A stretch of DNA of 48,476 nt from an uncultured Bacilli bacterium (GTDB lineage: Bacteria; Bacillota_I; Bacilli_A; RF39; UBA660). This document shows positions 1-48,476 of this stretch, in pieces. How positions within the stretch are numbered: position 1 is the stretch's first letter; the number at the start of each line of letters is the position of its first letter. The DNA is taken from the NCBI GenBank assembly GCA_944363785.1, contig CALVVF010000013.1, positions 1-48,476 of the forward strand, given 5' to 3'. The translations under genes and the position numbers were made by a program. Under the pieces are notes generated by a model. The model did not search any database. It was not told the origin of the DNA and saw only the letters and a program-made list of their open reading frames with translations.

Positions 1-25
1 ATGTCTATTTTCGTGATTTTTGACA

Positions 26-34
26 TGGTATAAT
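26..34 (+). promoter_or_regulatory. Extended -10 promoter, first gene
   Basis: TGG-TATAAT forms an extended -10 element at 26-34, about 85 bases before the first gene. No good -35 hexamer lies 17 bases upstream, as is usual for this promoter type. The leader that follows contains an inverted repeat, ATTGAC (52-57) and GTCAAT (70-75), which could be an operator. Confidence 0.5.
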
Positions 35-120
35 ATTTTTATAAATTTAGTATTGACAAAACTTAGATAGTCAATTTAGCGATGAGTCAGAAAATAGGAA
101 TTTGCTAAGGAGTTGTTATG

Positions 121-750
121 ATGTTAGTATCAGAAAAAATTACAAATGCAGATTTAGAATTGTATGCTCAAAAAGTAAAAGAAGATATAAAATATGGCGG
201 CGAAGGTATATTAATAGATGAAGCTTTGAAAAAAAATCCATATAATAATAACAAATCTATCGTTGCTATGAAAATTTGTCTAATAGATATTACCAATGGA
301 ACTAATTTAAGTAGAAATCTTGGTAAAAAAGGTGGATTATATAAATTATCAGAAAAAATAGCATCATCAAATTTTGATGAAAGAGTCAAAAACGGAGATA
401 TTTCTATTGTAGAAGAATTAGCAAGATGGACTAAAGAAGAATTGGGTAAAAATCTATTTTCATTTATAACAAAGTATTGTTTATATCATAATAATCACTG
501 TTATGAAAAAGATGATTTTGCTATATATGATTCAGTAGTAAGTAAAAACCTACATAAATATATAACCGAAGAAGAATATTATAGTGTTACTGGTAAGAAA
601 CTAAGAAAAAACTCATTTGCTAAATTAAAAGATGAATATAATTATGAGGAATATATGCGAATAATAGATTATATAATCCAAAAAAATAATATAACAGTAG
701 ATAAACCGCATAGAAAGCTTGATTGGTTTATTTGGTATAAAAATAGATAA
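121..750 (+). CDS. Hypothetical protein, possible OGG-like HhH fold
   Basis: A 209-residue soluble protein. Two ATG codons are adjacent (118 and 121); AAGGAG at 107-112 gives an 8-base spacing to the second, which is chosen. The middle holds the pattern LFSFITKYCLYHN followed by FAIYDSVVSK. This resembles the FxSKYCxFHNP...PIYDS pattern I associate with 8-oxoguanine-glycosylase-like (OGG fold) proteins of mobile and defence loci, but no catalytic Lys/Asp pair can be placed with confidence. No signal peptide or membrane segment is seen. It is monocistronic, with its own promoter and terminator. The gene is real; the function is a weak guess. Confidence 0.75.
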   Translation: MLVSEKITNADLELYAQKVKEDIKYGGEGILIDEALKKNPYNNNKSIVAMKICLIDITNGTNLSRNLGKKGGLYKLSEKIASSNFDERVKNGDISIVEELARWTKEELGKNLFSFITKYCLYHNNHCYEKDDFAIYDSVVSKNLHKYITEEEYYSVTGKKLRKNSFAKLKDEYNYEEYMRIIDYIIQKNNITVDKPHRKLDWFIWYKNR

Positions 751-762
751 TAATTTGTAAAG

Positions 763-788
763 AGATTATCGATGGATAGTCTTTTTTT
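763..788 (+). terminator. Intrinsic terminator of the first gene
   Basis: An 8-bp stem (AGATTATC with GATAGTCT, one G-U pair) with loop GATG is followed by seven T residues. Confidence 0.8.
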
Positions 789-791
789 CTA

Positions 792-820
792 TTGACATGT
801 ATTATGCGATGTACTATAGA
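792..820 (+). promoter_or_regulatory. Strong promoter without an intact gene
   Basis: TTGACA (792-797), a 17-base spacer and TATAGA (815-820) make a near-consensus sigma-A promoter. No intact gene starts behind it. Confidence 0.6.
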
Positions 821-1024
821 TAATATGAATATGACTTTAATTATTTGTAGCATTATAAGTGTTGTTATATATGATTTCTTGGATAGTATCATTACAAAAA
901 ATAAAAAGTTTTAATTAAAAAAAGTAATATAAGAAAGTGTTTAAAATGTGATATTGAAATGGTAGAAATTTAGATGAAAAATGGAAAGAGGTGGGGATAA
1001 AATACAAATGTTAATAAGCATTGC
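821..1024 (+). other. Intergenic region with a possible gene remnant
   Basis: A 29-codon reading frame at 825-914 ends in FLDSIITKNKKF. It has no ribosome binding site and begins almost at the predicted transcription start of the promoter at 792-820. It may be a leaderless small peptide or the tail of a decayed gene. Nothing else recognisable is present up to 1024. Confidence 0.3.
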
Positions 1025-1053
1025 TTGTAGCAACGGACTGTTCTTTATATAAT
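1025..1053 (+). promoter_or_regulatory. Promoter of the first XRE membrane regulator
   Basis: TTGTAG (1025-1030), a 17-base spacer and TATAAT (1048-1053). Because the promoter lies inside a possible in-frame 5' extension starting at 1021, it supports the downstream start at 1078. Confidence 0.7.
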
Positions 1054-1077
1054 ACTTGTAAAGAAAGGAGTTGTAAA

Positions 1078-1587
1078 ATGCTAAAAAATAACATTAAAGC
1101 AATAAGAAAGTCAAAAGGACTTTCACAAGAAGAACTTGCAGTAAAATTAAATGTCGTTAGACAAACAATTTCTAAATGGGAACAAGGTTTGTCAGTTCCA
1201 GATGCAGAAATGTTAACCTCAATATCAGAGACTCTTGAAACCCCTGTAAGCACATTACTTGGAGAAAATATTACTGAATCTAAAACAGATGATTTAAAAA
1301 CAATTTCTGAAAAACTAGAAATAATAAACTTACAATTATCAAAAAGAAACGAAGAAAAAAGAAAAATGGTTCATTGGTTACTAATATCATTGTGTATAAT
1401 CATAATCATTATTTTCATAGCTTTAGTTTTACTAAATAGTCCATACTTAAATTGGGATTATAGTAATCCTGAAAAAGCTGTTTTAGGAGTTGCTTTTCAT
1501 TCTTTTGAATGGTTATTTATCAGAATAGCACCAATCATCCTTATTGGATTAATTATTGGAATTTTCTTAACTAGAAAAAAAGATTAA
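1078..1587 (+). CDS. XRE-family regulator with C-terminal membrane domain
   Basis: A 169-residue protein. Residues 1-65 are a Cro/C1-type helix-turn-helix (LSQEELAVKLNVVRQTISKWEQG). A short charged linker and two hydrophobic segments (about residues 98-120 and 145-165) follow, so the DNA-binding domain is probably tethered to the membrane. The start is set by AAAGGAG at 1065-1070, just behind the promoter. A second protein of the same design begins at 2444, with an unknown soluble protein between them. The family is common in Bacillota; ligands and targets are unknown, and nothing here shows what is regulated. Confidence 0.88.
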   Translation: MLKNNIKAIRKSKGLSQEELAVKLNVVRQTISKWEQGLSVPDAEMLTSISETLETPVSTLLGENITESKTDDLKTISEKLEIINLQLSKRNEEKRKMVHWLLISLCIIIIIIFIALVLLNSPYLNWDYSNPEKAVLGVAFHSFEWLFIRIAPIILIGLIIGIFLTRKKD

Positions 1588-1654
1588 AATATTTGAAACT
1601 ATTTAGACTACAAATTATAATTTAGTACTTACTTAGAAAACAATGATCTATAAG

Positions 1655-1688
1655 GCAGATCGACTAATGTAGTAGATTTGCTTTTTTT
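1655..1688 (+). terminator. Intrinsic terminator
   Basis: GCAGATC (1655-1661) pairs with GATTTGC (1675-1681) with one G-U pair. An inner ACTA/TAGT pairing extends the stem, and seven T residues follow. Confidence 0.75.
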
Positions 1689-1745
1689 ATGGTAAAATAT
1701 TTAATATAGTTGGAGGTATAACGAAAAAAGAAGAGGTGATTAATT

Positions 1746-2342
1746 ATGTGGAGTGATCAACAAGAAAAAGAATATACAAAAAAATATTTAGCTCAAATTA
1801 TTCAAATAGCAGGTGAAATAAAAGAAACTTATGACCAGAATACAGATGGAAAAGAAGATTTAGGAAATATTGGTATTGTTTTAAATAATAAAATGGTAGA
1901 AATATATCAAATTTATGCAAGAAATAATGTCTCCTATGCCCCGTCTGCTTTAAAAAATGTAATTTTCTTTTATTTAACGGATCTCACATTGGATGCCATA
2001 AATAAATTACAAGAATATGTAGATGTATTTGCTGTAAATATCGATAAGATAAATGCACAAGAAGAAACACTTGAAATTCTGGCTCAAGCTAATGAAAAAC
2101 TTCAAGAATATAGAGAATTCTCTGATAAAATATTTGCGTTTGATATCAATAGAGATATTGTACATGCCGTAGAGAAAGATATAGAACATAGTCAAGAAAT
2201 TGGTAGAGAAGGTGGTTATGATCGTTATTTAGAAAATCCTGCAGAACTAATTAACAATTATAATCAAGAACTCGAATCTTTAGGGATGACAACAAGAGTT
2301 CCCATGTCTTTAATCGAAAATAAAGATACGTTTAAACACTAA
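1746..2342 (+). CDS. Hypothetical soluble helical protein
   Basis: A 198-residue protein that I do not recognise. It is charged and apparently all-helical, with a likely coiled coil around residues 90-125 (repeated Glu/Gln-rich heptads) and no membrane segment or signal peptide. The start has an AGAGGTGAT ribosome binding site (1732-1740). It lies between two membrane-tethered XRE regulators, each with its own promoter, so it may belong to a regulated cassette, but no partner or motif supports a specific role. Confidence 0.75.
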   Translation: MWSDQQEKEYTKKYLAQIIQIAGEIKETYDQNTDGKEDLGNIGIVLNNKMVEIYQIYARNNVSYAPSALKNVIFFYLTDLTLDAINKLQEYVDVFAVNIDKINAQEETLEILAQANEKLQEYREFSDKIFAFDINRDIVHAVEKDIEHSQEIGREGGYDRYLENPAELINNYNQELESLGMTTRVPMSLIENKDTFKH

Positions 2343-2365
2343 TCAAATAATATTGTTAAAACTCT

Positions 2366-2394
2366 TTGACAAACTTCCAAAGTACTTCTATAGA
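2366..2394 (+). promoter_or_regulatory. Promoter of the second XRE membrane regulator
   Basis: TTGACA (2366-2371), 17 bases, TATAGA (2389-2394). The spacer contains the palindrome AAGTACTT (2380-2387), a possible operator for autoregulation. A second TATAAT (2415-2420) lies closer to the gene but lacks a -35 partner. Confidence 0.65.
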
Positions 2395-2443
2395 TTTGTT
2401 AACCGTCTATTATCTATAATGGTCAGTGAAAGGAGAAATAGAA

Positions 2444-2794
2444 ATGAAGTTAGGTGAAAACATTTTAAAGTTAAGAAAACAAAATGGATTATCCCAAGAA
2501 CAACTAGGGGAACAAATAGGAGTTACTAGACAGACAATTTCTAATTGGGAATTAAATGAAACAACACCCAATCCAGAACAATTAAAGGCTTTATCTAAAG
2601 TATTAAGTATTAGCCTTGATGAATTATTAGATAATGATGTTAAAGGAGTTTTAATGAAAAAAGTTAGCAATACTGAGCAATTAGCTGGAACAATTAATAA
2701 AGGATTAAGAATTTTTGGCAAAGGTTTTCTAATATATGTTGTACTAGTAGTAGTTGCTTTAATTAGTTTAGTTATATATTCTTTGGTTAAATAA
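2444..2794 (+). CDS. XRE-family regulator with one membrane helix
   Basis: A 116-residue protein. The N-terminal 65 residues form an HTH_3 domain (LSQEQLGEQIGVTRQTISNW). A basic linker and a single hydrophobic helix (about residues 93-113) end the protein, which stops in a few residues after the helix. ATG 2444 is used because AGGAG (2431-2435) lies 8 bases upstream; an in-frame GTG at 2426 would sit before the ribosome binding site. It is a shorter relative of the regulator at 1078. Membrane-attached XRE proteins of this kind are widespread but mostly uncharacterised. Confidence 0.87.
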   Translation: MKLGENILKLRKQNGLSQEQLGEQIGVTRQTISNWELNETTPNPEQLKALSKVLSISLDELLDNDVKGVLMKKVSNTEQLAGTINKGLRIFGKGFLIYVVLVVVALISLVIYSLVK

Positions 2795-2810
2795 TTAAAC
2801 TACCGTTTAT

Positions 2811-2846
2811 AAAGTAAATCACCAATATAGGAGATTTACTTTATTT
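2811..2846 (+). terminator. Intrinsic terminator
   Basis: A perfect 10-bp stem (AAAGTAAATC 2811-2820 with GATTTACTTT 2833-2842), a short inner CC/GG pairing and a broken T run. Confidence 0.7.
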
Positions 2847-2856
2847 TATGATGTAA

Positions 2857-3020
2857 TTTAGTATAAATAAAGTAGTAAATAATAATTGGAAAAGAATAGT
2901 TGAACAGTATAAGAAAATACTTAAAGATAATCAAGATTTTGAAGTAGTGATCAAAAAAATGCTTGGGCTAAATACAATTTATATATTGACTCTATTATGA
3001 AAACTATTCTAGATTTTTAA
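2857..3020 (+). pseudogene. Frameshifted 3' remnant of an unknown gene
   Basis: A start-less reading frame encodes WKRIVEQYKKILKDNQDF and then, after an A7 tract (2953-2959), drifts to a stop. Adding one A restores a frame reading AWAKYNLYIDSIMKTILDF to a TAA at 3018-3020. The charged, coherent protein on both sides of the homopolymer suggests a real C-terminus with a one-base deletion (or a sequencing error). The 5' part of the gene is missing, and I cannot assign a family. Confidence 0.4.
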
Positions 3021-3024
3021 AATA

Positions 3025-3033
3025 TGATATAAT
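3025..3033 (+). promoter_or_regulatory. Extended -10 promoter of the DUF3048 gene
   Basis: TGA-TATAAT at 3025-3033, 30 bases before the chosen start codon. Confidence 0.6.
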
Positions 3034-3063
3034 GATCATAAGATAGAAGTAGGAGTGATAGTA

Positions 3064-4137
3064 GTGAAAAAAAGAAAGCTTCAGTTAAATAAAAAAACAA
3101 GAATTATTTTATGGAGTCTATTAATCGTTTTAATTATAGTTGGAGTATTATTATTCTTCTTTGTTAATCAAGCAAATAAAGACGATTCTAACAAGAAAGA
3201 AAATGAGAATCAACAAGAAGAACAAACACCAGAACCGGTTCCTGAAAAGAAACTACAAATTATTGACTTAGATTCTAAGAGTCGTAATGTTGCAGTAATG
3301 ATCAATAATATTCGTAACGTATGGGGATATCAATCTGGCCTACAAGATGCTTATTTAGTCTATGAGATGATTGTTGAAGGTGGATATACTCGTTTAATGG
3401 CAATTTATAAAGATAAGATGCCAGAGAGGATTGGTTCTGTTCGAAGTGCTCGTCCATATTATTTAGATTATGCTTTAGAAAATGATGCTTTATATATTCA
3501 TTTTGGGGGTAGTGATCAAGCACTTAGAGACATTCGTACATTAGGAATTTCCAATATAAATTTCTTGTATGACAGTGGTTATTGGCGGGATCGCTCATTA
3601 GGCCTTGCTACTGAACATACAGCATTTACTTCGATGGAAAACATCAATCAACAAGTAGCTAGAAAAGGTTATCGAACGACAACGGATTTTTCACCTGTTT
3701 TCCATTACAGTGTGGATGAAGTAGATTTAGCTAGCCATGGTACAGTAATGCCCGCTAACCGGGTTTATATCGATTATTCAGGTAGCCGTAATACTAGTTT
3801 TGATTATGATCCAGTAAACAAAGTATATTACCGTAGCCAAAATGGGACTGCACATAAAGATTATATAACCGGTAATCAGTACACAGTAAAAAATATCATT
3901 ACATACCAAGTACGAAATTATAGCTTAGATAGTTATGGTCGTCAAGCCTTAGACAATATTGGAAGTGGAAAAGGATACTATATTACTAATGGTCAGGCAA
4001 TCGAGATTACTTGGGAGAAAAAAAGTAGAGGGGAAAAGACCGTTTATCGCTATATGGATGGTACCGAAATTGAACTTAATGATGGAAATACCCATGTAGA
4101 AATTCAACCCTTAGGTAGAACTTTGACGATCGAGTAA
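3064..4137 (+). CDS. DUF3048 (YerB-like) membrane-anchored protein
   Basis: A 357-residue protein with a basic N-terminus, one membrane helix (about residues 13-36), a Glu/Gln/Pro-rich linker to about 70, and the DUF3048 region beyond (VAVMINNIRNVWGYQSG, RIGSVRSARPYY, YIHFGGSDQA). YerB of Bacillus is the named relative; it is usually a lipoprotein, whereas here a plain helix without a lipobox Cys anchors it. The domain should face outward. GTG 3064 is chosen because AGGAG (3051-3055) is 8 bases upstream; GTG 3055 would overlap the binding site. It has its own promoter and terminator. The biochemical role of the family is unknown. Confidence 0.88.
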   Translation: MKKRKLQLNKKTRIILWSLLIVLIIVGVLLFFFVNQANKDDSNKKENENQQEEQTPEPVPEKKLQIIDLDSKSRNVAVMINNIRNVWGYQSGLQDAYLVYEMIVEGGYTRLMAIYKDKMPERIGSVRSARPYYLDYALENDALYIHFGGSDQALRDIRTLGISNINFLYDSGYWRDRSLGLATEHTAFTSMENINQQVARKGYRTTTDFSPVFHYSVDEVDLASHGTVMPANRVYIDYSGSRNTSFDYDPVNKVYYRSQNGTAHKDYITGNQYTVKNIITYQVRNYSLDSYGRQALDNIGSGKGYYITNGQAIEITWEKKSRGEKTVYRYMDGTEIELNDGNTHVEIQPLGRTLTIE

Positions 4138-4144
4138 GTATTAT

Positions 4145-4171
4145 AAGAAGTAGAGATACTTCTTTTCTTTT
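4145..4171 (+). terminator. Intrinsic terminator
   Basis: A perfect 8-bp stem (AAGAAGTA/TACTTCTT) with loop GAGA and TTTTCTTTT. Confidence 0.85.
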
Positions 4172-4253
4172 CGTAAAAATTTCAATAAAGACTTGATTTT
4201 TCTTTTTTAAAAGAGTATTGTGGTTCATATATTATTTTTTGAAAGGATTAATT

Positions 4254-4406
4254 ATGGAAATTAGAGCGAGTCATGACATAGTTTATGAGTTAGATAAAAT
4301 CGTCTTTTGGTTAAAGATGTTTTCTTGCTGTTTCCTTTTAAAAGTGATTATGAGTAAAAAAAGTATGGCGAATAAATACCGTCATGCTTTTTGTTTTGGG
4401 AGGTAA
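4254..4406 (+). CDS. Small ORF directly upstream of the Rel gene
   Basis: A 50-residue frame with a moderate ribosome binding site (AAAGG, 7 bases upstream) ending two bases before the Rel start codon. The GGGAGG of the Rel gene lies inside its last codons, an arrangement that would couple translation. It has a hydrophobic stretch (FWLKMFSCCFLLKVIM) and no known motif. It could be a translated leader or a chance frame. Confidence 0.35.
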   Translation: MEIRASHDIVYELDKIVFWLKMFSCCFLLKVIMSKKSMANKYRHAFCFGR

Positions 4407-4408
4407 AG

Positions 4409-5860
4409 ATGGAAAAGACTAATTTGTCATTACAAAATTTACAGAATATGGTAAGGACTTATAATCCTGATGCTATTGATATAATTACTAAAGCCTATTA
4501 TGATGCCGAAAATTTACATGCCGGAACTTTTCGTCAGAGTGGAGAGCCATATATTACCCATCCTCTTGAGGTTGCTTGTATCCTAGCTGAGATGCATGCT
4601 GATTCCGATACGATCTGTGCCGGACTCTTACACGATGTATGTGAAGATACCGAGGCAACAAAAGAAGATATTTCCCGGGAATTTAATCAAACTGTTGCCA
4701 ATTTAGTCGACGGGGTAACTAAGATAAGTAAGATGAATTTTTCATCAAAACATGATCAAAACTTAGCCAATACTAGAAAAATTATTACGGGTTTAACGAG
4801 TGATGTACGAATTATTATCATTAAGCTAGCCGATCGACTTCATAATATGAGAACTCTACAATTTAAATCAGAATTTAAACAAAAAGAAAATGCTATGGAA
4901 ACGATGGATATTTTTGTTCCTTTGGCTTACTATATTGGTGCTTATCGAATTAAATCAGAATTAGAAGACTTGTCTCTTCGCTATCTTTATCCAGAAAAAT
5001 ATTTTCGAATTGAAGAGATTAAATGGCGAGTCGAAGAAGAAAGTAAACATTGTCTCATGGAGATGCTACAAACGATTCAAGAAATATTAAATCATGAACA
5101 AATTCCTCATGAGATTAAAGTACGAACGAAAAATATTTATGGAATTTATAAACGTTTGACAGAAGGACATAAGTTATCTGATATTCATGATCTTTTGGCT
5201 CTTAAAGTTATGGTAGATAATATTAAAAATTGTTATCAAACATTGGGGTTAGTTCATTCTAAATATCATCCGATTAATGATAAGTTTAAAGATTATATTT
5301 ATAATCCTAAGACTAATATGTACCGTTCTATACATACGACTGTTTTTGGGGAAGATGATCGTTTAGTCCAGACTCAGATTAGAACTTTTGAAATGGATAA
5401 AATTGCTTCCTTTGGATTAACTGCTTACTGGGATATTCATAAAGGACAAGCTCGGGATGAGATGCAGAAAGAATTAAAGAATAAATATCAATTTTTTCAA
5501 TCATTAGTAGAGATTAACAGTATGTTTTCTGATAATCAAGAGTTTGTCCATCAAGTAAAAACGGAACTATTTTCTGATAAAGTTTATGTCTATACGACAA
5601 AGGGAGAAATTATCGAATTACCGAAAGGTGCTACAGTTATTGATTTTGCCTATCATATTCATTCAGATATTGGAAATCAAATGGTCGGAGCGATCGTCAA
5701 TGATCGAGAGGTAAATTTAGATTATGCGTTACAGAATAAAGATCGAGTTCGTATTATTACCGATATTCTATCTTTCGGTCCTAGGGAAGAATGGTTAGGC
5801 AAAGTACAAACCACAACCGCTAAACGAAAAATTAAAGAGTTTATGAGAAAAGAAAGATAA
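4409..5860 (+). CDS. rel: Short RelA/SpoT homologue: hydrolase intact, synthetase degenerate
   Basis: A 483-residue (p)ppGpp enzyme. The HD hydrolase (about 1-195) keeps its metal and catalytic positions: the first His in HAGTFRQSGEPYITHP, HD at 75-76, ED at 79-80, and KLADRLHNM with Asp 142. The synthetase (about 230-345) keeps RTKNIYGIY, DLLALKVMV and KFKDYI, but the catalytic Glu of the usual (V/I)EVQIRT motif is Gln 321 (VQTQIRT, codon 5369-5371), and the following conserved His/Glu positions also differ (MDKIASFGLTAYW). A TGS domain fills about 389-452. The long C-terminal regulatory part, including ACT, is absent, against about 730 residues for a full Rel. Predicted to degrade rather than make (p)ppGpp. 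ATG 4409 follows GGGAGG. Confidence 0.93.
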   Translation: MEKTNLSLQNLQNMVRTYNPDAIDIITKAYYDAENLHAGTFRQSGEPYITHPLEVACILAEMHADSDTICAGLLHDVCEDTEATKEDISREFNQTVANLVDGVTKISKMNFSSKHDQNLANTRKIITGLTSDVRIIIIKLADRLHNMRTLQFKSEFKQKENAMETMDIFVPLAYYIGAYRIKSELEDLSLRYLYPEKYFRIEEIKWRVEEESKHCLMEMLQTIQEILNHEQIPHEIKVRTKNIYGIYKRLTEGHKLSDIHDLLALKVMVDNIKNCYQTLGLVHSKYHPINDKFKDYIYNPKTNMYRSIHTTVFGEDDRLVQTQIRTFEMDKIASFGLTAYWDIHKGQARDEMQKELKNKYQFFQSLVEINSMFSDNQEFVHQVKTELFSDKVYVYTTKGEIIELPKGATVIDFAYHIHSDIGNQMVGAIVNDREVNLDYALQNKDRVRIITDILSFGPREEWLGKVQTTTAKRKIKEFMRKER

Positions 5861-5861
5861 T

Positions 5862-5892
5862 AAAAAAGACCGCTAATTGCGAGTCTTTATTC
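5862..5892. terminator. Bidirectional terminator between rel and the ABC exporter
   Basis: AAAGAC-CGC pairs with GCG-A-GTCTTT (one bulged A) around loop TAATT. T runs stand on both sides, so it can serve the converging transcripts. Confidence 0.7.
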
Positions 5893-7038
5893 ATTAAATA
5901 ATACTTTTTCCGATTTATACTGTTTGATAATGATGTAAAGAGTTACTCCAATAATGATTATTGTCGATACTAGCATCACTTCAATTTCTAAGATATTAAT
6001 GTTTCCGGCAGTGATATCAGTAAATAGTAGAGTGAAATTTAAGAATGGAACTAAAGCGAGTAATAAGCTACTTTTTACATTAATCATGAAAGCAATCATG
6101 CCTGGGAAGAACGAAATGAAGGTGAGTGGAGTTAAGGCGCTTTGTGCTTCTTTAAAGGTTTTACATTTGCTGGCAATCGCGATACATAAACCACTGATTA
6201 AGAAAGAGTAGGCGATAATCACGATGAGAGCAAAGATAAAGCTTGCACTTGGTAACATGAGATTTACCCCTTCGTAGATCGTGAACATATCTTGAACGAT
6301 GACTAGGGAAATAAGCATTAAGATAAAGCTGATTAATCCAGTAATAATAGAAGAGAGGGATACACTTAAGAATTTTCCAATGATGATATCTTTACTTTTG
6401 ATAGGAAAAGTAAGTAATGTTTCTAGTGTACCTCGTTCTTTTTCTCCGGCTGTTGTATCGGTAGCTGGATAAGTGGCAGATACGGTAATTGCCATGATGA
6501 TAAATAAAAATGCATAGTTGGTAATGTAAGAAGCATAGAAATTATCTGCTTCTTTGATGTCTTTTTTTACATTAATGATATTAATGACATCGTCTGATGC
6601 GATGTTGTTATCGGTTAAGTATTCAGTTTGAAGATATTCTTTGTAAGTGTTGAAGTAACTTTCTACTAGGCTACCTGCATAGCTTGTTGTTTCATTATCG
6701 TCTCCATGAATGGTATAAAGATTATCTTCTTTCGTGACGTATAAATCGATTTCTCCTTCTTGGTAAGCATTTTCGATTTTCTCTAAGCTTTCGTAATAGT
6801 TCACACTGATCCCACTATCTTGGGCAAGTTTTTTCTCCTCTTCACTCATTTCATAATTAAACCCAATTTGATTATATTCTTCTAATGGTTTATTGATTTG
6901 TGCTTCGAATAAGGCACTCATCCCAATGATTAGTAAAGGAATCATAATCGGAATAATCAACATCATCGATAACGATTTTTTATCATTGAACATTTCTCGT
7001 AATTCTTTTTTTAAGATATTCCATAGATTATTCTTCAT
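5887..7038 (-). CDS. ABC-2 type exporter permease (NatB-like)
   Basis: A 383-residue membrane protein: one N-terminal helix, a large outer domain (about residues 50-170) and five or six C-terminal helices. The cytoplasmic turn TAGEKERGTLETLLTFP is typical of the NatB/YhaP-type ABC-2 permeases, which export sodium or small toxic molecules. The start is the Met at 7038, behind a perfect GGAGGTGATC that lies in the last codons of the ATPase gene (11-base overlap), so the two are translationally coupled. Substrate unknown; sodium export is only the family's best-known example. Confidence 0.88.
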   Translation of the reverse strand: MKNNLWNILKKELREMFNDKKSLSMMLIIPIMIPLLIIGMSALFEAQINKPLEEYNQIGFNYEMSEEEKKLAQDSGISVNYYESLEKIENAYQEGEIDLYVTKEDNLYTIHGDDNETTSYAGSLVESYFNTYKEYLQTEYLTDNNIASDDVINIINVKKDIKEADNFYASYITNYAFLFIIMAITVSATYPATDTTAGEKERGTLETLLTFPIKSKDIIIGKFLSVSLSSIITGLISFILMLISLVIVQDMFTIYEGVNLMLPSASFIFALIVIIAYSFLISGLCIAIASKCKTFKEAQSALTPLTFISFFPGMIAFMINVKSSLLLALVPFLNFTLLFTDITAGNINILEIEVMLVSTIIIIGVTLYIIIKQYKSEKVLFNE

Positions 7039-7786
7039 GTTGATCACCTCCAATCAAAGTAAAGAAGGCATCTCTTAAGTTAGTGGTTTTGGTTTTCTTT
7101 TTAATTTCATCGGGTGTTCCTTCTTGAATAATGATACCCTTGTTAATCATAATGACGTAATCACAGATGTTTTCTGCTTCTTCCATATAATGAGTTGAGT
7201 AAAGAATCGTCTTTTTTTGTTTCTTTTCTTTTTTAATGAAATCCAAAATGACCTGACTAGAGATGATATCTAATCCACTTGTCGCCTCATCTAAAATGTA
7301 ATATTTTGGGTTATGAACCATACATCTAGCAATATTTACTCGTTGTGTTTGTCCGGTTGATAGTTTTTCGATTTTATTGTATAGAAATTCATTCATATGG
7401 AGAGTATCTGCGATTTTCTTTATTCTTTTTTCACTCGTTTCTTTATCTACTCCATAAATATCACAACACATTTTGAGTAATTGATAAGTAGAGAAGGTAT
7501 TATAGATTTTGGTATTACCAGATAAGTAGGCAATACTTTTTTTGATTTTGATTTCATCTTTTTGATAAGTTAGTCCATCAAAATCAATTTCTCCTTCTGT
7601 TGGTTCTAGAATTCCCGCAATCATTCGTAATAATGTTGTTTTTCCAGCCCCATTTGGGCCTAAAATCCCAATAATTTCTCCTTCTTTCGCTTGGAAGGTA
7701 ATTCCATTATCGGCATAGAATTCTTCTTTTTGTTTTTTCTTGTTGTATCGTACAAATTTCTTTTTCAAGTTTTTAACTGTTAACAT
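7028..7786 (-). CDS. ABC exporter ATPase (NatA-like)
   Basis: A 252-residue ATP-binding subunit: Walker A GPNGAGKTT, signature LSTGQTQRV (Thr in place of the usual second position), Walker B YYILDEATSGLD and switch His in STHYMEEAE. It powers the permease encoded by the overlapping downstream gene and sits at the inner membrane face. The ribosome binding site AAAGGAG is 7 bases from the ATG. A TATAAT box lies about 25 bases upstream without a clear -35. Confidence 0.93.
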   Translation of the reverse strand: MLTVKNLKKKFVRYNKKKQKEEFYADNGITFQAKEGEIIGILGPNGAGKTTLLRMIAGILEPTEGEIDFDGLTYQKDEIKIKKSIAYLSGNTKIYNTFSTYQLLKMCCDIYGVDKETSEKRIKKIADTLHMNEFLYNKIEKLSTGQTQRVNIARCMVHNPKYYILDEATSGLDIISSQVILDFIKKEKKQKKTILYSTHYMEEAENICDYVIMINKGIIIQEGTPDEIKKKTKTTNLRDAFFTLIGGDQHEE

Positions 7787-7845
7787 ATTTTTTCTCCTTT
7801 GTTCATGATTATACTATATTTCTTTTCAAAACACTCTTAAAAAAG

Positions 7846-8244
7846 TTATTTTTTTTCACTTTTATTTTCAAAATATTCGTCGATATTTTCTTGTATAGTT
7901 TCTCTTTGTTTTTCTTTTTTCGGAACCATGAGAAAGAGTTCTACGATATCGGTTACGATGAAGACTAACCATGTAGTTAGAAAATATGAACGTAGGCTAT
8001 CTTTAACGAATAATAGAATTAGACTAATGCAGATAATGGTAAATAAAATTAGTTTAGCTAAATTATTTTGATAACTGATTCCTTTTTCTTGTAGAGGCTT
8101 TCTAATTCCATAGTTAATCGCTAAATAATTAAAGGGAATAAGAACAATGACTGGTAAACTATAAATACTAGGTATATGAAGAATATAGATAAAGTGGGCA
8201 AGTAATAAAATTAGGGGATAGCGATATAAAACCGTCAGTTTCAT
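7846..8244 (-). CDS. Small membrane protein in the OpuC-like operon
   Basis: A 132-residue protein with about four hydrophobic helices and a charged C-terminal tail rich in Lys/Glu. I do not recognise a family. ATG 8244 stands one base after the stop of the binding-protein-permease gene, behind GAGGAG in that gene's last codons, so it is the third gene of the importer operon. It may be an accessory or unrelated membrane protein carried along. Confidence 0.8.
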   Translation of the reverse strand: MKLTVLYRYPLILLLAHFIYILHIPSIYSLPVIVLIPFNYLAINYGIRKPLQEKGISYQNNLAKLILFTIICISLILLFVKDSLRSYFLTTWLVFIVTDIVELFLMVPKKEKQRETIQENIDEYFENKSEKK

Positions 8245-8245
8245 C

Positions 8246-9814
8246 TCATCGCTCCTCAATTAGGTCATTTTCTAGTAAGAAGTTTTTCGCTACTTCACTT
8301 GGTGTTTTTCTATTTTCATCTACTTGGTAATTTAGATTACGAACAACTTCGTCATTTAAATAGTGACTTAATTCTTCTAAAAGAGGTTCTACTTCTGGAA
8401 ATTCTTCGATTAAACGATTATTGGCAACTGGCACTGCTTGATAAGGTAAGAAGAAGTCACGGTCATCTTCTAAGACGACGAGATCGTATTTTTGAATTAA
8501 ACCATCTGTTGAATAGGCATCGACCACATCACTTTCCTTATTGGTTAAAGCAACATAACGAGGTGAACCGTCTATCGGTATAATGTCTTGAAACGATAAA
8601 TTGTAGTGTTCTTCTAATCCTACCCAACAGTCTTTTCTTTCCATACAAGTAAGAGTTGGAGAAAAAATTAAGTTTGGTGCGACTACACTTAAATCACTAA
8701 TCGTTTTTAAATTATATTTTTCGGCTGTCTCTTTAGTTACCGCTAGAGTATAGGTATTATTGAAATTTAGATCATTTAAAAGATTTAATTGATAGTCTTC
8801 TTTTAATTCCCGTTTAGAAATATCGTATACTTCCTGCACATCGGAATTTGGGTCATGTTTTAAAATATTTCCGTAAATGGTTCCTGTATAGTCAATATAA
8901 AGATCGATATCATTCGTTTCTAAAGCGCCCATTACAATGGAAGAAGAACCTAAGGATAAGCGTTGTCTTACGGTGATGTCACTATTATCTTCGACTAGGT
9001 ATTTTACCATATAAGATAAGATTTCTTGTTCCGTGAAGTCCATACTTCCAATTGTGATTTCTCGTTCATTCTTGGTAGTATCTATGGGGTTAAAGATAAT
9101 CATTAAGATGATGAGTATAATCGATAGGAAAAGAATAACTTTTTGAACAATAGGCTTTTTAAAAAAGCTTTTTTTGGTATTTTGTTTCATACTAGCAGGG
9201 GTAACTAAGTTCTCAACGAGCGATGCGAGATAATCGATAATTAACGCTAGTAAACAAGCAGGAATGGCACCAGCTAAGATTTGAATATTGTTAGCAGAAC
9301 GAATTCCCGCATATACTAAGTAACCTAAACCGCCAGCACCGACAAAAGCAGCAAGCGTCATTAATCCTACCGCACTAACACTAGAAATACGAATTCCAGC
9401 CATGATCATGGGTAAGGCTTGTGGAATTTGTACTTTGGTTAGTACTTGCCAATTCGTTAAGCCAATTCCCTTAGCGGCTTCTACGATTTGTGGCGAAATA
9501 TTTTTGATTCCTGTATAGGTGTTTTTAACGATGGGTAGTAATGAGTAAAGGACTACCATGACAATAGCGGGTTTACTACCGATTCCTAAAAAGGGAATAA
9601 CAAAACCTAATAGAGCCATGGAAGGAATAGCTTGAACGACATTGGTTAATCCTAAGACTGGTTTTCCTAATGGCTTAATATAACTGATCAATATTCCTAG
9701 TGGAATCCCGATCAATACAGCTAGTCCTACTGATAAGAAGGTTAGTTCAATGTGTTCAATCAGTAGAGAAATAATTTCACTATGATTGTCGATTAGATAA
9801 TTCAAAAACTCCAT
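8246..9814 (-). CDS. Fused permease and substrate-binding protein, OpuC/EgtU type
   Basis: A 522-residue fusion. Residues 1-215 are a BPD-type ABC permease with the EAA loop region (EAAKGIGLTNWQVLTKVQIP) and about six helices. A further helix (about 225-245) leads to an outward substrate-binding domain (about 250-522) with ITIGSMDFTEQEI, DYTGT and GSPRYVAL motifs. Such fusions import glycine betaine, choline or carnitine, or ergothioneine (EgtU). NNTYTLAV and the MERKDCWVGL segment remind me of EgtU, but the ligand cannot be settled by eye. The ATG overlaps the stop of the ATPase gene (TAATG). Confidence 0.92.
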   Translation of the reverse strand: MEFLNYLIDNHSEIISLLIEHIELTFLSVGLAVLIGIPLGILISYIKPLGKPVLGLTNVVQAIPSMALLGFVIPFLGIGSKPAIVMVVLYSLLPIVKNTYTGIKNISPQIVEAAKGIGLTNWQVLTKVQIPQALPMIMAGIRISSVSAVGLMTLAAFVGAGGLGYLVYAGIRSANNIQILAGAIPACLLALIIDYLASLVENLVTPASMKQNTKKSFFKKPIVQKVILFLSIILIILMIIFNPIDTTKNEREITIGSMDFTEQEILSYMVKYLVEDNSDITVRQRLSLGSSSIVMGALETNDIDLYIDYTGTIYGNILKHDPNSDVQEVYDISKRELKEDYQLNLLNDLNFNNTYTLAVTKETAEKYNLKTISDLSVVAPNLIFSPTLTCMERKDCWVGLEEHYNLSFQDIIPIDGSPRYVALTNKESDVVDAYSTDGLIQKYDLVVLEDDRDFFLPYQAVPVANNRLIEEFPEVEPLLEELSHYLNDEVVRNLNYQVDENRKTPSEVAKNFLLENDLIEER

Positions 9815-10932
9815 TATTCTTCCTCCTCTAAAAATTGTTGACTGAGTGATGTAATTAAACTACTTCTGGTGATTAATCCTTTTAAAATACCATTTTTATC
9901 GACAACTGGTATAGTCGAAAGTTTATTTTCATCGACTAGTTTTAATACATCGACAATCGAGTCTTTTGGATGCGTAGTAATCACATCATTTTCGATAAAA
10001 TCAGATACTTTTTTCCCATCATAGTTAATTCCTGTTAACATTTCGGCATATAAAACACCTAATAATTTTTTGTTTTCGTCTACGACCATTAAACTATCTA
10101 CTTTTGACATTTTCATTTTATTTAGACAGTAAAAACAAGAAAAATTAGGACGACAAGTAACGGGATTAGTGATCATAATATCTTCTACTTTAATTAATTT
10201 AGGAGATGTCCAAATTCTTTTGTTGCCGACAAATTCTCTTACGAAGTCATTAGCTGGATGTTTTAAAATTTGTTCTGGTGTACCATATTGAACAATTTTT
10301 CCGTTATCCATAATCGCAATTTTATCCGATATTTTGATGGCTTCGTCCATATCGTGAGTAACGAAGACAATTGTTTTTTTGTATGTTTCTTGAAGTCGTA
10401 ATAATTCTTCTTGTAAACTGCTTCTCGTTAGGGGATCCAAAGCACTGAATGGTTCATCCATTAGAATGATTTCAGGATTATTTTCAAAAGCTCTAGCGAT
10501 TCCTATTCTCTGTTGTTGTCCTCCAGATAATTCAGTAGGGTAGCGATCTAAATATTCTTCTTCCAAACCCACCATATCAAGCATTTCTTTTGTTCTTGCT
10601 TCGATATCTTTTTCATTTTTCTTTTCTAATCTAGGAATAATCTCGATATTTTGACGAATCGTCATATGCGAAAATAAACCAGTCTGTTGAATGACATAAC
10701 CGATACTACGTCTTAAATCGATGACATTTTTCTTTTTTATATTGACAGAATCGATTAAGATTTCTCCTTCTGTTGGTTCAATTAGACGATTGATCATTTT
10801 TAACGTTGTCGTCTTACCACAACCACTTTCTCCAATGAGAGAAGTAATTTTATTTTTTTCAATCACAAAAGAAATATTATCTAATATTTTTGTGTTTTTA
10901 TATTTTTTGGTTACATTTTTAAATTCAATCAT
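9814..10932 (-). CDS. OpuCA/EgtV-type importer ATPase with CBS domains
   Basis: A 372-residue ABC ATPase: Walker A GESGCGKTT, signature LSGGQQQR, Walker B IILMDEPFSALD, switch His in FVTHDMDEA. After about residue 245 come two CBS modules, the second in TTHPKDSIVDVLKLVDENKL. CBS pairs in this family sense ionic strength or nucleotides and gate transport. First gene of a three-gene operon. The start has AAGGAG seven bases upstream. Confidence 0.93.
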   Translation of the reverse strand: MIEFKNVTKKYKNTKILDNISFVIEKNKITSLIGESGCGKTTTLKMINRLIEPTEGEILIDSVNIKKKNVIDLRRSIGYVIQQTGLFSHMTIRQNIEIIPRLEKKNEKDIEARTKEMLDMVGLEEEYLDRYPTELSGGQQQRIGIARAFENNPEIILMDEPFSALDPLTRSSLQEELLRLQETYKKTIVFVTHDMDEAIKISDKIAIMDNGKIVQYGTPEQILKHPANDFVREFVGNKRIWTSPKLIKVEDIMITNPVTCRPNFSCFYCLNKMKMSKVDSLMVVDENKKLLGVLYAEMLTGINYDGKKVSDFIENDVITTHPKDSIVDVLKLVDENKLSTIPVVDKNGILKGLITRSSLITSLSQQFLEEEE

Positions 10933-10958
10933 GTCTGTCTCCTTATCTATTCTTTTTC

Positions 10959-10967
10959 ATTATACCA
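10959..10967 (-). promoter_or_regulatory. Extended -10 promoter of the OpuC-like operon
   Basis: TGG-TATAAT on the minus strand, 27 bases upstream of the ATPase start. Confidence 0.65.
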
Positions 10968-11017
10968 TGTTTACCTAATATCGTCTTAATTTTTGTATAC
11001 ATAAACTATATATTTTA

Positions 11018-11099
11018 TTGCATTTTATTCTCTTTGTAATTTATAATAGGGATGTCTTAAAAAACAAGAATTTTTCTAATCTTTTAAGATAATAAGATT
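11018..11099 (+). promoter_or_regulatory. Promoter and paired leader of the suf genes
   Basis: TTGCAT (11018-11023), 18 bases, TATAAT (11042-11047). The leader can form two mutually exclusive hairpins: TCTTAAAA (11055-11062) with TTTTAAGA (11082-11089), or AATCTT (11078-11083) with AAGATT (11094-11099). This could be a switch or merely AT-rich sequence. Confidence 0.45.
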
Positions 11100-11138
11100 T
11101 AAAGTTACACTCAAGTTTCATAGAAAGGAGACGATGTT

Positions 11139-11852
11139 GTGTTAGAATTAATCGATATTTGTTTTACCCGTGATCATAAGAAAATATTAGATCATGTTAA
11201 TTTACAATTAGAAAAAGAAAAATTTTATGCGATAACAGGGCCAAATGGTAGTGGAAAAAGTACTTTGGCTAAGATTATCATGGGAATAGAAAAACCGGAT
11301 TCAGGACGAATTCTATTAGATGGCATCGATATTACCGAAAAAACAATTGATGAGCGGGCGAAACTTGGTTTTGGTTTTGCTTTTCAACAACCAGTTTGTT
11401 TCAAAGGAATTACGGTTTTTGATCTATTAAAAATCGCAACAGGTAAAGAGATAAAAAAACAAGAAGCTTGTTCTATATTATCTAAAGTAGGGTTATGTGC
11501 CCTCAATTATATTGATCGTGAAGTAAACAATTCCTTATCCGGAGGCGAATTAAAACGTATTGAAATCGCAACGATTTTAGCTAGAAATCCTAAAATTGCG
11601 ATTTTTGATGAACCAGAAGCAGGCATTGATCTATGGAGCTTTCGCTCTTTAAACCGTGTTTTTCAACAAGTACAACAAGCTAATCAAGGAATTACTTTAG
11701 TCATTTCTCATCAAGAGAAGATTTTAAATATTGCCGATTGGATTATTTTAATGGAAGAAGGAAAGATCAATAAGATCGATACTAAAAATAATATGATATC
11801 TTGTATTTTCCAAGAAGCAAAATGTTGTATAGGGGGTGGAAGTGATGCATAA
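11139..11852 (+). CDS. sufC: Fe-S assembly ATPase SufC
   Basis: A 237-residue ABC ATPase of the SUF iron-sulfur cluster scaffold: Walker A GPNGSGKST, FAFQQPVCFKGI, signature LSGGELKRIEIA, Walker B IAIFDEPEAGIDL and switch His in VISHQEK, all in the SufC style. It acts in the cytoplasm with the SufB-like protein encoded next. GTG 11139 follows AGGAG by 8 bases. Its last bases carry the ribosome binding site of sufB (8-base overlap). No sufS, sufU or sufD is in the window, which fits the minimal two-component SUF type. Confidence 0.93.
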   Translation: MLELIDICFTRDHKKILDHVNLQLEKEKFYAITGPNGSGKSTLAKIIMGIEKPDSGRILLDGIDITEKTIDERAKLGFGFAFQQPVCFKGITVFDLLKIATGKEIKKQEACSILSKVGLCALNYIDREVNNSLSGGELKRIEIATILARNPKIAIFDEPEAGIDLWSFRSLNRVFQQVQQANQGITLVISHQEKILNIADWIILMEEGKINKIDTKNNMISCIFQEAKCCIGGGSDA

Positions 11853-12762
11853 GGTAGAAAAACATCTTTTAGATGAATTACTACAAGATGATATAGAGAA
11901 AGCGGATGTTTATAATCTTAGACAGAATGGACACTTAGTAAAGCGAAAAGAAAACCCTTATATTCATATTCGCTCAAAAGAAGATGGTAGTGGAATCGAT
12001 ATTGAAGTATTACCAGATACTTTATTTGGTGTTATCGATATTCCAGTCATTATCACAGAAAGTGGTCTTACCGATATCGTCTATAATGATTTTTATATCG
12101 GGAAAAATGCTAATGTAACAATCGTAGCTGGCTGTGGTATTCACAATCATGCTGAACAAAGTTCTAGACACGATGGAATTCATCGTTTCTTCCTAGAAGA
12201 AAATGCCAAGGTTCGTTATATCGAAAGACATTATGCCGAAGGTAAGGGTGAAGGAAAAAAAGTATTGAACCCCACAACAGAAGTTTCTCTAAAGAAAAAC
12301 GCTTATCTGATGATGGATACCATTCAATTAAAAGGAGTAGATGAATCCGTTCGACTTACAAAAGCTAATGTAGAAGACGGTGCGACTTTGGTAATCAATG
12401 AAAAGATTTTAACTAGTCAAAACCAAAAAGCAACTACTGATTTTCAAGTAGTATTAAGAGGAGGAAATGCGAGCTGTCATGTCGTTTCTCGTTCTGTCGC
12501 AAGAGATAACTCCTATCAAGAATTTTCTTCTAATATTATTGGAAAAGATCAGTGTTATGGCCATGTCGAGTGCGATGCGATTATCCAAGATAAGGCAAGA
12601 GTAAAAGCAATTCCTGAAATTGATGCCCAAAGTGTAGATGCCAATTTAGTTCATGAAGCAACAATTGGTAAAATAGCCGGTAGTCAATTAGTAAAACTTA
12701 TGACATTAGGATTAAGTGAAAAAGAAGCAGAAGAAGTGATTATTCAAGGATTTTTGAAGTAA
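11845..12762 (+). CDS. sufB: Minimal SufB/SufD-type Fe-S scaffold protein
   Basis: A 305-residue beta-helix scaffold, shorter than classical SufB (about 470 residues). Recognisable are SRHDGIHRFFLEENAK, RGGNASCHVVSRSVARD and the C-terminal VDANLVHEATIGKIAG region, where SufB proteins carry their cluster-assembly residues. Cys is kept in NASCHVV. With SufC it forms the minimal SufBC pair (SMS-type) found in anaerobic bacteria and archaea, in which one protein replaces both SufB and SufD. ATG 11845 lies inside the end of sufC. Confidence 0.9.
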   Translation: MHKVEKHLLDELLQDDIEKADVYNLRQNGHLVKRKENPYIHIRSKEDGSGIDIEVLPDTLFGVIDIPVIITESGLTDIVYNDFYIGKNANVTIVAGCGIHNHAEQSSRHDGIHRFFLEENAKVRYIERHYAEGKGEGKKVLNPTTEVSLKKNAYLMMDTIQLKGVDESVRLTKANVEDGATLVINEKILTSQNQKATTDFQVVLRGGNASCHVVSRSVARDNSYQEFSSNIIGKDQCYGHVECDAIIQDKARVKAIPEIDAQSVDANLVHEATIGKIAGSQLVKLMTLGLSEKEAEEVIIQGFLK

Positions 12763-12819
12763 AAGAATAATCTCTTCTTTTTTTCTTTACATGGAATAGA
12801 ATAGGAATAGGTGATTACG

Positions 12820-12963
12820 TTGAATAAGAAAGAAATTCAGTATCTATGTAAAGATAAAATAAAAAGGAAAGAAGATCAAACAATCCTTACTTTAAAGTTT
12901 AATCATAAGTATTACCATACGATCCAAAAAATGGAGAAATCATCTAGTAATTTAGGAAAGTAG
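12820..12963 (+). CDS. Small ORF before the recombinase
   Basis: A 47-codon TTG-started frame with AGGTGA five bases upstream. It is lysine-rich (LNKKEIQYLCKDKIKRK) without a recognised motif, and ends 13 bases before the recombinase start. It could encode a small accessory or directionality-type protein for the recombinase, but that rests on position alone. Confidence 0.4.
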   Translation: MNKKEIQYLCKDKIKRKEDQTILTLKFNHKYYHTIQKMEKSSSNLGK

Positions 12964-12976
12964 GACGAAAAAAAAA

Positions 12977-15052
12977 GTGGAAAGAAAATTACGAGTAGTT
13001 TTATATTTACGTTTATCCGATGAAGATAGGGATAAATTAACTAAGGAACAAAAGTCAGAAAGTATCAAAAATCAAAAACAAATGTTAACTAGTTATGCCC
13101 TAGGACAGGGTTGGCAGATTATCCATATCTACGATGATGAAGATTGGTCAGGTGCCGATCAAACACGTCCGAATTTTAATCGCATGATTTCTGCTTGTAG
13201 AAACCAAGAAGTAGATATTGTTTTAGTAAAATCACAGGCTAGATTCGCAAGAGACATGGAAATCGTAGAAAAATATGTTCATGATAAATTCATCGAATGG
13301 AATGTTCGGTTTGTTTCTTTGATGGAAAACATCGATAATACCAAAAGAGAAACCAAAAAGACGAGTCAAATTATCGGTCTTACCGATGAATGGTTCTTAG
13401 AAGATACTTCCCATAATATTCGTGAAACCTTAAAAACTAAACGAAAAAATGGAGAATATACAGGAAGTTTTGCGCCCTATGGCTATCAAAAAGATCCCGA
13501 AAATAAAAATCATTTAGTTCCTGATGAAAAAGTAAAACCCTATGTTATTCGAATCTTTGAAGAATATAATCATGGATACGGAATGGAAAAAATCGCTCAT
13601 CATCTAATGCAAGATGGTATCTATAGCCCTTTAGAATATAAATTATCCACGGGCAGTCGTTTAAAATTACCATTCTTTTCCCAAAATAGAAACCCACAAA
13701 AAATCACAAAAGCCGGTAACTATGTTATTCATATTCAGTACTATAATACCAGTCGAGAAGTTTTAACTAATCTTACGACCTTAGAATACTTTTATCCCCA
13801 AACCTTCTATGCCGATAGTGAACTTGTTTTATCCCGAGTAAAAAATGAGAATACGCAAATCTATTATTCAGAATACTCCCTAATAGACTTAGGTATTCAA
13901 AAAGAACATGGGATCACACTAGAAAAAGCTGAATTATTCAACTTCAATGATCATGATCGATGGAAACCATTATCTTTAGGCGAAAAAGTATCAAAGAAAA
14001 CCACTTGCTTAGCCGTCCATACCAAAAACCTAGATCGAATGAATGAAATATTTTATGAGTTTAACCTAAAACTAAAACAAAATCCCCAGCGCTTAAATTA
14101 TGATTATCATCTCTACTGTATCAGCCCAACAACTACTATAACTAAAGACTATCAGATCCAAATTAGACCCCAATATCAGTGGAGCCTAGCTACAATTAAA
14201 AAAATTTTACATGATGAAGTATATATTGGAAACCTAATTCAGTTTAAAACCACAACCGTCAGTTATAAAAATAAAAAAATAATTTATAACTTAGAACAAG
14301 ATAAAATTCGAGTGGAAAATACCCATGAACCATTAATTGATCAACCATTATGGAACCAAGTACAGAAAAAACTAAAATTAAGACAAAAGAGTAATAAAAA
14401 TGGTAAAATCCATCTTTTAGCTGGCAAAGTATTTTGCTCCTGTTGCCAAAGTATTTTCTATAAATGTGGTAAAAAAGATAAAGTAGGTTCACGTTATTTG
14501 TGTTGTAAAGACAAAGTAAATAAATGGCGTAATTGTACCAATCAAAAATATATTAAAGAAAGTAAACTACAAGAAATAGTATTGACCCACTTCAATTTTC
14601 TATTACAGAAGTATTACCAAATTGATCAACAATTAACTATTCATCACCAAGAAATGGAAAAAGGTTGGTTAGAACAAGAAAAAAAACGAATAGCTAAAGA
14701 AAAAAAAGAACTTGTAGAAGAATTAGAAAAAAGACATACCAACTTTCAAAATTTATATGAAGATTTAAAAAAAGATCTACTGGATCAAGAAGAATATTTC
14801 TTCCTAAAAAAGAAATATCGTGAAGAGTATGAAAAACTAAACCACCGTTACCAAGTTTTAGTAACAAAAGAAAAAAAGATTATAAAAAAACAAACAGAAT
14901 GGCAAAACCAGAAAAATATGTTTTTAAAATATACTAAAGTTTCTCAGTTAGATATAGAAATAGTCAATGATTTTATTGATCAGATTTTAATTGGTCAATA
15001 TAATCCATTAACCAATACTAGAGAAATTGAAATTATTTGGAATTTCGATTAA
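12977..15052 (+). CDS. Large serine recombinase with an internal insertion
   Basis: A 691-residue site-specific recombinase. The resolvase domain (about 5-150) has LYLRLSDEDRD with catalytic Ser 14 and KSQARFARD. The recombinase domain starts at about 162 (GSFAPYGYQKDP) but is split: about 160 residues (roughly 235-397) with no familiar motif separate SPLEYK from QWSLATIKKILHDEVYIGNL. A zinc ribbon (Cys 487-520) and a coiled coil (about 545-660) follow. GTG 12977 comes after an A9 tract, and its binding site (TAGGA) is distant. The flanks are housekeeping genes and no att repeats were seen, so it may be a solitary or relic integrase. Confidence 0.9.
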   Translation: MERKLRVVLYLRLSDEDRDKLTKEQKSESIKNQKQMLTSYALGQGWQIIHIYDDEDWSGADQTRPNFNRMISACRNQEVDIVLVKSQARFARDMEIVEKYVHDKFIEWNVRFVSLMENIDNTKRETKKTSQIIGLTDEWFLEDTSHNIRETLKTKRKNGEYTGSFAPYGYQKDPENKNHLVPDEKVKPYVIRIFEEYNHGYGMEKIAHHLMQDGIYSPLEYKLSTGSRLKLPFFSQNRNPQKITKAGNYVIHIQYYNTSREVLTNLTTLEYFYPQTFYADSELVLSRVKNENTQIYYSEYSLIDLGIQKEHGITLEKAELFNFNDHDRWKPLSLGEKVSKKTTCLAVHTKNLDRMNEIFYEFNLKLKQNPQRLNYDYHLYCISPTTTITKDYQIQIRPQYQWSLATIKKILHDEVYIGNLIQFKTTTVSYKNKKIIYNLEQDKIRVENTHEPLIDQPLWNQVQKKLKLRQKSNKNGKIHLLAGKVFCSCCQSIFYKCGKKDKVGSRYLCCKDKVNKWRNCTNQKYIKESKLQEIVLTHFNFLLQKYYQIDQQLTIHHQEMEKGWLEQEKKRIAKEKKELVEELEKRHTNFQNLYEDLKKDLLDQEEYFFLKKKYREEYEKLNHRYQVLVTKEKKIIKKQTEWQNQKNMFLKYTKVSQLDIEIVNDFIDQILIGQYNPLTNTREIEIIWNFD

Positions 15053-15066
15053 ATAAGTGTACTTAT
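15053..15066. repeat. Palindrome after the recombinase stop
   Basis: ATAAGT-GT-ACTTAT begins at the last bases of the recombinase gene, just upstream of the next promoter. It could be an operator. Confidence 0.4.
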
Positions 15067-15076
15067 CTTCAGAGTA

Positions 15077-15085
15077 TGATATACT
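15077..15085 (+). promoter_or_regulatory. Extended -10 promoter
   Basis: TGA-TATACT, 34 bases before the start of the next gene. Confidence 0.55.
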
Positions 15086-15119
15086 AAAACTAATATCACT
15101 GTAGATAGAGGAGGAGTAC

Positions 15120-15902
15120 ATGAAAAGAAAATTAAAAGAACTAATAAAAGGAAATGACAAACGTTCTGTCTTTGTCTACTTTTTATTAAGAACATTGATT
15201 ATTGTTTGTATGGTTAGAGAATTAATGAATGGTAATTTCCAAAATGCTATGCTTTGTGTGTTATCTTTATTCTTATTTCTTTTACCATTCTTTGTAGAAA
15301 AAAAGTTAAAAATTAATTTACCCAGTGTATTAGAAATTATTATTTTCTGTTTCATTTTTGCAGCTGAAATTTTAGGAGAAATTAATAATTTTTATGGAAC
15401 TTTTCCCTTTTGGGATACCATATTACATACATTAAATGGTTTTTTATGCGCAAGTATTGGTTTTTCTTTAGTTTATCTATTGAATGAAAATAGTAAATCC
15501 TTTCATTTGTCGGCTATTTTTGTTGCCCTTGTTGCCTTTTGTTTTTCTATGACTATAGGAGTTGCTTGGGAATTTTTTGAATATGGAATGGATTTTTTTT
15601 TCAAATTAGATATGCAAAAAGATCAAATAGTTGATCATATTAATACCGTTACTTTAGATCCTAATCAAGATAATCAAGTAGTTTCTATATCGAATATCGA
15701 CCATACGGTATTACATGGAAAAGAGAATGCCATATTAGAAATAGATGGGTATTTGGATATTGGTTTAAATGATACGATGAAAGATTTAATTGTTAACTGT
15801 ATTGGTGCTTTAGTATTTAGTTTCTTTGGTTATCTTTATATTATAAATAAAAATAAATATAAGTTAGCCGGAGAATTTATTACAAAACGAGCCGATAGTT
15901 AA
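15120..15902 (+). CDS. Polytopic membrane protein, DUF2238/YjdF-like
   Basis: A 260-residue protein with about six membrane helices. Conserved-looking segments are FWDTILHTLNGF, WEFFEYGMD and NDTMKDLIVNCIGA, with His, Glu and Asp inside or near helices. These resemble the YjdF/DUF2238 group of integral membrane proteins of unknown function. About 50 residues between the WEFFEYGMD helix and the last helix form a polar loop. The ribosome binding site is GAGGAGG. It has its own promoter, separating it from the recombinase. Confidence 0.8.
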   Translation: MKRKLKELIKGNDKRSVFVYFLLRTLIIVCMVRELMNGNFQNAMLCVLSLFLFLLPFFVEKKLKINLPSVLEIIIFCFIFAAEILGEINNFYGTFPFWDTILHTLNGFLCASIGFSLVYLLNENSKSFHLSAIFVALVAFCFSMTIGVAWEFFEYGMDFFFKLDMQKDQIVDHINTVTLDPNQDNQVVSISNIDHTVLHGKENAILEIDGYLDIGLNDTMKDLIVNCIGALVFSFFGYLYIINKNKYKLAGEFITKRADS

Positions 15903-15967
15903 TCGAAAATAATTATAAAATAAGAAAGTAAAGCTATACTAAGAATGGTTGAAGGGATGGATATATT

Positions 15968-17518
15968 TTGAAAAATCTTTATTATCATGGAACAATTATT
16001 ACTATGGAAGAAAAACTTTATGCGAAGGGAGTTTTAGAAGAAGAAGGGAAGATTATCGATGTTTATTATGATCAAGTTCCCTTAGATTTAGAGGGTGTTT
16101 CTTATATCGATTTAGAAGGCAAAACATTAATGCCTTCTTTTATTGATGGCCATAGTCATATTGCTCAAGTAGCGATGACTTTACAGACGATTGATTTATC
16201 GAATTGTCGTAACTTTTCGGAAATAGAAAAAACTTTGACAGCGCATGTAGAAGAAAATAAATCTTGTTTAATTGGTTTTGGTTACGATCATAACATGTTA
16301 GAAGAAAAGAAACATCCAAGTAAGATACTATTAGATAAAGTCTCTACCACTATACCGATTTTAATTACGCATAAATCAGGACATATGGGAGTAGGGAATA
16401 CTTCGTTTTTACAGTTAGCGAAGATCACTAAGGAAAGTGAAAATCCCGTAGGAGGATTGATTGAAAGAGATCAAGATGGAAATTTAACTGGTTATTTAGA
16501 AGAAAGTGCTTTCATGCAAGCTTCTTGTTGTCTACCACAACCATCCCAAGAAGAGATGATTAAGGCTTTTTCCAAAGCGGAACAACTTTATCTATCTCAT
16601 GGAATTACAACTGCTCAAGAAGGATTAACCAAAGAGAAGGATTTCCAGTTATTAGATATGTTAGCGAAACAACACCAACTACACCTAGATATTGTCAGTT
16701 ATATCGATATGAAAAATAGTGCTCATCTAGTTCCTGAACATCCTGAATATAAAGAATATCATAATCATTATCGAATAGGTGGCTACAAGTTGATTTTAGA
16801 TGGCTCACCCCAAGGAAAAACGGCTTGGTTATCTAAACCATATGAGAATGAAGAAACTTATTGTGGTTACCCAGTTTATTCAGATTTAACACTGAAAACA
16901 TATTTAGAACGAACAGTAAATGAGAAAGAACAAGTCCTTGTTCACTGTAATGGTGATGCTGCTTGCGAACAGATGATTAAAGCTTGTCAAGAACTAGAAG
17001 ATATTAAAAAGTATCGTCCTATCATGATCCATGCCCAAACCGTTCGTAAAGATCAGTTAGAGAGAATGGTACCATTAGGTATAATCCCTTCTTTTTTCGT
17101 TGCTCATGTTTACTATTGGGGAGATGTTCATATTCAAAATTTAAAAGAGCGTGCCTACAAAATTAGTCCTAGCCATACTGCTTTAGAACTAGGGTTACCA
17201 TTCACCTTCCATCAAGATACACCAGTCTTACCACCAGATATGTTTAGAACAATTTGGTGTAGTGTAAAACGTAGAACTATGTCGAATGTTTCATTAGGAG
17301 AAGAAGAAAGAATTTCCGTAATAGATGCCTTAAAAGCAGTAACTATCCATGCTGCTTATTCATACTTTGAAGAAGATCAAAAGGGAAGTATTTTACCAGG
17401 CAAGAGAACCGATTTTATCATTCTCGATAAGAATCCACTTGAAGTAGAAATTGATCGACTATTAGATATTCAAATAGTAAAAACAATATTAAGTGGAAAA
17501 GTAGTATTTACTAATTAA
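15968..17518 (+). CDS. Amidohydrolase, YtcJ-like
   Basis: A 516-residue metal-dependent hydrolase of the amidohydrolase superfamily. It opens with the beta-sandwich strand and the metal motif FIDGHSHIAQ, and includes DGSPQGKTAWLS, VHCNGDAA, MIHAQTV and FHQDTPVLPP, ending with the second half of the beta sandwich (GKRTDFIILDKNP). Order and length fit the YtcJ group (Amidohydro_3), whose substrates are mostly unknown. TTG 15968 is the only suitable in-frame start, with GAAGGGATGG upstream. Cytoplasmic; no signal peptide. Confidence 0.9.
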   Translation: MKNLYYHGTIITMEEKLYAKGVLEEEGKIIDVYYDQVPLDLEGVSYIDLEGKTLMPSFIDGHSHIAQVAMTLQTIDLSNCRNFSEIEKTLTAHVEENKSCLIGFGYDHNMLEEKKHPSKILLDKVSTTIPILITHKSGHMGVGNTSFLQLAKITKESENPVGGLIERDQDGNLTGYLEESAFMQASCCLPQPSQEEMIKAFSKAEQLYLSHGITTAQEGLTKEKDFQLLDMLAKQHQLHLDIVSYIDMKNSAHLVPEHPEYKEYHNHYRIGGYKLILDGSPQGKTAWLSKPYENEETYCGYPVYSDLTLKTYLERTVNEKEQVLVHCNGDAACEQMIKACQELEDIKKYRPIMIHAQTVRKDQLERMVPLGIIPSFFVAHVYYWGDVHIQNLKERAYKISPSHTALELGLPFTFHQDTPVLPPDMFRTIWCSVKRRTMSNVSLGEEERISVIDALKAVTIHAAYSYFEEDQKGSILPGKRTDFIILDKNPLEVEIDRLLDIQIVKTILSGKVVFTN

Positions 17519-17579
17519 TCATTCACAAAAATAAAGATAAATGATAAAATAGATATAGTAAAATACAAGGGGTGAAACA

Positions 17580-19673
17580 GTGAAAAGGAAACGATATTTT
17601 TTAATAGTGCTTATTTTATTAGGCATTGTTTTTTTAGTGACTGGATTAAGCTATGCTTACTTTATCGCAGCAGCGAATTCAGAGGAACAAGTAGTAAAAT
17701 CAGGAGTATTAGAATTAACTTATCATACAGGACAAGATATTTCTACAGAAGGGATGTTTCCAACAACAGAAGAGAATGCTTCGACACATAAGTTTACTGT
17801 AGAAAATACCGGGACACTTGATGCACACTATAATATTAGTTTTATTGATATCGCTTTAACAAAAGGCGGAATGGATGTTACTTCGTTTAATTTAAAATGG
17901 GCATTATATCTAGCGGATAGTGATTATACAGAAGGAGACCCTGTTAAAGAAGGTAGTTTTTCTCCTAGTTCGGGTTACGTAAGTGGTGATGATGAATTCG
18001 TTATCAAAACGAATATGATTTTAGCACCTGAAGAAAAACAAAGTTTTATTCTAAAAGTATGGTTAGAAGAAACAGGTAAACCACAGAATGAAGATCAAGG
18101 ATTAAATCTCGCAATGAAAATGCAAGTGGATACATTAGATAAACAAGAAACAGCTAGTAAACAAAGTGTAATGAGAGAACGGAATGATCAGTGGTCTAAC
18201 GAAACTTTCTATGAGTATGATAATTCGATTACAAAAATAGTATTCCAAAATAAAATGAACCCTATTCCTGAAGCTGCTTACAGTTGGGATGTATCAGAGA
18301 ATAATGATGGCAACTGCATGGCTTACTTAGTTTCAAATGGTGAAGAAACAGATCCAACTTATACTTTATATATTCAGGGAAATGATGAAATTTATTTATC
18401 GAGTGGACGTTATATGCTTTTTCGTTTTTCTAGTTTAGAAACTATTGAAGGTATGGAATACGTAAAAGGTAGTCAAATGACAGATATGAGTGATATGTTT
18501 GAAGAATGTTCTTTAACAAGTTTAGATTTAAGTCACTTAGGCACTAATCAAGTAAAAAGCATGGAAAGAATGTTTAGTGAATGTAATGAATTAGTCAGTT
18601 TGAATTTAGATAATTTTGATACTAGTCATGTAACGGATATGAGTTATATGTTTATTGGATGTTATAATTTACTTGGTTTAGATGTAAGTAGTTTTAATAC
18701 TTCACAAGTAACAGATATGAGTTATATGTTTTCTGGAAACTCAAATAAGAGTCTTGCACCAGATTCAAAGCTAGCAGAAATTATTGGCTTAGAGAACTTT
18801 GATACTTCACAAGTGACGAATATGAGTGGTATGTTTTCTGAATGCTTTAGCTTAACTAGTTTAGACTTAAGTAGTTTTGATACAAGCAAAGTAACAGATA
18901 TGAGTGAGATGTTTTCAGGTAAAACGACTGATAATTATTATGAACCTTATATGCAATTGACTCAAATTAAAGGAATAGAAAATTTTGACACAAGCCAAGT
19001 AATAAACATGAATTATATGTTTAACCGATGCGGTAGTTTAACAAGTTTAGATTTGAGTCATTTTGATACCTCCCAAGTGACTAGCATGGGAGCTATGTTT
19101 AATCGATGTAGAGGTCTATCCTATTTGAATGTGAATAGCTTTGACACCTCCCAAGTGATTGATATGAGAATGATGTTTGCTGGCTGTAGTAGTTTAATCA
19201 ACCTAGATGTAAGTCATCTTAATACTTCAAAAGTTGTAGATATGTGGAGAATGTTTGCTGAGTGTAGTAGCTTAACCAGTTTAGATGTGAGTCATCTTGA
19301 TACCTCGCAAGTAACGAATATGAATGAGATGTTCAATGACTGCAGTAGTTTAACCAGTCTAAATGTAAGTAATTTTGATACCTCGAAAGTGAAGGATATG
19401 ATGTTGATGTTCGCTGATTGCAGTAAATTAACCAGTCTAGATGTAAGCAATTTTGACACTTCCCAAGTGACGAATATGTGGTGGATGTTTGCTGGTTGTA
19501 GGAGTTTAATAAATTTAGATTTTCGAAATGCTACTTTTACCACAGTAACTTCTTACAGTGATATGTTTAGTAGTGTCCCATCCACTATCCAAATTATCGT
19601 AAAAGATACTACCGCTCAATCATGGATGCAAGAAAGATTAGGTAGTGGTAAAGGTACTGTCATTATCGCATAA
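17580..19673 (+). CDS. BspA-like surface protein with DUF285 repeats
   Basis: A 697-residue exported protein. An N-terminal signal or anchor helix (about 5-30, ending SYAYFIAA) precedes a beta-rich region (about 35-170; SGVLELTYHTG) like those of TasA/camelysin-type exported proteins. From about residue 300 run roughly thirteen 26-residue DUF285 repeats (consensus MFxxCxSLTSLDLSxFDTSQVTDM), some with inserts. This Mycoplasma-type leucine-rich repeat family is used in adhesion and host contact. The protein ends without LPXTG or another anchor. GTG start behind AAGGGGTG. Confidence 0.9.
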   Translation: MKRKRYFLIVLILLGIVFLVTGLSYAYFIAAANSEEQVVKSGVLELTYHTGQDISTEGMFPTTEENASTHKFTVENTGTLDAHYNISFIDIALTKGGMDVTSFNLKWALYLADSDYTEGDPVKEGSFSPSSGYVSGDDEFVIKTNMILAPEEKQSFILKVWLEETGKPQNEDQGLNLAMKMQVDTLDKQETASKQSVMRERNDQWSNETFYEYDNSITKIVFQNKMNPIPEAAYSWDVSENNDGNCMAYLVSNGEETDPTYTLYIQGNDEIYLSSGRYMLFRFSSLETIEGMEYVKGSQMTDMSDMFEECSLTSLDLSHLGTNQVKSMERMFSECNELVSLNLDNFDTSHVTDMSYMFIGCYNLLGLDVSSFNTSQVTDMSYMFSGNSNKSLAPDSKLAEIIGLENFDTSQVTNMSGMFSECFSLTSLDLSSFDTSKVTDMSEMFSGKTTDNYYEPYMQLTQIKGIENFDTSQVINMNYMFNRCGSLTSLDLSHFDTSQVTSMGAMFNRCRGLSYLNVNSFDTSQVIDMRMMFAGCSSLINLDVSHLNTSKVVDMWRMFAECSSLTSLDVSHLDTSQVTNMNEMFNDCSSLTSLNVSNFDTSKVKDMMLMFADCSKLTSLDVSNFDTSQVTNMWWMFAGCRSLINLDFRNATFTTVTSYSDMFSSVPSTIQIIVKDTTAQSWMQERLGSGKGTVIIA
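18470..19560 (+). repeat. DUF285-coding repeats
   Basis: About thirteen diverged copies of a roughly 78-base unit. Identical cores such as TTTGATACTTCACAAGTGAC recur, so recombination could change the repeat number. Confidence 0.8.
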
Positions 19674-19688
19674 TATCTTAATCTAATT

Positions 19689-19729
19689 ACAATACTTATT
19701 GTTAAGTCTGACAATAAGTATTGTTTTTT
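19689..19729 (+). terminator. Strong intrinsic terminator
   Basis: A perfect 14-bp stem (19689-19702 with 19711-19724), an 8-base loop and six T residues. Confidence 0.93.
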
Positions 19730-19797
19730 CTATCCAAAAGCCAAAACATGGTATATAATAGGAGTATAGTAGGCTTTACTATTTTGGAGGTGGGAAC

Positions 19798-19827
19798 ATG
19801 AGAATAAGTGTTTGGTCAAAACAATAA
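19798..19827 (+). CDS. Possible leader peptide of the ABC-F gene
   Basis: A nine-codon frame (MRISVWSKQ) with a very strong ribosome binding site (GGAGGTGGG, 19786-19794). It sits behind a probable promoter (TGG-TATATA at 19749-19757) and a 6-bp hairpin (19766-19771 with 19777-19782), 21 bases before the ABC-F gene. ABC-F antibiotic-resistance genes are often controlled by leader peptides that sense stalled ribosomes. Inferred from position and signal strength. Confidence 0.45.
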   Translation: MRISVWSKQ

Positions 19828-19848
19828 CATTGAAGAAAGGATGAGATA

Positions 19849-21366
19849 ATGTTAGAAGCAAGTCATATTACAATTACTATTGGTACAAAAACTTTAATTG
19901 ATGACTTGAATTTAGTGCTAAATCCTAAAGATAAAATTGCGATTATTGGCGAAGAAGGGGATGGCAAATCCACCTTATTGAAATGCCTTTTGGGAGAATG
20001 CGATTATGCAACTTGTCGAGGAGAAATTAAAACGAAAGGAAATAGAATTGGTTACTTAGCACAGTTTTTATCTCCAGAAGAAAAAAACTTGGCGGTAAGA
20101 GAATATTTATTTAAAAATGAAGAAGAGTACTATGAAAAAATAAATCACTTTTATTCTTTATTAAAACAGTTAAACTTAACCGATGATATTTTAAATCAGT
20201 CCCTCACTTTCCTTTCTGGAGGAGAGTGTGTGAAAATCCGTTTATTAAAATTATTACTAGATGAATATGATATTTTATTTTTAGATGAACCAACTAATGA
20301 TTTAGATATTCCAACTCTTATTTGGTTAGAAAATTTCATCAATCAGGTAAATCTACCAATTCTTTATATCTCTCATGATGAAACATTATTAGAAAATACA
20401 GCTAATGGAATTCTTCATCTTGAACAGATTCAAAGAAAAACAAAACCACGTCATACCTTTATTCATATTAGTTATAAAGAGTATGTAAAAAATAGACTAA
20501 ACCAATTAAATCATCAAGAAAAACAAGCAAAATTTGAAGAAAAAGAACAAAAAAAACGTCTAGAAAAACTAGATCAAATCATGAAAAAAGTAGAGTATCA
20601 ACAAAATACCATTAGTCGTAGTGATCCTCATGGGGCTAGACTCTTAAAAAAGAAAATGCATAGTTTAAAATCGCAAGAGAAAAAATTTATTCAACTTACT
20701 TTAACAGAATATCCAGATGTAGAAGAAAGTATTCAACTATTTTTTAATAAAGTAAATGTTCCTAATCAGAAAACAATAATTGATCTAAAGAATATGGAAT
20801 TAAAAGTAAAAGATAAAGTTTTATCCTCAAATATTAATTTAACAGTAACAGGACCCGAACATATTGCGATTATCGGTACAAATGGTTGTGGTAAAACGAC
20901 TTTATTAAAAGAAATAAGAAAAAAATTAAATATGCGTAGTGATCTATCTGTTGGTTATTTCGCACAAAACTACGATGAAGAATTAGAAGAAGATAAAACA
21001 CCGGTAGAATTTTTAACGACAACTTCTGATAAAGAAGAACAAACAAGAATTAGAGCTTATTTAGGTAATCTAAAAATTACTACCGAAGAAATGGAAAGAC
21101 CGATTCGTTTACTTAGTGGGGGTACTAAAGCTAAAATACAACTTCTTAAACTACTGTTACAACAAAACAATGTATTATTACTCGATGAAGTAACAAGAAA
21201 CTTAAGTCCGCTTTCTAATCCTGTTATCCGTCAATCTCTTACTAAGTTTCAAGGAACGATTATCAGTATTTCTCACGATCGAAAATTTTTAAGAGAAGTC
21301 TGTAATCGGTATTATGTTTTATCACAAAATGGACTAAAAGAAATAAATGACTTAGAAGACGCATAA
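19849..21366 (+). CDS. ABC-F ATPase (ribosome protection or translation factor type)
   Basis: A 505-residue protein with two ABC domains and no membrane segment. Domain 1: GEEGDGKSTLL (unusual Walker A, though Lys-Ser is kept), LSGGECVKIRL, LDEPTNDLDIP. A charged coiled linker (about 210-285) corresponds to the P-site tRNA interaction motif. Domain 2: GTNGCGKTTLL, LSGGTKAKIQLL, LLLDEVTRNLSP, where the usual Pro of DEPT is Val. The second Walker B resembles the DEPTRN form of antibiotic-resistance ABC-F proteins (Lsa/Vga-like group). It acts on the 70S ribosome. Resistance is not proven by sequence. Ribosome binding site AAAGGATGAG. Confidence 0.9.
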   Translation: MLEASHITITIGTKTLIDDLNLVLNPKDKIAIIGEEGDGKSTLLKCLLGECDYATCRGEIKTKGNRIGYLAQFLSPEEKNLAVREYLFKNEEEYYEKINHFYSLLKQLNLTDDILNQSLTFLSGGECVKIRLLKLLLDEYDILFLDEPTNDLDIPTLIWLENFINQVNLPILYISHDETLLENTANGILHLEQIQRKTKPRHTFIHISYKEYVKNRLNQLNHQEKQAKFEEKEQKKRLEKLDQIMKKVEYQQNTISRSDPHGARLLKKKMHSLKSQEKKFIQLTLTEYPDVEESIQLFFNKVNVPNQKTIIDLKNMELKVKDKVLSSNINLTVTGPEHIAIIGTNGCGKTTLLKEIRKKLNMRSDLSVGYFAQNYDEELEEDKTPVEFLTTTSDKEEQTRIRAYLGNLKITTEEMERPIRLLSGGTKAKIQLLKLLLQQNNVLLLDEVTRNLSPLSNPVIRQSLTKFQGTIISISHDRKFLREVCNRYYVLSQNGLKEINDLEDA

Positions 21367-21390
21367 AATAGAAAAAAAGGAGAGAAAAAA

Positions 21391-21636
21391 ATGATTTATC
21401 GAATCTATAAAACGGCTAATATGGGACCGAAAGAATTAGGAAAGAAAGAGGAAATTAAAGAAGTAGTTCAATTGATTGACGAGGATATAAAAAAAGAACC
21501 ATCAGGAACTTATATGGTTATTGAACATAACCCAGAAGAAAAAAGTGATAATATTTATAGGATGATAGCTAATGTTCAAGATTTAGAAGTGTGGCACCAA
21601 GAAATTGCTGAACAAGAAAAAACAAGACAAAGATAA
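21391..21636 (+). CDS. Small hypothetical protein
   Basis: An 81-residue acidic soluble protein (VVQLIDEDIKKEPSGTYMVIEHNPEE) with a clear AAGGAG ribosome binding site. I do not recognise it. It is probably co-transcribed with the ABC-F gene 24 bases upstream and with the membrane thioredoxin just downstream. Confidence 0.7.
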   Translation: MIYRIYKTANMGPKELGKKEEIKEVVQLIDEDIKKEPSGTYMVIEHNPEEKSDNIYRMIANVQDLEVWHQEIAEQEKTRQR

Positions 21637-21652
21637 AAGACAATATAGAAAG

Positions 21653-22090
21653 ATGAGATGTAACAATGAACAAAAAATAGTCATGATAATAAGTGTAATT
21701 CTCATTATCCTACTCAGTATTTTGATTATATTTCTAGTTTTTAAAAGAAATCGTTATCAGGAAGTTAATGTTTATCTATTTTCAGGAGAAACTTGTCCTG
21801 TTTGTAAAAAAGCTAGAACATATTTACAAGAATTAGATCAAAAGTTTGACAATAAAATAAATTTGATCGAATTAGAAGTATGGTACAATGAAGAAAATAG
21901 AACAAATATGGATAAAGTATCCCAAGCATTAGGAGATACTTTATCCGGTGTTCCTTATATTATTGTAGGAGAAGAAAGCTTTGTTGGTTTTTCAGATACG
22001 ATTAGTGAAAAACTAGAAGTAGCTATTGAAACAGAAATGAAAAAGGAAAATCCACAAGATATTGTAGCTCCTATTATAGAAAAGAAATAA
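21653..22090 (+). CDS. Membrane-anchored thioredoxin-like protein
   Basis: A 145-residue protein if read from ATG 21653. One N-terminal helix (about 9-31) is followed by an outward thioredoxin fold with the redox pair CPVC in VYLFSGETCPVCKKA and the cis-Pro region SGVPYIIVG. Probably a thiol-disulfide exchanger at the membrane. The start is uncertain: no strong ribosome binding site precedes it, and an in-frame TTG (21605) lies in the preceding gene. A related protein with the same fold but a C-terminal anchor is encoded at 35386. Confidence 0.82.
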   Translation: MRCNNEQKIVMIISVILIILLSILIIFLVFKRNRYQEVNVYLFSGETCPVCKKARTYLQELDQKFDNKINLIELEVWYNEENRTNMDKVSQALGDTLSGVPYIIVGEESFVGFSDTISEKLEVAIETEMKKENPQDIVAPIIEKK

Positions 22091-22131
22091 TATAAGAAAG
22101 AATAAAATTGTAAAATTTGACAAAAAATAAG

Positions 22132-22176
22132 AAAAGAAGAAATAGAAAAATAAAATTCTATCTTCTTTTTCTTTTG
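22132..22176 (+). terminator. Intrinsic terminator
   Basis: AAAAGAAGA-TAGAA (two bulged A) pairs with TTCTA-TCTTCTTTT around an A/T loop, followed by TTCTTTT. Confidence 0.65.
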
Positions 22177-22216
22177 AATTCGATATAATGAATTTATCAT
22201 AGAAAGGGAAAAAAGA

Positions 22217-23848
22217 ATGAAAAAGAGGTCTCATGTGATTATCATTTTAGGAATAATTACTATAGCTGGTATTTTAATGCTTCCTATGTTTATGAATACG
22301 TATCATATTGGTCATGATACTGAGTTTCATATCACAAATATACTAGCTATCCAAGAACAGATTCTAGAAAATAAAATACCTACTAGTCCAATATCTCCTC
22401 ATATTGCTAATGACTTAGGATATGGGACACGTCTATTTTATCCACCTTTAGCTCATACACTTACGGCTTATTTATCCGCCTTAGTTTTTAATGGAGATGT
22501 TTTACTCAGTATAAAAGTAATACACTTTTTTCTTTTAGCTTTATCAGGAATAACTATGTATGAAGCAAGTTACCGTTTTACTAAGAGTAAAAAAGTGGCT
22601 TTTTTTGCTAGTATTATTTATATGACTTTTCCGTATCATCTTTCAGATATCTATATTCGAGATGCTTTAGCGGAATGTGCAGTATTTGTCTTTTTACCGA
22701 TGATTATCTCCAGTATTCATGGTCTTTTTTATCAAGATAAAAAACACTTCTATTTATTTTTTATCCTTGGATATAGTTGTGGTATATTATCTCATTTAAC
22801 TATGATGATTTATTTTACTATTTTTCTATCTATTTTTTTACTTATTTCTTATCGTCAAGTTTTTAAAAAGAAGTTTATTATTCCTTTTAGTATTGCTTCA
22901 GGTTTAGTTTTACTGATTACTTCCTTCTTCTGGATAGGATTATTAACACAAAAATTAGGAAGTGAATATGCTGTATTTTATCCATCTATAATGGCTAAAA
23001 GAATAGCTACTTCTGGTTTATGGCCACTGGATTATATCAATTGTTTTCAATCGATATTTATTCATGATGTAGAATATTATTTTTATCCTATCGTTATCGT
23101 CTTATTATATCTAACACTAAGAAAATATAAAAAAGAATCTTTTCCCTATATGAAAAATTTTATTCTAATAGGAATACTAACCATAATCTTATCTTTAGAA
23201 ATTATTCCTTGGAAATATGCTCCTGATTGTTTAAAGACAATTCAGTTTCCATGGCGGTTACTTACCTTTAGTGGTTTAATGATCAGTATGGTAGCCCCAT
23301 ATTGTTTAAAAAAGATAAAAGATAAGCGAATTTTTATTTTAACTTTTGCGGCATTACTCATTTCTTGTTATCCAGCTATTCATTTTTCTAGTGATGTGTT
23401 AATGGATATGAATACGATCAAATGGAATAAAGGTATGGGGTGGCAAAAAGAGTATTTAACGGTTAATGCTAAAAATTATTTAGCCCAAAATAAACGAAAA
23501 CAAGAGATTTATTCAGTAGATGACGTAGAAGTAAAAATAATTGAAAATCAAGTTCCAGATTTAACTTGGCAAGTAGAAACTAAAGAAAAAGTAACTTTGG
23601 AATTACCAAGAATATATTATAAAGGATATGTAGTTGAAGATAGTAAAGGTAATCAGTATCCATTAAGAGAAAGTAAAAATGGCTTTTTAGAGGTAGAACT
23701 TCCTTCATCAGGGACTTATTCTTTAACTTATCCGGGAACTTTAGGCATGCGAATAGCTAGAAGAGTTTCTGTTTTAACTATTTTGGTTTTATTAGGAAGC
23801 TGGGGGATTATATTAATTAGAGATTGTAGAAGAAAAAAAGTATTTTAG
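22217..23848 (+). CDS. Polytopic membrane protein, GT-C/YfhO-like
   Basis: A 543-residue protein with about ten helices and a C-terminal beta domain (about 420-515). The first outer loop holds GHDTEFHITNI and FYPPLAH, a D/H-containing pattern typical of lipid-linked GT-C glycosyltransferases and of membrane proteins annotated as related to 6-pyruvoyl-tetrahydropterin synthase. RDALAE lies in the next loop. It may add sugars to an envelope polymer or to surface proteins such as the BspA-like one; that link is inference. A TATAAT box at 22184-22189 precedes it. Confidence 0.8.
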   Translation: MKKRSHVIIILGIITIAGILMLPMFMNTYHIGHDTEFHITNILAIQEQILENKIPTSPISPHIANDLGYGTRLFYPPLAHTLTAYLSALVFNGDVLLSIKVIHFFLLALSGITMYEASYRFTKSKKVAFFASIIYMTFPYHLSDIYIRDALAECAVFVFLPMIISSIHGLFYQDKKHFYLFFILGYSCGILSHLTMMIYFTIFLSIFLLISYRQVFKKKFIIPFSIASGLVLLITSFFWIGLLTQKLGSEYAVFYPSIMAKRIATSGLWPLDYINCFQSIFIHDVEYYFYPIVIVLLYLTLRKYKKESFPYMKNFILIGILTIILSLEIIPWKYAPDCLKTIQFPWRLLTFSGLMISMVAPYCLKKIKDKRIFILTFAALLISCYPAIHFSSDVLMDMNTIKWNKGMGWQKEYLTVNAKNYLAQNKRKQEIYSVDDVEVKIIENQVPDLTWQVETKEKVTLELPRIYYKGYVVEDSKGNQYPLRESKNGFLEVELPSSGTYSLTYPGTLGMRIARRVSVLTILVLLGSWGIILIRDCRRKKVF

Positions 23849-23870
23849 TTTCTAGTATTAACCAATGTAA

Positions 23871-23899
23871 AAGGAGTACTTTCTTATTCAGTACTCCTT
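23871..23899. terminator. Shared hairpin between converging genes
   Basis: A perfect 10-bp stem (AAGGAGTACT with AGTACTCCTT) and a 9-base loop. The stop codon of the minus-strand gene lies in the stem. On the minus strand TTTT follows; on the plus strand a T8 run follows 14 bases later. Confidence 0.65.
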
Positions 23900-24626
23900 A
23901 AATAACTATTTTTTTTCGGGAAAAACTAATTTTGATACTATTGATGATTAGTTTAATTCCTACTAAGATAAAGAGTAGGGGGATAATGATCCACCACCTA
24001 AAGGATTCAATCATTTCTTTTAGGGAAAAAGTAAATCCTAGTTGATAGAGGAGGATACTAATTCCCAGAAATAAAAGCGATGCGCCGAAATAAAGGGTAA
24101 ATATATCGAATTTCATTCGATCGAAACAACCTAAAATATTTAAAATGATAAGTACAAAGCTGAAGGAAACAAAGGTAAAAAAGACACCCAATAGGATAAG
24201 AGGACTACTATGATTAGTCTCAATTAGAGTAGCTTCTTCTGGGTGATTAGGGTTATATTGTACTTCTTTGGTACTGTTCATATCGGGCAGATAATTCATA
24301 CCGTAATCTGTTTTTACCGTGTATTGTTTACCATCTACGGTATAGTGATAGAATAATTGATAAGTATATTGAATAATTTCGCCATTTTTTTCATTTCCAC
24401 CATAGATGTCATAATCATAAAAATATCCGGTTGTTGTTTGGGTGTTTTTGGCTTTTTGAAAATTCTCATAAAATTCTTTGATCCCGAAAACTAACATCAA
24501 AATACCACTAACCAATAAAGTCATGACTAGAATACCAGGAATGATCAAATACAGCATATCCGTTACTGATTTATTCTTTTTGGTTATTAACTCTTTGAGA
24601 TCTATAATTTTTCCTCTTCTATACAT
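23898..24626 (-). CDS. DUF3592 membrane protein
   Basis: A 242-residue protein: a helix at about 25-50, an outer or lumenal beta segment (about 60-140; GYFYDYDIYG, YHYTVDGKQYTVKTDYG, VQYNPNHPEEATL) and three or four C-terminal helices. The beta part is the DUF3592 signature (structure unknown to me). It is a close paralogue of the protein at 30393-31421; the two share the order of helices and the IIIPLLFILVG segment. Ribosome binding site GAGGTGA. Function unknown. Confidence 0.88.
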   Translation of the reverse strand: MYRRGKIIDLKELITKKNKSVTDMLYLIIPGILVMTLLVSGILMLVFGIKEFYENFQKAKNTQTTTGYFYDYDIYGGNEKNGEIIQYTYQLFYHYTVDGKQYTVKTDYGMNYLPDMNSTKEVQYNPNHPEEATLIETNHSSPLILLGVFFTFVSFSFVLIILNILGCFDRMKFDIFTLYFGASLLFLGISILLYQLGFTFSLKEMIESFRWWIIIPLLFILVGIKLIINSIKISFSRKKIVI

Positions 24627-24724
24627 GATTTCACCTCATTATTCACTTATGACTATAGTTTAAATTTCTTCATAGGAGTTTCTTGATGATTTCATTGGTT
24701 ATGCTTTTTATTGTTTTTCTTTCT

Positions 24725-25009
24725 TTATACGGTTACTTTTAAAATAGAATTGTCTTCTTCAGTAAGAATTTTTTTGGCATAGGAACAATCGGCAATTAAC
24801 TGTTTATTTTCTTTTTGGGCTTTTCTAATAACCGCATCTACTAGTTTTCGCGCAATTTTTTGTCCTTGACAAGCAGGATCTACTTCTGTATGGATGATGT
24901 TCCAAACTCCTTTTTCTGTTTCTATGAATTGACATACTCCAACTAAAGTATGATCTAAGTACGCAGCAGCTTGGTTATGTTCTTTTTCAAAAATAATTTC
25001 GATATTCAT
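24725..25009 (-). CDS. Small GNAT acetyltransferase (YidJ-like)
   Basis: A 94-residue GNAT-fold protein of the short PF14542 type. Seen are TLVGVCQFIE, HTEVDPACQGQKIARKLVDAV (the acetyl-CoA binding turn, with Q-G-Q-K-I-A) and the final CSYAKKIL. The full length is typical of this family. Cytoplasmic; substrate unknown. Ribosome binding site AAAGGAG upstream. Confidence 0.9.
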   Translation of the reverse strand: MNIEIIFEKEHNQAAAYLDHTLVGVCQFIETEKGVWNIIHTEVDPACQGQKIARKLVDAVIRKAQKENKQLIADCSYAKKILTEEDNSILKVTV

Positions 25010-25074
25010 TTGCTTTCTCCTTTTTTATTATTATATCATGAGGATAAGAAAATTTCTTTTAGAAAAAACAGTAA

Positions 25075-25104
25075 AGAAAAAGAGAGTAGGTAACTATTCT
25101 CTTT
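25075..25104 (-). terminator. Terminator of the flavin reductase gene
   Basis: An 11-bp stem (25079-25089 with 25094-25104, one G-U) and loop GTAA. On the minus strand TTTTTCTTT follows. Confidence 0.8.
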
Positions 25105-25115
25105 TGGCATTTCTT

Positions 25116-25682
25116 TTATTTTTTTAGCTTTAAACCGTCTTTGAAAGCCTCTCCAACTCTTTCCCCTATTTTGTAGTAGCCGTGGGTGTAAGGGTCAAAG
25201 CTAATTGCATTAACTAAGGAAACGTCGACATTGCCGTTTACTAGTACTTCTTCATCAGCAGAAACATTGACGATTTTACCAACTACACCACAACCATATT
25301 CATTATCTTGATATTCGATAAATTCACATTCCATACAAATAGGGAATTCATTAACGATTGGGGCATCAACGTTTTCAGACTTTATAGCGGTAAGACCACT
25401 ATTTTTAAATTTATCAGGGGTATTATTTCCAGATACAACGCCAAAATAATCTGCTTCTACGACGTGTTTACTATCGGCAATACTAACGGTAAAAGCTTTT
25501 CTTTCTTTGATGTTTTTTACCGTCTTATGGGTTTCGGTTAGATTTAGAACGATCAAATCTCTTTCTAACATCATGCCCCAAGCAGCATTCATGACATCGA
25601 TACTGTTATCTTCATTATAAGTCGCAATCATCAACACGGGCATGGGAAAGATTGCCTCGGTTGTTTTAATTTTTTTCTTCAT
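25116..25682 (-). CDS. Flavin reductase-like, FMN-binding split barrel
   Basis: A 188-residue flavoredoxin-type protein. The split-barrel pattern is clear: PMPVLMIATYNEDNSIDVMNAAWG at the start, ERKAFTVSIA, DYFGVVSG, and a late His-Gly-Tyr (YTHGYYKIGE). It should bind FMN and move electrons in the cytoplasm, as expected for an anaerobe; the partner is unknown. It stands alone with its own terminator. Ribosome binding site AGAGGAAATG. Confidence 0.9.
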   Translation of the reverse strand: MKKKIKTTEAIFPMPVLMIATYNEDNSIDVMNAAWGMMLERDLIVLNLTETHKTVKNIKERKAFTVSIADSKHVVEADYFGVVSGNNTPDKFKNSGLTAIKSENVDAPIVNEFPICMECEFIEYQDNEYGCGVVGKIVNVSADEEVLVNGNVDVSLVNAISFDPYTHGYYKIGERVGEAFKDGLKLKK

Positions 25683-25734
25683 ATCATTTCCTCTATTTTT
25701 TATTATAGCACATTTATTTTTTTCTACAGGAAGA

Positions 25735-26514
25735 TTATTTTCTTTTGACTAAAACAGGAGAATGGAGGTTACCCATATAATCGGAAAAATAGTCTACTTC
25801 TTCTTGATTTTGAATTTTTTTAAAATATTCATTTAAGTCAGGTTGATTTAAAGGTAGGATAACTTGGTGATACAATTCTTCGATGTTTATCGCATGAGTA
25901 TTTGGATCAATATACTGTTCTAAATCGATGTCTAACCATAAAGATAGAAAAGAGATCATCACTTTGATATTATCGGTATATCTTGAGGCAATATTGATTT
26001 TATTGGCTCTACTATTTGGGCAAATGAGATAACATTGCGGAAATTTATATTCATCACCAGGAAATCTCATATAATCTAAGTCAGTGATGTAGCCATCCCC
26101 TGTAGGGGTAATTAAAAAATTATCTAGATGGATATCTCCTAAGAAAATGGAATTTTGGTGAAGAAATTTTAAAGCTGTATAGATATCCTGACATGCTTTT
26201 TGTTTGGCTTCTGGATGGATATGACTATTTATGGCTTTTCGAAAAGTTTTGGCATTTTGTATATATTCCATACTGTAACCAAAGAAAGTTTCTTCTTTAA
26301 ACAGTTTATCGTAAATTCTAGGTGTGTTAGGAATTGGATGATTGATTTGAAAAGTAATGTTTCGTTCAATTTCTTCTTGAAAAGTATATAGATCACGAAA
26401 TATTTTATAGATTGTTTTCTCGTTTGCGATGTATAGATTTCCTCCGTTATTGTGTGTATCTACAGGTATAGTTAAAAGGGGTAGAGTATTTAAATCTTTT
26501 TCCTCTATATTCAT
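25735..26514 (-). CDS. Protein-kinase-like fold protein
   Basis: A 259-residue protein with kinase-like motifs: NLYIANEKTIYKIF (strand with the candidate ATP Lys), a hinge GYSMEYIQ, catalytic loop FLGDIHLDNFLI and metal site ITDLDYM. The order and spacing match small eukaryotic-like or antibiotic-type kinases, with Asp and Asn of the catalytic loop present. No membrane segment. Substrate unknown. The glycine-rich loop is weak (HNNGGNLY), so a pseudokinase is possible. Confidence 0.8.
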   Translation of the reverse strand: MNIEEKDLNTLPLLTIPVDTHNNGGNLYIANEKTIYKIFRDLYTFQEEIERNITFQINHPIPNTPRIYDKLFKEETFFGYSMEYIQNAKTFRKAINSHIHPEAKQKACQDIYTALKFLHQNSIFLGDIHLDNFLITPTGDGYITDLDYMRFPGDEYKFPQCYLICPNSRANKINIASRYTDNIKVMISFLSLWLDIDLEQYIDPNTHAINIEELYHQVILPLNQPDLNEYFKKIQNQEEVDYFSDYMGNLHSPVLVKRK

Positions 26515-26577
26515 ATTTTCACATGACCTCCCATCTTTATAGAATACTCGTTATTATACCACATTTTTCATCATAAT

Positions 26578-26610
26578 AAAAAGTCAACTTTAAGAGCCAC
26601 TAAAGTTGAC
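26578..26610 (-). terminator. Terminator of the DUF5301-like gene
   Basis: A perfect 10-bp stem (GTCAACTTTA/TAAAGTTGAC) with an 8-base loop; TTTTT follows on the minus strand. Confidence 0.85.
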
Positions 26611-26626
26611 AAGTACTTATATAATT

Positions 26627-27058
26627 TTAATCTACATATTTTTCTACACACTCAAATTCTTCTTTTGAAGATTTATAAATTCCATTGTAGGATTGTTCTA
26701 TATAGTAATTTTCCTCTCTACTATAAATATACATGGAAGTAGAATTTCCTTCTTGATCACTAAAGGTAACAATGTATAATATATCGGGATATTCTGGATT
26801 TAGGGTTGTGCTTTCTTCTTCGGTTGTTTTATTGTAGAAAATATGATAGAGTTCTTCAATGATATCTTGGTCGTGATATTCTGTGACATTGTCTTCTAAT
26901 GTTAAGTCATCGATTTTAACTGTTGTAATATCTTCTAAATGTAAAATGTCTATCGTATAAGGCTTTTCTCGATTTACATAAGCAAGGACTATGGTTATTC
27001 CGATGGATAAAATTAGTAATCCTCCTAAAATGATCCATTTTTTATTTGCTTTTTTCAT
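26627..27058 (-). CDS. DUF5301-like membrane-anchored protein
   Basis: A 143-residue protein with a basic N-terminus and one helix (about 8-27), then an outer domain. LEDITTVKIDDLTL, an early helix and the late segment YYIEQSYNGIYK match the DUF5301 pattern (PYNGIY). Probably an extracytoplasmic small protein of unknown role. It precedes the terminator at 26578 and follows the DUF4177 gene by 29 bases on the same strand, so the small genes from 27786 down may form one transcript. Confidence 0.72.
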   Translation of the reverse strand: MKKANKKWIILGGLLILSIGITIVLAYVNREKPYTIDILHLEDITTVKIDDLTLEDNVTEYHDQDIIEELYHIFYNKTTEEESTTLNPEYPDILYIVTFSDQEGNSTSMYIYSREENYYIEQSYNGIYKSSKEEFECVEKYVD

Positions 27059-27087
27059 TTTATCTCCTTATCGCTTATTTTTCCATT

Positions 27088-27294
27088 TTATTCTTCTTTT
27101 TCGAATATTAGATCAATGATGGTAGCTTCGCCAGTACCTCTTTGTTCTACAGGAACGAATCCACAATACGAAAAACCTTCTTTGGCTTTTTCTTCAATGA
27201 TTTCTCTAGTATTTTCAAAATTATATTTGACTCCTTTCCCTAAACCGTAACCTTTAAGGGTTGATTTTATTCTTACAAATTCTATTGTTTTCAT
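27088..27294 (-). CDS. DUF4177 protein
   Basis: A 68-residue protein in the DUF4177 style: a first strand EFVRIK, a helix REIIEEKAKEGFSYCGFVP and a last strand TIIDLIFEKE. Full length for the family. Function unknown. Ribosome binding site AAAGGAG. It is 15 bases downstream of the YbaK-like gene on the same strand. Confidence 0.82.
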   Translation of the reverse strand: MKTIEFVRIKSTLKGYGLGKGVKYNFENTREIIEEKAKEGFSYCGFVPVEQRGTGEATIIDLIFEKEE

Positions 27295-27309
27295 TATAAA
27301 CTCCTTTCT

Positions 27310-27786
27310 TTACTTAGAATTTTCTTCTTTACAGACATCAATCCATTTTTTATAATTAGATGCTTGTTCTAGTTCTTTTAGGGTTAATTTTACTGCGCTA
27401 TTTGAAGTACCAGCAGCAGGGTAGAGAATATCTAACGATTTTAGTGAGCTATCCAAATAGACGTTGACATTTTCCATTGCGCCAAAAGGACAGACCCCGC
27501 CAACGGCATGACCAATTAAAGGTTCTACTTGGTCAAAGGGAATCATTTTGGCTTTGGTATTAAATTCTGTTTTAAATTTATGATTATCGATTTTGGCATT
27601 ACCAGAAACAGCGATTAAAATTGGTTGTTCCCCAACGAGGAAAGATAACGTTTTTACGATATTCTTTTCTTCACATCCAATCGCATTTGCTGCTTCAAGA
27701 ACGGTGGCAGAAGAGACGTCAAACTCTTTGATTCTATCCTCTAATCCATATTTTTTTAAATGTTCTTTTGCTTTTTGTAGTGACAT
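27310..27786 (-). CDS. YbaK/EbsC-type aminoacyl-tRNA deacylase
   Basis: A 158-residue protein of the YbaK/ProX superfamily that removes wrongly attached amino acids from tRNA (Cys-tRNA-Pro or a relative). Motifs: ATVLEAANAIGCEEKNIVKTL, ILIAVSGNAKIDNHKF (with the conserved Lys) and the GHAVGGVCPFG loop. ATG 27786 is chosen for the strong AAAGGAGG upstream. The frame is open for 47 more codons, but those cross a hairpin and include a piece that looks like the start of an XRE regulator, so they are excluded. Confidence 0.92.
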   Translation of the reverse strand: MSLQKAKEHLKKYGLEDRIKEFDVSSATVLEAANAIGCEEKNIVKTLSFLVGEQPILIAVSGNAKIDNHKFKTEFNTKAKMIPFDQVEPLIGHAVGGVCPFGAMENVNVYLDSSLKSLDILYPAAGTSNSAVKLTLKELEQASNYKKWIDVCKEENSK

Positions 27787-27810
27787 AGTTTCCTCCTTTA
27801 TTTTATTATA

Positions 27811-27854
27811 CAATAAAACAGCCAAATCTCCTAGGTAGTTTGACTGTTTTTCTA
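27811..27854. terminator. Hairpin before the YbaK-like gene
   Basis: A 12-bp stem with one G-U pair (AAAACAGCCAAA 27815-27826 with TTTGACTGTTTT 27839-27850) and T runs on both strands. On the minus strand it would end transcription of the remnant upstream; TATAAT for the YbaK gene follows at once. Confidence 0.6.
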
Positions 27855-27927
27855 ACTGTTTTGCTTTTCTTGCCTCGGCAATAAACTTTCCAATTCTTTT
27901 CTGATCCCTATATTTCTCCTTTCTCAT
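27844..27927 (-). pseudogene. Remnant of an XRE regulator N-terminus
   Basis: The frame from 27927 reads MRKEKYRDQKRIGKFIAEAR and continues KAKQLEKQ. IGKFIAEARKAK is the first helix of many XRE-family regulators (compare IGKFIAERRKEKGLTQ). The match stops there and runs into the hairpin at 27811-27854, so this is probably a truncated gene end. It is joined in frame to the YbaK gene by chance. Confidence 0.4.
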
Positions 27928-27982
27928 TACAATTTATAATGAAAAAGTTCTTTTGAACAGGAAATATTCCTAGAGTATGATT

Positions 27983-28231
27983 TTATTTCTTATCTAAGTA
28001 TTCATGAGCAAGAATATCTTTTAATACCAACATAGCGTCTAGTTCATTATAGTGATAAGTTTCTTGTAGATCGTTAAGTAGTTTTCTAATTTCTTGTTTG
28101 TATTTTTCTGTGTCCACTTCTTGTTGATAAGTTTTTAGAATAGGGTACTTCGTACTCCAAGCTTTAGTCCAATTTACTTTGCTTTGGTTCTCTTCATTAG
28201 TATTCTTAATAATTTCTTCTATATTTTTCAT
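27983..28231 (-). CDS. Small hypothetical protein with a controlled leader
   Basis: An 82-residue soluble, helical protein that I do not recognise (VNWTKAWSTKYPILKTYQQE, AMLVLKDILAHEY). AAGGAG lies 7 bases before the ATG. Directly in front is a large inverted repeat that overlaps a promoter-like sequence and carries a T7 tail, so expression is probably regulated by a repressor or by attenuation. Stand-alone gene. Confidence 0.7.
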   Translation of the reverse strand: MKNIEEIIKNTNEENQSKVNWTKAWSTKYPILKTYQQEVDTEKYKQEIRKLLNDLQETYHYNELDAMLVLKDILAHEYLDKK

Positions 28232-28244
28232 ATGTTTTCTCCTT

Positions 28245-28291
28245 AAAAAAATCTACATTACTATTGTACTGTAGTAATATAGATTTTACAA
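28245..28291 (-). promoter_or_regulatory. Promoter embedded in a 16-bp inverted repeat
   Basis: Arms 28248-28263 and 28272-28287 pair over all 16 positions on the minus strand (one G-U), with an 8-base loop, then T7 running into the ribosome binding site. The same stretch contains TTGTAA (28286-28291), a 17-base spacer and TACAAT (28263-28268) on the minus strand. Either a repressor operator over a promoter, or a leader terminator. Confidence 0.6.
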
Positions 28292-28292
28292 T

Positions 28293-28612
28293 GATTTACT
28301 GATTGAGAATACTGCTGTGAGCAAGGAAGAACTTATTCATGTAATTATTTATTCTTCATTATACTCAATAATAATTTCTGACATACCCATATCTATTTCT
28401 TCAGAAATTCTACTTTCTATTTGTCATATTATTGAACTATGCATAAAATTGGGATGATTCATGAGGGAATTTTTCCATATCGATGACACATTTAAAATAA
28501 AAAAGATGAAATATACAATAAAGTATGTTAATATAATAGTATATTATAACTTTACTAAATATTTTTAACTTACCTAGATAATGAATAGACTATTGGTTTG
28601 GAGTGGGATAGT
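28293..28612. other. Intergenic region with a short gene fragment
   Basis: Mostly very AT-rich. On the minus strand 28349-28411 encodes ISEEIDMGMSEIIIEYNEE before a stop, a coherent peptide without a start, perhaps a decayed gene. TATAAT at 28532-28537 may belong to the plus-strand gene at 28613. Nothing else is recognised. Confidence 0.3.
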
Positions 28613-29032
28613 ATGAAAAAGAAAAAAATAGTGTTATTGATTATCTTCTTAGTATTTCTATTATTGGTAACGATAAGTGTTATATTTATTTTAAACAAAG
28701 ACGACAATAAATCTTTAAATAACAAGGATAATAGATTCTCTGAAGTAGAGGGTGTTTGGGTAGCAGACAAAACTCAATATATTTATATCTTGGGTTATGA
28801 AGATGGGGAACCTATTTATTCTAAAGCAGATACTCCCTTTTATTTAACTTTAGATGGAGAAGGGAAGTATAAATTAGAAATGGCAGAAACTACGGAAACA
28901 GGTACATATACTCTTAATGGTGACAATTTAGTTTTACAAAATGAAGAGAAATTAATTACCGAAACTTGTAAAATAAAAAATAAAGAAGAATTACATTGTG
29001 ATAAATATGCTTACTTATATGTAAGACAATAA
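28613..29032 (+). CDS. Small membrane-anchored protein with a beta domain
   Basis: A 139-residue protein: a basic start, one helix (about 5-27), then VEGVWVADKTQYIYI, YLTLDGEGKYKL, GTYTLNGDNLVL. The alternating strands with a GVW start resemble lipocalin-like or META-type domains that measure against W-x-x-D at the start, but no family is certain. Probably extracytoplasmic. ATG 28613 lies 9 bases after GGAG. Confidence 0.75.
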   Translation: MKKKKIVLLIIFLVFLLLVTISVIFILNKDDNKSLNNKDNRFSEVEGVWVADKTQYIYILGYEDGEPIYSKADTPFYLTLDGEGKYKLEMAETTETGTYTLNGDNLVLQNEEKLITETCKIKNKEELHCDKYAYLYVRQ

Positions 29033-29053
29033 TGCTTTCTTCTTTTTTTTATT

Positions 29054-29587
29054 TTATTTATGTATTTCATTAACAATATGATCTAATTTGGAATAATCAA
29101 TAAAACTAACTGTTTGATTATAGGTATCAATCATGGCTTTATCTTCAGCACTTTTCTTTTCTTCTGGTAAGTTTTTGACGGCATGGTAAAGTAATTTCAT
29201 CATCGTTTTATGAGTAAATTTTAAATTTTTATAATCTATCGCTCCTCTTAAATGAAATATTTTTGCGTGTTCAAAAACTTCTTTATTTAGCTGCTTTTCC
29301 ATATTTTTTCTTATATTATTTTTATTTTCTTTATCTTGAGGATCAGCTAGTCCAACAGTGATTAGTATGATCGATTTATTAGCTATATCGTTTATTTTTT
29401 TAAGTGTATTAGCCATTCCTAATACTCCCCCAGCATATAAACCACCTAAGTAAATGATTTGTTCATAACTATTTATGTCTTTTATATTTTTAAAGGAGAT
29501 GACAGGGATGTTCGTTCTTTTTGAAAGTTCTTCGGCATATTTTTTGGTTGCTCCATATTGAGAAGCATATATGATAATACTATTCAT
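29054..29587 (-). CDS. Flavodoxin-domain protein
   Basis: A 177-residue flavodoxin of the HemG/protoporphyrinogen-oxidase-like type (flavodoxin_5). Seen: IIYASQYGATKKYAEEL (FMN phosphate loop), IIYLGGLYAGG and ILITVGLADPQDKEN. The final helix-rich part includes the usual Lys-rich stretch. An electron carrier in the cytoplasm. ATG 29587 follows GGAGG; the frame is open 27 codons further but without a ribosome binding site. Confidence 0.88.
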   Translation of the reverse strand: MNSIIIYASQYGATKKYAEELSKRTNIPVISFKNIKDINSYEQIIYLGGLYAGGVLGMANTLKKINDIANKSIILITVGLADPQDKENKNNIRKNMEKQLNKEVFEHAKIFHLRGAIDYKNLKFTHKTMMKLLYHAVKNLPEEKKSAEDKAMIDTYNQTVSFIDYSKLDHIVNEIHK

Positions 29588-29597
29588 AAAATTCCTC

Positions 29598-29624
29598 CAT
29601 AAAATTATGACCATAAAATTATGA
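29598..29624. repeat. Tandem 14-base repeat in front of the flavodoxin gene
   Basis: CATAAAATTATGA occurs at 29598-29610 and 29612-29624, and a partial copy CATAAAATT overlaps the start codon (29585-29593). It lies in the 5' leader of the minus-strand gene, so it may be a regulator-binding array. Confidence 0.5.
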
Positions 29625-29708
29625 TTTGTTTTGATTGTTCTGTGTTGTTGATTTTCATGATAACTCAAATACTACTAAACATGTATTGAATGAGATAGTG
29701 ATGAGAAG

Positions 29709-30380
29709 TTATTTTTCTAATGACAATTGATAACTATTATCGATTAATTTAAAGATTTCTTTATTATTCATACTTCCATCTAGTCTTATAGTGATCCAAC
29801 TGTTTTTATTCATATGATAGCCGGCAAATATTTTTTGATTATCTATAATTTCTTTAATTTTATCTTTTGGATATCTTAAATCAATAATCTCGATGATTTG
29901 ATCAGAGTCTATCCCTAACTTATTTTCTGGTAGTATCAATAAAGCTCCATACCACTTATGATTAGTTTTATTTCGCCATATAGCATTATTGGAAAACTTC
30001 TTCCATAGATATTCTAAGTCATCATCGTATTTTTCTTTTATATATTTTATGATTTCTTTAGCTTGCTTACTTTTAAATATATTCGGTGTTGTACATTTTA
30101 TAATGATATCATTTAAAATATTTTCATATTCTTCTTTTATTTTTCCGATAAAGTCGCCACTAGCATATTTAATATCCATAAGTATGTACTCCTCATCAGT
30201 TGATAAGTCTATTATTTTAGAGGTTTGACTAGTGTTTGAAATTTCTATCTGTACTTTAAAATGATTATCATTGATTTTTTGTTCAAAGATATAATGATTA
30301 TTTTTTAAGGTAAAGCCATATTCAAGTAGTTTGGTATATTCTATATTTTTATGTTCAAATTCTTTATTGAGATTTCTCAT
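29709..30380 (-). CDS. MmcQ/YjbR family protein
   Basis: A 223-residue protein. The C-terminal half has the YjbR/CyaY-like pattern: NAIWRNKTNHKWYGALLILP, IIDLRYPKDKI, GYHMNKNSWITIRLDGSM. The N-terminal half is an additional beta-rich domain found in some members. Proposed to bind DNA or act as a small stress protein; role unclear. ATG 30380 is chosen: the ATG at 30389 directly follows AAAGG without space. The preceding DUF3592 gene ends 13 bases upstream, so both share a transcript. Confidence 0.88.
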   Translation of the reverse strand: MRNLNKEFEHKNIEYTKLLEYGFTLKNNHYIFEQKINDNHFKVQIEISNTSQTSKIIDLSTDEEYILMDIKYASGDFIGKIKEEYENILNDIIIKCTTPNIFKSKQAKEIIKYIKEKYDDDLEYLWKKFSNNAIWRNKTNHKWYGALLILPENKLGIDSDQIIEIIDLRYPKDKIKEIIDNQKIFAGYHMNKNSWITIRLDGSMNNKEIFKLIDNSYQLSLEK

Positions 30381-30392
30381 TCTATCCATCCT

Positions 30393-31421
30393 TTATTCAT
30401 TCTTTTTTTCTAGTTTAGGAAATAAACATTTGATTATTTGAAATAAACCAACAAGGATAAATAAGATAGGAATAATTATCCATGCTCCAAAGGATTTAAT
30501 GGTTTCTAGTAGGGAAGTGGTTGTTCCATTTTGAAATAAGAGAATACCAATTCCAATAAGGAAAAAGCAAAAACCAAAATAAAGCCCCATGACATTGATT
30601 TTTATTTTGTCAAATACCCCCTTAATATATAATCCACCGAGGATAAAAGCAAATGAACCAAGAGTGAAGAAGGCACCAAAGTAGATTAGAAATTTGGAAT
30701 TATTGGTTCCTACTAAAATGGATTTACTTGGATCATCAGGATCATATTTTACTTCTCGTATACTGTTTTCCTCAGGAATATAATTCGTTCCATAATTGGT
30801 AGAAACGGTATAATTTTTTCCATTAACTTCGTAAGTATAGACAAGTTCATAGGTTGTTCCATCTTTGTCTATATGATAAATGTGATAATCAGTGAAATAG
30901 CCATTTGTTGTAAGATAATCTTTAGTGGTTTTATTTAATTGAACTGTTTCTTTGATACCAAAGAATAAACAACCAACTCCAATGAAGAAAGTAAGGAGTA
31001 CTAAACCGCCACCGACAATTACTCTAATATCTATGGCTTTTTTTCTTGTGTTTGCTTCTACCTTTTTTGTAGAGTTAAATAGATACTTTCGAACTAAATA
31101 AACGCCTAATAGGATAAGGGGAATAGTGAATAAAAGAGTTAAGTAATTTCCTGCTTTCATCACCGAGTAACTCCAAAATAGTAAAAAGCCAAAATAGAAA
31201 ACAAAGAAACTTATTTTATTTAACTGATTGAAGAAAAAGGCATAGTGATTTTTACCCAAGAGAAAACAGATATTTTTCCCCATAATCGCTAGTCCACAGA
31301 TAATAAAGGGAACAATCATCAACCTAGTTAGACCGGTATTGTTTAATAATAGAATGACTAATATAAAGATAAAGATTAGACTTCGTATGATATTTGAGAT
31401 AAAAATGGATTTGTTTTTCAT
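30393..31421 (-). CDS. DUF3592 membrane protein, longer paralogue
   Basis: A 342-residue protein. Residues 1-115 add four membrane helices not present in the paralogue at 23898; then come a helix, the DUF3592 beta region (GYFTDYHIYHIDKDG, VNGKNYTVSTNYG, VKYDPDDPSKSIL) and four C-terminal helices. The similarity to the shorter protein spans its whole length, so one probably arose from the other by duplication plus gain or loss of the N-terminal part. Function unknown. Ribosome binding site AAAGGAG. Confidence 0.88.
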   Translation of the reverse strand: MKNKSIFISNIIRSLIFIFILVILLLNNTGLTRLMIVPFIICGLAIMGKNICFLLGKNHYAFFFNQLNKISFFVFYFGFLLFWSYSVMKAGNYLTLLFTIPLILLGVYLVRKYLFNSTKKVEANTRKKAIDIRVIVGGGLVLLTFFIGVGCLFFGIKETVQLNKTTKDYLTTNGYFTDYHIYHIDKDGTTYELVYTYEVNGKNYTVSTNYGTNYIPEENSIREVKYDPDDPSKSILVGTNNSKFLIYFGAFFTLGSFAFILGGLYIKGVFDKIKINVMGLYFGFCFFLIGIGILLFQNGTTTSLLETIKSFGAWIIIPILFILVGLFQIIKCLFPKLEKKNE

Positions 31422-31613
31422 TGAAATTCTCCTTTAAATATGATTATTTTTTTATAGATAATCATTTGTTGATGACTATAAAGTTTTATTAAATTAAGTA
31501 TAACACGTTAATGGTAAAAAGATAAGAATTAGTATTTTATATTTTATTTTTTATCGAAGGGAAATATTTTAAGAAATAGTATATTTAAAATTTATGATAT
31601 ATGTGCTTAAATT

Positions 31614-31622
31614 TGCTATAAT
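31614..31622 (+). promoter_or_regulatory. Extended -10 promoter of the SUFU gene
   Basis: TGC-TATAAT at 31614-31622, 42 bases before the start codon. Confidence 0.6.
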
Positions 31623-31663
31623 GAAGTGGTAAAGATAGAATTATTTGGTAAAGGAGAATGGTT

Positions 31664-32326
31664 ATGGGGTTATTGAATAGGAAAAAGAAACAGAAAAATT
31701 TAATGTTTTTATATTCGGAGGAAGCATTGAACCAGTATGAAGAATACATTATGAAACAGTTTGGAGAGTATGAAAGTGTTTTTCATGAACTTGTATCTCC
31801 GGATATTCATTTGGATATTCTTATTGTTCCGCCCACTGAAGAACATAATTATTATCAGTTAATTACAATGGGAATGGGGGCTTATTCGATGAATACGCCT
31901 GAAGAGTTGAAAGATCAAGAATTGGAACGGGCTGAACTAGTTTTATGTTTGCCACCTACTTGGAATATTCAATCGTCCAAAGAGGAAGATTATTGGCCAA
32001 TTCGGCAATTGAAATCGATTGCGCGATTACCGATTTATAATGATACTTGGTTGGGTTATGGTCATACAATTTCTTCTGATGAAGACAATAGTCCTTATGC
32101 GAGTAATACGAAATTTTGTAGTATGTTGTTAGTGGATGTAAATAAAGATAGAAATTTAAGAATTAATGGCATGGGAAAGATTAATTTTTATCAGTTATTT
32201 CCTTTATACAAAGAAGAGTTAGAGTATAAATTACATCATGATGCGGCTAGTTTATTAGATCGATTTGATGATGAAGCATTGTCAGGAGTAATCGATAATC
32301 AACGAAAAAATTTTGGTATTGAGTAA
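31664..32326 (+). CDS. SUFU-domain protein
   Basis: A 220-residue protein of the bacterial Suppressor-of-fused family (PF05076): HELVSPDIHLDILIVPP, YYQLITMGMGAYSMN, ELVLCLPPTWN, YWPIRQLKSIARLP, and the late DRFDDE. In bacteria such proteins are common as stand-alone genes and as immunity proteins of polymorphic toxins; no toxin gene is next to it here. ATG 31664 is used: AAGGAG (31651-31656) leaves 7 bases, while the ATG at 31658 is too close. Confidence 0.92.
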   Translation: MGLLNRKKKQKNLMFLYSEEALNQYEEYIMKQFGEYESVFHELVSPDIHLDILIVPPTEEHNYYQLITMGMGAYSMNTPEELKDQELERAELVLCLPPTWNIQSSKEEDYWPIRQLKSIARLPIYNDTWLGYGHTISSDEDNSPYASNTKFCSMLLVDVNKDRNLRINGMGKINFYQLFPLYKEELEYKLHHDAASLLDRFDDEALSGVIDNQRKNFGIE

Positions 32327-32374
32327 TCCTTTTCCTAGTATGTTGATAACTGATTTTTATAGAAAAATAGACTG

Positions 32375-32404
32375 AAAAAGAGTATTTCTAAATACTCTTT
32401 TTTG
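32375..32404. terminator. Bidirectional terminator
   Basis: A perfect 12-bp stem (AAAAAGAGTATT/AATACTCTTTTT) with loop TCTA, flanked by T runs on both strands; it serves the SUFU gene and the converging J-domain gene. Confidence 0.92.
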
Positions 32405-32407
32405 ATG

Positions 32408-33076
32408 TTATTTTTTAAACATCTTCTTTTTAATTTTTTCAAAAGGATTTGTTTTATTTTGTGTTTTAAATATCTCTTCACTATTGTTTATAGTGTAATA
32501 CTCGGCATCTAAGCTTTTAAGAAATTCTCTCTGTTGCATTAATCTTTCTTTTTCTTTCTTTAATATTTCTTCTTGTTCTTGTTGAAATAGTTCTAACCAC
32601 TCTTGATTTTGTCTCATTCTTTCTTCATATTCTTGCTGAGCTTGTTTCCATTTTTCTTCACGTTCTCGTTGAGCGTTCTTTATTCTTTCTTCACGTTCTC
32701 GTTGTGCTTGTTTCCATTTTTCTTCTTGTTGAGTTTGTCCAGTTCTTCTTTGATATTGCTCATAAAAATACTCATCAAAGAAACTCCAAAAATCCTTAGT
32801 ATTTTGCGCATGCGTGTAGCCACTATTTGTATTTGTTGTTGTATTGTTGAATGATGTTCTACTTTGGTTTCCTTTCAAGGTAGCATCGTATTGTTTTTTA
32901 CTTTGTTCATTGCTCAATGTATTATATGCTAAGGTGATTAGTTGCATCATATTAGTAGTGTCTTGCCCAGGATTATTGTCCGGGTGATATTTTCTAGCTT
33001 ACTTATAGTAGGCTTTTCTTATTTCTTCTGGAGTTGCGGTAATATCTATTCCTAATATCTCGTAGTAGTTTTTCAT
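32408..33076 (-). pseudogene. J-domain protein gene broken by an in-frame stop
   Basis: From ATG 33076 (ribosome binding site GGAAGGG) the frame encodes MKNYYEILGIDITATPEEIR, then KAYYK, then a TAA (codon 26; 32999-33001), then ARKYHPDNNPG without loss of frame. Intact J-domains read KAYYKLARKYHPD, so one TTA Leu codon has become TAA. The remainder is open to 32408: end of the J-domain, a Thr/Asn linker, a Phe/Tyr-rich patch and a long charged coiled coil with repeats. Translation could restart downstream (ATG codons at 32950/32947), but then the HPD is lost. A J-domain protein is encoded intact at 36686. Confidence 0.82.
32641..32725 (-). repeat. 33-base tandem repeat in the J-protein tail
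   Basis: CTTGTTTCCATTTTTCTTC stands at 32641-32659 and 32707-32725, and TTCTTCACGTTCTCGTTG at 32654-32671 and 32687-32704. They encode repeated EEKWKQAQREREERIKNAQ-like units of 11 residues. Confidence 0.7.
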
Positions 33077-33278
33077 AATTATCCCTTCCTTTTTGCGTTA
33101 TTATACTGTAGCATAAATATAGTTAACCGTAAAGTTTTGACTTTAAACAACTTTATAACCGTAAAACTTAAAGAATATTGACATAATGCTTTAATGGAAC
33201 CGCTGAATATTTTTAAAATTTTAATTTATGTTTATATGAAATAATTGGTGATATTTAGCCGGAAAAGTAGTTAGTTAA
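33077..33278. other. Intergenic region with a direct repeat
   Basis: TAACCGTAAA occurs twice (33124-33133 and 33156-33165), 32 bases or about three helical turns apart, upstream of the minus-strand J-domain gene, whose -10 (TATAAT) lies near 33101-33106. The spacing suits a dimeric regulator. The rest is AT-rich without a gene. Confidence 0.4.
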
Positions 33279-33287
33279 TGTTATAAT
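33279..33287 (+). promoter_or_regulatory. Extended -10 promoter of the HD gene
   Basis: TGT-TATAAT; a leader of about 105 bases follows without a clear structure. Confidence 0.55.
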
Positions 33288-33399
33288 ACGGATAGAACCC
33301 AATAATATATCTTGATTTTAGGATAATCGTTAGTAGAGAAAATAGAATATTAGTGATGTGGTTTGATATGATGTTTTTTAAATGTTAGGAGATGTGAAG

Positions 33400-34176
33400 A
33401 TGAATATGTATAAAGATGCCCAAAGATATTTTGATTTTTTTCTTAAGGATAATTTTGATTTACATAATGAGATGATTATGCATAAAGTAAAACATACTTA
33501 TCAGGTAGTTAATAACGCAAAATATATTTGTGAAGATATGGGGCTAGATGATGAAAATACAGATTTGGCAATGGTAATTGCTCTTTTACATGATATAGGA
33601 AGATTTGATCAGGCAAAACAAATGAAAACTTTTAGAGAAGATATCACGAATTATGATCATGCTACTTTAGGAGTTAAACTTTTATTTGAACAAAATGAAA
33701 TAAGAAATTTTCTTCCAAATACTAAGTATGATGAAATTGTCCAAAAAGCAATTGGGAATCATAGTAAGTATATTTTAGATGAGTCAGGTATGACTGATAG
33801 GGAAATACTGCATGCTAAAATAATAAGGGATGCGGATAAAATAGATAGTTTTAGGGCAAAGGCAACTGATGATATTCGGATAATGGCTAATATTACGGAA
33901 AAGGATATTGAGGAATCTAAAATTACAGATAAGGTATTTGATGATTTTATGAAGGAAAAAACGATTCTAAGTAAAGATAGAAAAACAGGAATTGATATTT
34001 GGGTTTCTTATATCGCGTTTGTCTTTGGATTAGAATTTAATAGTAGTTTAAAATTAATTAAAGAAAAAGATTATGTTAATCAATTATTTAATCGTTTTGT
34101 TTATAAAAAGGATTCTGAAAAGATGAATATATTAAGAGATAAGGCTAATTGTTATTTGAATGATCGATTACAATGA
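33400..34176 (+). CDS. HD-domain metal-dependent phosphohydrolase
   Basis: A 258-residue HD-superfamily protein: H in HKVKHTYQVVNNA, the HD pair in ALLHDIGRFDQA, H in NYDHATLG, and NHSKY with a distal D in IIRDADKIDSF. This order matches YedJ-type hydrolases acting on nucleotides or phosphate esters. Substrate unknown. ATG 33400 follows GGAG; upstream ATG 33382 would lie before the binding site. Cytoplasmic. It ends at a strong bidirectional terminator facing the tRNA gene. Confidence 0.9.
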   Translation: MNMYKDAQRYFDFFLKDNFDLHNEMIMHKVKHTYQVVNNAKYICEDMGLDDENTDLAMVIALLHDIGRFDQAKQMKTFREDITNYDHATLGVKLLFEQNEIRNFLPNTKYDEIVQKAIGNHSKYILDESGMTDREILHAKIIRDADKIDSFRAKATDDIRIMANITEKDIEESKITDKVFDDFMKEKTILSKDRKTGIDIWVSYIAFVFGLEFNSSLKLIKEKDYVNQLFNRFVYKKDSEKMNILRDKANCYLNDRLQ

Positions 34177-34238
34177 TGAGTTTAATATAGTATTGAGATT
34201 TAGATTTATATTTTTGAAATAGCGTGAGGACAAAATGA

Positions 34239-34269
34239 AAAAACTGATTCTAATTGTGAATCAGTTTTT
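34239..34269. terminator. Bidirectional terminator between the HD gene and tRNA-Met
   Basis: A perfect 12-bp stem (AAAAACTGATTC/GAATCAGTTTTT) with a 7-base loop. On the minus strand TTTTTTCATTTT follows. A further small hairpin CTCGAA-AGG-TTCGAG (34278-34292) lies between it and the tRNA end. Confidence 0.92.
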
Positions 34270-34303
34270 GTTTAATCTCGAAAGGTTCGAGTAAAATTCA
34301 TTT

Positions 34304-34380
34304 TGGTAGCGACGGGGGGGATCGAACCCTCGACCTTTCGGGTATGAACCGAACGCTCTAGCCAGCTGAGCTACATCGCC
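34304..34380 (-). tRNA. tRNA-Met (elongator, anticodon CAT)
   Basis: A 77-base tRNA with encoded CCA. The acceptor stem is GGCGATG/CGTCGCT with G1-U72, as in Bacillus elongator tRNA-Met; the D-arm is GCTC/GAGC; the anticodon stem TTCGG/CCGAA encloses loop TTCATAC. The T-stem GAGGG faces CCCCC, so A50-C64 is mismatched (a 7-G run on the plus strand). The loop TTCGATC is normal. Not an initiator tRNA (no three G-C pairs in the anticodon stem), nor a tRNA-Ile2 by sequence. Confidence 0.95.
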
Positions 34381-34398
34381 ATTTCAAACAACGAATTC

Positions 34399-34427
34399 AT
34401 TGTATCAAAAAATAAGATACTTGGCAA
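34399..34427 (-). promoter_or_regulatory. tRNA promoter
   Basis: On the minus strand TTGCCA (34422-34427), 17 bases, TACAAT (34399-34404), with an extended TGA before the -10. Confidence 0.85.
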
Positions 34428-34599
34428 CTATTTTTTTATAGTTTTTTTAAAAATATTGTTTTTTTCTCCTTAAATAACTAAGAAACGAAATCTATAGTGA
34501 ATAAAGAATACTTTATTCCAAAAAAATAAAACCTAATAGAGTAATTTTATTCAATTAAAATTCTTTTATCCTGCATAAAATAAAGTAGGAGGGGGTACA
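34428..34599. other. Intergenic region with a hairpin
   Basis: AT-rich sequence between the tRNA promoter and the next gene. The inverted repeat GAATAAAG-AATA-CTTTATTC (34499-34518) has no T tail in either direction, so it is not a usual terminator. No other feature seen. Confidence 0.35.
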
Positions 34600-35304
34600 A
34601 TGAAACTAATTATCAAGGATGGTATGGTTAGTCGTAATACACCATCCAGTAGCGAAAAAGCACTATGCCTTGCACTTCATACTTCTTATGTAGATGGAGT
34701 AGCGACTAATGTTTATTTAACCAAAGATGATGAATTAGTCATCTATCAAAAAGATAATATAGAAAATAATCCCATTAAAGAACAAACCTTATCATCTTTA
34801 CAATTATTTAATTTAGGAAGTAGGGTAAAACCTCATTTTCTTATTTCCTTAAAAAGAGCCTTAGAAATTTTTAAAACAACAAAGAAAAAATTAATTTTAA
34901 ATGTAGTGGATCACGGAAGTAAGAATTCAAAATATATCAGCAAACTACTTACTTTAACTAACCATTATCCAGAAGTTAACCTCTATTTAAAAAGTAGTAA
35001 TCAACAACTAGTAGAACAATTAAATAAAAAGAAAAATAAACAAAAAGTTGGTGCGGTGATTACTACTTATGATTCTCCATTTTGGTTACTTTCATTAGAC
35101 TTCTATTCTCTAAATACGACCAATGTCGATATCAAAGAAGCATTAAATCAATTAGCTATAGGGAAAATACTAATGGTAGAAAATATCGATTCTAAAGAAG
35201 AGTTAAATCATATACATCACTATTACGGCTGTTATTCGCACTCCGTTTATGTAATTTCACCTTTATCTTTTATCATTAGTCGTTATTTTCATAAGGAGTT
35301 ATAA
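34600..35304 (+). CDS. GDPD-like TIM barrel, probably catalytically dead
   Basis: A 234-residue protein with the shape of a glycerophosphodiester phosphodiesterase: SRNTPSSSEKALCLAL stands where active enzymes have HRG...PENT, GVATNVYLTKDDELVIYQKD where they have E-x-D...TKDGxxVVxHD, and the helix-strand rhythm continues to the end. The catalytic His pair and the metal-binding Glu/Asp are missing. It is somewhat short (usually about 240-250). Possibly a ligand-binding pseudoenzyme. Ribosome binding site GGAGGGGG; cytoplasmic. Its terminator separates it from the next operon. Confidence 0.75.
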   Translation: MKLIIKDGMVSRNTPSSSEKALCLALHTSYVDGVATNVYLTKDDELVIYQKDNIENNPIKEQTLSSLQLFNLGSRVKPHFLISLKRALEIFKTTKKKLILNVVDHGSKNSKYISKLLTLTNHYPEVNLYLKSSNQQLVEQLNKKKNKQKVGAVITTYDSPFWLLSLDFYSLNTTNVDIKEALNQLAIGKILMVENIDSKEELNHIHHYYGCYSHSVYVISPLSFIISRYFHKEL

Positions 35305-35316
35305 AACTCTTTTTTT
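35293..35316 (+). terminator. Terminator overlapping the stop codon
   Basis: AAGGAGTT/AACTCTTT (one G-U) with loop ATAA containing part of the stop codon, followed by a T run to 35316. Confidence 0.75.
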
Positions 35317-35351
35317 CTTAAAAATCAGGAATAGCTTTTCCTACACTACTA

Positions 35352-35360
35352 TGGTATAAT
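35352..35360 (+). promoter_or_regulatory. Extended -10 promoter of the thioredoxin/Tim44/J operon
   Basis: TGG-TATAAT, 26 bases before the first ATG of the four-gene operon. Confidence 0.65.
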
Positions 35361-35385
35361 AAAAATAAATAGGTGTGGTGATAAG

Positions 35386-36006
35386 ATGAAAAAAATCATA
35401 TTGAGTATGTTATTTTTTTTACTGATGTTTTTCCCAATGTCAGTATTTGCGCTAAATGAAGTAAATGTTTATTTCTTTTATAGCCCAACATGTAATATTT
35501 GTAGTCAAGAAAAAGCTTTCTTAGAGGCATTACAACAAAATAAATATCCCAATCTGCGAATTTATTACTATGATACTTCAGAAGATAAAAATCTAGCTAT
35601 CATGAATCAAGCAAAAGAACTATATCAAGAAACAACAAATGGAGTACCATTTACGATTATCGGGGATACCGCTTTTGCGGGATTTTCTCAAAGTAAGAAA
35701 TGTTCTATTCAAAAGAATATCTATAATTATTCCTATCATACTTATGAAAATAAATTTGGCACAATGATTGGTGGACAATCCTATCGAACAGATTTAGAAG
35801 GTGACGTCGAAGAATATACGGATGATGAAGATTATTTAATCGAAGAAAATCCTGGTGGCGATACTTCTAATGAAATCAAAGAAGAAAAAGAATCAATATT
35901 TACGAATCCTAAATTCCAGTCAAGTATAATCTTAGTAGTCTGTGGAGTAGTTTTAGGCGTATTTGTTTTATTCTTAACTTTCTTTGAGAGGAGGAATCGC
36001 ACATGA
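35386..36006 (+). CDS. Exported thioredoxin-like protein with C-terminal anchor
   Basis: A 206-residue protein. A cleavable signal peptide (about 1-22, cut after VFA), then a thioredoxin fold with redox pair CNIC in VYFFYSPTCNICSQEKA and a cis-Pro loop NGVPFTIIG. After a region unlike thioredoxin and a very acidic linker (about 140-170), a membrane helix (about 178-200) and basic tail anchor it. A third Cys lies at KKCSIQ. First gene of a four-gene operon; its TGA overlaps the next ATG (ATGA). Likely a membrane-surface disulfide exchanger. Confidence 0.88.
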   Translation: MKKIILSMLFFLLMFFPMSVFALNEVNVYFFYSPTCNICSQEKAFLEALQQNKYPNLRIYYYDTSEDKNLAIMNQAKELYQETTNGVPFTIIGDTAFAGFSQSKKCSIQKNIYNYSYHTYENKFGTMIGGQSYRTDLEGDVEEYTDDEDYLIEENPGGDTSNEIKEEKESIFTNPKFQSSIILVVCGVVLGVFVLFLTFFERRNRT

Positions 36007-36686
36007 TATGGTTTATTGTTCCTATCATTATTCTCTTAATTATTATTTTAATTTCATCCTTATGGATCGTAAAACTATCAAAACAAGAAAAAGAGTACAT
36101 GGAAGTTTCTAATCAATATTTAAAAGAAATTGGAAAATCCTATACCAAAGAACAATTTAGTACGGCGATCTTCGAACTATATAAAAATGTAATTCAAGCC
36201 GTTCAAGACGAAAATTTCTCATATTTACGGGAAAGCTTATCAGATGAGATTTATAATAGTTATCTACTTGCGATTAAAAATTCTAAGATGAGAAATGCCA
36301 AAACCGTTGTCGAAGATATGAATTTTGTGTTTAGTAAGCTAATCAGTTTGACCGTTAAAGATAATTTAGAAATAGCTAAAGTTTGGTTAAAAGTCAGATA
36401 TTGTGAATTAGTTATCGATACAACACCACTTTCTCCGGAAGAAATTAGAGCTGGAAAAACCCCCAGGGTAATAGCAGGAAGTAAAACAAAACCATTAGAG
36501 AAAGAATATATTTTAACTTTAGTGAAAACACGAACCGAAAAAGAAAGTATTGTCTGTGCCAATTGTGGTTATCTAACGAATATTGTAACTAGAAATACCT
36601 GCCTTCGTTGCGGAGCGAATATTGCCAGTAGACATTATCATTGGGTAATGATTGCTAAGGAAGAGACAAATGTGAGTAATAAATAA
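36003..36686 (+). CDS. Tim44-like membrane protein with zinc ribbon
   Basis: A 227-residue protein. An N-terminal helix (about 2-24), then a Tim44-like/NTF2-type domain (about 45-175: FSTAIFELYKNVIQAVQDEN, LRESLSDEIYNSYL, VEDMNFVFSKLISL, VWLKVRYCELVID). Inserted near the end is a zinc ribbon, CANC-GYLTNIVTRNT-CLRC (about 186-206), before the last strand HYHWVMIAKEE. Tim44 domains bind membranes and recruit chaperones in mitochondria; the bacterial version is uncharacterised. Overlaps its neighbours by 4 bases and 1 base. The next gene encodes a J-domain protein, a Tim44-like pairing. Confidence 0.85.
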   Translation: MIWFIVPIIILLIIILISSLWIVKLSKQEKEYMEVSNQYLKEIGKSYTKEQFSTAIFELYKNVIQAVQDENFSYLRESLSDEIYNSYLLAIKNSKMRNAKTVVEDMNFVFSKLISLTVKDNLEIAKVWLKVRYCELVIDTTPLSPEEIRAGKTPRVIAGSKTKPLEKEYILTLVKTRTEKESIVCANCGYLTNIVTRNTCLRCGANIASRHYHWVMIAKEETNVSNK

Positions 36687-37570
36687 TGCTAACGAAAGAA
36701 GAAATTTATGTAAAATTAGGATATCGTGGTGAGTACACCAAAGAAGTGAAACGTAAATTTCGCTTGTTATGTAAACATTATCATCCTGATGTTAATCATG
36801 GAAACGGTGAGACAATGAAGCTTCTTAATCAAGTTAAAGAAGAAATAGAAGCTGCAGAAGAAAAGAGAGAAGTTAAGCACACAAATAGAAACTTTTCTTC
36901 ATCCCCACCAGAAGAGACCTTTACGCAACCAGACTTTTCCGCAAAAACAGAACAAGAAGATATCTTCCAACTAATCCCCAAAGAAAAGTTGGAGAAAAAA
37001 ATCGCAGAACTCGAAGAAATATTGAAAGAAATGCTCATAACCTTAACCAGTAAAAACAAAAAAATTTATCAAATATATCAAGAATATAATCATTTATTAG
37101 ATAAGATTGAACGTAGTAAAGTAGAAATTGATCTGTTAAAGACAAGTAGTACAAAGTACAGTAATTATTTATTTTTATTATTTGGCATCTCGATTGGAAT
37201 TTTCTTCTTTCTCTTGTTTTTTGTTTTTATCTTAGGCATCATGTACGGATATTTTCAAAGCTATTTCTTTTGGTTAATCTTGATTGTCTTCTTAGGTTTG
37301 AATGTTGTAACTCTATATTTTTTAGTTCAAACAGATATCAAAAGACGGAAAATAGATGCCAAAATTAGTAGTCAATATGCTAAGAAAAATGAACAAATGA
37401 TCAAATCTTTTCAAATACAAGATGAAATTATAAAACAAGAAGAGGACTATCGAAACCTAAAAACTAAGTATCAAAAAACAGCTAATGATCGTCAACTATA
37501 TTACTATGAAATTTCAAAAAGACAAAACAAAGTACCACAAAAAAGTAAGATGAAAAAATATAAACTCTAG
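36686..37570 (+). CDS. Membrane J-domain protein
   Basis: A 294-residue protein. Residues 1-50 form a J-domain with HPD (YVKLGYRGEYTKEVKRKFRL, KHYHPDVNHG). A Pro/Thr linker and a coiled coil (about 95-150) lead to two membrane helices (about 158-185 and 190-213), then a second coiled coil (about 220-280) and a basic tail. It should recruit and activate DnaK at the membrane. ATG overlaps the stop of the Tim44-like gene (TAATG), implying translational coupling. Confidence 0.85.
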   Translation: MLTKEEIYVKLGYRGEYTKEVKRKFRLLCKHYHPDVNHGNGETMKLLNQVKEEIEAAEEKREVKHTNRNFSSSPPEETFTQPDFSAKTEQEDIFQLIPKEKLEKKIAELEEILKEMLITLTSKNKKIYQIYQEYNHLLDKIERSKVEIDLLKTSSTKYSNYLFLLFGISIGIFFFLLFFVFILGIMYGYFQSYFFWLILIVFLGLNVVTLYFLVQTDIKRRKIDAKISSQYAKKNEQMIKSFQIQDEIIKQEEDYRNLKTKYQKTANDRQLYYYEISKRQNKVPQKSKMKKYKL

Positions 37571-37579
37571 GAGGTAGTA

Positions 37580-37912
37580 ATGAAAGATATTTTGGCTTAT
37601 GAAAATCAGAAACAAGTACGAGAGTTTTGGTTAGAAAATGAAATGGTAAGATCCAGGCTAGTATCAGTGTTAATTCAATTAAAAAGAAAGTATGGATTAG
37701 AAAAAGAAAGATTATTAAATAGTAAAAAAGGAGAAAAAATAGTTTCTTTTCAAGAATGTAAAGAAAAATGTGAACAGTTAGACCAAGAGTTTAAAGAAGT
37801 TAGGGATTTATTAATATATAATGAAATATATTGTGAACAGCTAGATCAATTACTGGCTTATCATGATTATTCTTATGAAAAACCACAAAGTAAAAAGAAG
37901 TCATTTCGGTGA
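37580..37912 (+). CDS. Small coiled-coil protein, last gene of the operon
   Basis: A 110-residue charged helical protein (REFWLENEMVRSRLVSVLIQ, CEQLDQEFKEVRDLL, repeated CEQLDQ). No known family. Ribosome binding site AGGAGG. The gene ends inside the terminator hairpin. Likely a structural partner of the membrane J-protein, by operon position. Confidence 0.72.
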   Translation: MKDILAYENQKQVREFWLENEMVRSRLVSVLIQLKRKYGLEKERLLNSKKGEKIVSFQECKEKCEQLDQEFKEVRDLLIYNEIYCEQLDQLLAYHDYSYEKPQSKKKSFR

Positions 37913-37920
37913 CTTCTTTT
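37893..37920. terminator. Terminator with UUCG loop, shared
   Basis: A 12-bp stem (AAAAGAAGTCAT/GTGACTTCTTTT, one G-U) closed by TTCG; it contains the TGA of the upstream gene. TTTTT on the minus strand also fits the converging lipoprotein gene. Confidence 0.85.
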
Positions 37921-37926
37921 AATATA

Positions 37927-38796
37927 TTAGTATAATTCACTTTTTAATAAGTCAATATTATCGTTCATCAATGTAAGATAATTTTCTTTATTGTCTCGTT
38001 GAGTATCAGTAATATTGTCTAATCGCTTAAAGGTTAGAGTACCAACTCCAGTATCAGCAATTAATTGCGTTACTGTATCATTATTCTTTGTTTTATCTAA
38101 TAATATGATATGACGAACCGTTTGATTATTGATCATGGCCTTTACATCAGCAACGGTTTTTTCTGTAACTGGAACAGTAGAATCATCTAAAGAAATAACA
38201 GTAAATCCATATTTTTCTAAAAACTTTAAGGCATCATCATTTACGACAATTGTTTTCCTTGTTGCGTTTTCAGCAGTTAATTTAATTTCTGCATCTAACT
38301 CCGATAAAGCGACTTTTATTTCTTCATAAGCAGCATCAATTTCTTTTTTTAAGTAACTATTCGTAATGTATTCATTTAAACCAATCTTAATATTTTGCGT
38401 AATCATTAGTAGGTTAGAAGGGTTTAACCATAATTCTTCTTCTCCATAGATTGTCTCCATGCCACTAGTAGCATCGATAATCATCATATCTTTATTATAA
38501 TCAAGTAACTGTAGGGCAATATCCTTATCATTACTTAAGCCATTATAAATAAATAATTCTTTATTACTGTAGTCTTTAATTCTTTTATCATTTAATTCAT
38601 AAGTAGAAATATCCGTACCATCTGGATAAATTGAAGTAACTAAAGAATGTTCACCATACAGTAAATTAGTTACGTATTCGTAAGGGTAAGCAGTTGTTAC
38701 AATCTCGATTCCTTCTAAATTATCTTTTTTAAAACAACCAGAACTAAGTAAAAGTACAAAAAGTCCTAGTACACTTATTTTTATAATATTTTTCAT
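37927..38796 (-). CDS. TroA-fold lipoprotein lacking metal-binding His
   Basis: A 289-residue lipoprotein: signal with lipobox LSSGC (Cys 21), then the two-lobed TroA/ZnuA-like fold ([16 protein letters not shown], a long bridging helix near 150-180, [15 protein letters not shown]). Zn/Mn-binding family members place His in xDPHxYEP, DPHVWLDP and xSHxAFxY. Here these are [16 protein letters not shown] and VNDDALKF, all without His. No ABC permease or ATPase genes are next to it. So it may bind another ligand or act as an adaptor. The first ATG overlaps the stop of yidD by 4 bases (ATGA). Confidence 0.88.
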
Positions 38797-39020
38797 TTTT
38801 CTCTCCTTTTCAATATGGGAACTGGATCATAACCACTTGTTCCAAAAGGGTTACAACGTAGAATTCGTTTAAATGTCAAGTAACCTCCTTTAAGGCAACC
38901 ATACATCCGAATTGCTTCTATTCCATAATTAGAACAAGTAGGGATATGGCGACAACCATTATGCCAAGGACCAGGTATAAGTTGATAGATCTTGATGAGT
39001 CCAAGGGCCAAATATTTCAT
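38793..39020 (-). CDS. yidD: YidD membrane protein insertion factor
   Basis: A 75-residue Yid[13 protein letters not shown] amphipathic start, [22 protein letters not shown] and [24 protein letters not shown] are full family signatures. It supports membrane protein insertion by YidC/Sec. ATG 39020 is used because GGAG lies 6 bases before it. Unusually coupled to a lipoprotein gene rather than placed near rnpA/yidC. Confidence 0.95.
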
Positions 39021-39443
39021 ATAATTCTCCATATGTCCATTTTACTATGATTAAAAAAATAAAACAAGGTTTGTTTTTCATTCTTCTATCTGAAAGGGTA
39101 TACTATATATTGTTTTTATAAAGTACTAAATATTAAAATAATAGTATAGTTAAAATGAGAAAATATATAATGAATTTAAATAAAATCATTCATTTTATTT
39201 TAAGAATTCACTCTTACATTTATTTCTTTTATTATAAAAATAATGGATGAAAAATAGTATCTATTTCTTCATTTTTATCAATATGTAAATTTCTGATTTT
39301 ATCTATTTTAATTCGTTATTTATCATAATAAGATATTTTTTCCTAATCAATAAACTTGATTAATCTCTAGTTTTGTAGTAAGATGTTAAATGAATTTGGA
39401 ACTTTGTCTTATAAAATATAAAAAGTTAAAAGAGTGGTGAAGA
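39021..39443. other. Long AT-rich intergenic region before rnc
   Basis: About 420 bases of extremely AT-rich DNA without an open frame. An imperfect long hairpin lies around 39171-39215 (GAATTTAAATAAAAT facing ATTTTATTTTAAGAATTC). Short T and A runs are common. It could hold the rnc promoter (TATAAA near 39411), an sRNA, or bent DNA; no feature is certain. Confidence 0.4.
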
Positions 39444-40109
39444 ATGGAAAGATTGTTTCAAAAATTGGAAATAGTACCTAAAAATAAAGATTTATATCGA
39501 CTTGCTTTTTCGCATTCCTCTTATGTAAATGAACGTCATTTAAAAGCAGATTATGAGCGTTTAGAATTTTTAGGGGATGCTGTATTAGATTTAGTTGTAA
39601 GTGATTATTTATATCGTCATTCAAATGCTAAAGAAGGAGATATGACTAAGACGAGAGCAAGTTATGTTTGTGAAAATGCCTGTTTTCGTTATGCATTAGA
39701 CTTAAATTTTAGTGATTATATTAAAGTAGGACATGGTGAAGAATTAGAGGGTGGCCGATATAAAAAAGTAATTCTAGCCGATATTTTTGAAGCCTTTATG
39801 GGCGCAATATATCTAGACTTGGGTTATGATACAGTAAGAAAAGTTTTATTAAAAATTATTGTTCCCTATATTGAAGATAACAACATCACGTTCTTTCGTG
39901 ATTATAAAAGTGCGTTACAGGAATATATTCAAACGGAACAAAGAACACTTCAATATACAGTAATTAAAGAAGAAGGACCACCACATCAAAGAGTATTTAC
40001 TGTTCAAGTAAGTGTTGACGGAATTATTTATGGTACAGGTTTAGCAAGTAGTAAAAAAGAGGCTGAACAAGAAGCCGCAAGAAGTGCATTAGAAAAACTT
40101 GCTCGTTAA
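39444..40109 (+). CDS. rnc: Ribonuclease III
   Basis: A 221-residue RNase III that cuts double-stranded RNA in rRNA and mRNA processing. Catalytic domain signature YERLEFLGDAVLDLVVSDYL and the second acidic site LADIFEAFMGAIYLD are intact; the C-terminal dsRNA-binding domain (about 150-220: DYKSALQEYIQ, SKKEAEQEAARSALEKL) is complete. It stands in front of an RNase J paralogue, with a short gap, so both may be co-expressed. Confidence 0.97.
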   Translation: MERLFQKLEIVPKNKDLYRLAFSHSSYVNERHLKADYERLEFLGDAVLDLVVSDYLYRHSNAKEGDMTKTRASYVCENACFRYALDLNFSDYIKVGHGEELEGGRYKKVILADIFEAFMGAIYLDLGYDTVRKVLLKIIVPYIEDNNITFFRDYKSALQEYIQTEQRTLQYTVIKEEGPPHQRVFTVQVSVDGIIYGTGLASSKKEAEQEAARSALEKLAR

Positions 40110-40126
40110 AAAAATAGGAGTAAATG

Positions 40127-42208
40127 ATGGGAAAACAGCAGAAAAAGTATAGAAAAGAAATAGCTTCGTATTATACATATACAAGGGATGACCGCGCATA
40201 TTTAATTGAAACTTTAGTAATAGCTAGTTTGGATCCCATATTTTTTGCTGATTCGTTATTTCAAAATTATTATACTATTTTAATTGAACATCAAAACTGG
40301 TTTCTTCGAGAATTAGAAAAATTAGAGGCAGAAGAGAAAATCTCTAAGAAAAAATGGCATTTGTTAAAAGAAGCCTATCAATTACAAATAGAAATGCTTC
40401 AATGTTTATCTGATTATGTCGACCTAAACTTGATTTTACCAGATAAATATGTTGAACAAAAAATAGAAAACAGTGAGTTAGACTATGCTAATTATGTTGA
40501 TTTATTAAATAAAAAAGTAAAAAATATCAAAAAAGAAAAGAGGAGGAAAAAATTGAGTAAAATAAAAATAGTAGCCTTAGGTGGCTTAAATGAAAATGGA
40601 AAAAATATGTATGTTGTTGATGTTGATGATCAACTGTTTGTTTTTGATGCAGGGTTAAAATTTGCCACTAGTAAAATGTTAGGTGTAGATTACATTATCC
40701 CTAATATCGATTATTTAATTCAAAATAAGAAAAAAATAAAAGGAATTTTTCTAACCCACGGTCATGAAAGTAATATGGGAGCAATTAGTGATATCTTACT
40801 TGCTTTACCAACCGTTACTGTTTATGCAACTAAATTTACGATGGAAATTGTTAAAAATGAACTTAGAGAAGCGGGCATTCTTCGAGCTAGATTAAAAGAG
40901 ATTCGTCCTCATGCGAAGATTGATTTTGGTAATGATTTAGTTATTTTCCCTATCAGTGTGACTCATTCGATTCCTGATGCAGTATGTTATGTTCTATATA
41001 CAAAAGATGGAGCGATTGTGTATACAGGTGACTTTGTCTTTGATTCGACGATGATGGGAAATTATAAGACCGATATTGGAAAACTTGCTTATGTAGGAAA
41101 ACAGGGAGTACTTTGTTTATTGTGTGAATCATTCTATGCCGAAAAAGAAGGACATACTTCACCTAATAACCGCGTAAGTGACTTTATTCACGAAGTACTT
41201 AGTAAGAATGAAGATCGTATCATCGCAACGATTCTTCCTGCTCATATTTACCGCGTTCAAGAAATCTTTAATGAAGTGATGAAGACTCATCGTAAGATTG
41301 TAGTCATGGGAAAAGGATTACAAGAATTGATTCATAAAGCGATCGATTTAAACTATCTTACGATCGATAAAGAACGAATTGGGGATTTATCTAATTTAGG
41401 AGATAAAGGGGTTATCGTATTAATCTCTGATGAAAAAGAAAAACCATTTGCTAACTTAGAGCGAATTATTCGTGGCTTTGATAAATATATTAAGTTAAAA
41501 GAAACAGATACGATTTTTATCACTGAACCAAGCTATGAAGGAATTGAAAAGAGATTAGCCCTAATCATGGATGAAATTGCGAAAGCTAATGTTAATGCGG
41601 TTAGCTTATCTAGTAAAAAACATCTTCTTCATCATGCTTCACGTGAAGATTTAATGTTGATGATTAATTTGATGAACCCTAAATATTATTTTCCAGTTAA
41701 GGGAGAATATCGTCATCAATATATGAATGCTGAAGTAGCAGAAGGACTTGGTATTCCAAAAGAGAATATTTTATTAAAACAAAATGGTGATGTGGTTACC
41801 TTCCAAAATGGTGAGTTAGTAGATACAAAAGAACATATCGAAATTGATGAAGTACTAATTGATGGAAAAAATCAAGGAGATATTGGTGAACTTGTTTTAA
41901 AAGATAGAGAAATGCTAGGAGAAAATGGAATTGTTATTATTAGTGCTACCTTAGATCGAGCAACGAAAAAGATCCTAGCAGGACCAGAGATCGTAACAAG
42001 AGGATTTATCTTTGTCAAAGATAATTTAGATTTGATTGCTGAGACGAAACGAGTTTCTCAAGAAATTATCGAAAGAAATACAAACGAAGAAAATCATCGC
42101 GTAGATTATACAAAAATAAAAAATGAAGTACGTGAGTCTCTCGGTAAATATTTCTATCGTCAAACGGAATGTAAACCGATGATTATCACGGTAATTCAAG
42201 AAGTATAG
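40127..42208 (+). CDS. rnj: RNase J-like protein with N-terminal extension, degenerate active site
   Basis: A 693-residue protein. Residues 1-142 are a helical, unrecognised extension (RAYLIETLVIASLDPIFF, a coiled coil, a Lys/Arg-rich end). The rest is RNase J: KIVALGGLNENGKNM, the beta-CASP region and the C-terminal domain. The metal motif expected as HGHEDH reads HGHESN, and PVHGEYR reads PVKGEYR; the HSIPDAV and TGDFVFD positions are kept. Cleavage activity is probably reduced or lost, as in J2-type subunits. An internal ribosome binding site (40541) allows a normal-sized product. The start is ATG 40127 (40124 is too close to AGGAG). Confidence 0.92.
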   Translation: MGKQQKKYRKEIASYYTYTRDDRAYLIETLVIASLDPIFFADSLFQNYYTILIEHQNWFLRELEKLEAEEKISKKKWHLLKEAYQLQIEMLQCLSDYVDLNLILPDKYVEQKIENSELDYANYVDLLNKKVKNIKKEKRRKKLSKIKIVALGGLNENGKNMYVVDVDDQLFVFDAGLKFATSKMLGVDYIIPNIDYLIQNKKKIKGIFLTHGHESNMGAISDILLALPTVTVYATKFTMEIVKNELREAGILRARLKEIRPHAKIDFGNDLVIFPISVTHSIPDAVCYVLYTKDGAIVYTGDFVFDSTMMGNYKTDIGKLAYVGKQGVLCLLCESFYAEKEGHTSPNNRVSDFIHEVLSKNEDRIIATILPAHIYRVQEIFNEVMKTHRKIVVMGKGLQELIHKAIDLNYLTIDKERIGDLSNLGDKGVIVLISDEKEKPFANLERIIRGFDKYIKLKETDTIFITEPSYEGIEKRLALIMDEIAKANVNAVSLSSKKHLLHHASREDLMLMINLMNPKYYFPVKGEYRHQYMNAEVAEGLGIPKENILLKQNGDVVTFQNGELVDTKEHIEIDEVLIDGKNQGDIGELVLKDREMLGENGIVIISATLDRATKKILAGPEIVTRGFIFVKDNLDLIAETKRVSQEIIERNTNEENHRVDYTKIKNEVRESLGKYFYRQTECKPMIITVIQEV
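40541..40555 (+). promoter_or_regulatory. Internal ribosome binding site and TTG start in the RNase J gene
   Basis: AGGAGG at 40541-40546 is followed 6 bases later by TTG (40553-40555), in frame, exactly where stand-alone RNase J proteins begin (SKIKIVALGGL). Two products, about 693 and 551 residues, are therefore likely. Confidence 0.65.
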
Positions 42209-42222
42209 GAACTAAAGAAAAT

Positions 42223-42274
42223 AAAAGAGCTTATTCCTTTTTCTTAAGAGAAAATGAGATAAGTTCTTTTTTTT
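42223..42274 (+). terminator. Intrinsic terminator of the rnc-rnj region
   Basis: AAAAGAGCTTAT (42223-42234) pairs with ATAAGTTCTTTT (42259-42270), one G-U; the loop holds a second small hairpin; T8 at the end. Confidence 0.8.
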
Positions 42275-42361
42275 CTAAATATGTTGTCCATTCTTCTTTT
42301 TAGTTACCAAAGATAAATGTAATTTCTAGGAAAGATTATATTTCCTTTTTTTCTTAGAACG

Positions 42362-42370
42362 TGATATAGT
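42362..42370 (+). promoter_or_regulatory. Extended -10 promoter
   Basis: TGA-TATAGT, 16 bases upstream of the deacetylase start codon. Confidence 0.45.
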
Positions 42371-42386
42371 TAAGATAGGTGAAAAT

Positions 42387-43976
42387 ATGAAGAAAAAAAT
42401 ATGGTTAGGAATCGTATTTGTTTTTGGTAGTATTTTAGTTGTCTTTTTTATCTATTGGTTTAGTCAAAGACTTGTCGAGCAGAAAGAACAGGAAAAAATG
42501 AACGAAATCAAAGAACAGTTTTCTCCTTCAGTCAAAACCTTAGCACAAAAGAAGTTATATCGAAAAGAAAATGATCAGTATGTAGAAATTGGTACTGTTT
42601 CTGAAGGTGTTTTTCTTCCCCTAGAAGAAATGGAAATTAATGATTTAGAAGATACTTTTTTTAAAATTTTTGATACTGATTATTACATTGACTATAAAGA
42701 CTTAGAGAAAACTTCTCCTCAATCAGATAATTCTCTTCAAAACTTTGTTTCGACAAAGATAGTAACCACGACAAAGACAAAGTTGTATCAACAAGATAAA
42801 TTAGCTTTTTCGCTTAATGAGTCCCTTTCCTTTGATGTATTACTACAAATAGGTAACACGTATTATGTAAAATTTTTAGGAAATATTTATTCGTTAAATG
42901 GCGACTTATCCATTCAAGAAAAAAAAGAGGTTACTACCCTTGAAAAATTAAGTGCCTTTACCTTTTCTGATGATATTAGTAAAGAAAAAGTAGCTGAAGT
43001 TCTATCGATACTTCAAGAAGAAGGGTATTCTAGTATTACTTCTTCTGATTTTATGCATTGGATAAAACAAGAAGGAACCCTTTCTCCGAAAAATATTTTA
43101 TTTCTAGGGAGCGAGGAACAAAAAGAAGAATTTCAGGAACTATTTTCTACATATTCTTATACATTAGAAACCGATATTGATGTTTCATTTCAAGAAGGAC
43201 AACAGCAACTTCAAGTAGGGGATACCACGTACTTTTATTACACAATTACCAAGGATACTTCCAAAGAACGAGTGCTCGAAATGCTAAATGGAATAAAACA
43301 AATCGAAAATCCTATCCAAGAAGTAGCCGTATTAAATTATCATTTTTTCTATGACCCACAATTAGGACAATGTAATGAATCGATCTGTACTTCAATTGAA
43401 AACTTTAGAAGTCAATTGGACTACTTGAAAGAAAACAACTTTAAAGTACTTACGATGAGAGAATTTAATGATTGGATGGATGGGAAGATTGACTTTGATC
43501 AAAGAAGTGTTTTAATTACAATCGATGATGGAGCAGCAGGAACCTTTGATTTATTGCCTGCTATTTTAGAAGAATACCAAATGCCAGCAACATTATTTTT
43601 GATTAGTGGATGGTGGCCAATATCTCGTTATCAGTCTTCCTCTTATTTAGAAATAGAATCTCATGGACATGATCTTCACGATAATCATTATTGTGTGAAT
43701 GGTCATTGTGGGTATAAAACTTTACTACTTTCTAAAGAAGAATTAAAAGCTGATCTTAAAACCTCGATTGAAACAATCGGTAGTGATTTAGCTTTCTGTT
43801 ATCCATTTTATCAAACCAATACGAACTTAATAGAAGCAGTAAAAGAGTCAGGTTTTTCTTTAGCTTTTGCTGGAGGCAATAAAAAAGCAACGAGAAAATC
43901 TAATAAATATTATATTCCTCGTTACATAATCTATAAGAATACTAGCTTAGCTAGCTTTAAAAACATGGTAAATTAG
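42387..43976 (+). CDS. Membrane-anchored CE4 polysaccharide deacetylase
   Basis: A 529-residue protein with an N-terminal helix (about 5-25), a long unrecognised outer region (about 30-310) and a CE4 (NodB) domain at about 313-528: VAVLNYHFFYD, SVLITIDDGAAGTFD (TFDDG in most), SHGHDLHDNHY (metal His pair), FCYPFYQTN. It should remove acetyl groups from peptidoglycan or another envelope polysaccharide. TIDDG is a conservative change, so activity is plausible. Its stop overlaps that of the converging gene by two bases. Confidence 0.92.
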   Translation: MKKKIWLGIVFVFGSILVVFFIYWFSQRLVEQKEQEKMNEIKEQFSPSVKTLAQKKLYRKENDQYVEIGTVSEGVFLPLEEMEINDLEDTFFKIFDTDYYIDYKDLEKTSPQSDNSLQNFVSTKIVTTTKTKLYQQDKLAFSLNESLSFDVLLQIGNTYYVKFLGNIYSLNGDLSIQEKKEVTTLEKLSAFTFSDDISKEKVAEVLSILQEEGYSSITSSDFMHWIKQEGTLSPKNILFLGSEEQKEEFQELFSTYSYTLETDIDVSFQEGQQQLQVGDTTYFYYTITKDTSKERVLEMLNGIKQIENPIQEVAVLNYHFFYDPQLGQCNESICTSIENFRSQLDYLKENNFKVLTMREFNDWMDGKIDFDQRSVLITIDDGAAGTFDLLPAILEEYQMPATLFLISGWWPISRYQSSSYLEIESHGHDLHDNHYCVNGHCGYKTLLLSKEELKADLKTSIETIGSDLAFCYPFYQTNTNLIEAVKESGFSLAFAGGNKKATRKSNKYYIPRYIIYKNTSLASFKNMVN

Positions 43977-44701
43977 TTCTTTTTCTTTAATACCAAGACA
44001 TTTTCTTTTTCACTTTGTGCTTTATCTTCAACAAAACCTCTTTTCATTAAGTACTGATAGAGGTGCTTTTTATCTTCAATAATGAGTTGACGACTCATAA
44101 AACCGTCTTCTTTAGATTGCTCTAACCCACTATAGTAAGTTTGTAATAATTCCTGCATTTCTTTATCACTGATGGGAAAGTTTGACATTGTAGCTACCAA
44201 ATACCCAAGTAGATGAATATCCATCTGAAAGCAGATAGGTATAGCTTCTTTCTCATCCTTAGTAGTCATGGAAATATTGGTATCTTTTTGAATAGGAATA
44301 ATTTCTTTCTTCTCTTCTAATTCCTGATTTAAGATACTTTCGACATCTAAATCTAGTGGATTTTCTTTCAAATAGTGTAAAATAAGATCTCTATAGGCAT
44401 CCTCATCCTGATAACCTGCTGTATTATAGCGATCAAGTAAATCTTGTTCAATTGGAGAAATAGGATTTTCTTTTTGAAAACTTTTAGAATGACAGAGTAG
44501 ATAAACTAGTGTAGTTTGATATTTCCCAAAGACAAGATGTTTAGCTAAATTTACTAAAACAGGTTGATCTAATTGCTCAATATTAGAAAGATGTAGTACA
44601 TTTACTAAACTTTCTAATTTTTCTTTTTCCCCTTGTAGAAAAAGAATAGAAATATTTTCTGGTATTTTTTTAGACAAATAAATAAAATCTCCTAAATGCA
44701 T
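43973..44701 (-). CDS. Hypothetical helical protein
   Basis: A 242-residue protein I do not recognise. It is helical, with repeat-like motifs in the first half (LESLVNVLHLSNIEQLDQPV, HLVFGKYQTTLVYLL) similar to a TPR or HEAT-type array. No membrane segment. The start at 44701 follows AAAGGAGG; nine more upstream codons are open but lie before it. The stop codon overlaps that of the deacetylase (TTAG). Confidence 0.75.
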   Translation of the reverse strand: MHLGDFIYLSKKIPENISILFLQGEKEKLESLVNVLHLSNIEQLDQPVLVNLAKHLVFGKYQTTLVYLLCHSKSFQKENPISPIEQDLLDRYNTAGYQDEDAYRDLILHYLKENPLDLDVESILNQELEEKKEIIPIQKDTNISMTTKDEKEAIPICFQMDIHLLGYLVATMSNFPISDKEMQELLQTYYSGLEQSKEDGFMSRQLIIEDKKHLYQYLMKRGFVEDKAQSEKENVLVLKKKN

Positions 44702-44886
44702 TTTCTTCCTCCTTTGCCGTTTAGTCACAGTATAACACAGAATTTAACAATAATGAAGATGAGATTATATTAACTTATATTATGCCAAAAAATGAGAAAA
44801 GTGAAAGATAATGAAAAAAATCTAAAAAAAGAGAAAGTTATACGTAGTGTAAAGTCGACTATACTGACATAATTTTTTGAAAAAAA

Positions 44887-44915
44887 TTGCCAATCATTGA
44901 TTTATGTGGTATAAT
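44887..44915 (+). promoter_or_regulatory. Strong promoter of the 679-residue protein
   Basis: TTGCCA (44887-44892), 17 bases, TATAAT (44910-44915), with extended TGG. It lies inside a potential 5' extension of the frame, proving the later start. Confidence 0.88.
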
Positions 44916-44943
44916 AGCCAAGATTTTTAAAGGGGGAAATTAT

Positions 44944-46983
44944 ATGCCAAGAAAACCATATATCGAAGAATTTTCGAGTGAAGAAGCTATTCAAAAAATC
45001 CAAGAAGTAAATAATGATAAGAATAAATACTTTAAAGATTATGTGATGGGATTACCTCAGTATTATCTTACCCATCTAAAAGAAAAAGAGAAAAGAGTTT
45101 GGTTATTTGAACAGATTAAAGCTTTAGAAAATAAATATAGATTGGACCATTTTGAATTTAATTTTGACGAGTTTTGTCAATTTGTCAATTCTACAGGTTT
45201 GGATTTTTCAGCGGTAAAAGAAGATGGAACTAGTGATTTTGATTTTTCTTTATATTATGACTATCGTCTAATTGCTAAATCACAAGAAATTAGGTGGAAA
45301 AAGCGAAAGAGTTGGGAGTATTTAAGGGATATTCCTAATGAAGCTTTTGGCTTAGCTCAAACCTTATTGGAAACAGAGATTGGCCAGAAAGAATTCCCAA
45401 CTTTAAAAGATATTGTAGATCAAGAACTATCACGGGAAAATAAAATTTATACGAAAGAAACTTATGAAAGATTAATGCCAAATATTGAACAAATGGCAAA
45501 AACTAAAGATTACCGCTTTATTCATTATTGTTATGAATTTATTCCAGAAGAAGATCATGAAGCTTTTAAAGCCTTAACTGATTGGATAGATCGACGTGAT
45601 CCTCATTATTTTGATGAGTCCATTCATGAAAAAGGTGTTTTATTTCGTAGTCAAGATAGAATAGTAGAAAAACTTTATTCTCAAATTCATGAATTCCCAC
45701 TTAGCGATTTAAATAATTCTCAGAAAATGTATGACTATTTCAAACAAAAAGGAGTAACCACATTTCCTTTTCAAAGCGAGTTATTTCATTATAGTCAAGA
45801 TTTATATTGGGAAAGAATAGAAGACATTTATACTAGTGAGTTAGAAAAATTGTTCCAGCTAGCTAAACAGGGAAAGAATCCTTTCTTATCTAATCCGTTA
45901 GTCCATTCTTATGAATGTTATCTAGACATATTAGAGCATGCTAAAAAACGTATGCCTAAGGAAGTAGAAAAAATTGAAAAAATAAAAACTTGGTTTGAAA
46001 ACAGTAAAAAAGAAAAAGAAGAATTTGATGAAGCTACTACGACCATGAAAAATCAATTAAAGGATACTAAATTAACTTTGATGATTTTATCGACATTTAT
46101 CCATCAATATGCTACCTTTTCTACTATGAAGGAATTTTATCAGTATTGTTCAGAACAATTAAATCTAACTTCTAATTATGTTCAAAAAGCTTTTCTTACT
46201 TTTATAAAAAATGAAAGCGAAATGAATTCAGAATTAGGAGATGCGATTCGAGCAGGAAAAAAAGTAATGGAAGATAAAAGAACTCAGAAGATATCAGAGT
46301 TCCACCGTGAACGTCACCAAAAGGAAAATCAAGCTACGTTAAATAAATATGGTGATGATTCGATTTTAATGATGCGTCAATTTGTCAATGCCGAAGAAAG
46401 CACGATTAATAAGTTTTGTACAACGTTTAAAATAGATAGAAAAGAATTTGATTTTTTAAGAAAAATATGTCAAAAAGTAGATAGTGAAACTACAGAACTT
46501 GTCGATCAAAAAGCTACACTTGCGATGCAGAAATTCTTGGCTTTTATGCATAAAACAATAGATGAAGTAGCCCAAGAAATGCTCACTTGTAAAGAAGAAA
46601 ATAAACTATATGATTTATTAAAACACTATGAAACATATGGCTATGGTCCTAATTTTATCTGTCGCATGGCTAGTAAGTTATCTAAGCCAAAACAAGCGAA
46701 TATTATCGATCATTATATATCCAATAACCCTGAGGTATTTAGAGTGTTAAGACCTAATGAATTAAATGTAATGATGAGAAATTCAGCCGGTTTTTATCCA
46801 GGTAGTTTATTTTTAAATGGTCAAGTAGTTAAATTCAAAAACACTGAGTTAAAAGAAGCTATTCAAACATTAGAAGAAAAGAAAATACCAGTTAGTAAGG
46901 GTACTTTATTTGGTTCTTTGAATGCATTGAAAAAAGAAGTTAAAGAACCAGTCTATCAGAAGAGAATTCGACCTAAAATATAA
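44944..46983 (+). CDS. Large hypothetical helical protein
   Basis: A 679-residue soluble protein, almost wholly helical and rich in Glu, Lys, Tyr and Phe, without a family I recognise. It contains no Walker, HTH or zinc motif. Short relapsing segments such as PKEVEKIEKIKTWFENSKKE suggest coiled or HEAT-like pieces. A strong consensus promoter and an AAAGGGGG ribosome binding site suggest high expression. ATG 44944 is used. It may be a lineage-specific structural protein; no function can be inferred. Confidence 0.85.
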   Translation: MPRKPYIEEFSSEEAIQKIQEVNNDKNKYFKDYVMGLPQYYLTHLKEKEKRVWLFEQIKALENKYRLDHFEFNFDEFCQFVNSTGLDFSAVKEDGTSDFDFSLYYDYRLIAKSQEIRWKKRKSWEYLRDIPNEAFGLAQTLLETEIGQKEFPTLKDIVDQELSRENKIYTKETYERLMPNIEQMAKTKDYRFIHYCYEFIPEEDHEAFKALTDWIDRRDPHYFDESIHEKGVLFRSQDRIVEKLYSQIHEFPLSDLNNSQKMYDYFKQKGVTTFPFQSELFHYSQDLYWERIEDIYTSELEKLFQLAKQGKNPFLSNPLVHSYECYLDILEHAKKRMPKEVEKIEKIKTWFENSKKEKEEFDEATTTMKNQLKDTKLTLMILSTFIHQYATFSTMKEFYQYCSEQLNLTSNYVQKAFLTFIKNESEMNSELGDAIRAGKKVMEDKRTQKISEFHRERHQKENQATLNKYGDDSILMMRQFVNAEESTINKFCTTFKIDRKEFDFLRKICQKVDSETTELVDQKATLAMQKFLAFMHKTIDEVAQEMLTCKEENKLYDLLKHYETYGYGPNFICRMASKLSKPKQANIIDHYISNNPEVFRVLRPNELNVMMRNSAGFYPGSLFLNGQVVKFKNTELKEAIQTLEEKKIPVSKGTLFGSLNALKKEVKEPVYQKRIRPKI

Positions 46984-47030
46984 AGATAAATATAATCAAC
47001 TATAAAGATAATCAACGAAAAGTATTTTTC

Positions 47031-47059
47031 TTGACTTTTCTTTCAATTTTATATATGAT
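47031..47059 (+). promoter_or_regulatory. Promoter of the structured leader
   Basis: TTGACT (47031-47036), 17 bases, TATGAT (47054-47059). Confidence 0.85.
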
Positions 47060-47065
47060 TTAAAT

Positions 47066-47161
47066 AAGTGAGGAGATATAAGCAAGTAGTTGTGAGCTAT
47101 CTCGGGTAAGTTTTACCTACACATGTATTTGGAGTCACGAGGGGATTACTCGTGGCTTTTT
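47066..47161 (+). ncRNA. Structured leader RNA or small RNA, type unidentified
   Basis: From the promoter at 47031 an RNA of about 96 bases would run to an intrinsic terminator. Seen: an outer hairpin GAGATA/TATCTC (47073-47078, 47098-47103) with an inner CAA-GTAG-TTG; a second hairpin GGTAA/TTACC (47105-47117); and a single-stranded CTAC (47117-47120) that can pair with the GTAG loop as a pseudoknot. The 3' half of the terminator can also pair with ACGAGTA (47171-47177). This fits a riboswitch-like attenuator for the phosphodiesterase gene at 47255. I cannot match it to a known riboswitch class. Confidence 0.6.
47133..47161 (+). terminator. Intrinsic terminator of the leader
   Basis: AGTCACGAG/CTCGTGGCT (one G-U), 7-base loop, TTTTT. 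Confidence 0.88.
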
Positions 47162-47254
47162 CTGTTGGTTACGAGTAGAAGAAAAGAACAGTTAAAGGAT
47201 TAAGACGGAGTAAATATTAAGAAGTATATTTTTATAGATAGTGAGGAATAAAAT

Positions 47255-48364
47255 ATGAAGGTAAAAAATAATTATCAGGATTGCTTAACTAATATTGCTT
47301 GTTCAATTAGAAAATATTTTGGTCTAGCTTATCATCATCAAACCAATTCTTATCTTGATCAGTTATTGGAGAAAAAAAGACCTAATAATGTGGTGATGAT
47401 TTTATTTGACGGAATGGGTTCTAGAATATTGGAGCGAAGTTTAGATAAGGACTCTTTTTTCCTTAAGTCCAAAGTAAAAGATATTACTACTGTCTTTCCA
47501 GCTACAACAACGGCAGCTACCACTTCAGTAAAAACAGGATTGAATCCAGTTGAACATGGTTGGTTAGGATGGAATACGTATATTGAACCGATTGATAAAA
47601 CAATTACTTTATTTAAAAATAGTGAAAAAGGAAAAGAAGAAATATGTGAGGAATTTTTAAAGGTAAGAGATCTATTGGTAACTAAGACGATCGTTAGTGA
47701 ACTCAATGAGACTGGCGCTTATCGAGCAATGGAGCTTTTCCCATTTGGAGAAAATAAATATTCTAGTTTAGATGAAATGTTAGATAGAATAAAAAAGGAG
47801 GCGAATTCTTCCGGAAAGAAGTTTATTTATGCCTATGATGATGAACCGGATCATTCGATGCACAAATTTGGTCCAGACAGTGAAAAAGTAAGAGAGTTAA
47901 TTAGTGAAAGAAATCAAAAGATAGAAGGACTATGTAAGGAATTAACCGATACCATCGTGATCATTCTTGCTGATCATGGTCATATTCAAGTAGAACCTAT
48001 TTATTTAGCTGATTATCCAGAATTGATAAATATGTTAGAACGAACACCTTCTATTGAACAGCGAGCGGTATCATTTAAGGTAAAAGAAGGAATGAAAGAA
48101 AAGTTTAAAGAACAATTTAACCTTCATTTAGGAAAGTATTTCTCACTGTACGAAAAAGAGAATATTATTCGTAGTCAATTATTTGGAGATGGCAATCCTC
48201 ATCAATTATTTGAAAGTGCGATCGGTGATTTTATCGCAATAGCGGAAAACTCGAATAAATGTCTAATAACAGAAGGGGATACAGTATTATTTTCTCAACA
48301 TGCTGGTTATACTGAAGAGGAGATACTTGTTCCATTAATTGTCATAGATAAATGTGCTAATTAG
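47255..48364 (+). CDS. Type I phosphodiesterase/nucleotide pyrophosphatase
   Basis: A 369-residue alkaline-phosphatase-superfamily enzyme with two metal sites: MILFDGMGS, catalytic Thr in TTVFPATTTAATTS, YDDEPDHSMHKFG, ILADHGHIQ and SQHAGYTEEE. These cover all expected ligands (Asp, Thr, Asp, His, Asp-His, His). It may hydrolyse nucleotide or lipid phosphodiesters. No signal peptide, so it acts in the cytoplasm or is atypical. Ribosome binding site GAGGA; expression may depend on the structured leader upstream. Confidence 0.93.
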   Translation: MKVKNNYQDCLTNIACSIRKYFGLAYHHQTNSYLDQLLEKKRPNNVVMILFDGMGSRILERSLDKDSFFLKSKVKDITTVFPATTTAATTSVKTGLNPVEHGWLGWNTYIEPIDKTITLFKNSEKGKEEICEEFLKVRDLLVTKTIVSELNETGAYRAMELFPFGENKYSSLDEMLDRIKKEANSSGKKFIYAYDDEPDHSMHKFGPDSEKVRELISERNQKIEGLCKELTDTIVIILADHGHIQVEPIYLADYPELINMLERTPSIEQRAVSFKVKEGMKEKFKEQFNLHLGKYFSLYEKENIIRSQLFGDGNPHQLFESAIGDFIAIAENSNKCLITEGDTVLFSQHAGYTEEEILVPLIVIDKCAN

Positions 48365-48476
48365 GTAATGAAAAAAGTGAATATTCTAACAAAAATAACG
48401 AAATGTGTAGTTGTCAATGATGTGAGACTAAAAAAGTAAAAATAAAAAATCGATATGATATAGTTAAAATGTTAAT

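Follow-up and report, generated by a model that had tools for sequence, protein, structure and literature searches.

A linked thioredoxin-like and Tim44-like gene pair in a genus of gut Bacilli, with a membrane J-protein beside it in one clade

Known Tim44-like systems and the locus

The plastid-division proteins ARC6 and PARC6, like cyanobacterial Ftn2, carry a J-like domain, a transmembrane (TM) span and a Tim44-like domain in one protein, with the Tim44-like domain across the membrane from the degenerate J-like domain. The Caulobacter proteins TimA and TimB of Clements et al. (2009) reportedly occur in separate complexes, and Tim14 has its TM span first and its J-domain last. Mitochondrial Tim44 (PF04280) is the scaffold of the TIM23 motor; its N-terminal domain binds Hsp70 and Tim14/16, and its C-terminal domain binds the channel (PMC4749553). 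In B. subtilis, the SPFH protein YdjI has a C-terminal zinc finger and needs YdjG/YdjH for its membrane localisation (PMC8581546), in YdjG an NTF2-like domain is joined by zinc ribbons and a TM span, and pairings of PspA with thioredoxin genes are known as well (PMC11237479).

We analysed a four-gene operon in a stretch of 48,476 nucleotides, called the window below, from an uncultured Bacilli bacterium. The draft assembly of the host genome has 36 contigs and a size of 1.38 Mb. It belongs to Candidatus Scybalousia, a genus that includes Candidatus Scybalousia intestinigallinarum and represents a gut Bacilli lineage known mainly from metagenomes. The four genes are called TRX, TIM44, JMEM and CC110 (Table 1), and our search for them covered 17 genomes of the genus and some 240 from the family. 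An earlier note on this DNA had read them as one membrane module that couples DnaK recruitment with redox or quality control of exported proteins.

The locus differs from each of the described systems. TIM44 has the C-terminal fold of mitochondrial Tim44 in common, is likewise predicted to lie at the inner face of an energised membrane, and has a J-protein encoded beside it in four species; however, it has a TM span, a zinc ribbon and an exported thioredoxin partner of its own, and lacks the N-terminal domain that binds Hsp70 and Tim14/16 in mitochondria (PMC4749553). Since only the C-terminal-type domain is present, DnaK recruitment cannot rest on Tim44 homology; we ruled out an Hsp70 role carried over from Tim44, and the mitochondrial analogy drawn by the earlier note goes too far at this point. 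TimA/TimB resemble the window operon in having a bacterial Tim44-like protein and a membrane J-protein, but no thioredoxin is found in TimA/TimB, and TIM44 scores 21.6 bits against the NCBIfam TimA model (NF033779), whose curated cut-off is 80. The mL45/Mba1 protein shares the Tim44-like fold but is a ribosomal protein and does not share the TM span, the zinc ribbon or the thioredoxin partner of TIM44. The zinc ribbons, NTF2-like membrane protein and SPFH/zinc-finger partner of PspA-YdjGHI are similar to the surroundings of many other Tim44-like genes; unlike the window locus, where no SPFH or PspA gene was seen, that system has a TPM domain (in YdjH) and no exported thioredoxin.

Table 1. Coordinates of the operon and of other features discussed in the text
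Feature	Sequence	Position	Strand	Description
Extended -10 element TGGTATAAT	window	35352..35360	+	TGNTATAAT kept in 14/15 orthologues
TRX (gene 1)	window	35386..36006	+	206 aa; predicted exported, membrane-anchored thioredoxin-like protein
TIM44 (gene 2)	window	36003..36686	+	227 aa; predicted Tim44-like protein (NTF2 fold) with a TM anchor; four-Cys zinc ribbon close to the C-terminus
JMEM (gene 3)	window	36686..37570	+	294 aa; N-terminal J-domain and helical hairpin with two predicted TM spans
CC110 (gene 4)	window	37580..37912	+	110 aa; small, charged, probably helical, family unassigned
Bidirectional intrinsic terminator	window	37893..37920	.	hairpin fold, z -6.0
234-aa protein gene	window	34600-35304	+	5' of TRX; no Pfam match above cut-off
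Weak hairpin and T run	window	about 35294-35318		by eye
Second J-domain gene	window	32408-33076	-	MKNYYEILG...KYHPDNNPG; in-frame TAA at codon 26 (32999-33001)
Second J-domain gene	L021	2427-3215		intact, 262 aa
TRX paralogue	window	21605-22090	+	membrane-anchored; CPVC motif
Large exported protein	window	17580-19673	+	repeats
RNase J-like protein	window	40124-42208	+	694 aa
Small membrane J-protein	L126	6289-7062		no TRX/Tim44 nearby
Small membrane J-protein	L127	6530-7261		no TRX/Tim44 nearby
Small membrane J-protein	L128	6129-6869		no TRX/Tim44 nearby
Small membrane J-protein	L061	139-987		no TRX/Tim44 nearby
Cysteine-desulfurase-like/thioredoxin/TRX-NPC operon	L064	3093-5765
Cysteine-desulfurase-like/thioredoxin/TRX-NPC operon	L066	3013-5582
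Cysteine-desulfurase-like/thioredoxin/TRX-NPC operon	L067, L068, L219
Tim44/zinc-ribbon pair next to SPFH/zinc-ribbon gene	L036	6434-9129
Tim44/zinc-ribbon pair next to SPFH/zinc-ribbon gene	L141, L143, L145, L153, L158, L161
Second Tim44-like gene of a congener (G014)	L038	1534-2460		SPFH-associated type

The operon and its conservation

The single operon of the earlier note, with one extended -10 element, one terminator and overlaps of 4 and 1 bases, is confirmed, its four + strand open reading frames having the positions and order given there. TRX and TIM44 overlap in ATGA and TIM44 and JMEM in TAATG, and the gap of 9 bases between JMEM and CC110 has a strong ribosome-binding site (AGGAGGT). 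The one orthologue without TGNTATAAT 5' of TRX has TGTTATACT instead; in 500 shuffled sets, the corresponding count of TGNTATAAT was 0.26 on average and 2 at most. A plain sigma-70 promoter scan did not list TGGTATAAT, because there is no good -35. The terminator, between CC110 and the convergent znuA-like gene, is a 12-pair hairpin of -13.4 kcal/mol, a value that none of the shuffles equalled; its stem overlaps the last codons of CC110, and the terminator serves the znuA-like gene too. Among the 15 congeneric loci, 10 have the 234-aa protein gene 5' of TRX; in the window, the weak hairpin and T run follow it.

We found TRX and TIM44 adjacent and overlapping in 15 of the 17 congeneric genomes, by 4 bases in 14 and by 1 base in the remaining one. 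The pairs lie 5' of a convergent znuA-like gene and usually of yidD, which is nearby in most relatives. The other two congeners (G003 and G004) have no TRX-TIM44 pair and no neighbouring znuA-like gene either, so one deletion or an assembly gap may explain both absences; this co-absence says little, and we dropped it as evidence for linkage. JMEM and CC110 follow TIM44 only in G000, G001, G012 and G016, which form one clade in the TIM44 tree (support 82/99; one change) and all keep the 1-base TIM44/JMEM overlap. Eleven congeners have the pair but not JMEM. In ten of them the end of TIM44 and the znuA stop are 20-45 bases apart; G002 has a further gene between the two.

All four genes are under purifying selection as judged by pN/pS, which is 0.10-0.15 for TRX and TIM44 and 0.31-0.37 for JMEM and CC110 (about 0.34 for CC110); the two downstream genes thus evolve about three times faster than the TRX-TIM44 pair. 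They also have a common distribution and a common evolutionary rate. A J-protein neighbour is absent from all 38 other Tim44-like loci that we examined. Relatives of JMEM with the same architecture were found in G025, G090, G131 and G254, with no TRX or Tim44 in the surrounding sequence seen, the G025 contig stopping just past the gene. Because the J-protein arm is limited to one clade, evolves faster, has relatives elsewhere without TRX or Tim44 and is missing at those 38 loci, it is most simply a recent addition, JMEM and CC110 having joined late in the four-species clade. The linkage in relatives that the earlier note set as a check therefore holds for TRX and TIM44 and not for JMEM and CC110, and its four genes do not make one conserved module.

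A further sign that TRX and TIM44 belong together comes from another genus. At the same locus, G135 encodes a 417-aa protein, a second Tim44-like gene, the convergent znuA and yidD, and then rnc. The 417-aa protein has a signal peptide, a TRX domain, one TM span, a Tim44 domain (33.6 bits against the Pfam cut-off of 29.6) and a zinc ribbon. A profile of TIM44 orthologues matches the second G135 gene strongly (about 1e-17) and the Tim44 domain of the fusion weakly, so the window layout probably corresponds to the second Tim44 gene together with a TRX that carries no Tim44 domain. This fusion, known from the one genome that its genus holds, demonstrates that a single molecule can combine an exported TRX with a cytosolic Tim44 domain, arranged across the membrane as predicted for TRX and TIM44. 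The two do not always come together, since TRX occurs alone at the same locus in G081 and Tim44 alone in G119. Judged by synteny, overlapping genes and fusion, TRX and TIM44 are an old and genuinely linked unit.

Predicted proteins and a proposed mechanism

The middle protein was said in the earlier note to be Tim44/NTF2-like, and our structural comparison agrees. TIM44 scores 28.6 bits (1.7e-6) against Pfam Tim44, just under the gathering cut-off of 29.6, and two relatives at the same locus reach 42.2 and 61.0 bits. Its AlphaFold2 model (pLDDT 86) matches the C-terminal domain of yeast Tim44 with Foldseek at 3.1e-5, and 3qk9 and 2cw9 in VIA with Z 12.7 and 12.4. The structural neighbours are yeast and human Tim44 and mL45 at Z 12-14, with mL45 on top at 13.7; ARC6/PARC6 match at about 12.6, and VirB8 ranks lower. 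By its model, TIM44 has the Tim44 C-terminal-domain (NTF2-like) fold. According to the model and the TM prediction, this domain is preceded by a TM helix and a short helix and nothing more. Positive charges directly follow the TM spans in TIM44 and in the G135 fusion, which would place the Tim44 domain inside the cell. The ribbon cysteines C185, C188, C200 and C203 are invariant, and a match of the ribbon to ribosomal eL37 (E 0.04) is not significant. No plasmid relatives of TIM44 were found.

TRX starts with a signal peptide ending in ...SVFA, has CNIC (CxxC) and GVP motifs, and ends with a TM span at about 181-199 and a short positively charged ERRNR tail. In an alignment of 15 sequences C36, C39, G86 and P88 are invariant, the GxP being of the thioredoxin cis-proline type, and the TRX profile matches thioredoxins at E 0.04. 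The redox domain should lie outside the cell, as predicted from these features. TRX belongs to a large group of exported CxxC proteins, which 200 of the 243 genomes in the family encode. Many members of this group have about 400 aa and a polytopic C-terminal domain with an NPC motif, which is CcdA-like by eye and not recognised by Pfam. These TRX-CcdA-like fusions of other genera in the same family (L064, L066 and L219) share the exported TRX family, but their C-terminal half is the polytopic NPC-motif domain, whereas the window-type unit has one TM span and Tim44. A search of the genus, which had no positive control, found no relative of this membrane domain. In other genera, a recurring operon combines a cysteine-desulfurase-like protein, an 85-92 aa thioredoxin and TRX fused to the NPC-motif domain. 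The window also holds a TRX paralogue without a Tim44 neighbour; it has GVP and GF motifs as TRX does and passes the glutaredoxin model PF00462 (26.0 against a cut-off of 22.9).

The J-protein named in the earlier note is upheld as well. JMEM keeps the HPD loop between helices II and III at residues 33-35, invariant in eight homologues; its model has J-helices at 4-11, 19-32 and 41-66, and it matches J-domains of the PDB at 2e-5, with a Pfam DnaJ score (21.4) below the cut-off of 27.8. The J-domain is short and is followed in the model by a long helical hairpin with two predicted TM spans at its tip, so that the J-domain and the coils should both be cytosolic. Foldseek with the JMEM model returned generic coiled coils and no E below 0.001, and we set aside a DUF2207_C match of JMEM, which is below cut-off and of charged and hydrophobic composition. 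The host genome encodes dnaK, grpE-like and canonical dnaJ genes (L136). CC110, probably a coiled-coil protein, has no Pfam match, and no relatives were found outside the four-species clade. We ruled out a phage or defence origin of the operon, which has no PADLOC match and a single weak PHROGs match, to JMEM. Small membrane J-proteins with a J-domain, a coiled coil, a TM hairpin and another coiled coil occur at unrelated loci of several genera. A second J-domain gene in the window has its in-frame stop just before the HPD; the gene seems to decay in some species, since it is intact in L021 and in pieces in L023.

We read the gene structure, motifs, likely topology, linkage, fusion and late J-protein arm from the sequences, and the Tim44 fold from a predicted model. 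The explanation that we consider best, at roughly even chances, is a membrane-spanning device made by TRX and TIM44, to which one clade would have added a DnaK-recruiting JMEM. The CxxC thioredoxin-like domain would lie outside the cell and the Tim44-type domain and zinc ribbon on the inner face, the two proteins forming a complex through their membrane spans. TRX may reduce, reshuffle or sense cysteines of exported or membrane proteins, and the Tim44 domain may be the docking part of the complex, with lipid or a membrane-protein or insertion site as its target. In the four species with JMEM and CC110 at the operon end, the J-domain of JMEM would bring DnaK to the TRX-TIM44 site; DnaK recruitment could come only from JMEM, with its intact HPD, because TIM44 does not have the part of Tim44 that binds Hsp70 and J-proteins. 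The TRX-TIM44 unit probably handles or senses exported or membrane proteins. We further speculate that it links the thiol state outside to an inner docking platform, coupled in one clade to DnaK via JMEM, an arrangement that would have arisen in parallel to the mitochondrial Tim44-J-protein-Hsp70 motor but independently of it; such a redox-linked machine is unlikely.

The component families are each known already, and the four-gene reading is weaker than had been proposed. In a limited literature search, we did not come across a thioredoxin-Tim44 pair or fusion described before. The function of bacterial Tim44-like proteins of this kind is little known, and the TRX fusion across a TM span suggests a concrete partner and topology for them. 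If JMEM works with TRX-TIM44, this would be a second meeting of a Tim44-like platform with an Hsp70 co-chaperone, outside mitochondria.

Alternative explanations and other Tim44-like loci

Tim44-like genes occur in 38 of the 148 genera sampled in the family, including that of the window. We surveyed the neighbourhoods of 38 other Tim44-like loci in about 36 genomes and found two or more Tim44 genes at 25 loci and an SPFH/zinc-ribbon gene adjoining Tim44 at at least 15 (Band_7_1 4e-22). In many Tim44 pairs, one member is a membrane protein that has an exported Ser/Gly-rich stretch, a TM span and a Tim44/zinc-ribbon part, and the other is a soluble Tim44/zinc-ribbon protein of about 180 aa. We know of no described function for such gene sets, which look like a Psp-like membrane system. 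This context resembles PspA-YdjGHI, and the main rival to the device proposed above builds on it: TIM44 could be a member of a wider membrane-anchored Tim44/zinc-ribbon group, often paired and near an SPFH (band-7)/zinc-ribbon protein, within a Psp/Ydj-like envelope-stress or membrane-assembly platform, with TRX as the redox sensor input and not an enzyme for exported proteins. The likeness to YdjI, YdjG and the PspA-thioredoxin pairing (PMC8581546, PMC11237479) adds to the counts in its favour. However, no SPFH gene is found among the window ORFs near the operon, and the congeneric TRX-TIM44 pairs end at znuA with no SPFH named beside them, and we regard this platform as rather unlikely for the window locus. 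In addition to its TRX-linked Tim44-like protein, one congener encodes another that is of the SPFH-associated type.

An alternative hypothesis could be that JMEM and CC110 are a passenger insertion with a function of their own, sharing the promoter of TRX-TIM44 by coincidence. The single-clade distribution, the faster evolution and the JMEM relatives at unrelated loci would all fit, but the 1-base overlap with TIM44 persists in each of the four species and purifying selection acts on both genes, which leaves the hypothesis doubtful though with an appreciable chance. TIM44 might also, like mL45/Mba1, hold ribosomes or YidC/SecYEG at the membrane while TRX performs thiol chemistry on the emerging domains. 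This is suggested by mL45 as the top structural neighbour and by yidD, a membrane-insertion factor, adjoining the locus in most relatives; yet mL45 and Tim44 are tied in score, yidD is encoded on the other strand and belongs with the znuA-like gene, and the ribbon is not significantly like eL37, and we find such docking quite improbable. It is very improbable that the operon encodes a bacterial counterpart of the import motor, with TIM44 bringing DnaK and the J-protein to a translocation channel where they would pull or push polypeptides. The Tim44 C-terminal-domain fold and the presence of an HPD-bearing membrane J-protein in the operon speak for it; against it stand the missing Hsp70/Tim14/16-binding domain (PMC4749553), the absence of JMEM in 13 of 17 congeners and at every other Tim44 locus seen, and the order of JMEM, which has its J-domain first and the TM hairpin in mid-protein, unlike Tim14.

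Two further observations concern other genes of the window. In several congeners the first 140-170 residues of the RNase J-like protein form a separate ORF 5' of a 551-aa RNase J ORF. The large exported protein contains many 'DMSEMF..CSSLTSLDLS' repeats and is BspA/DUF285-like by eye.
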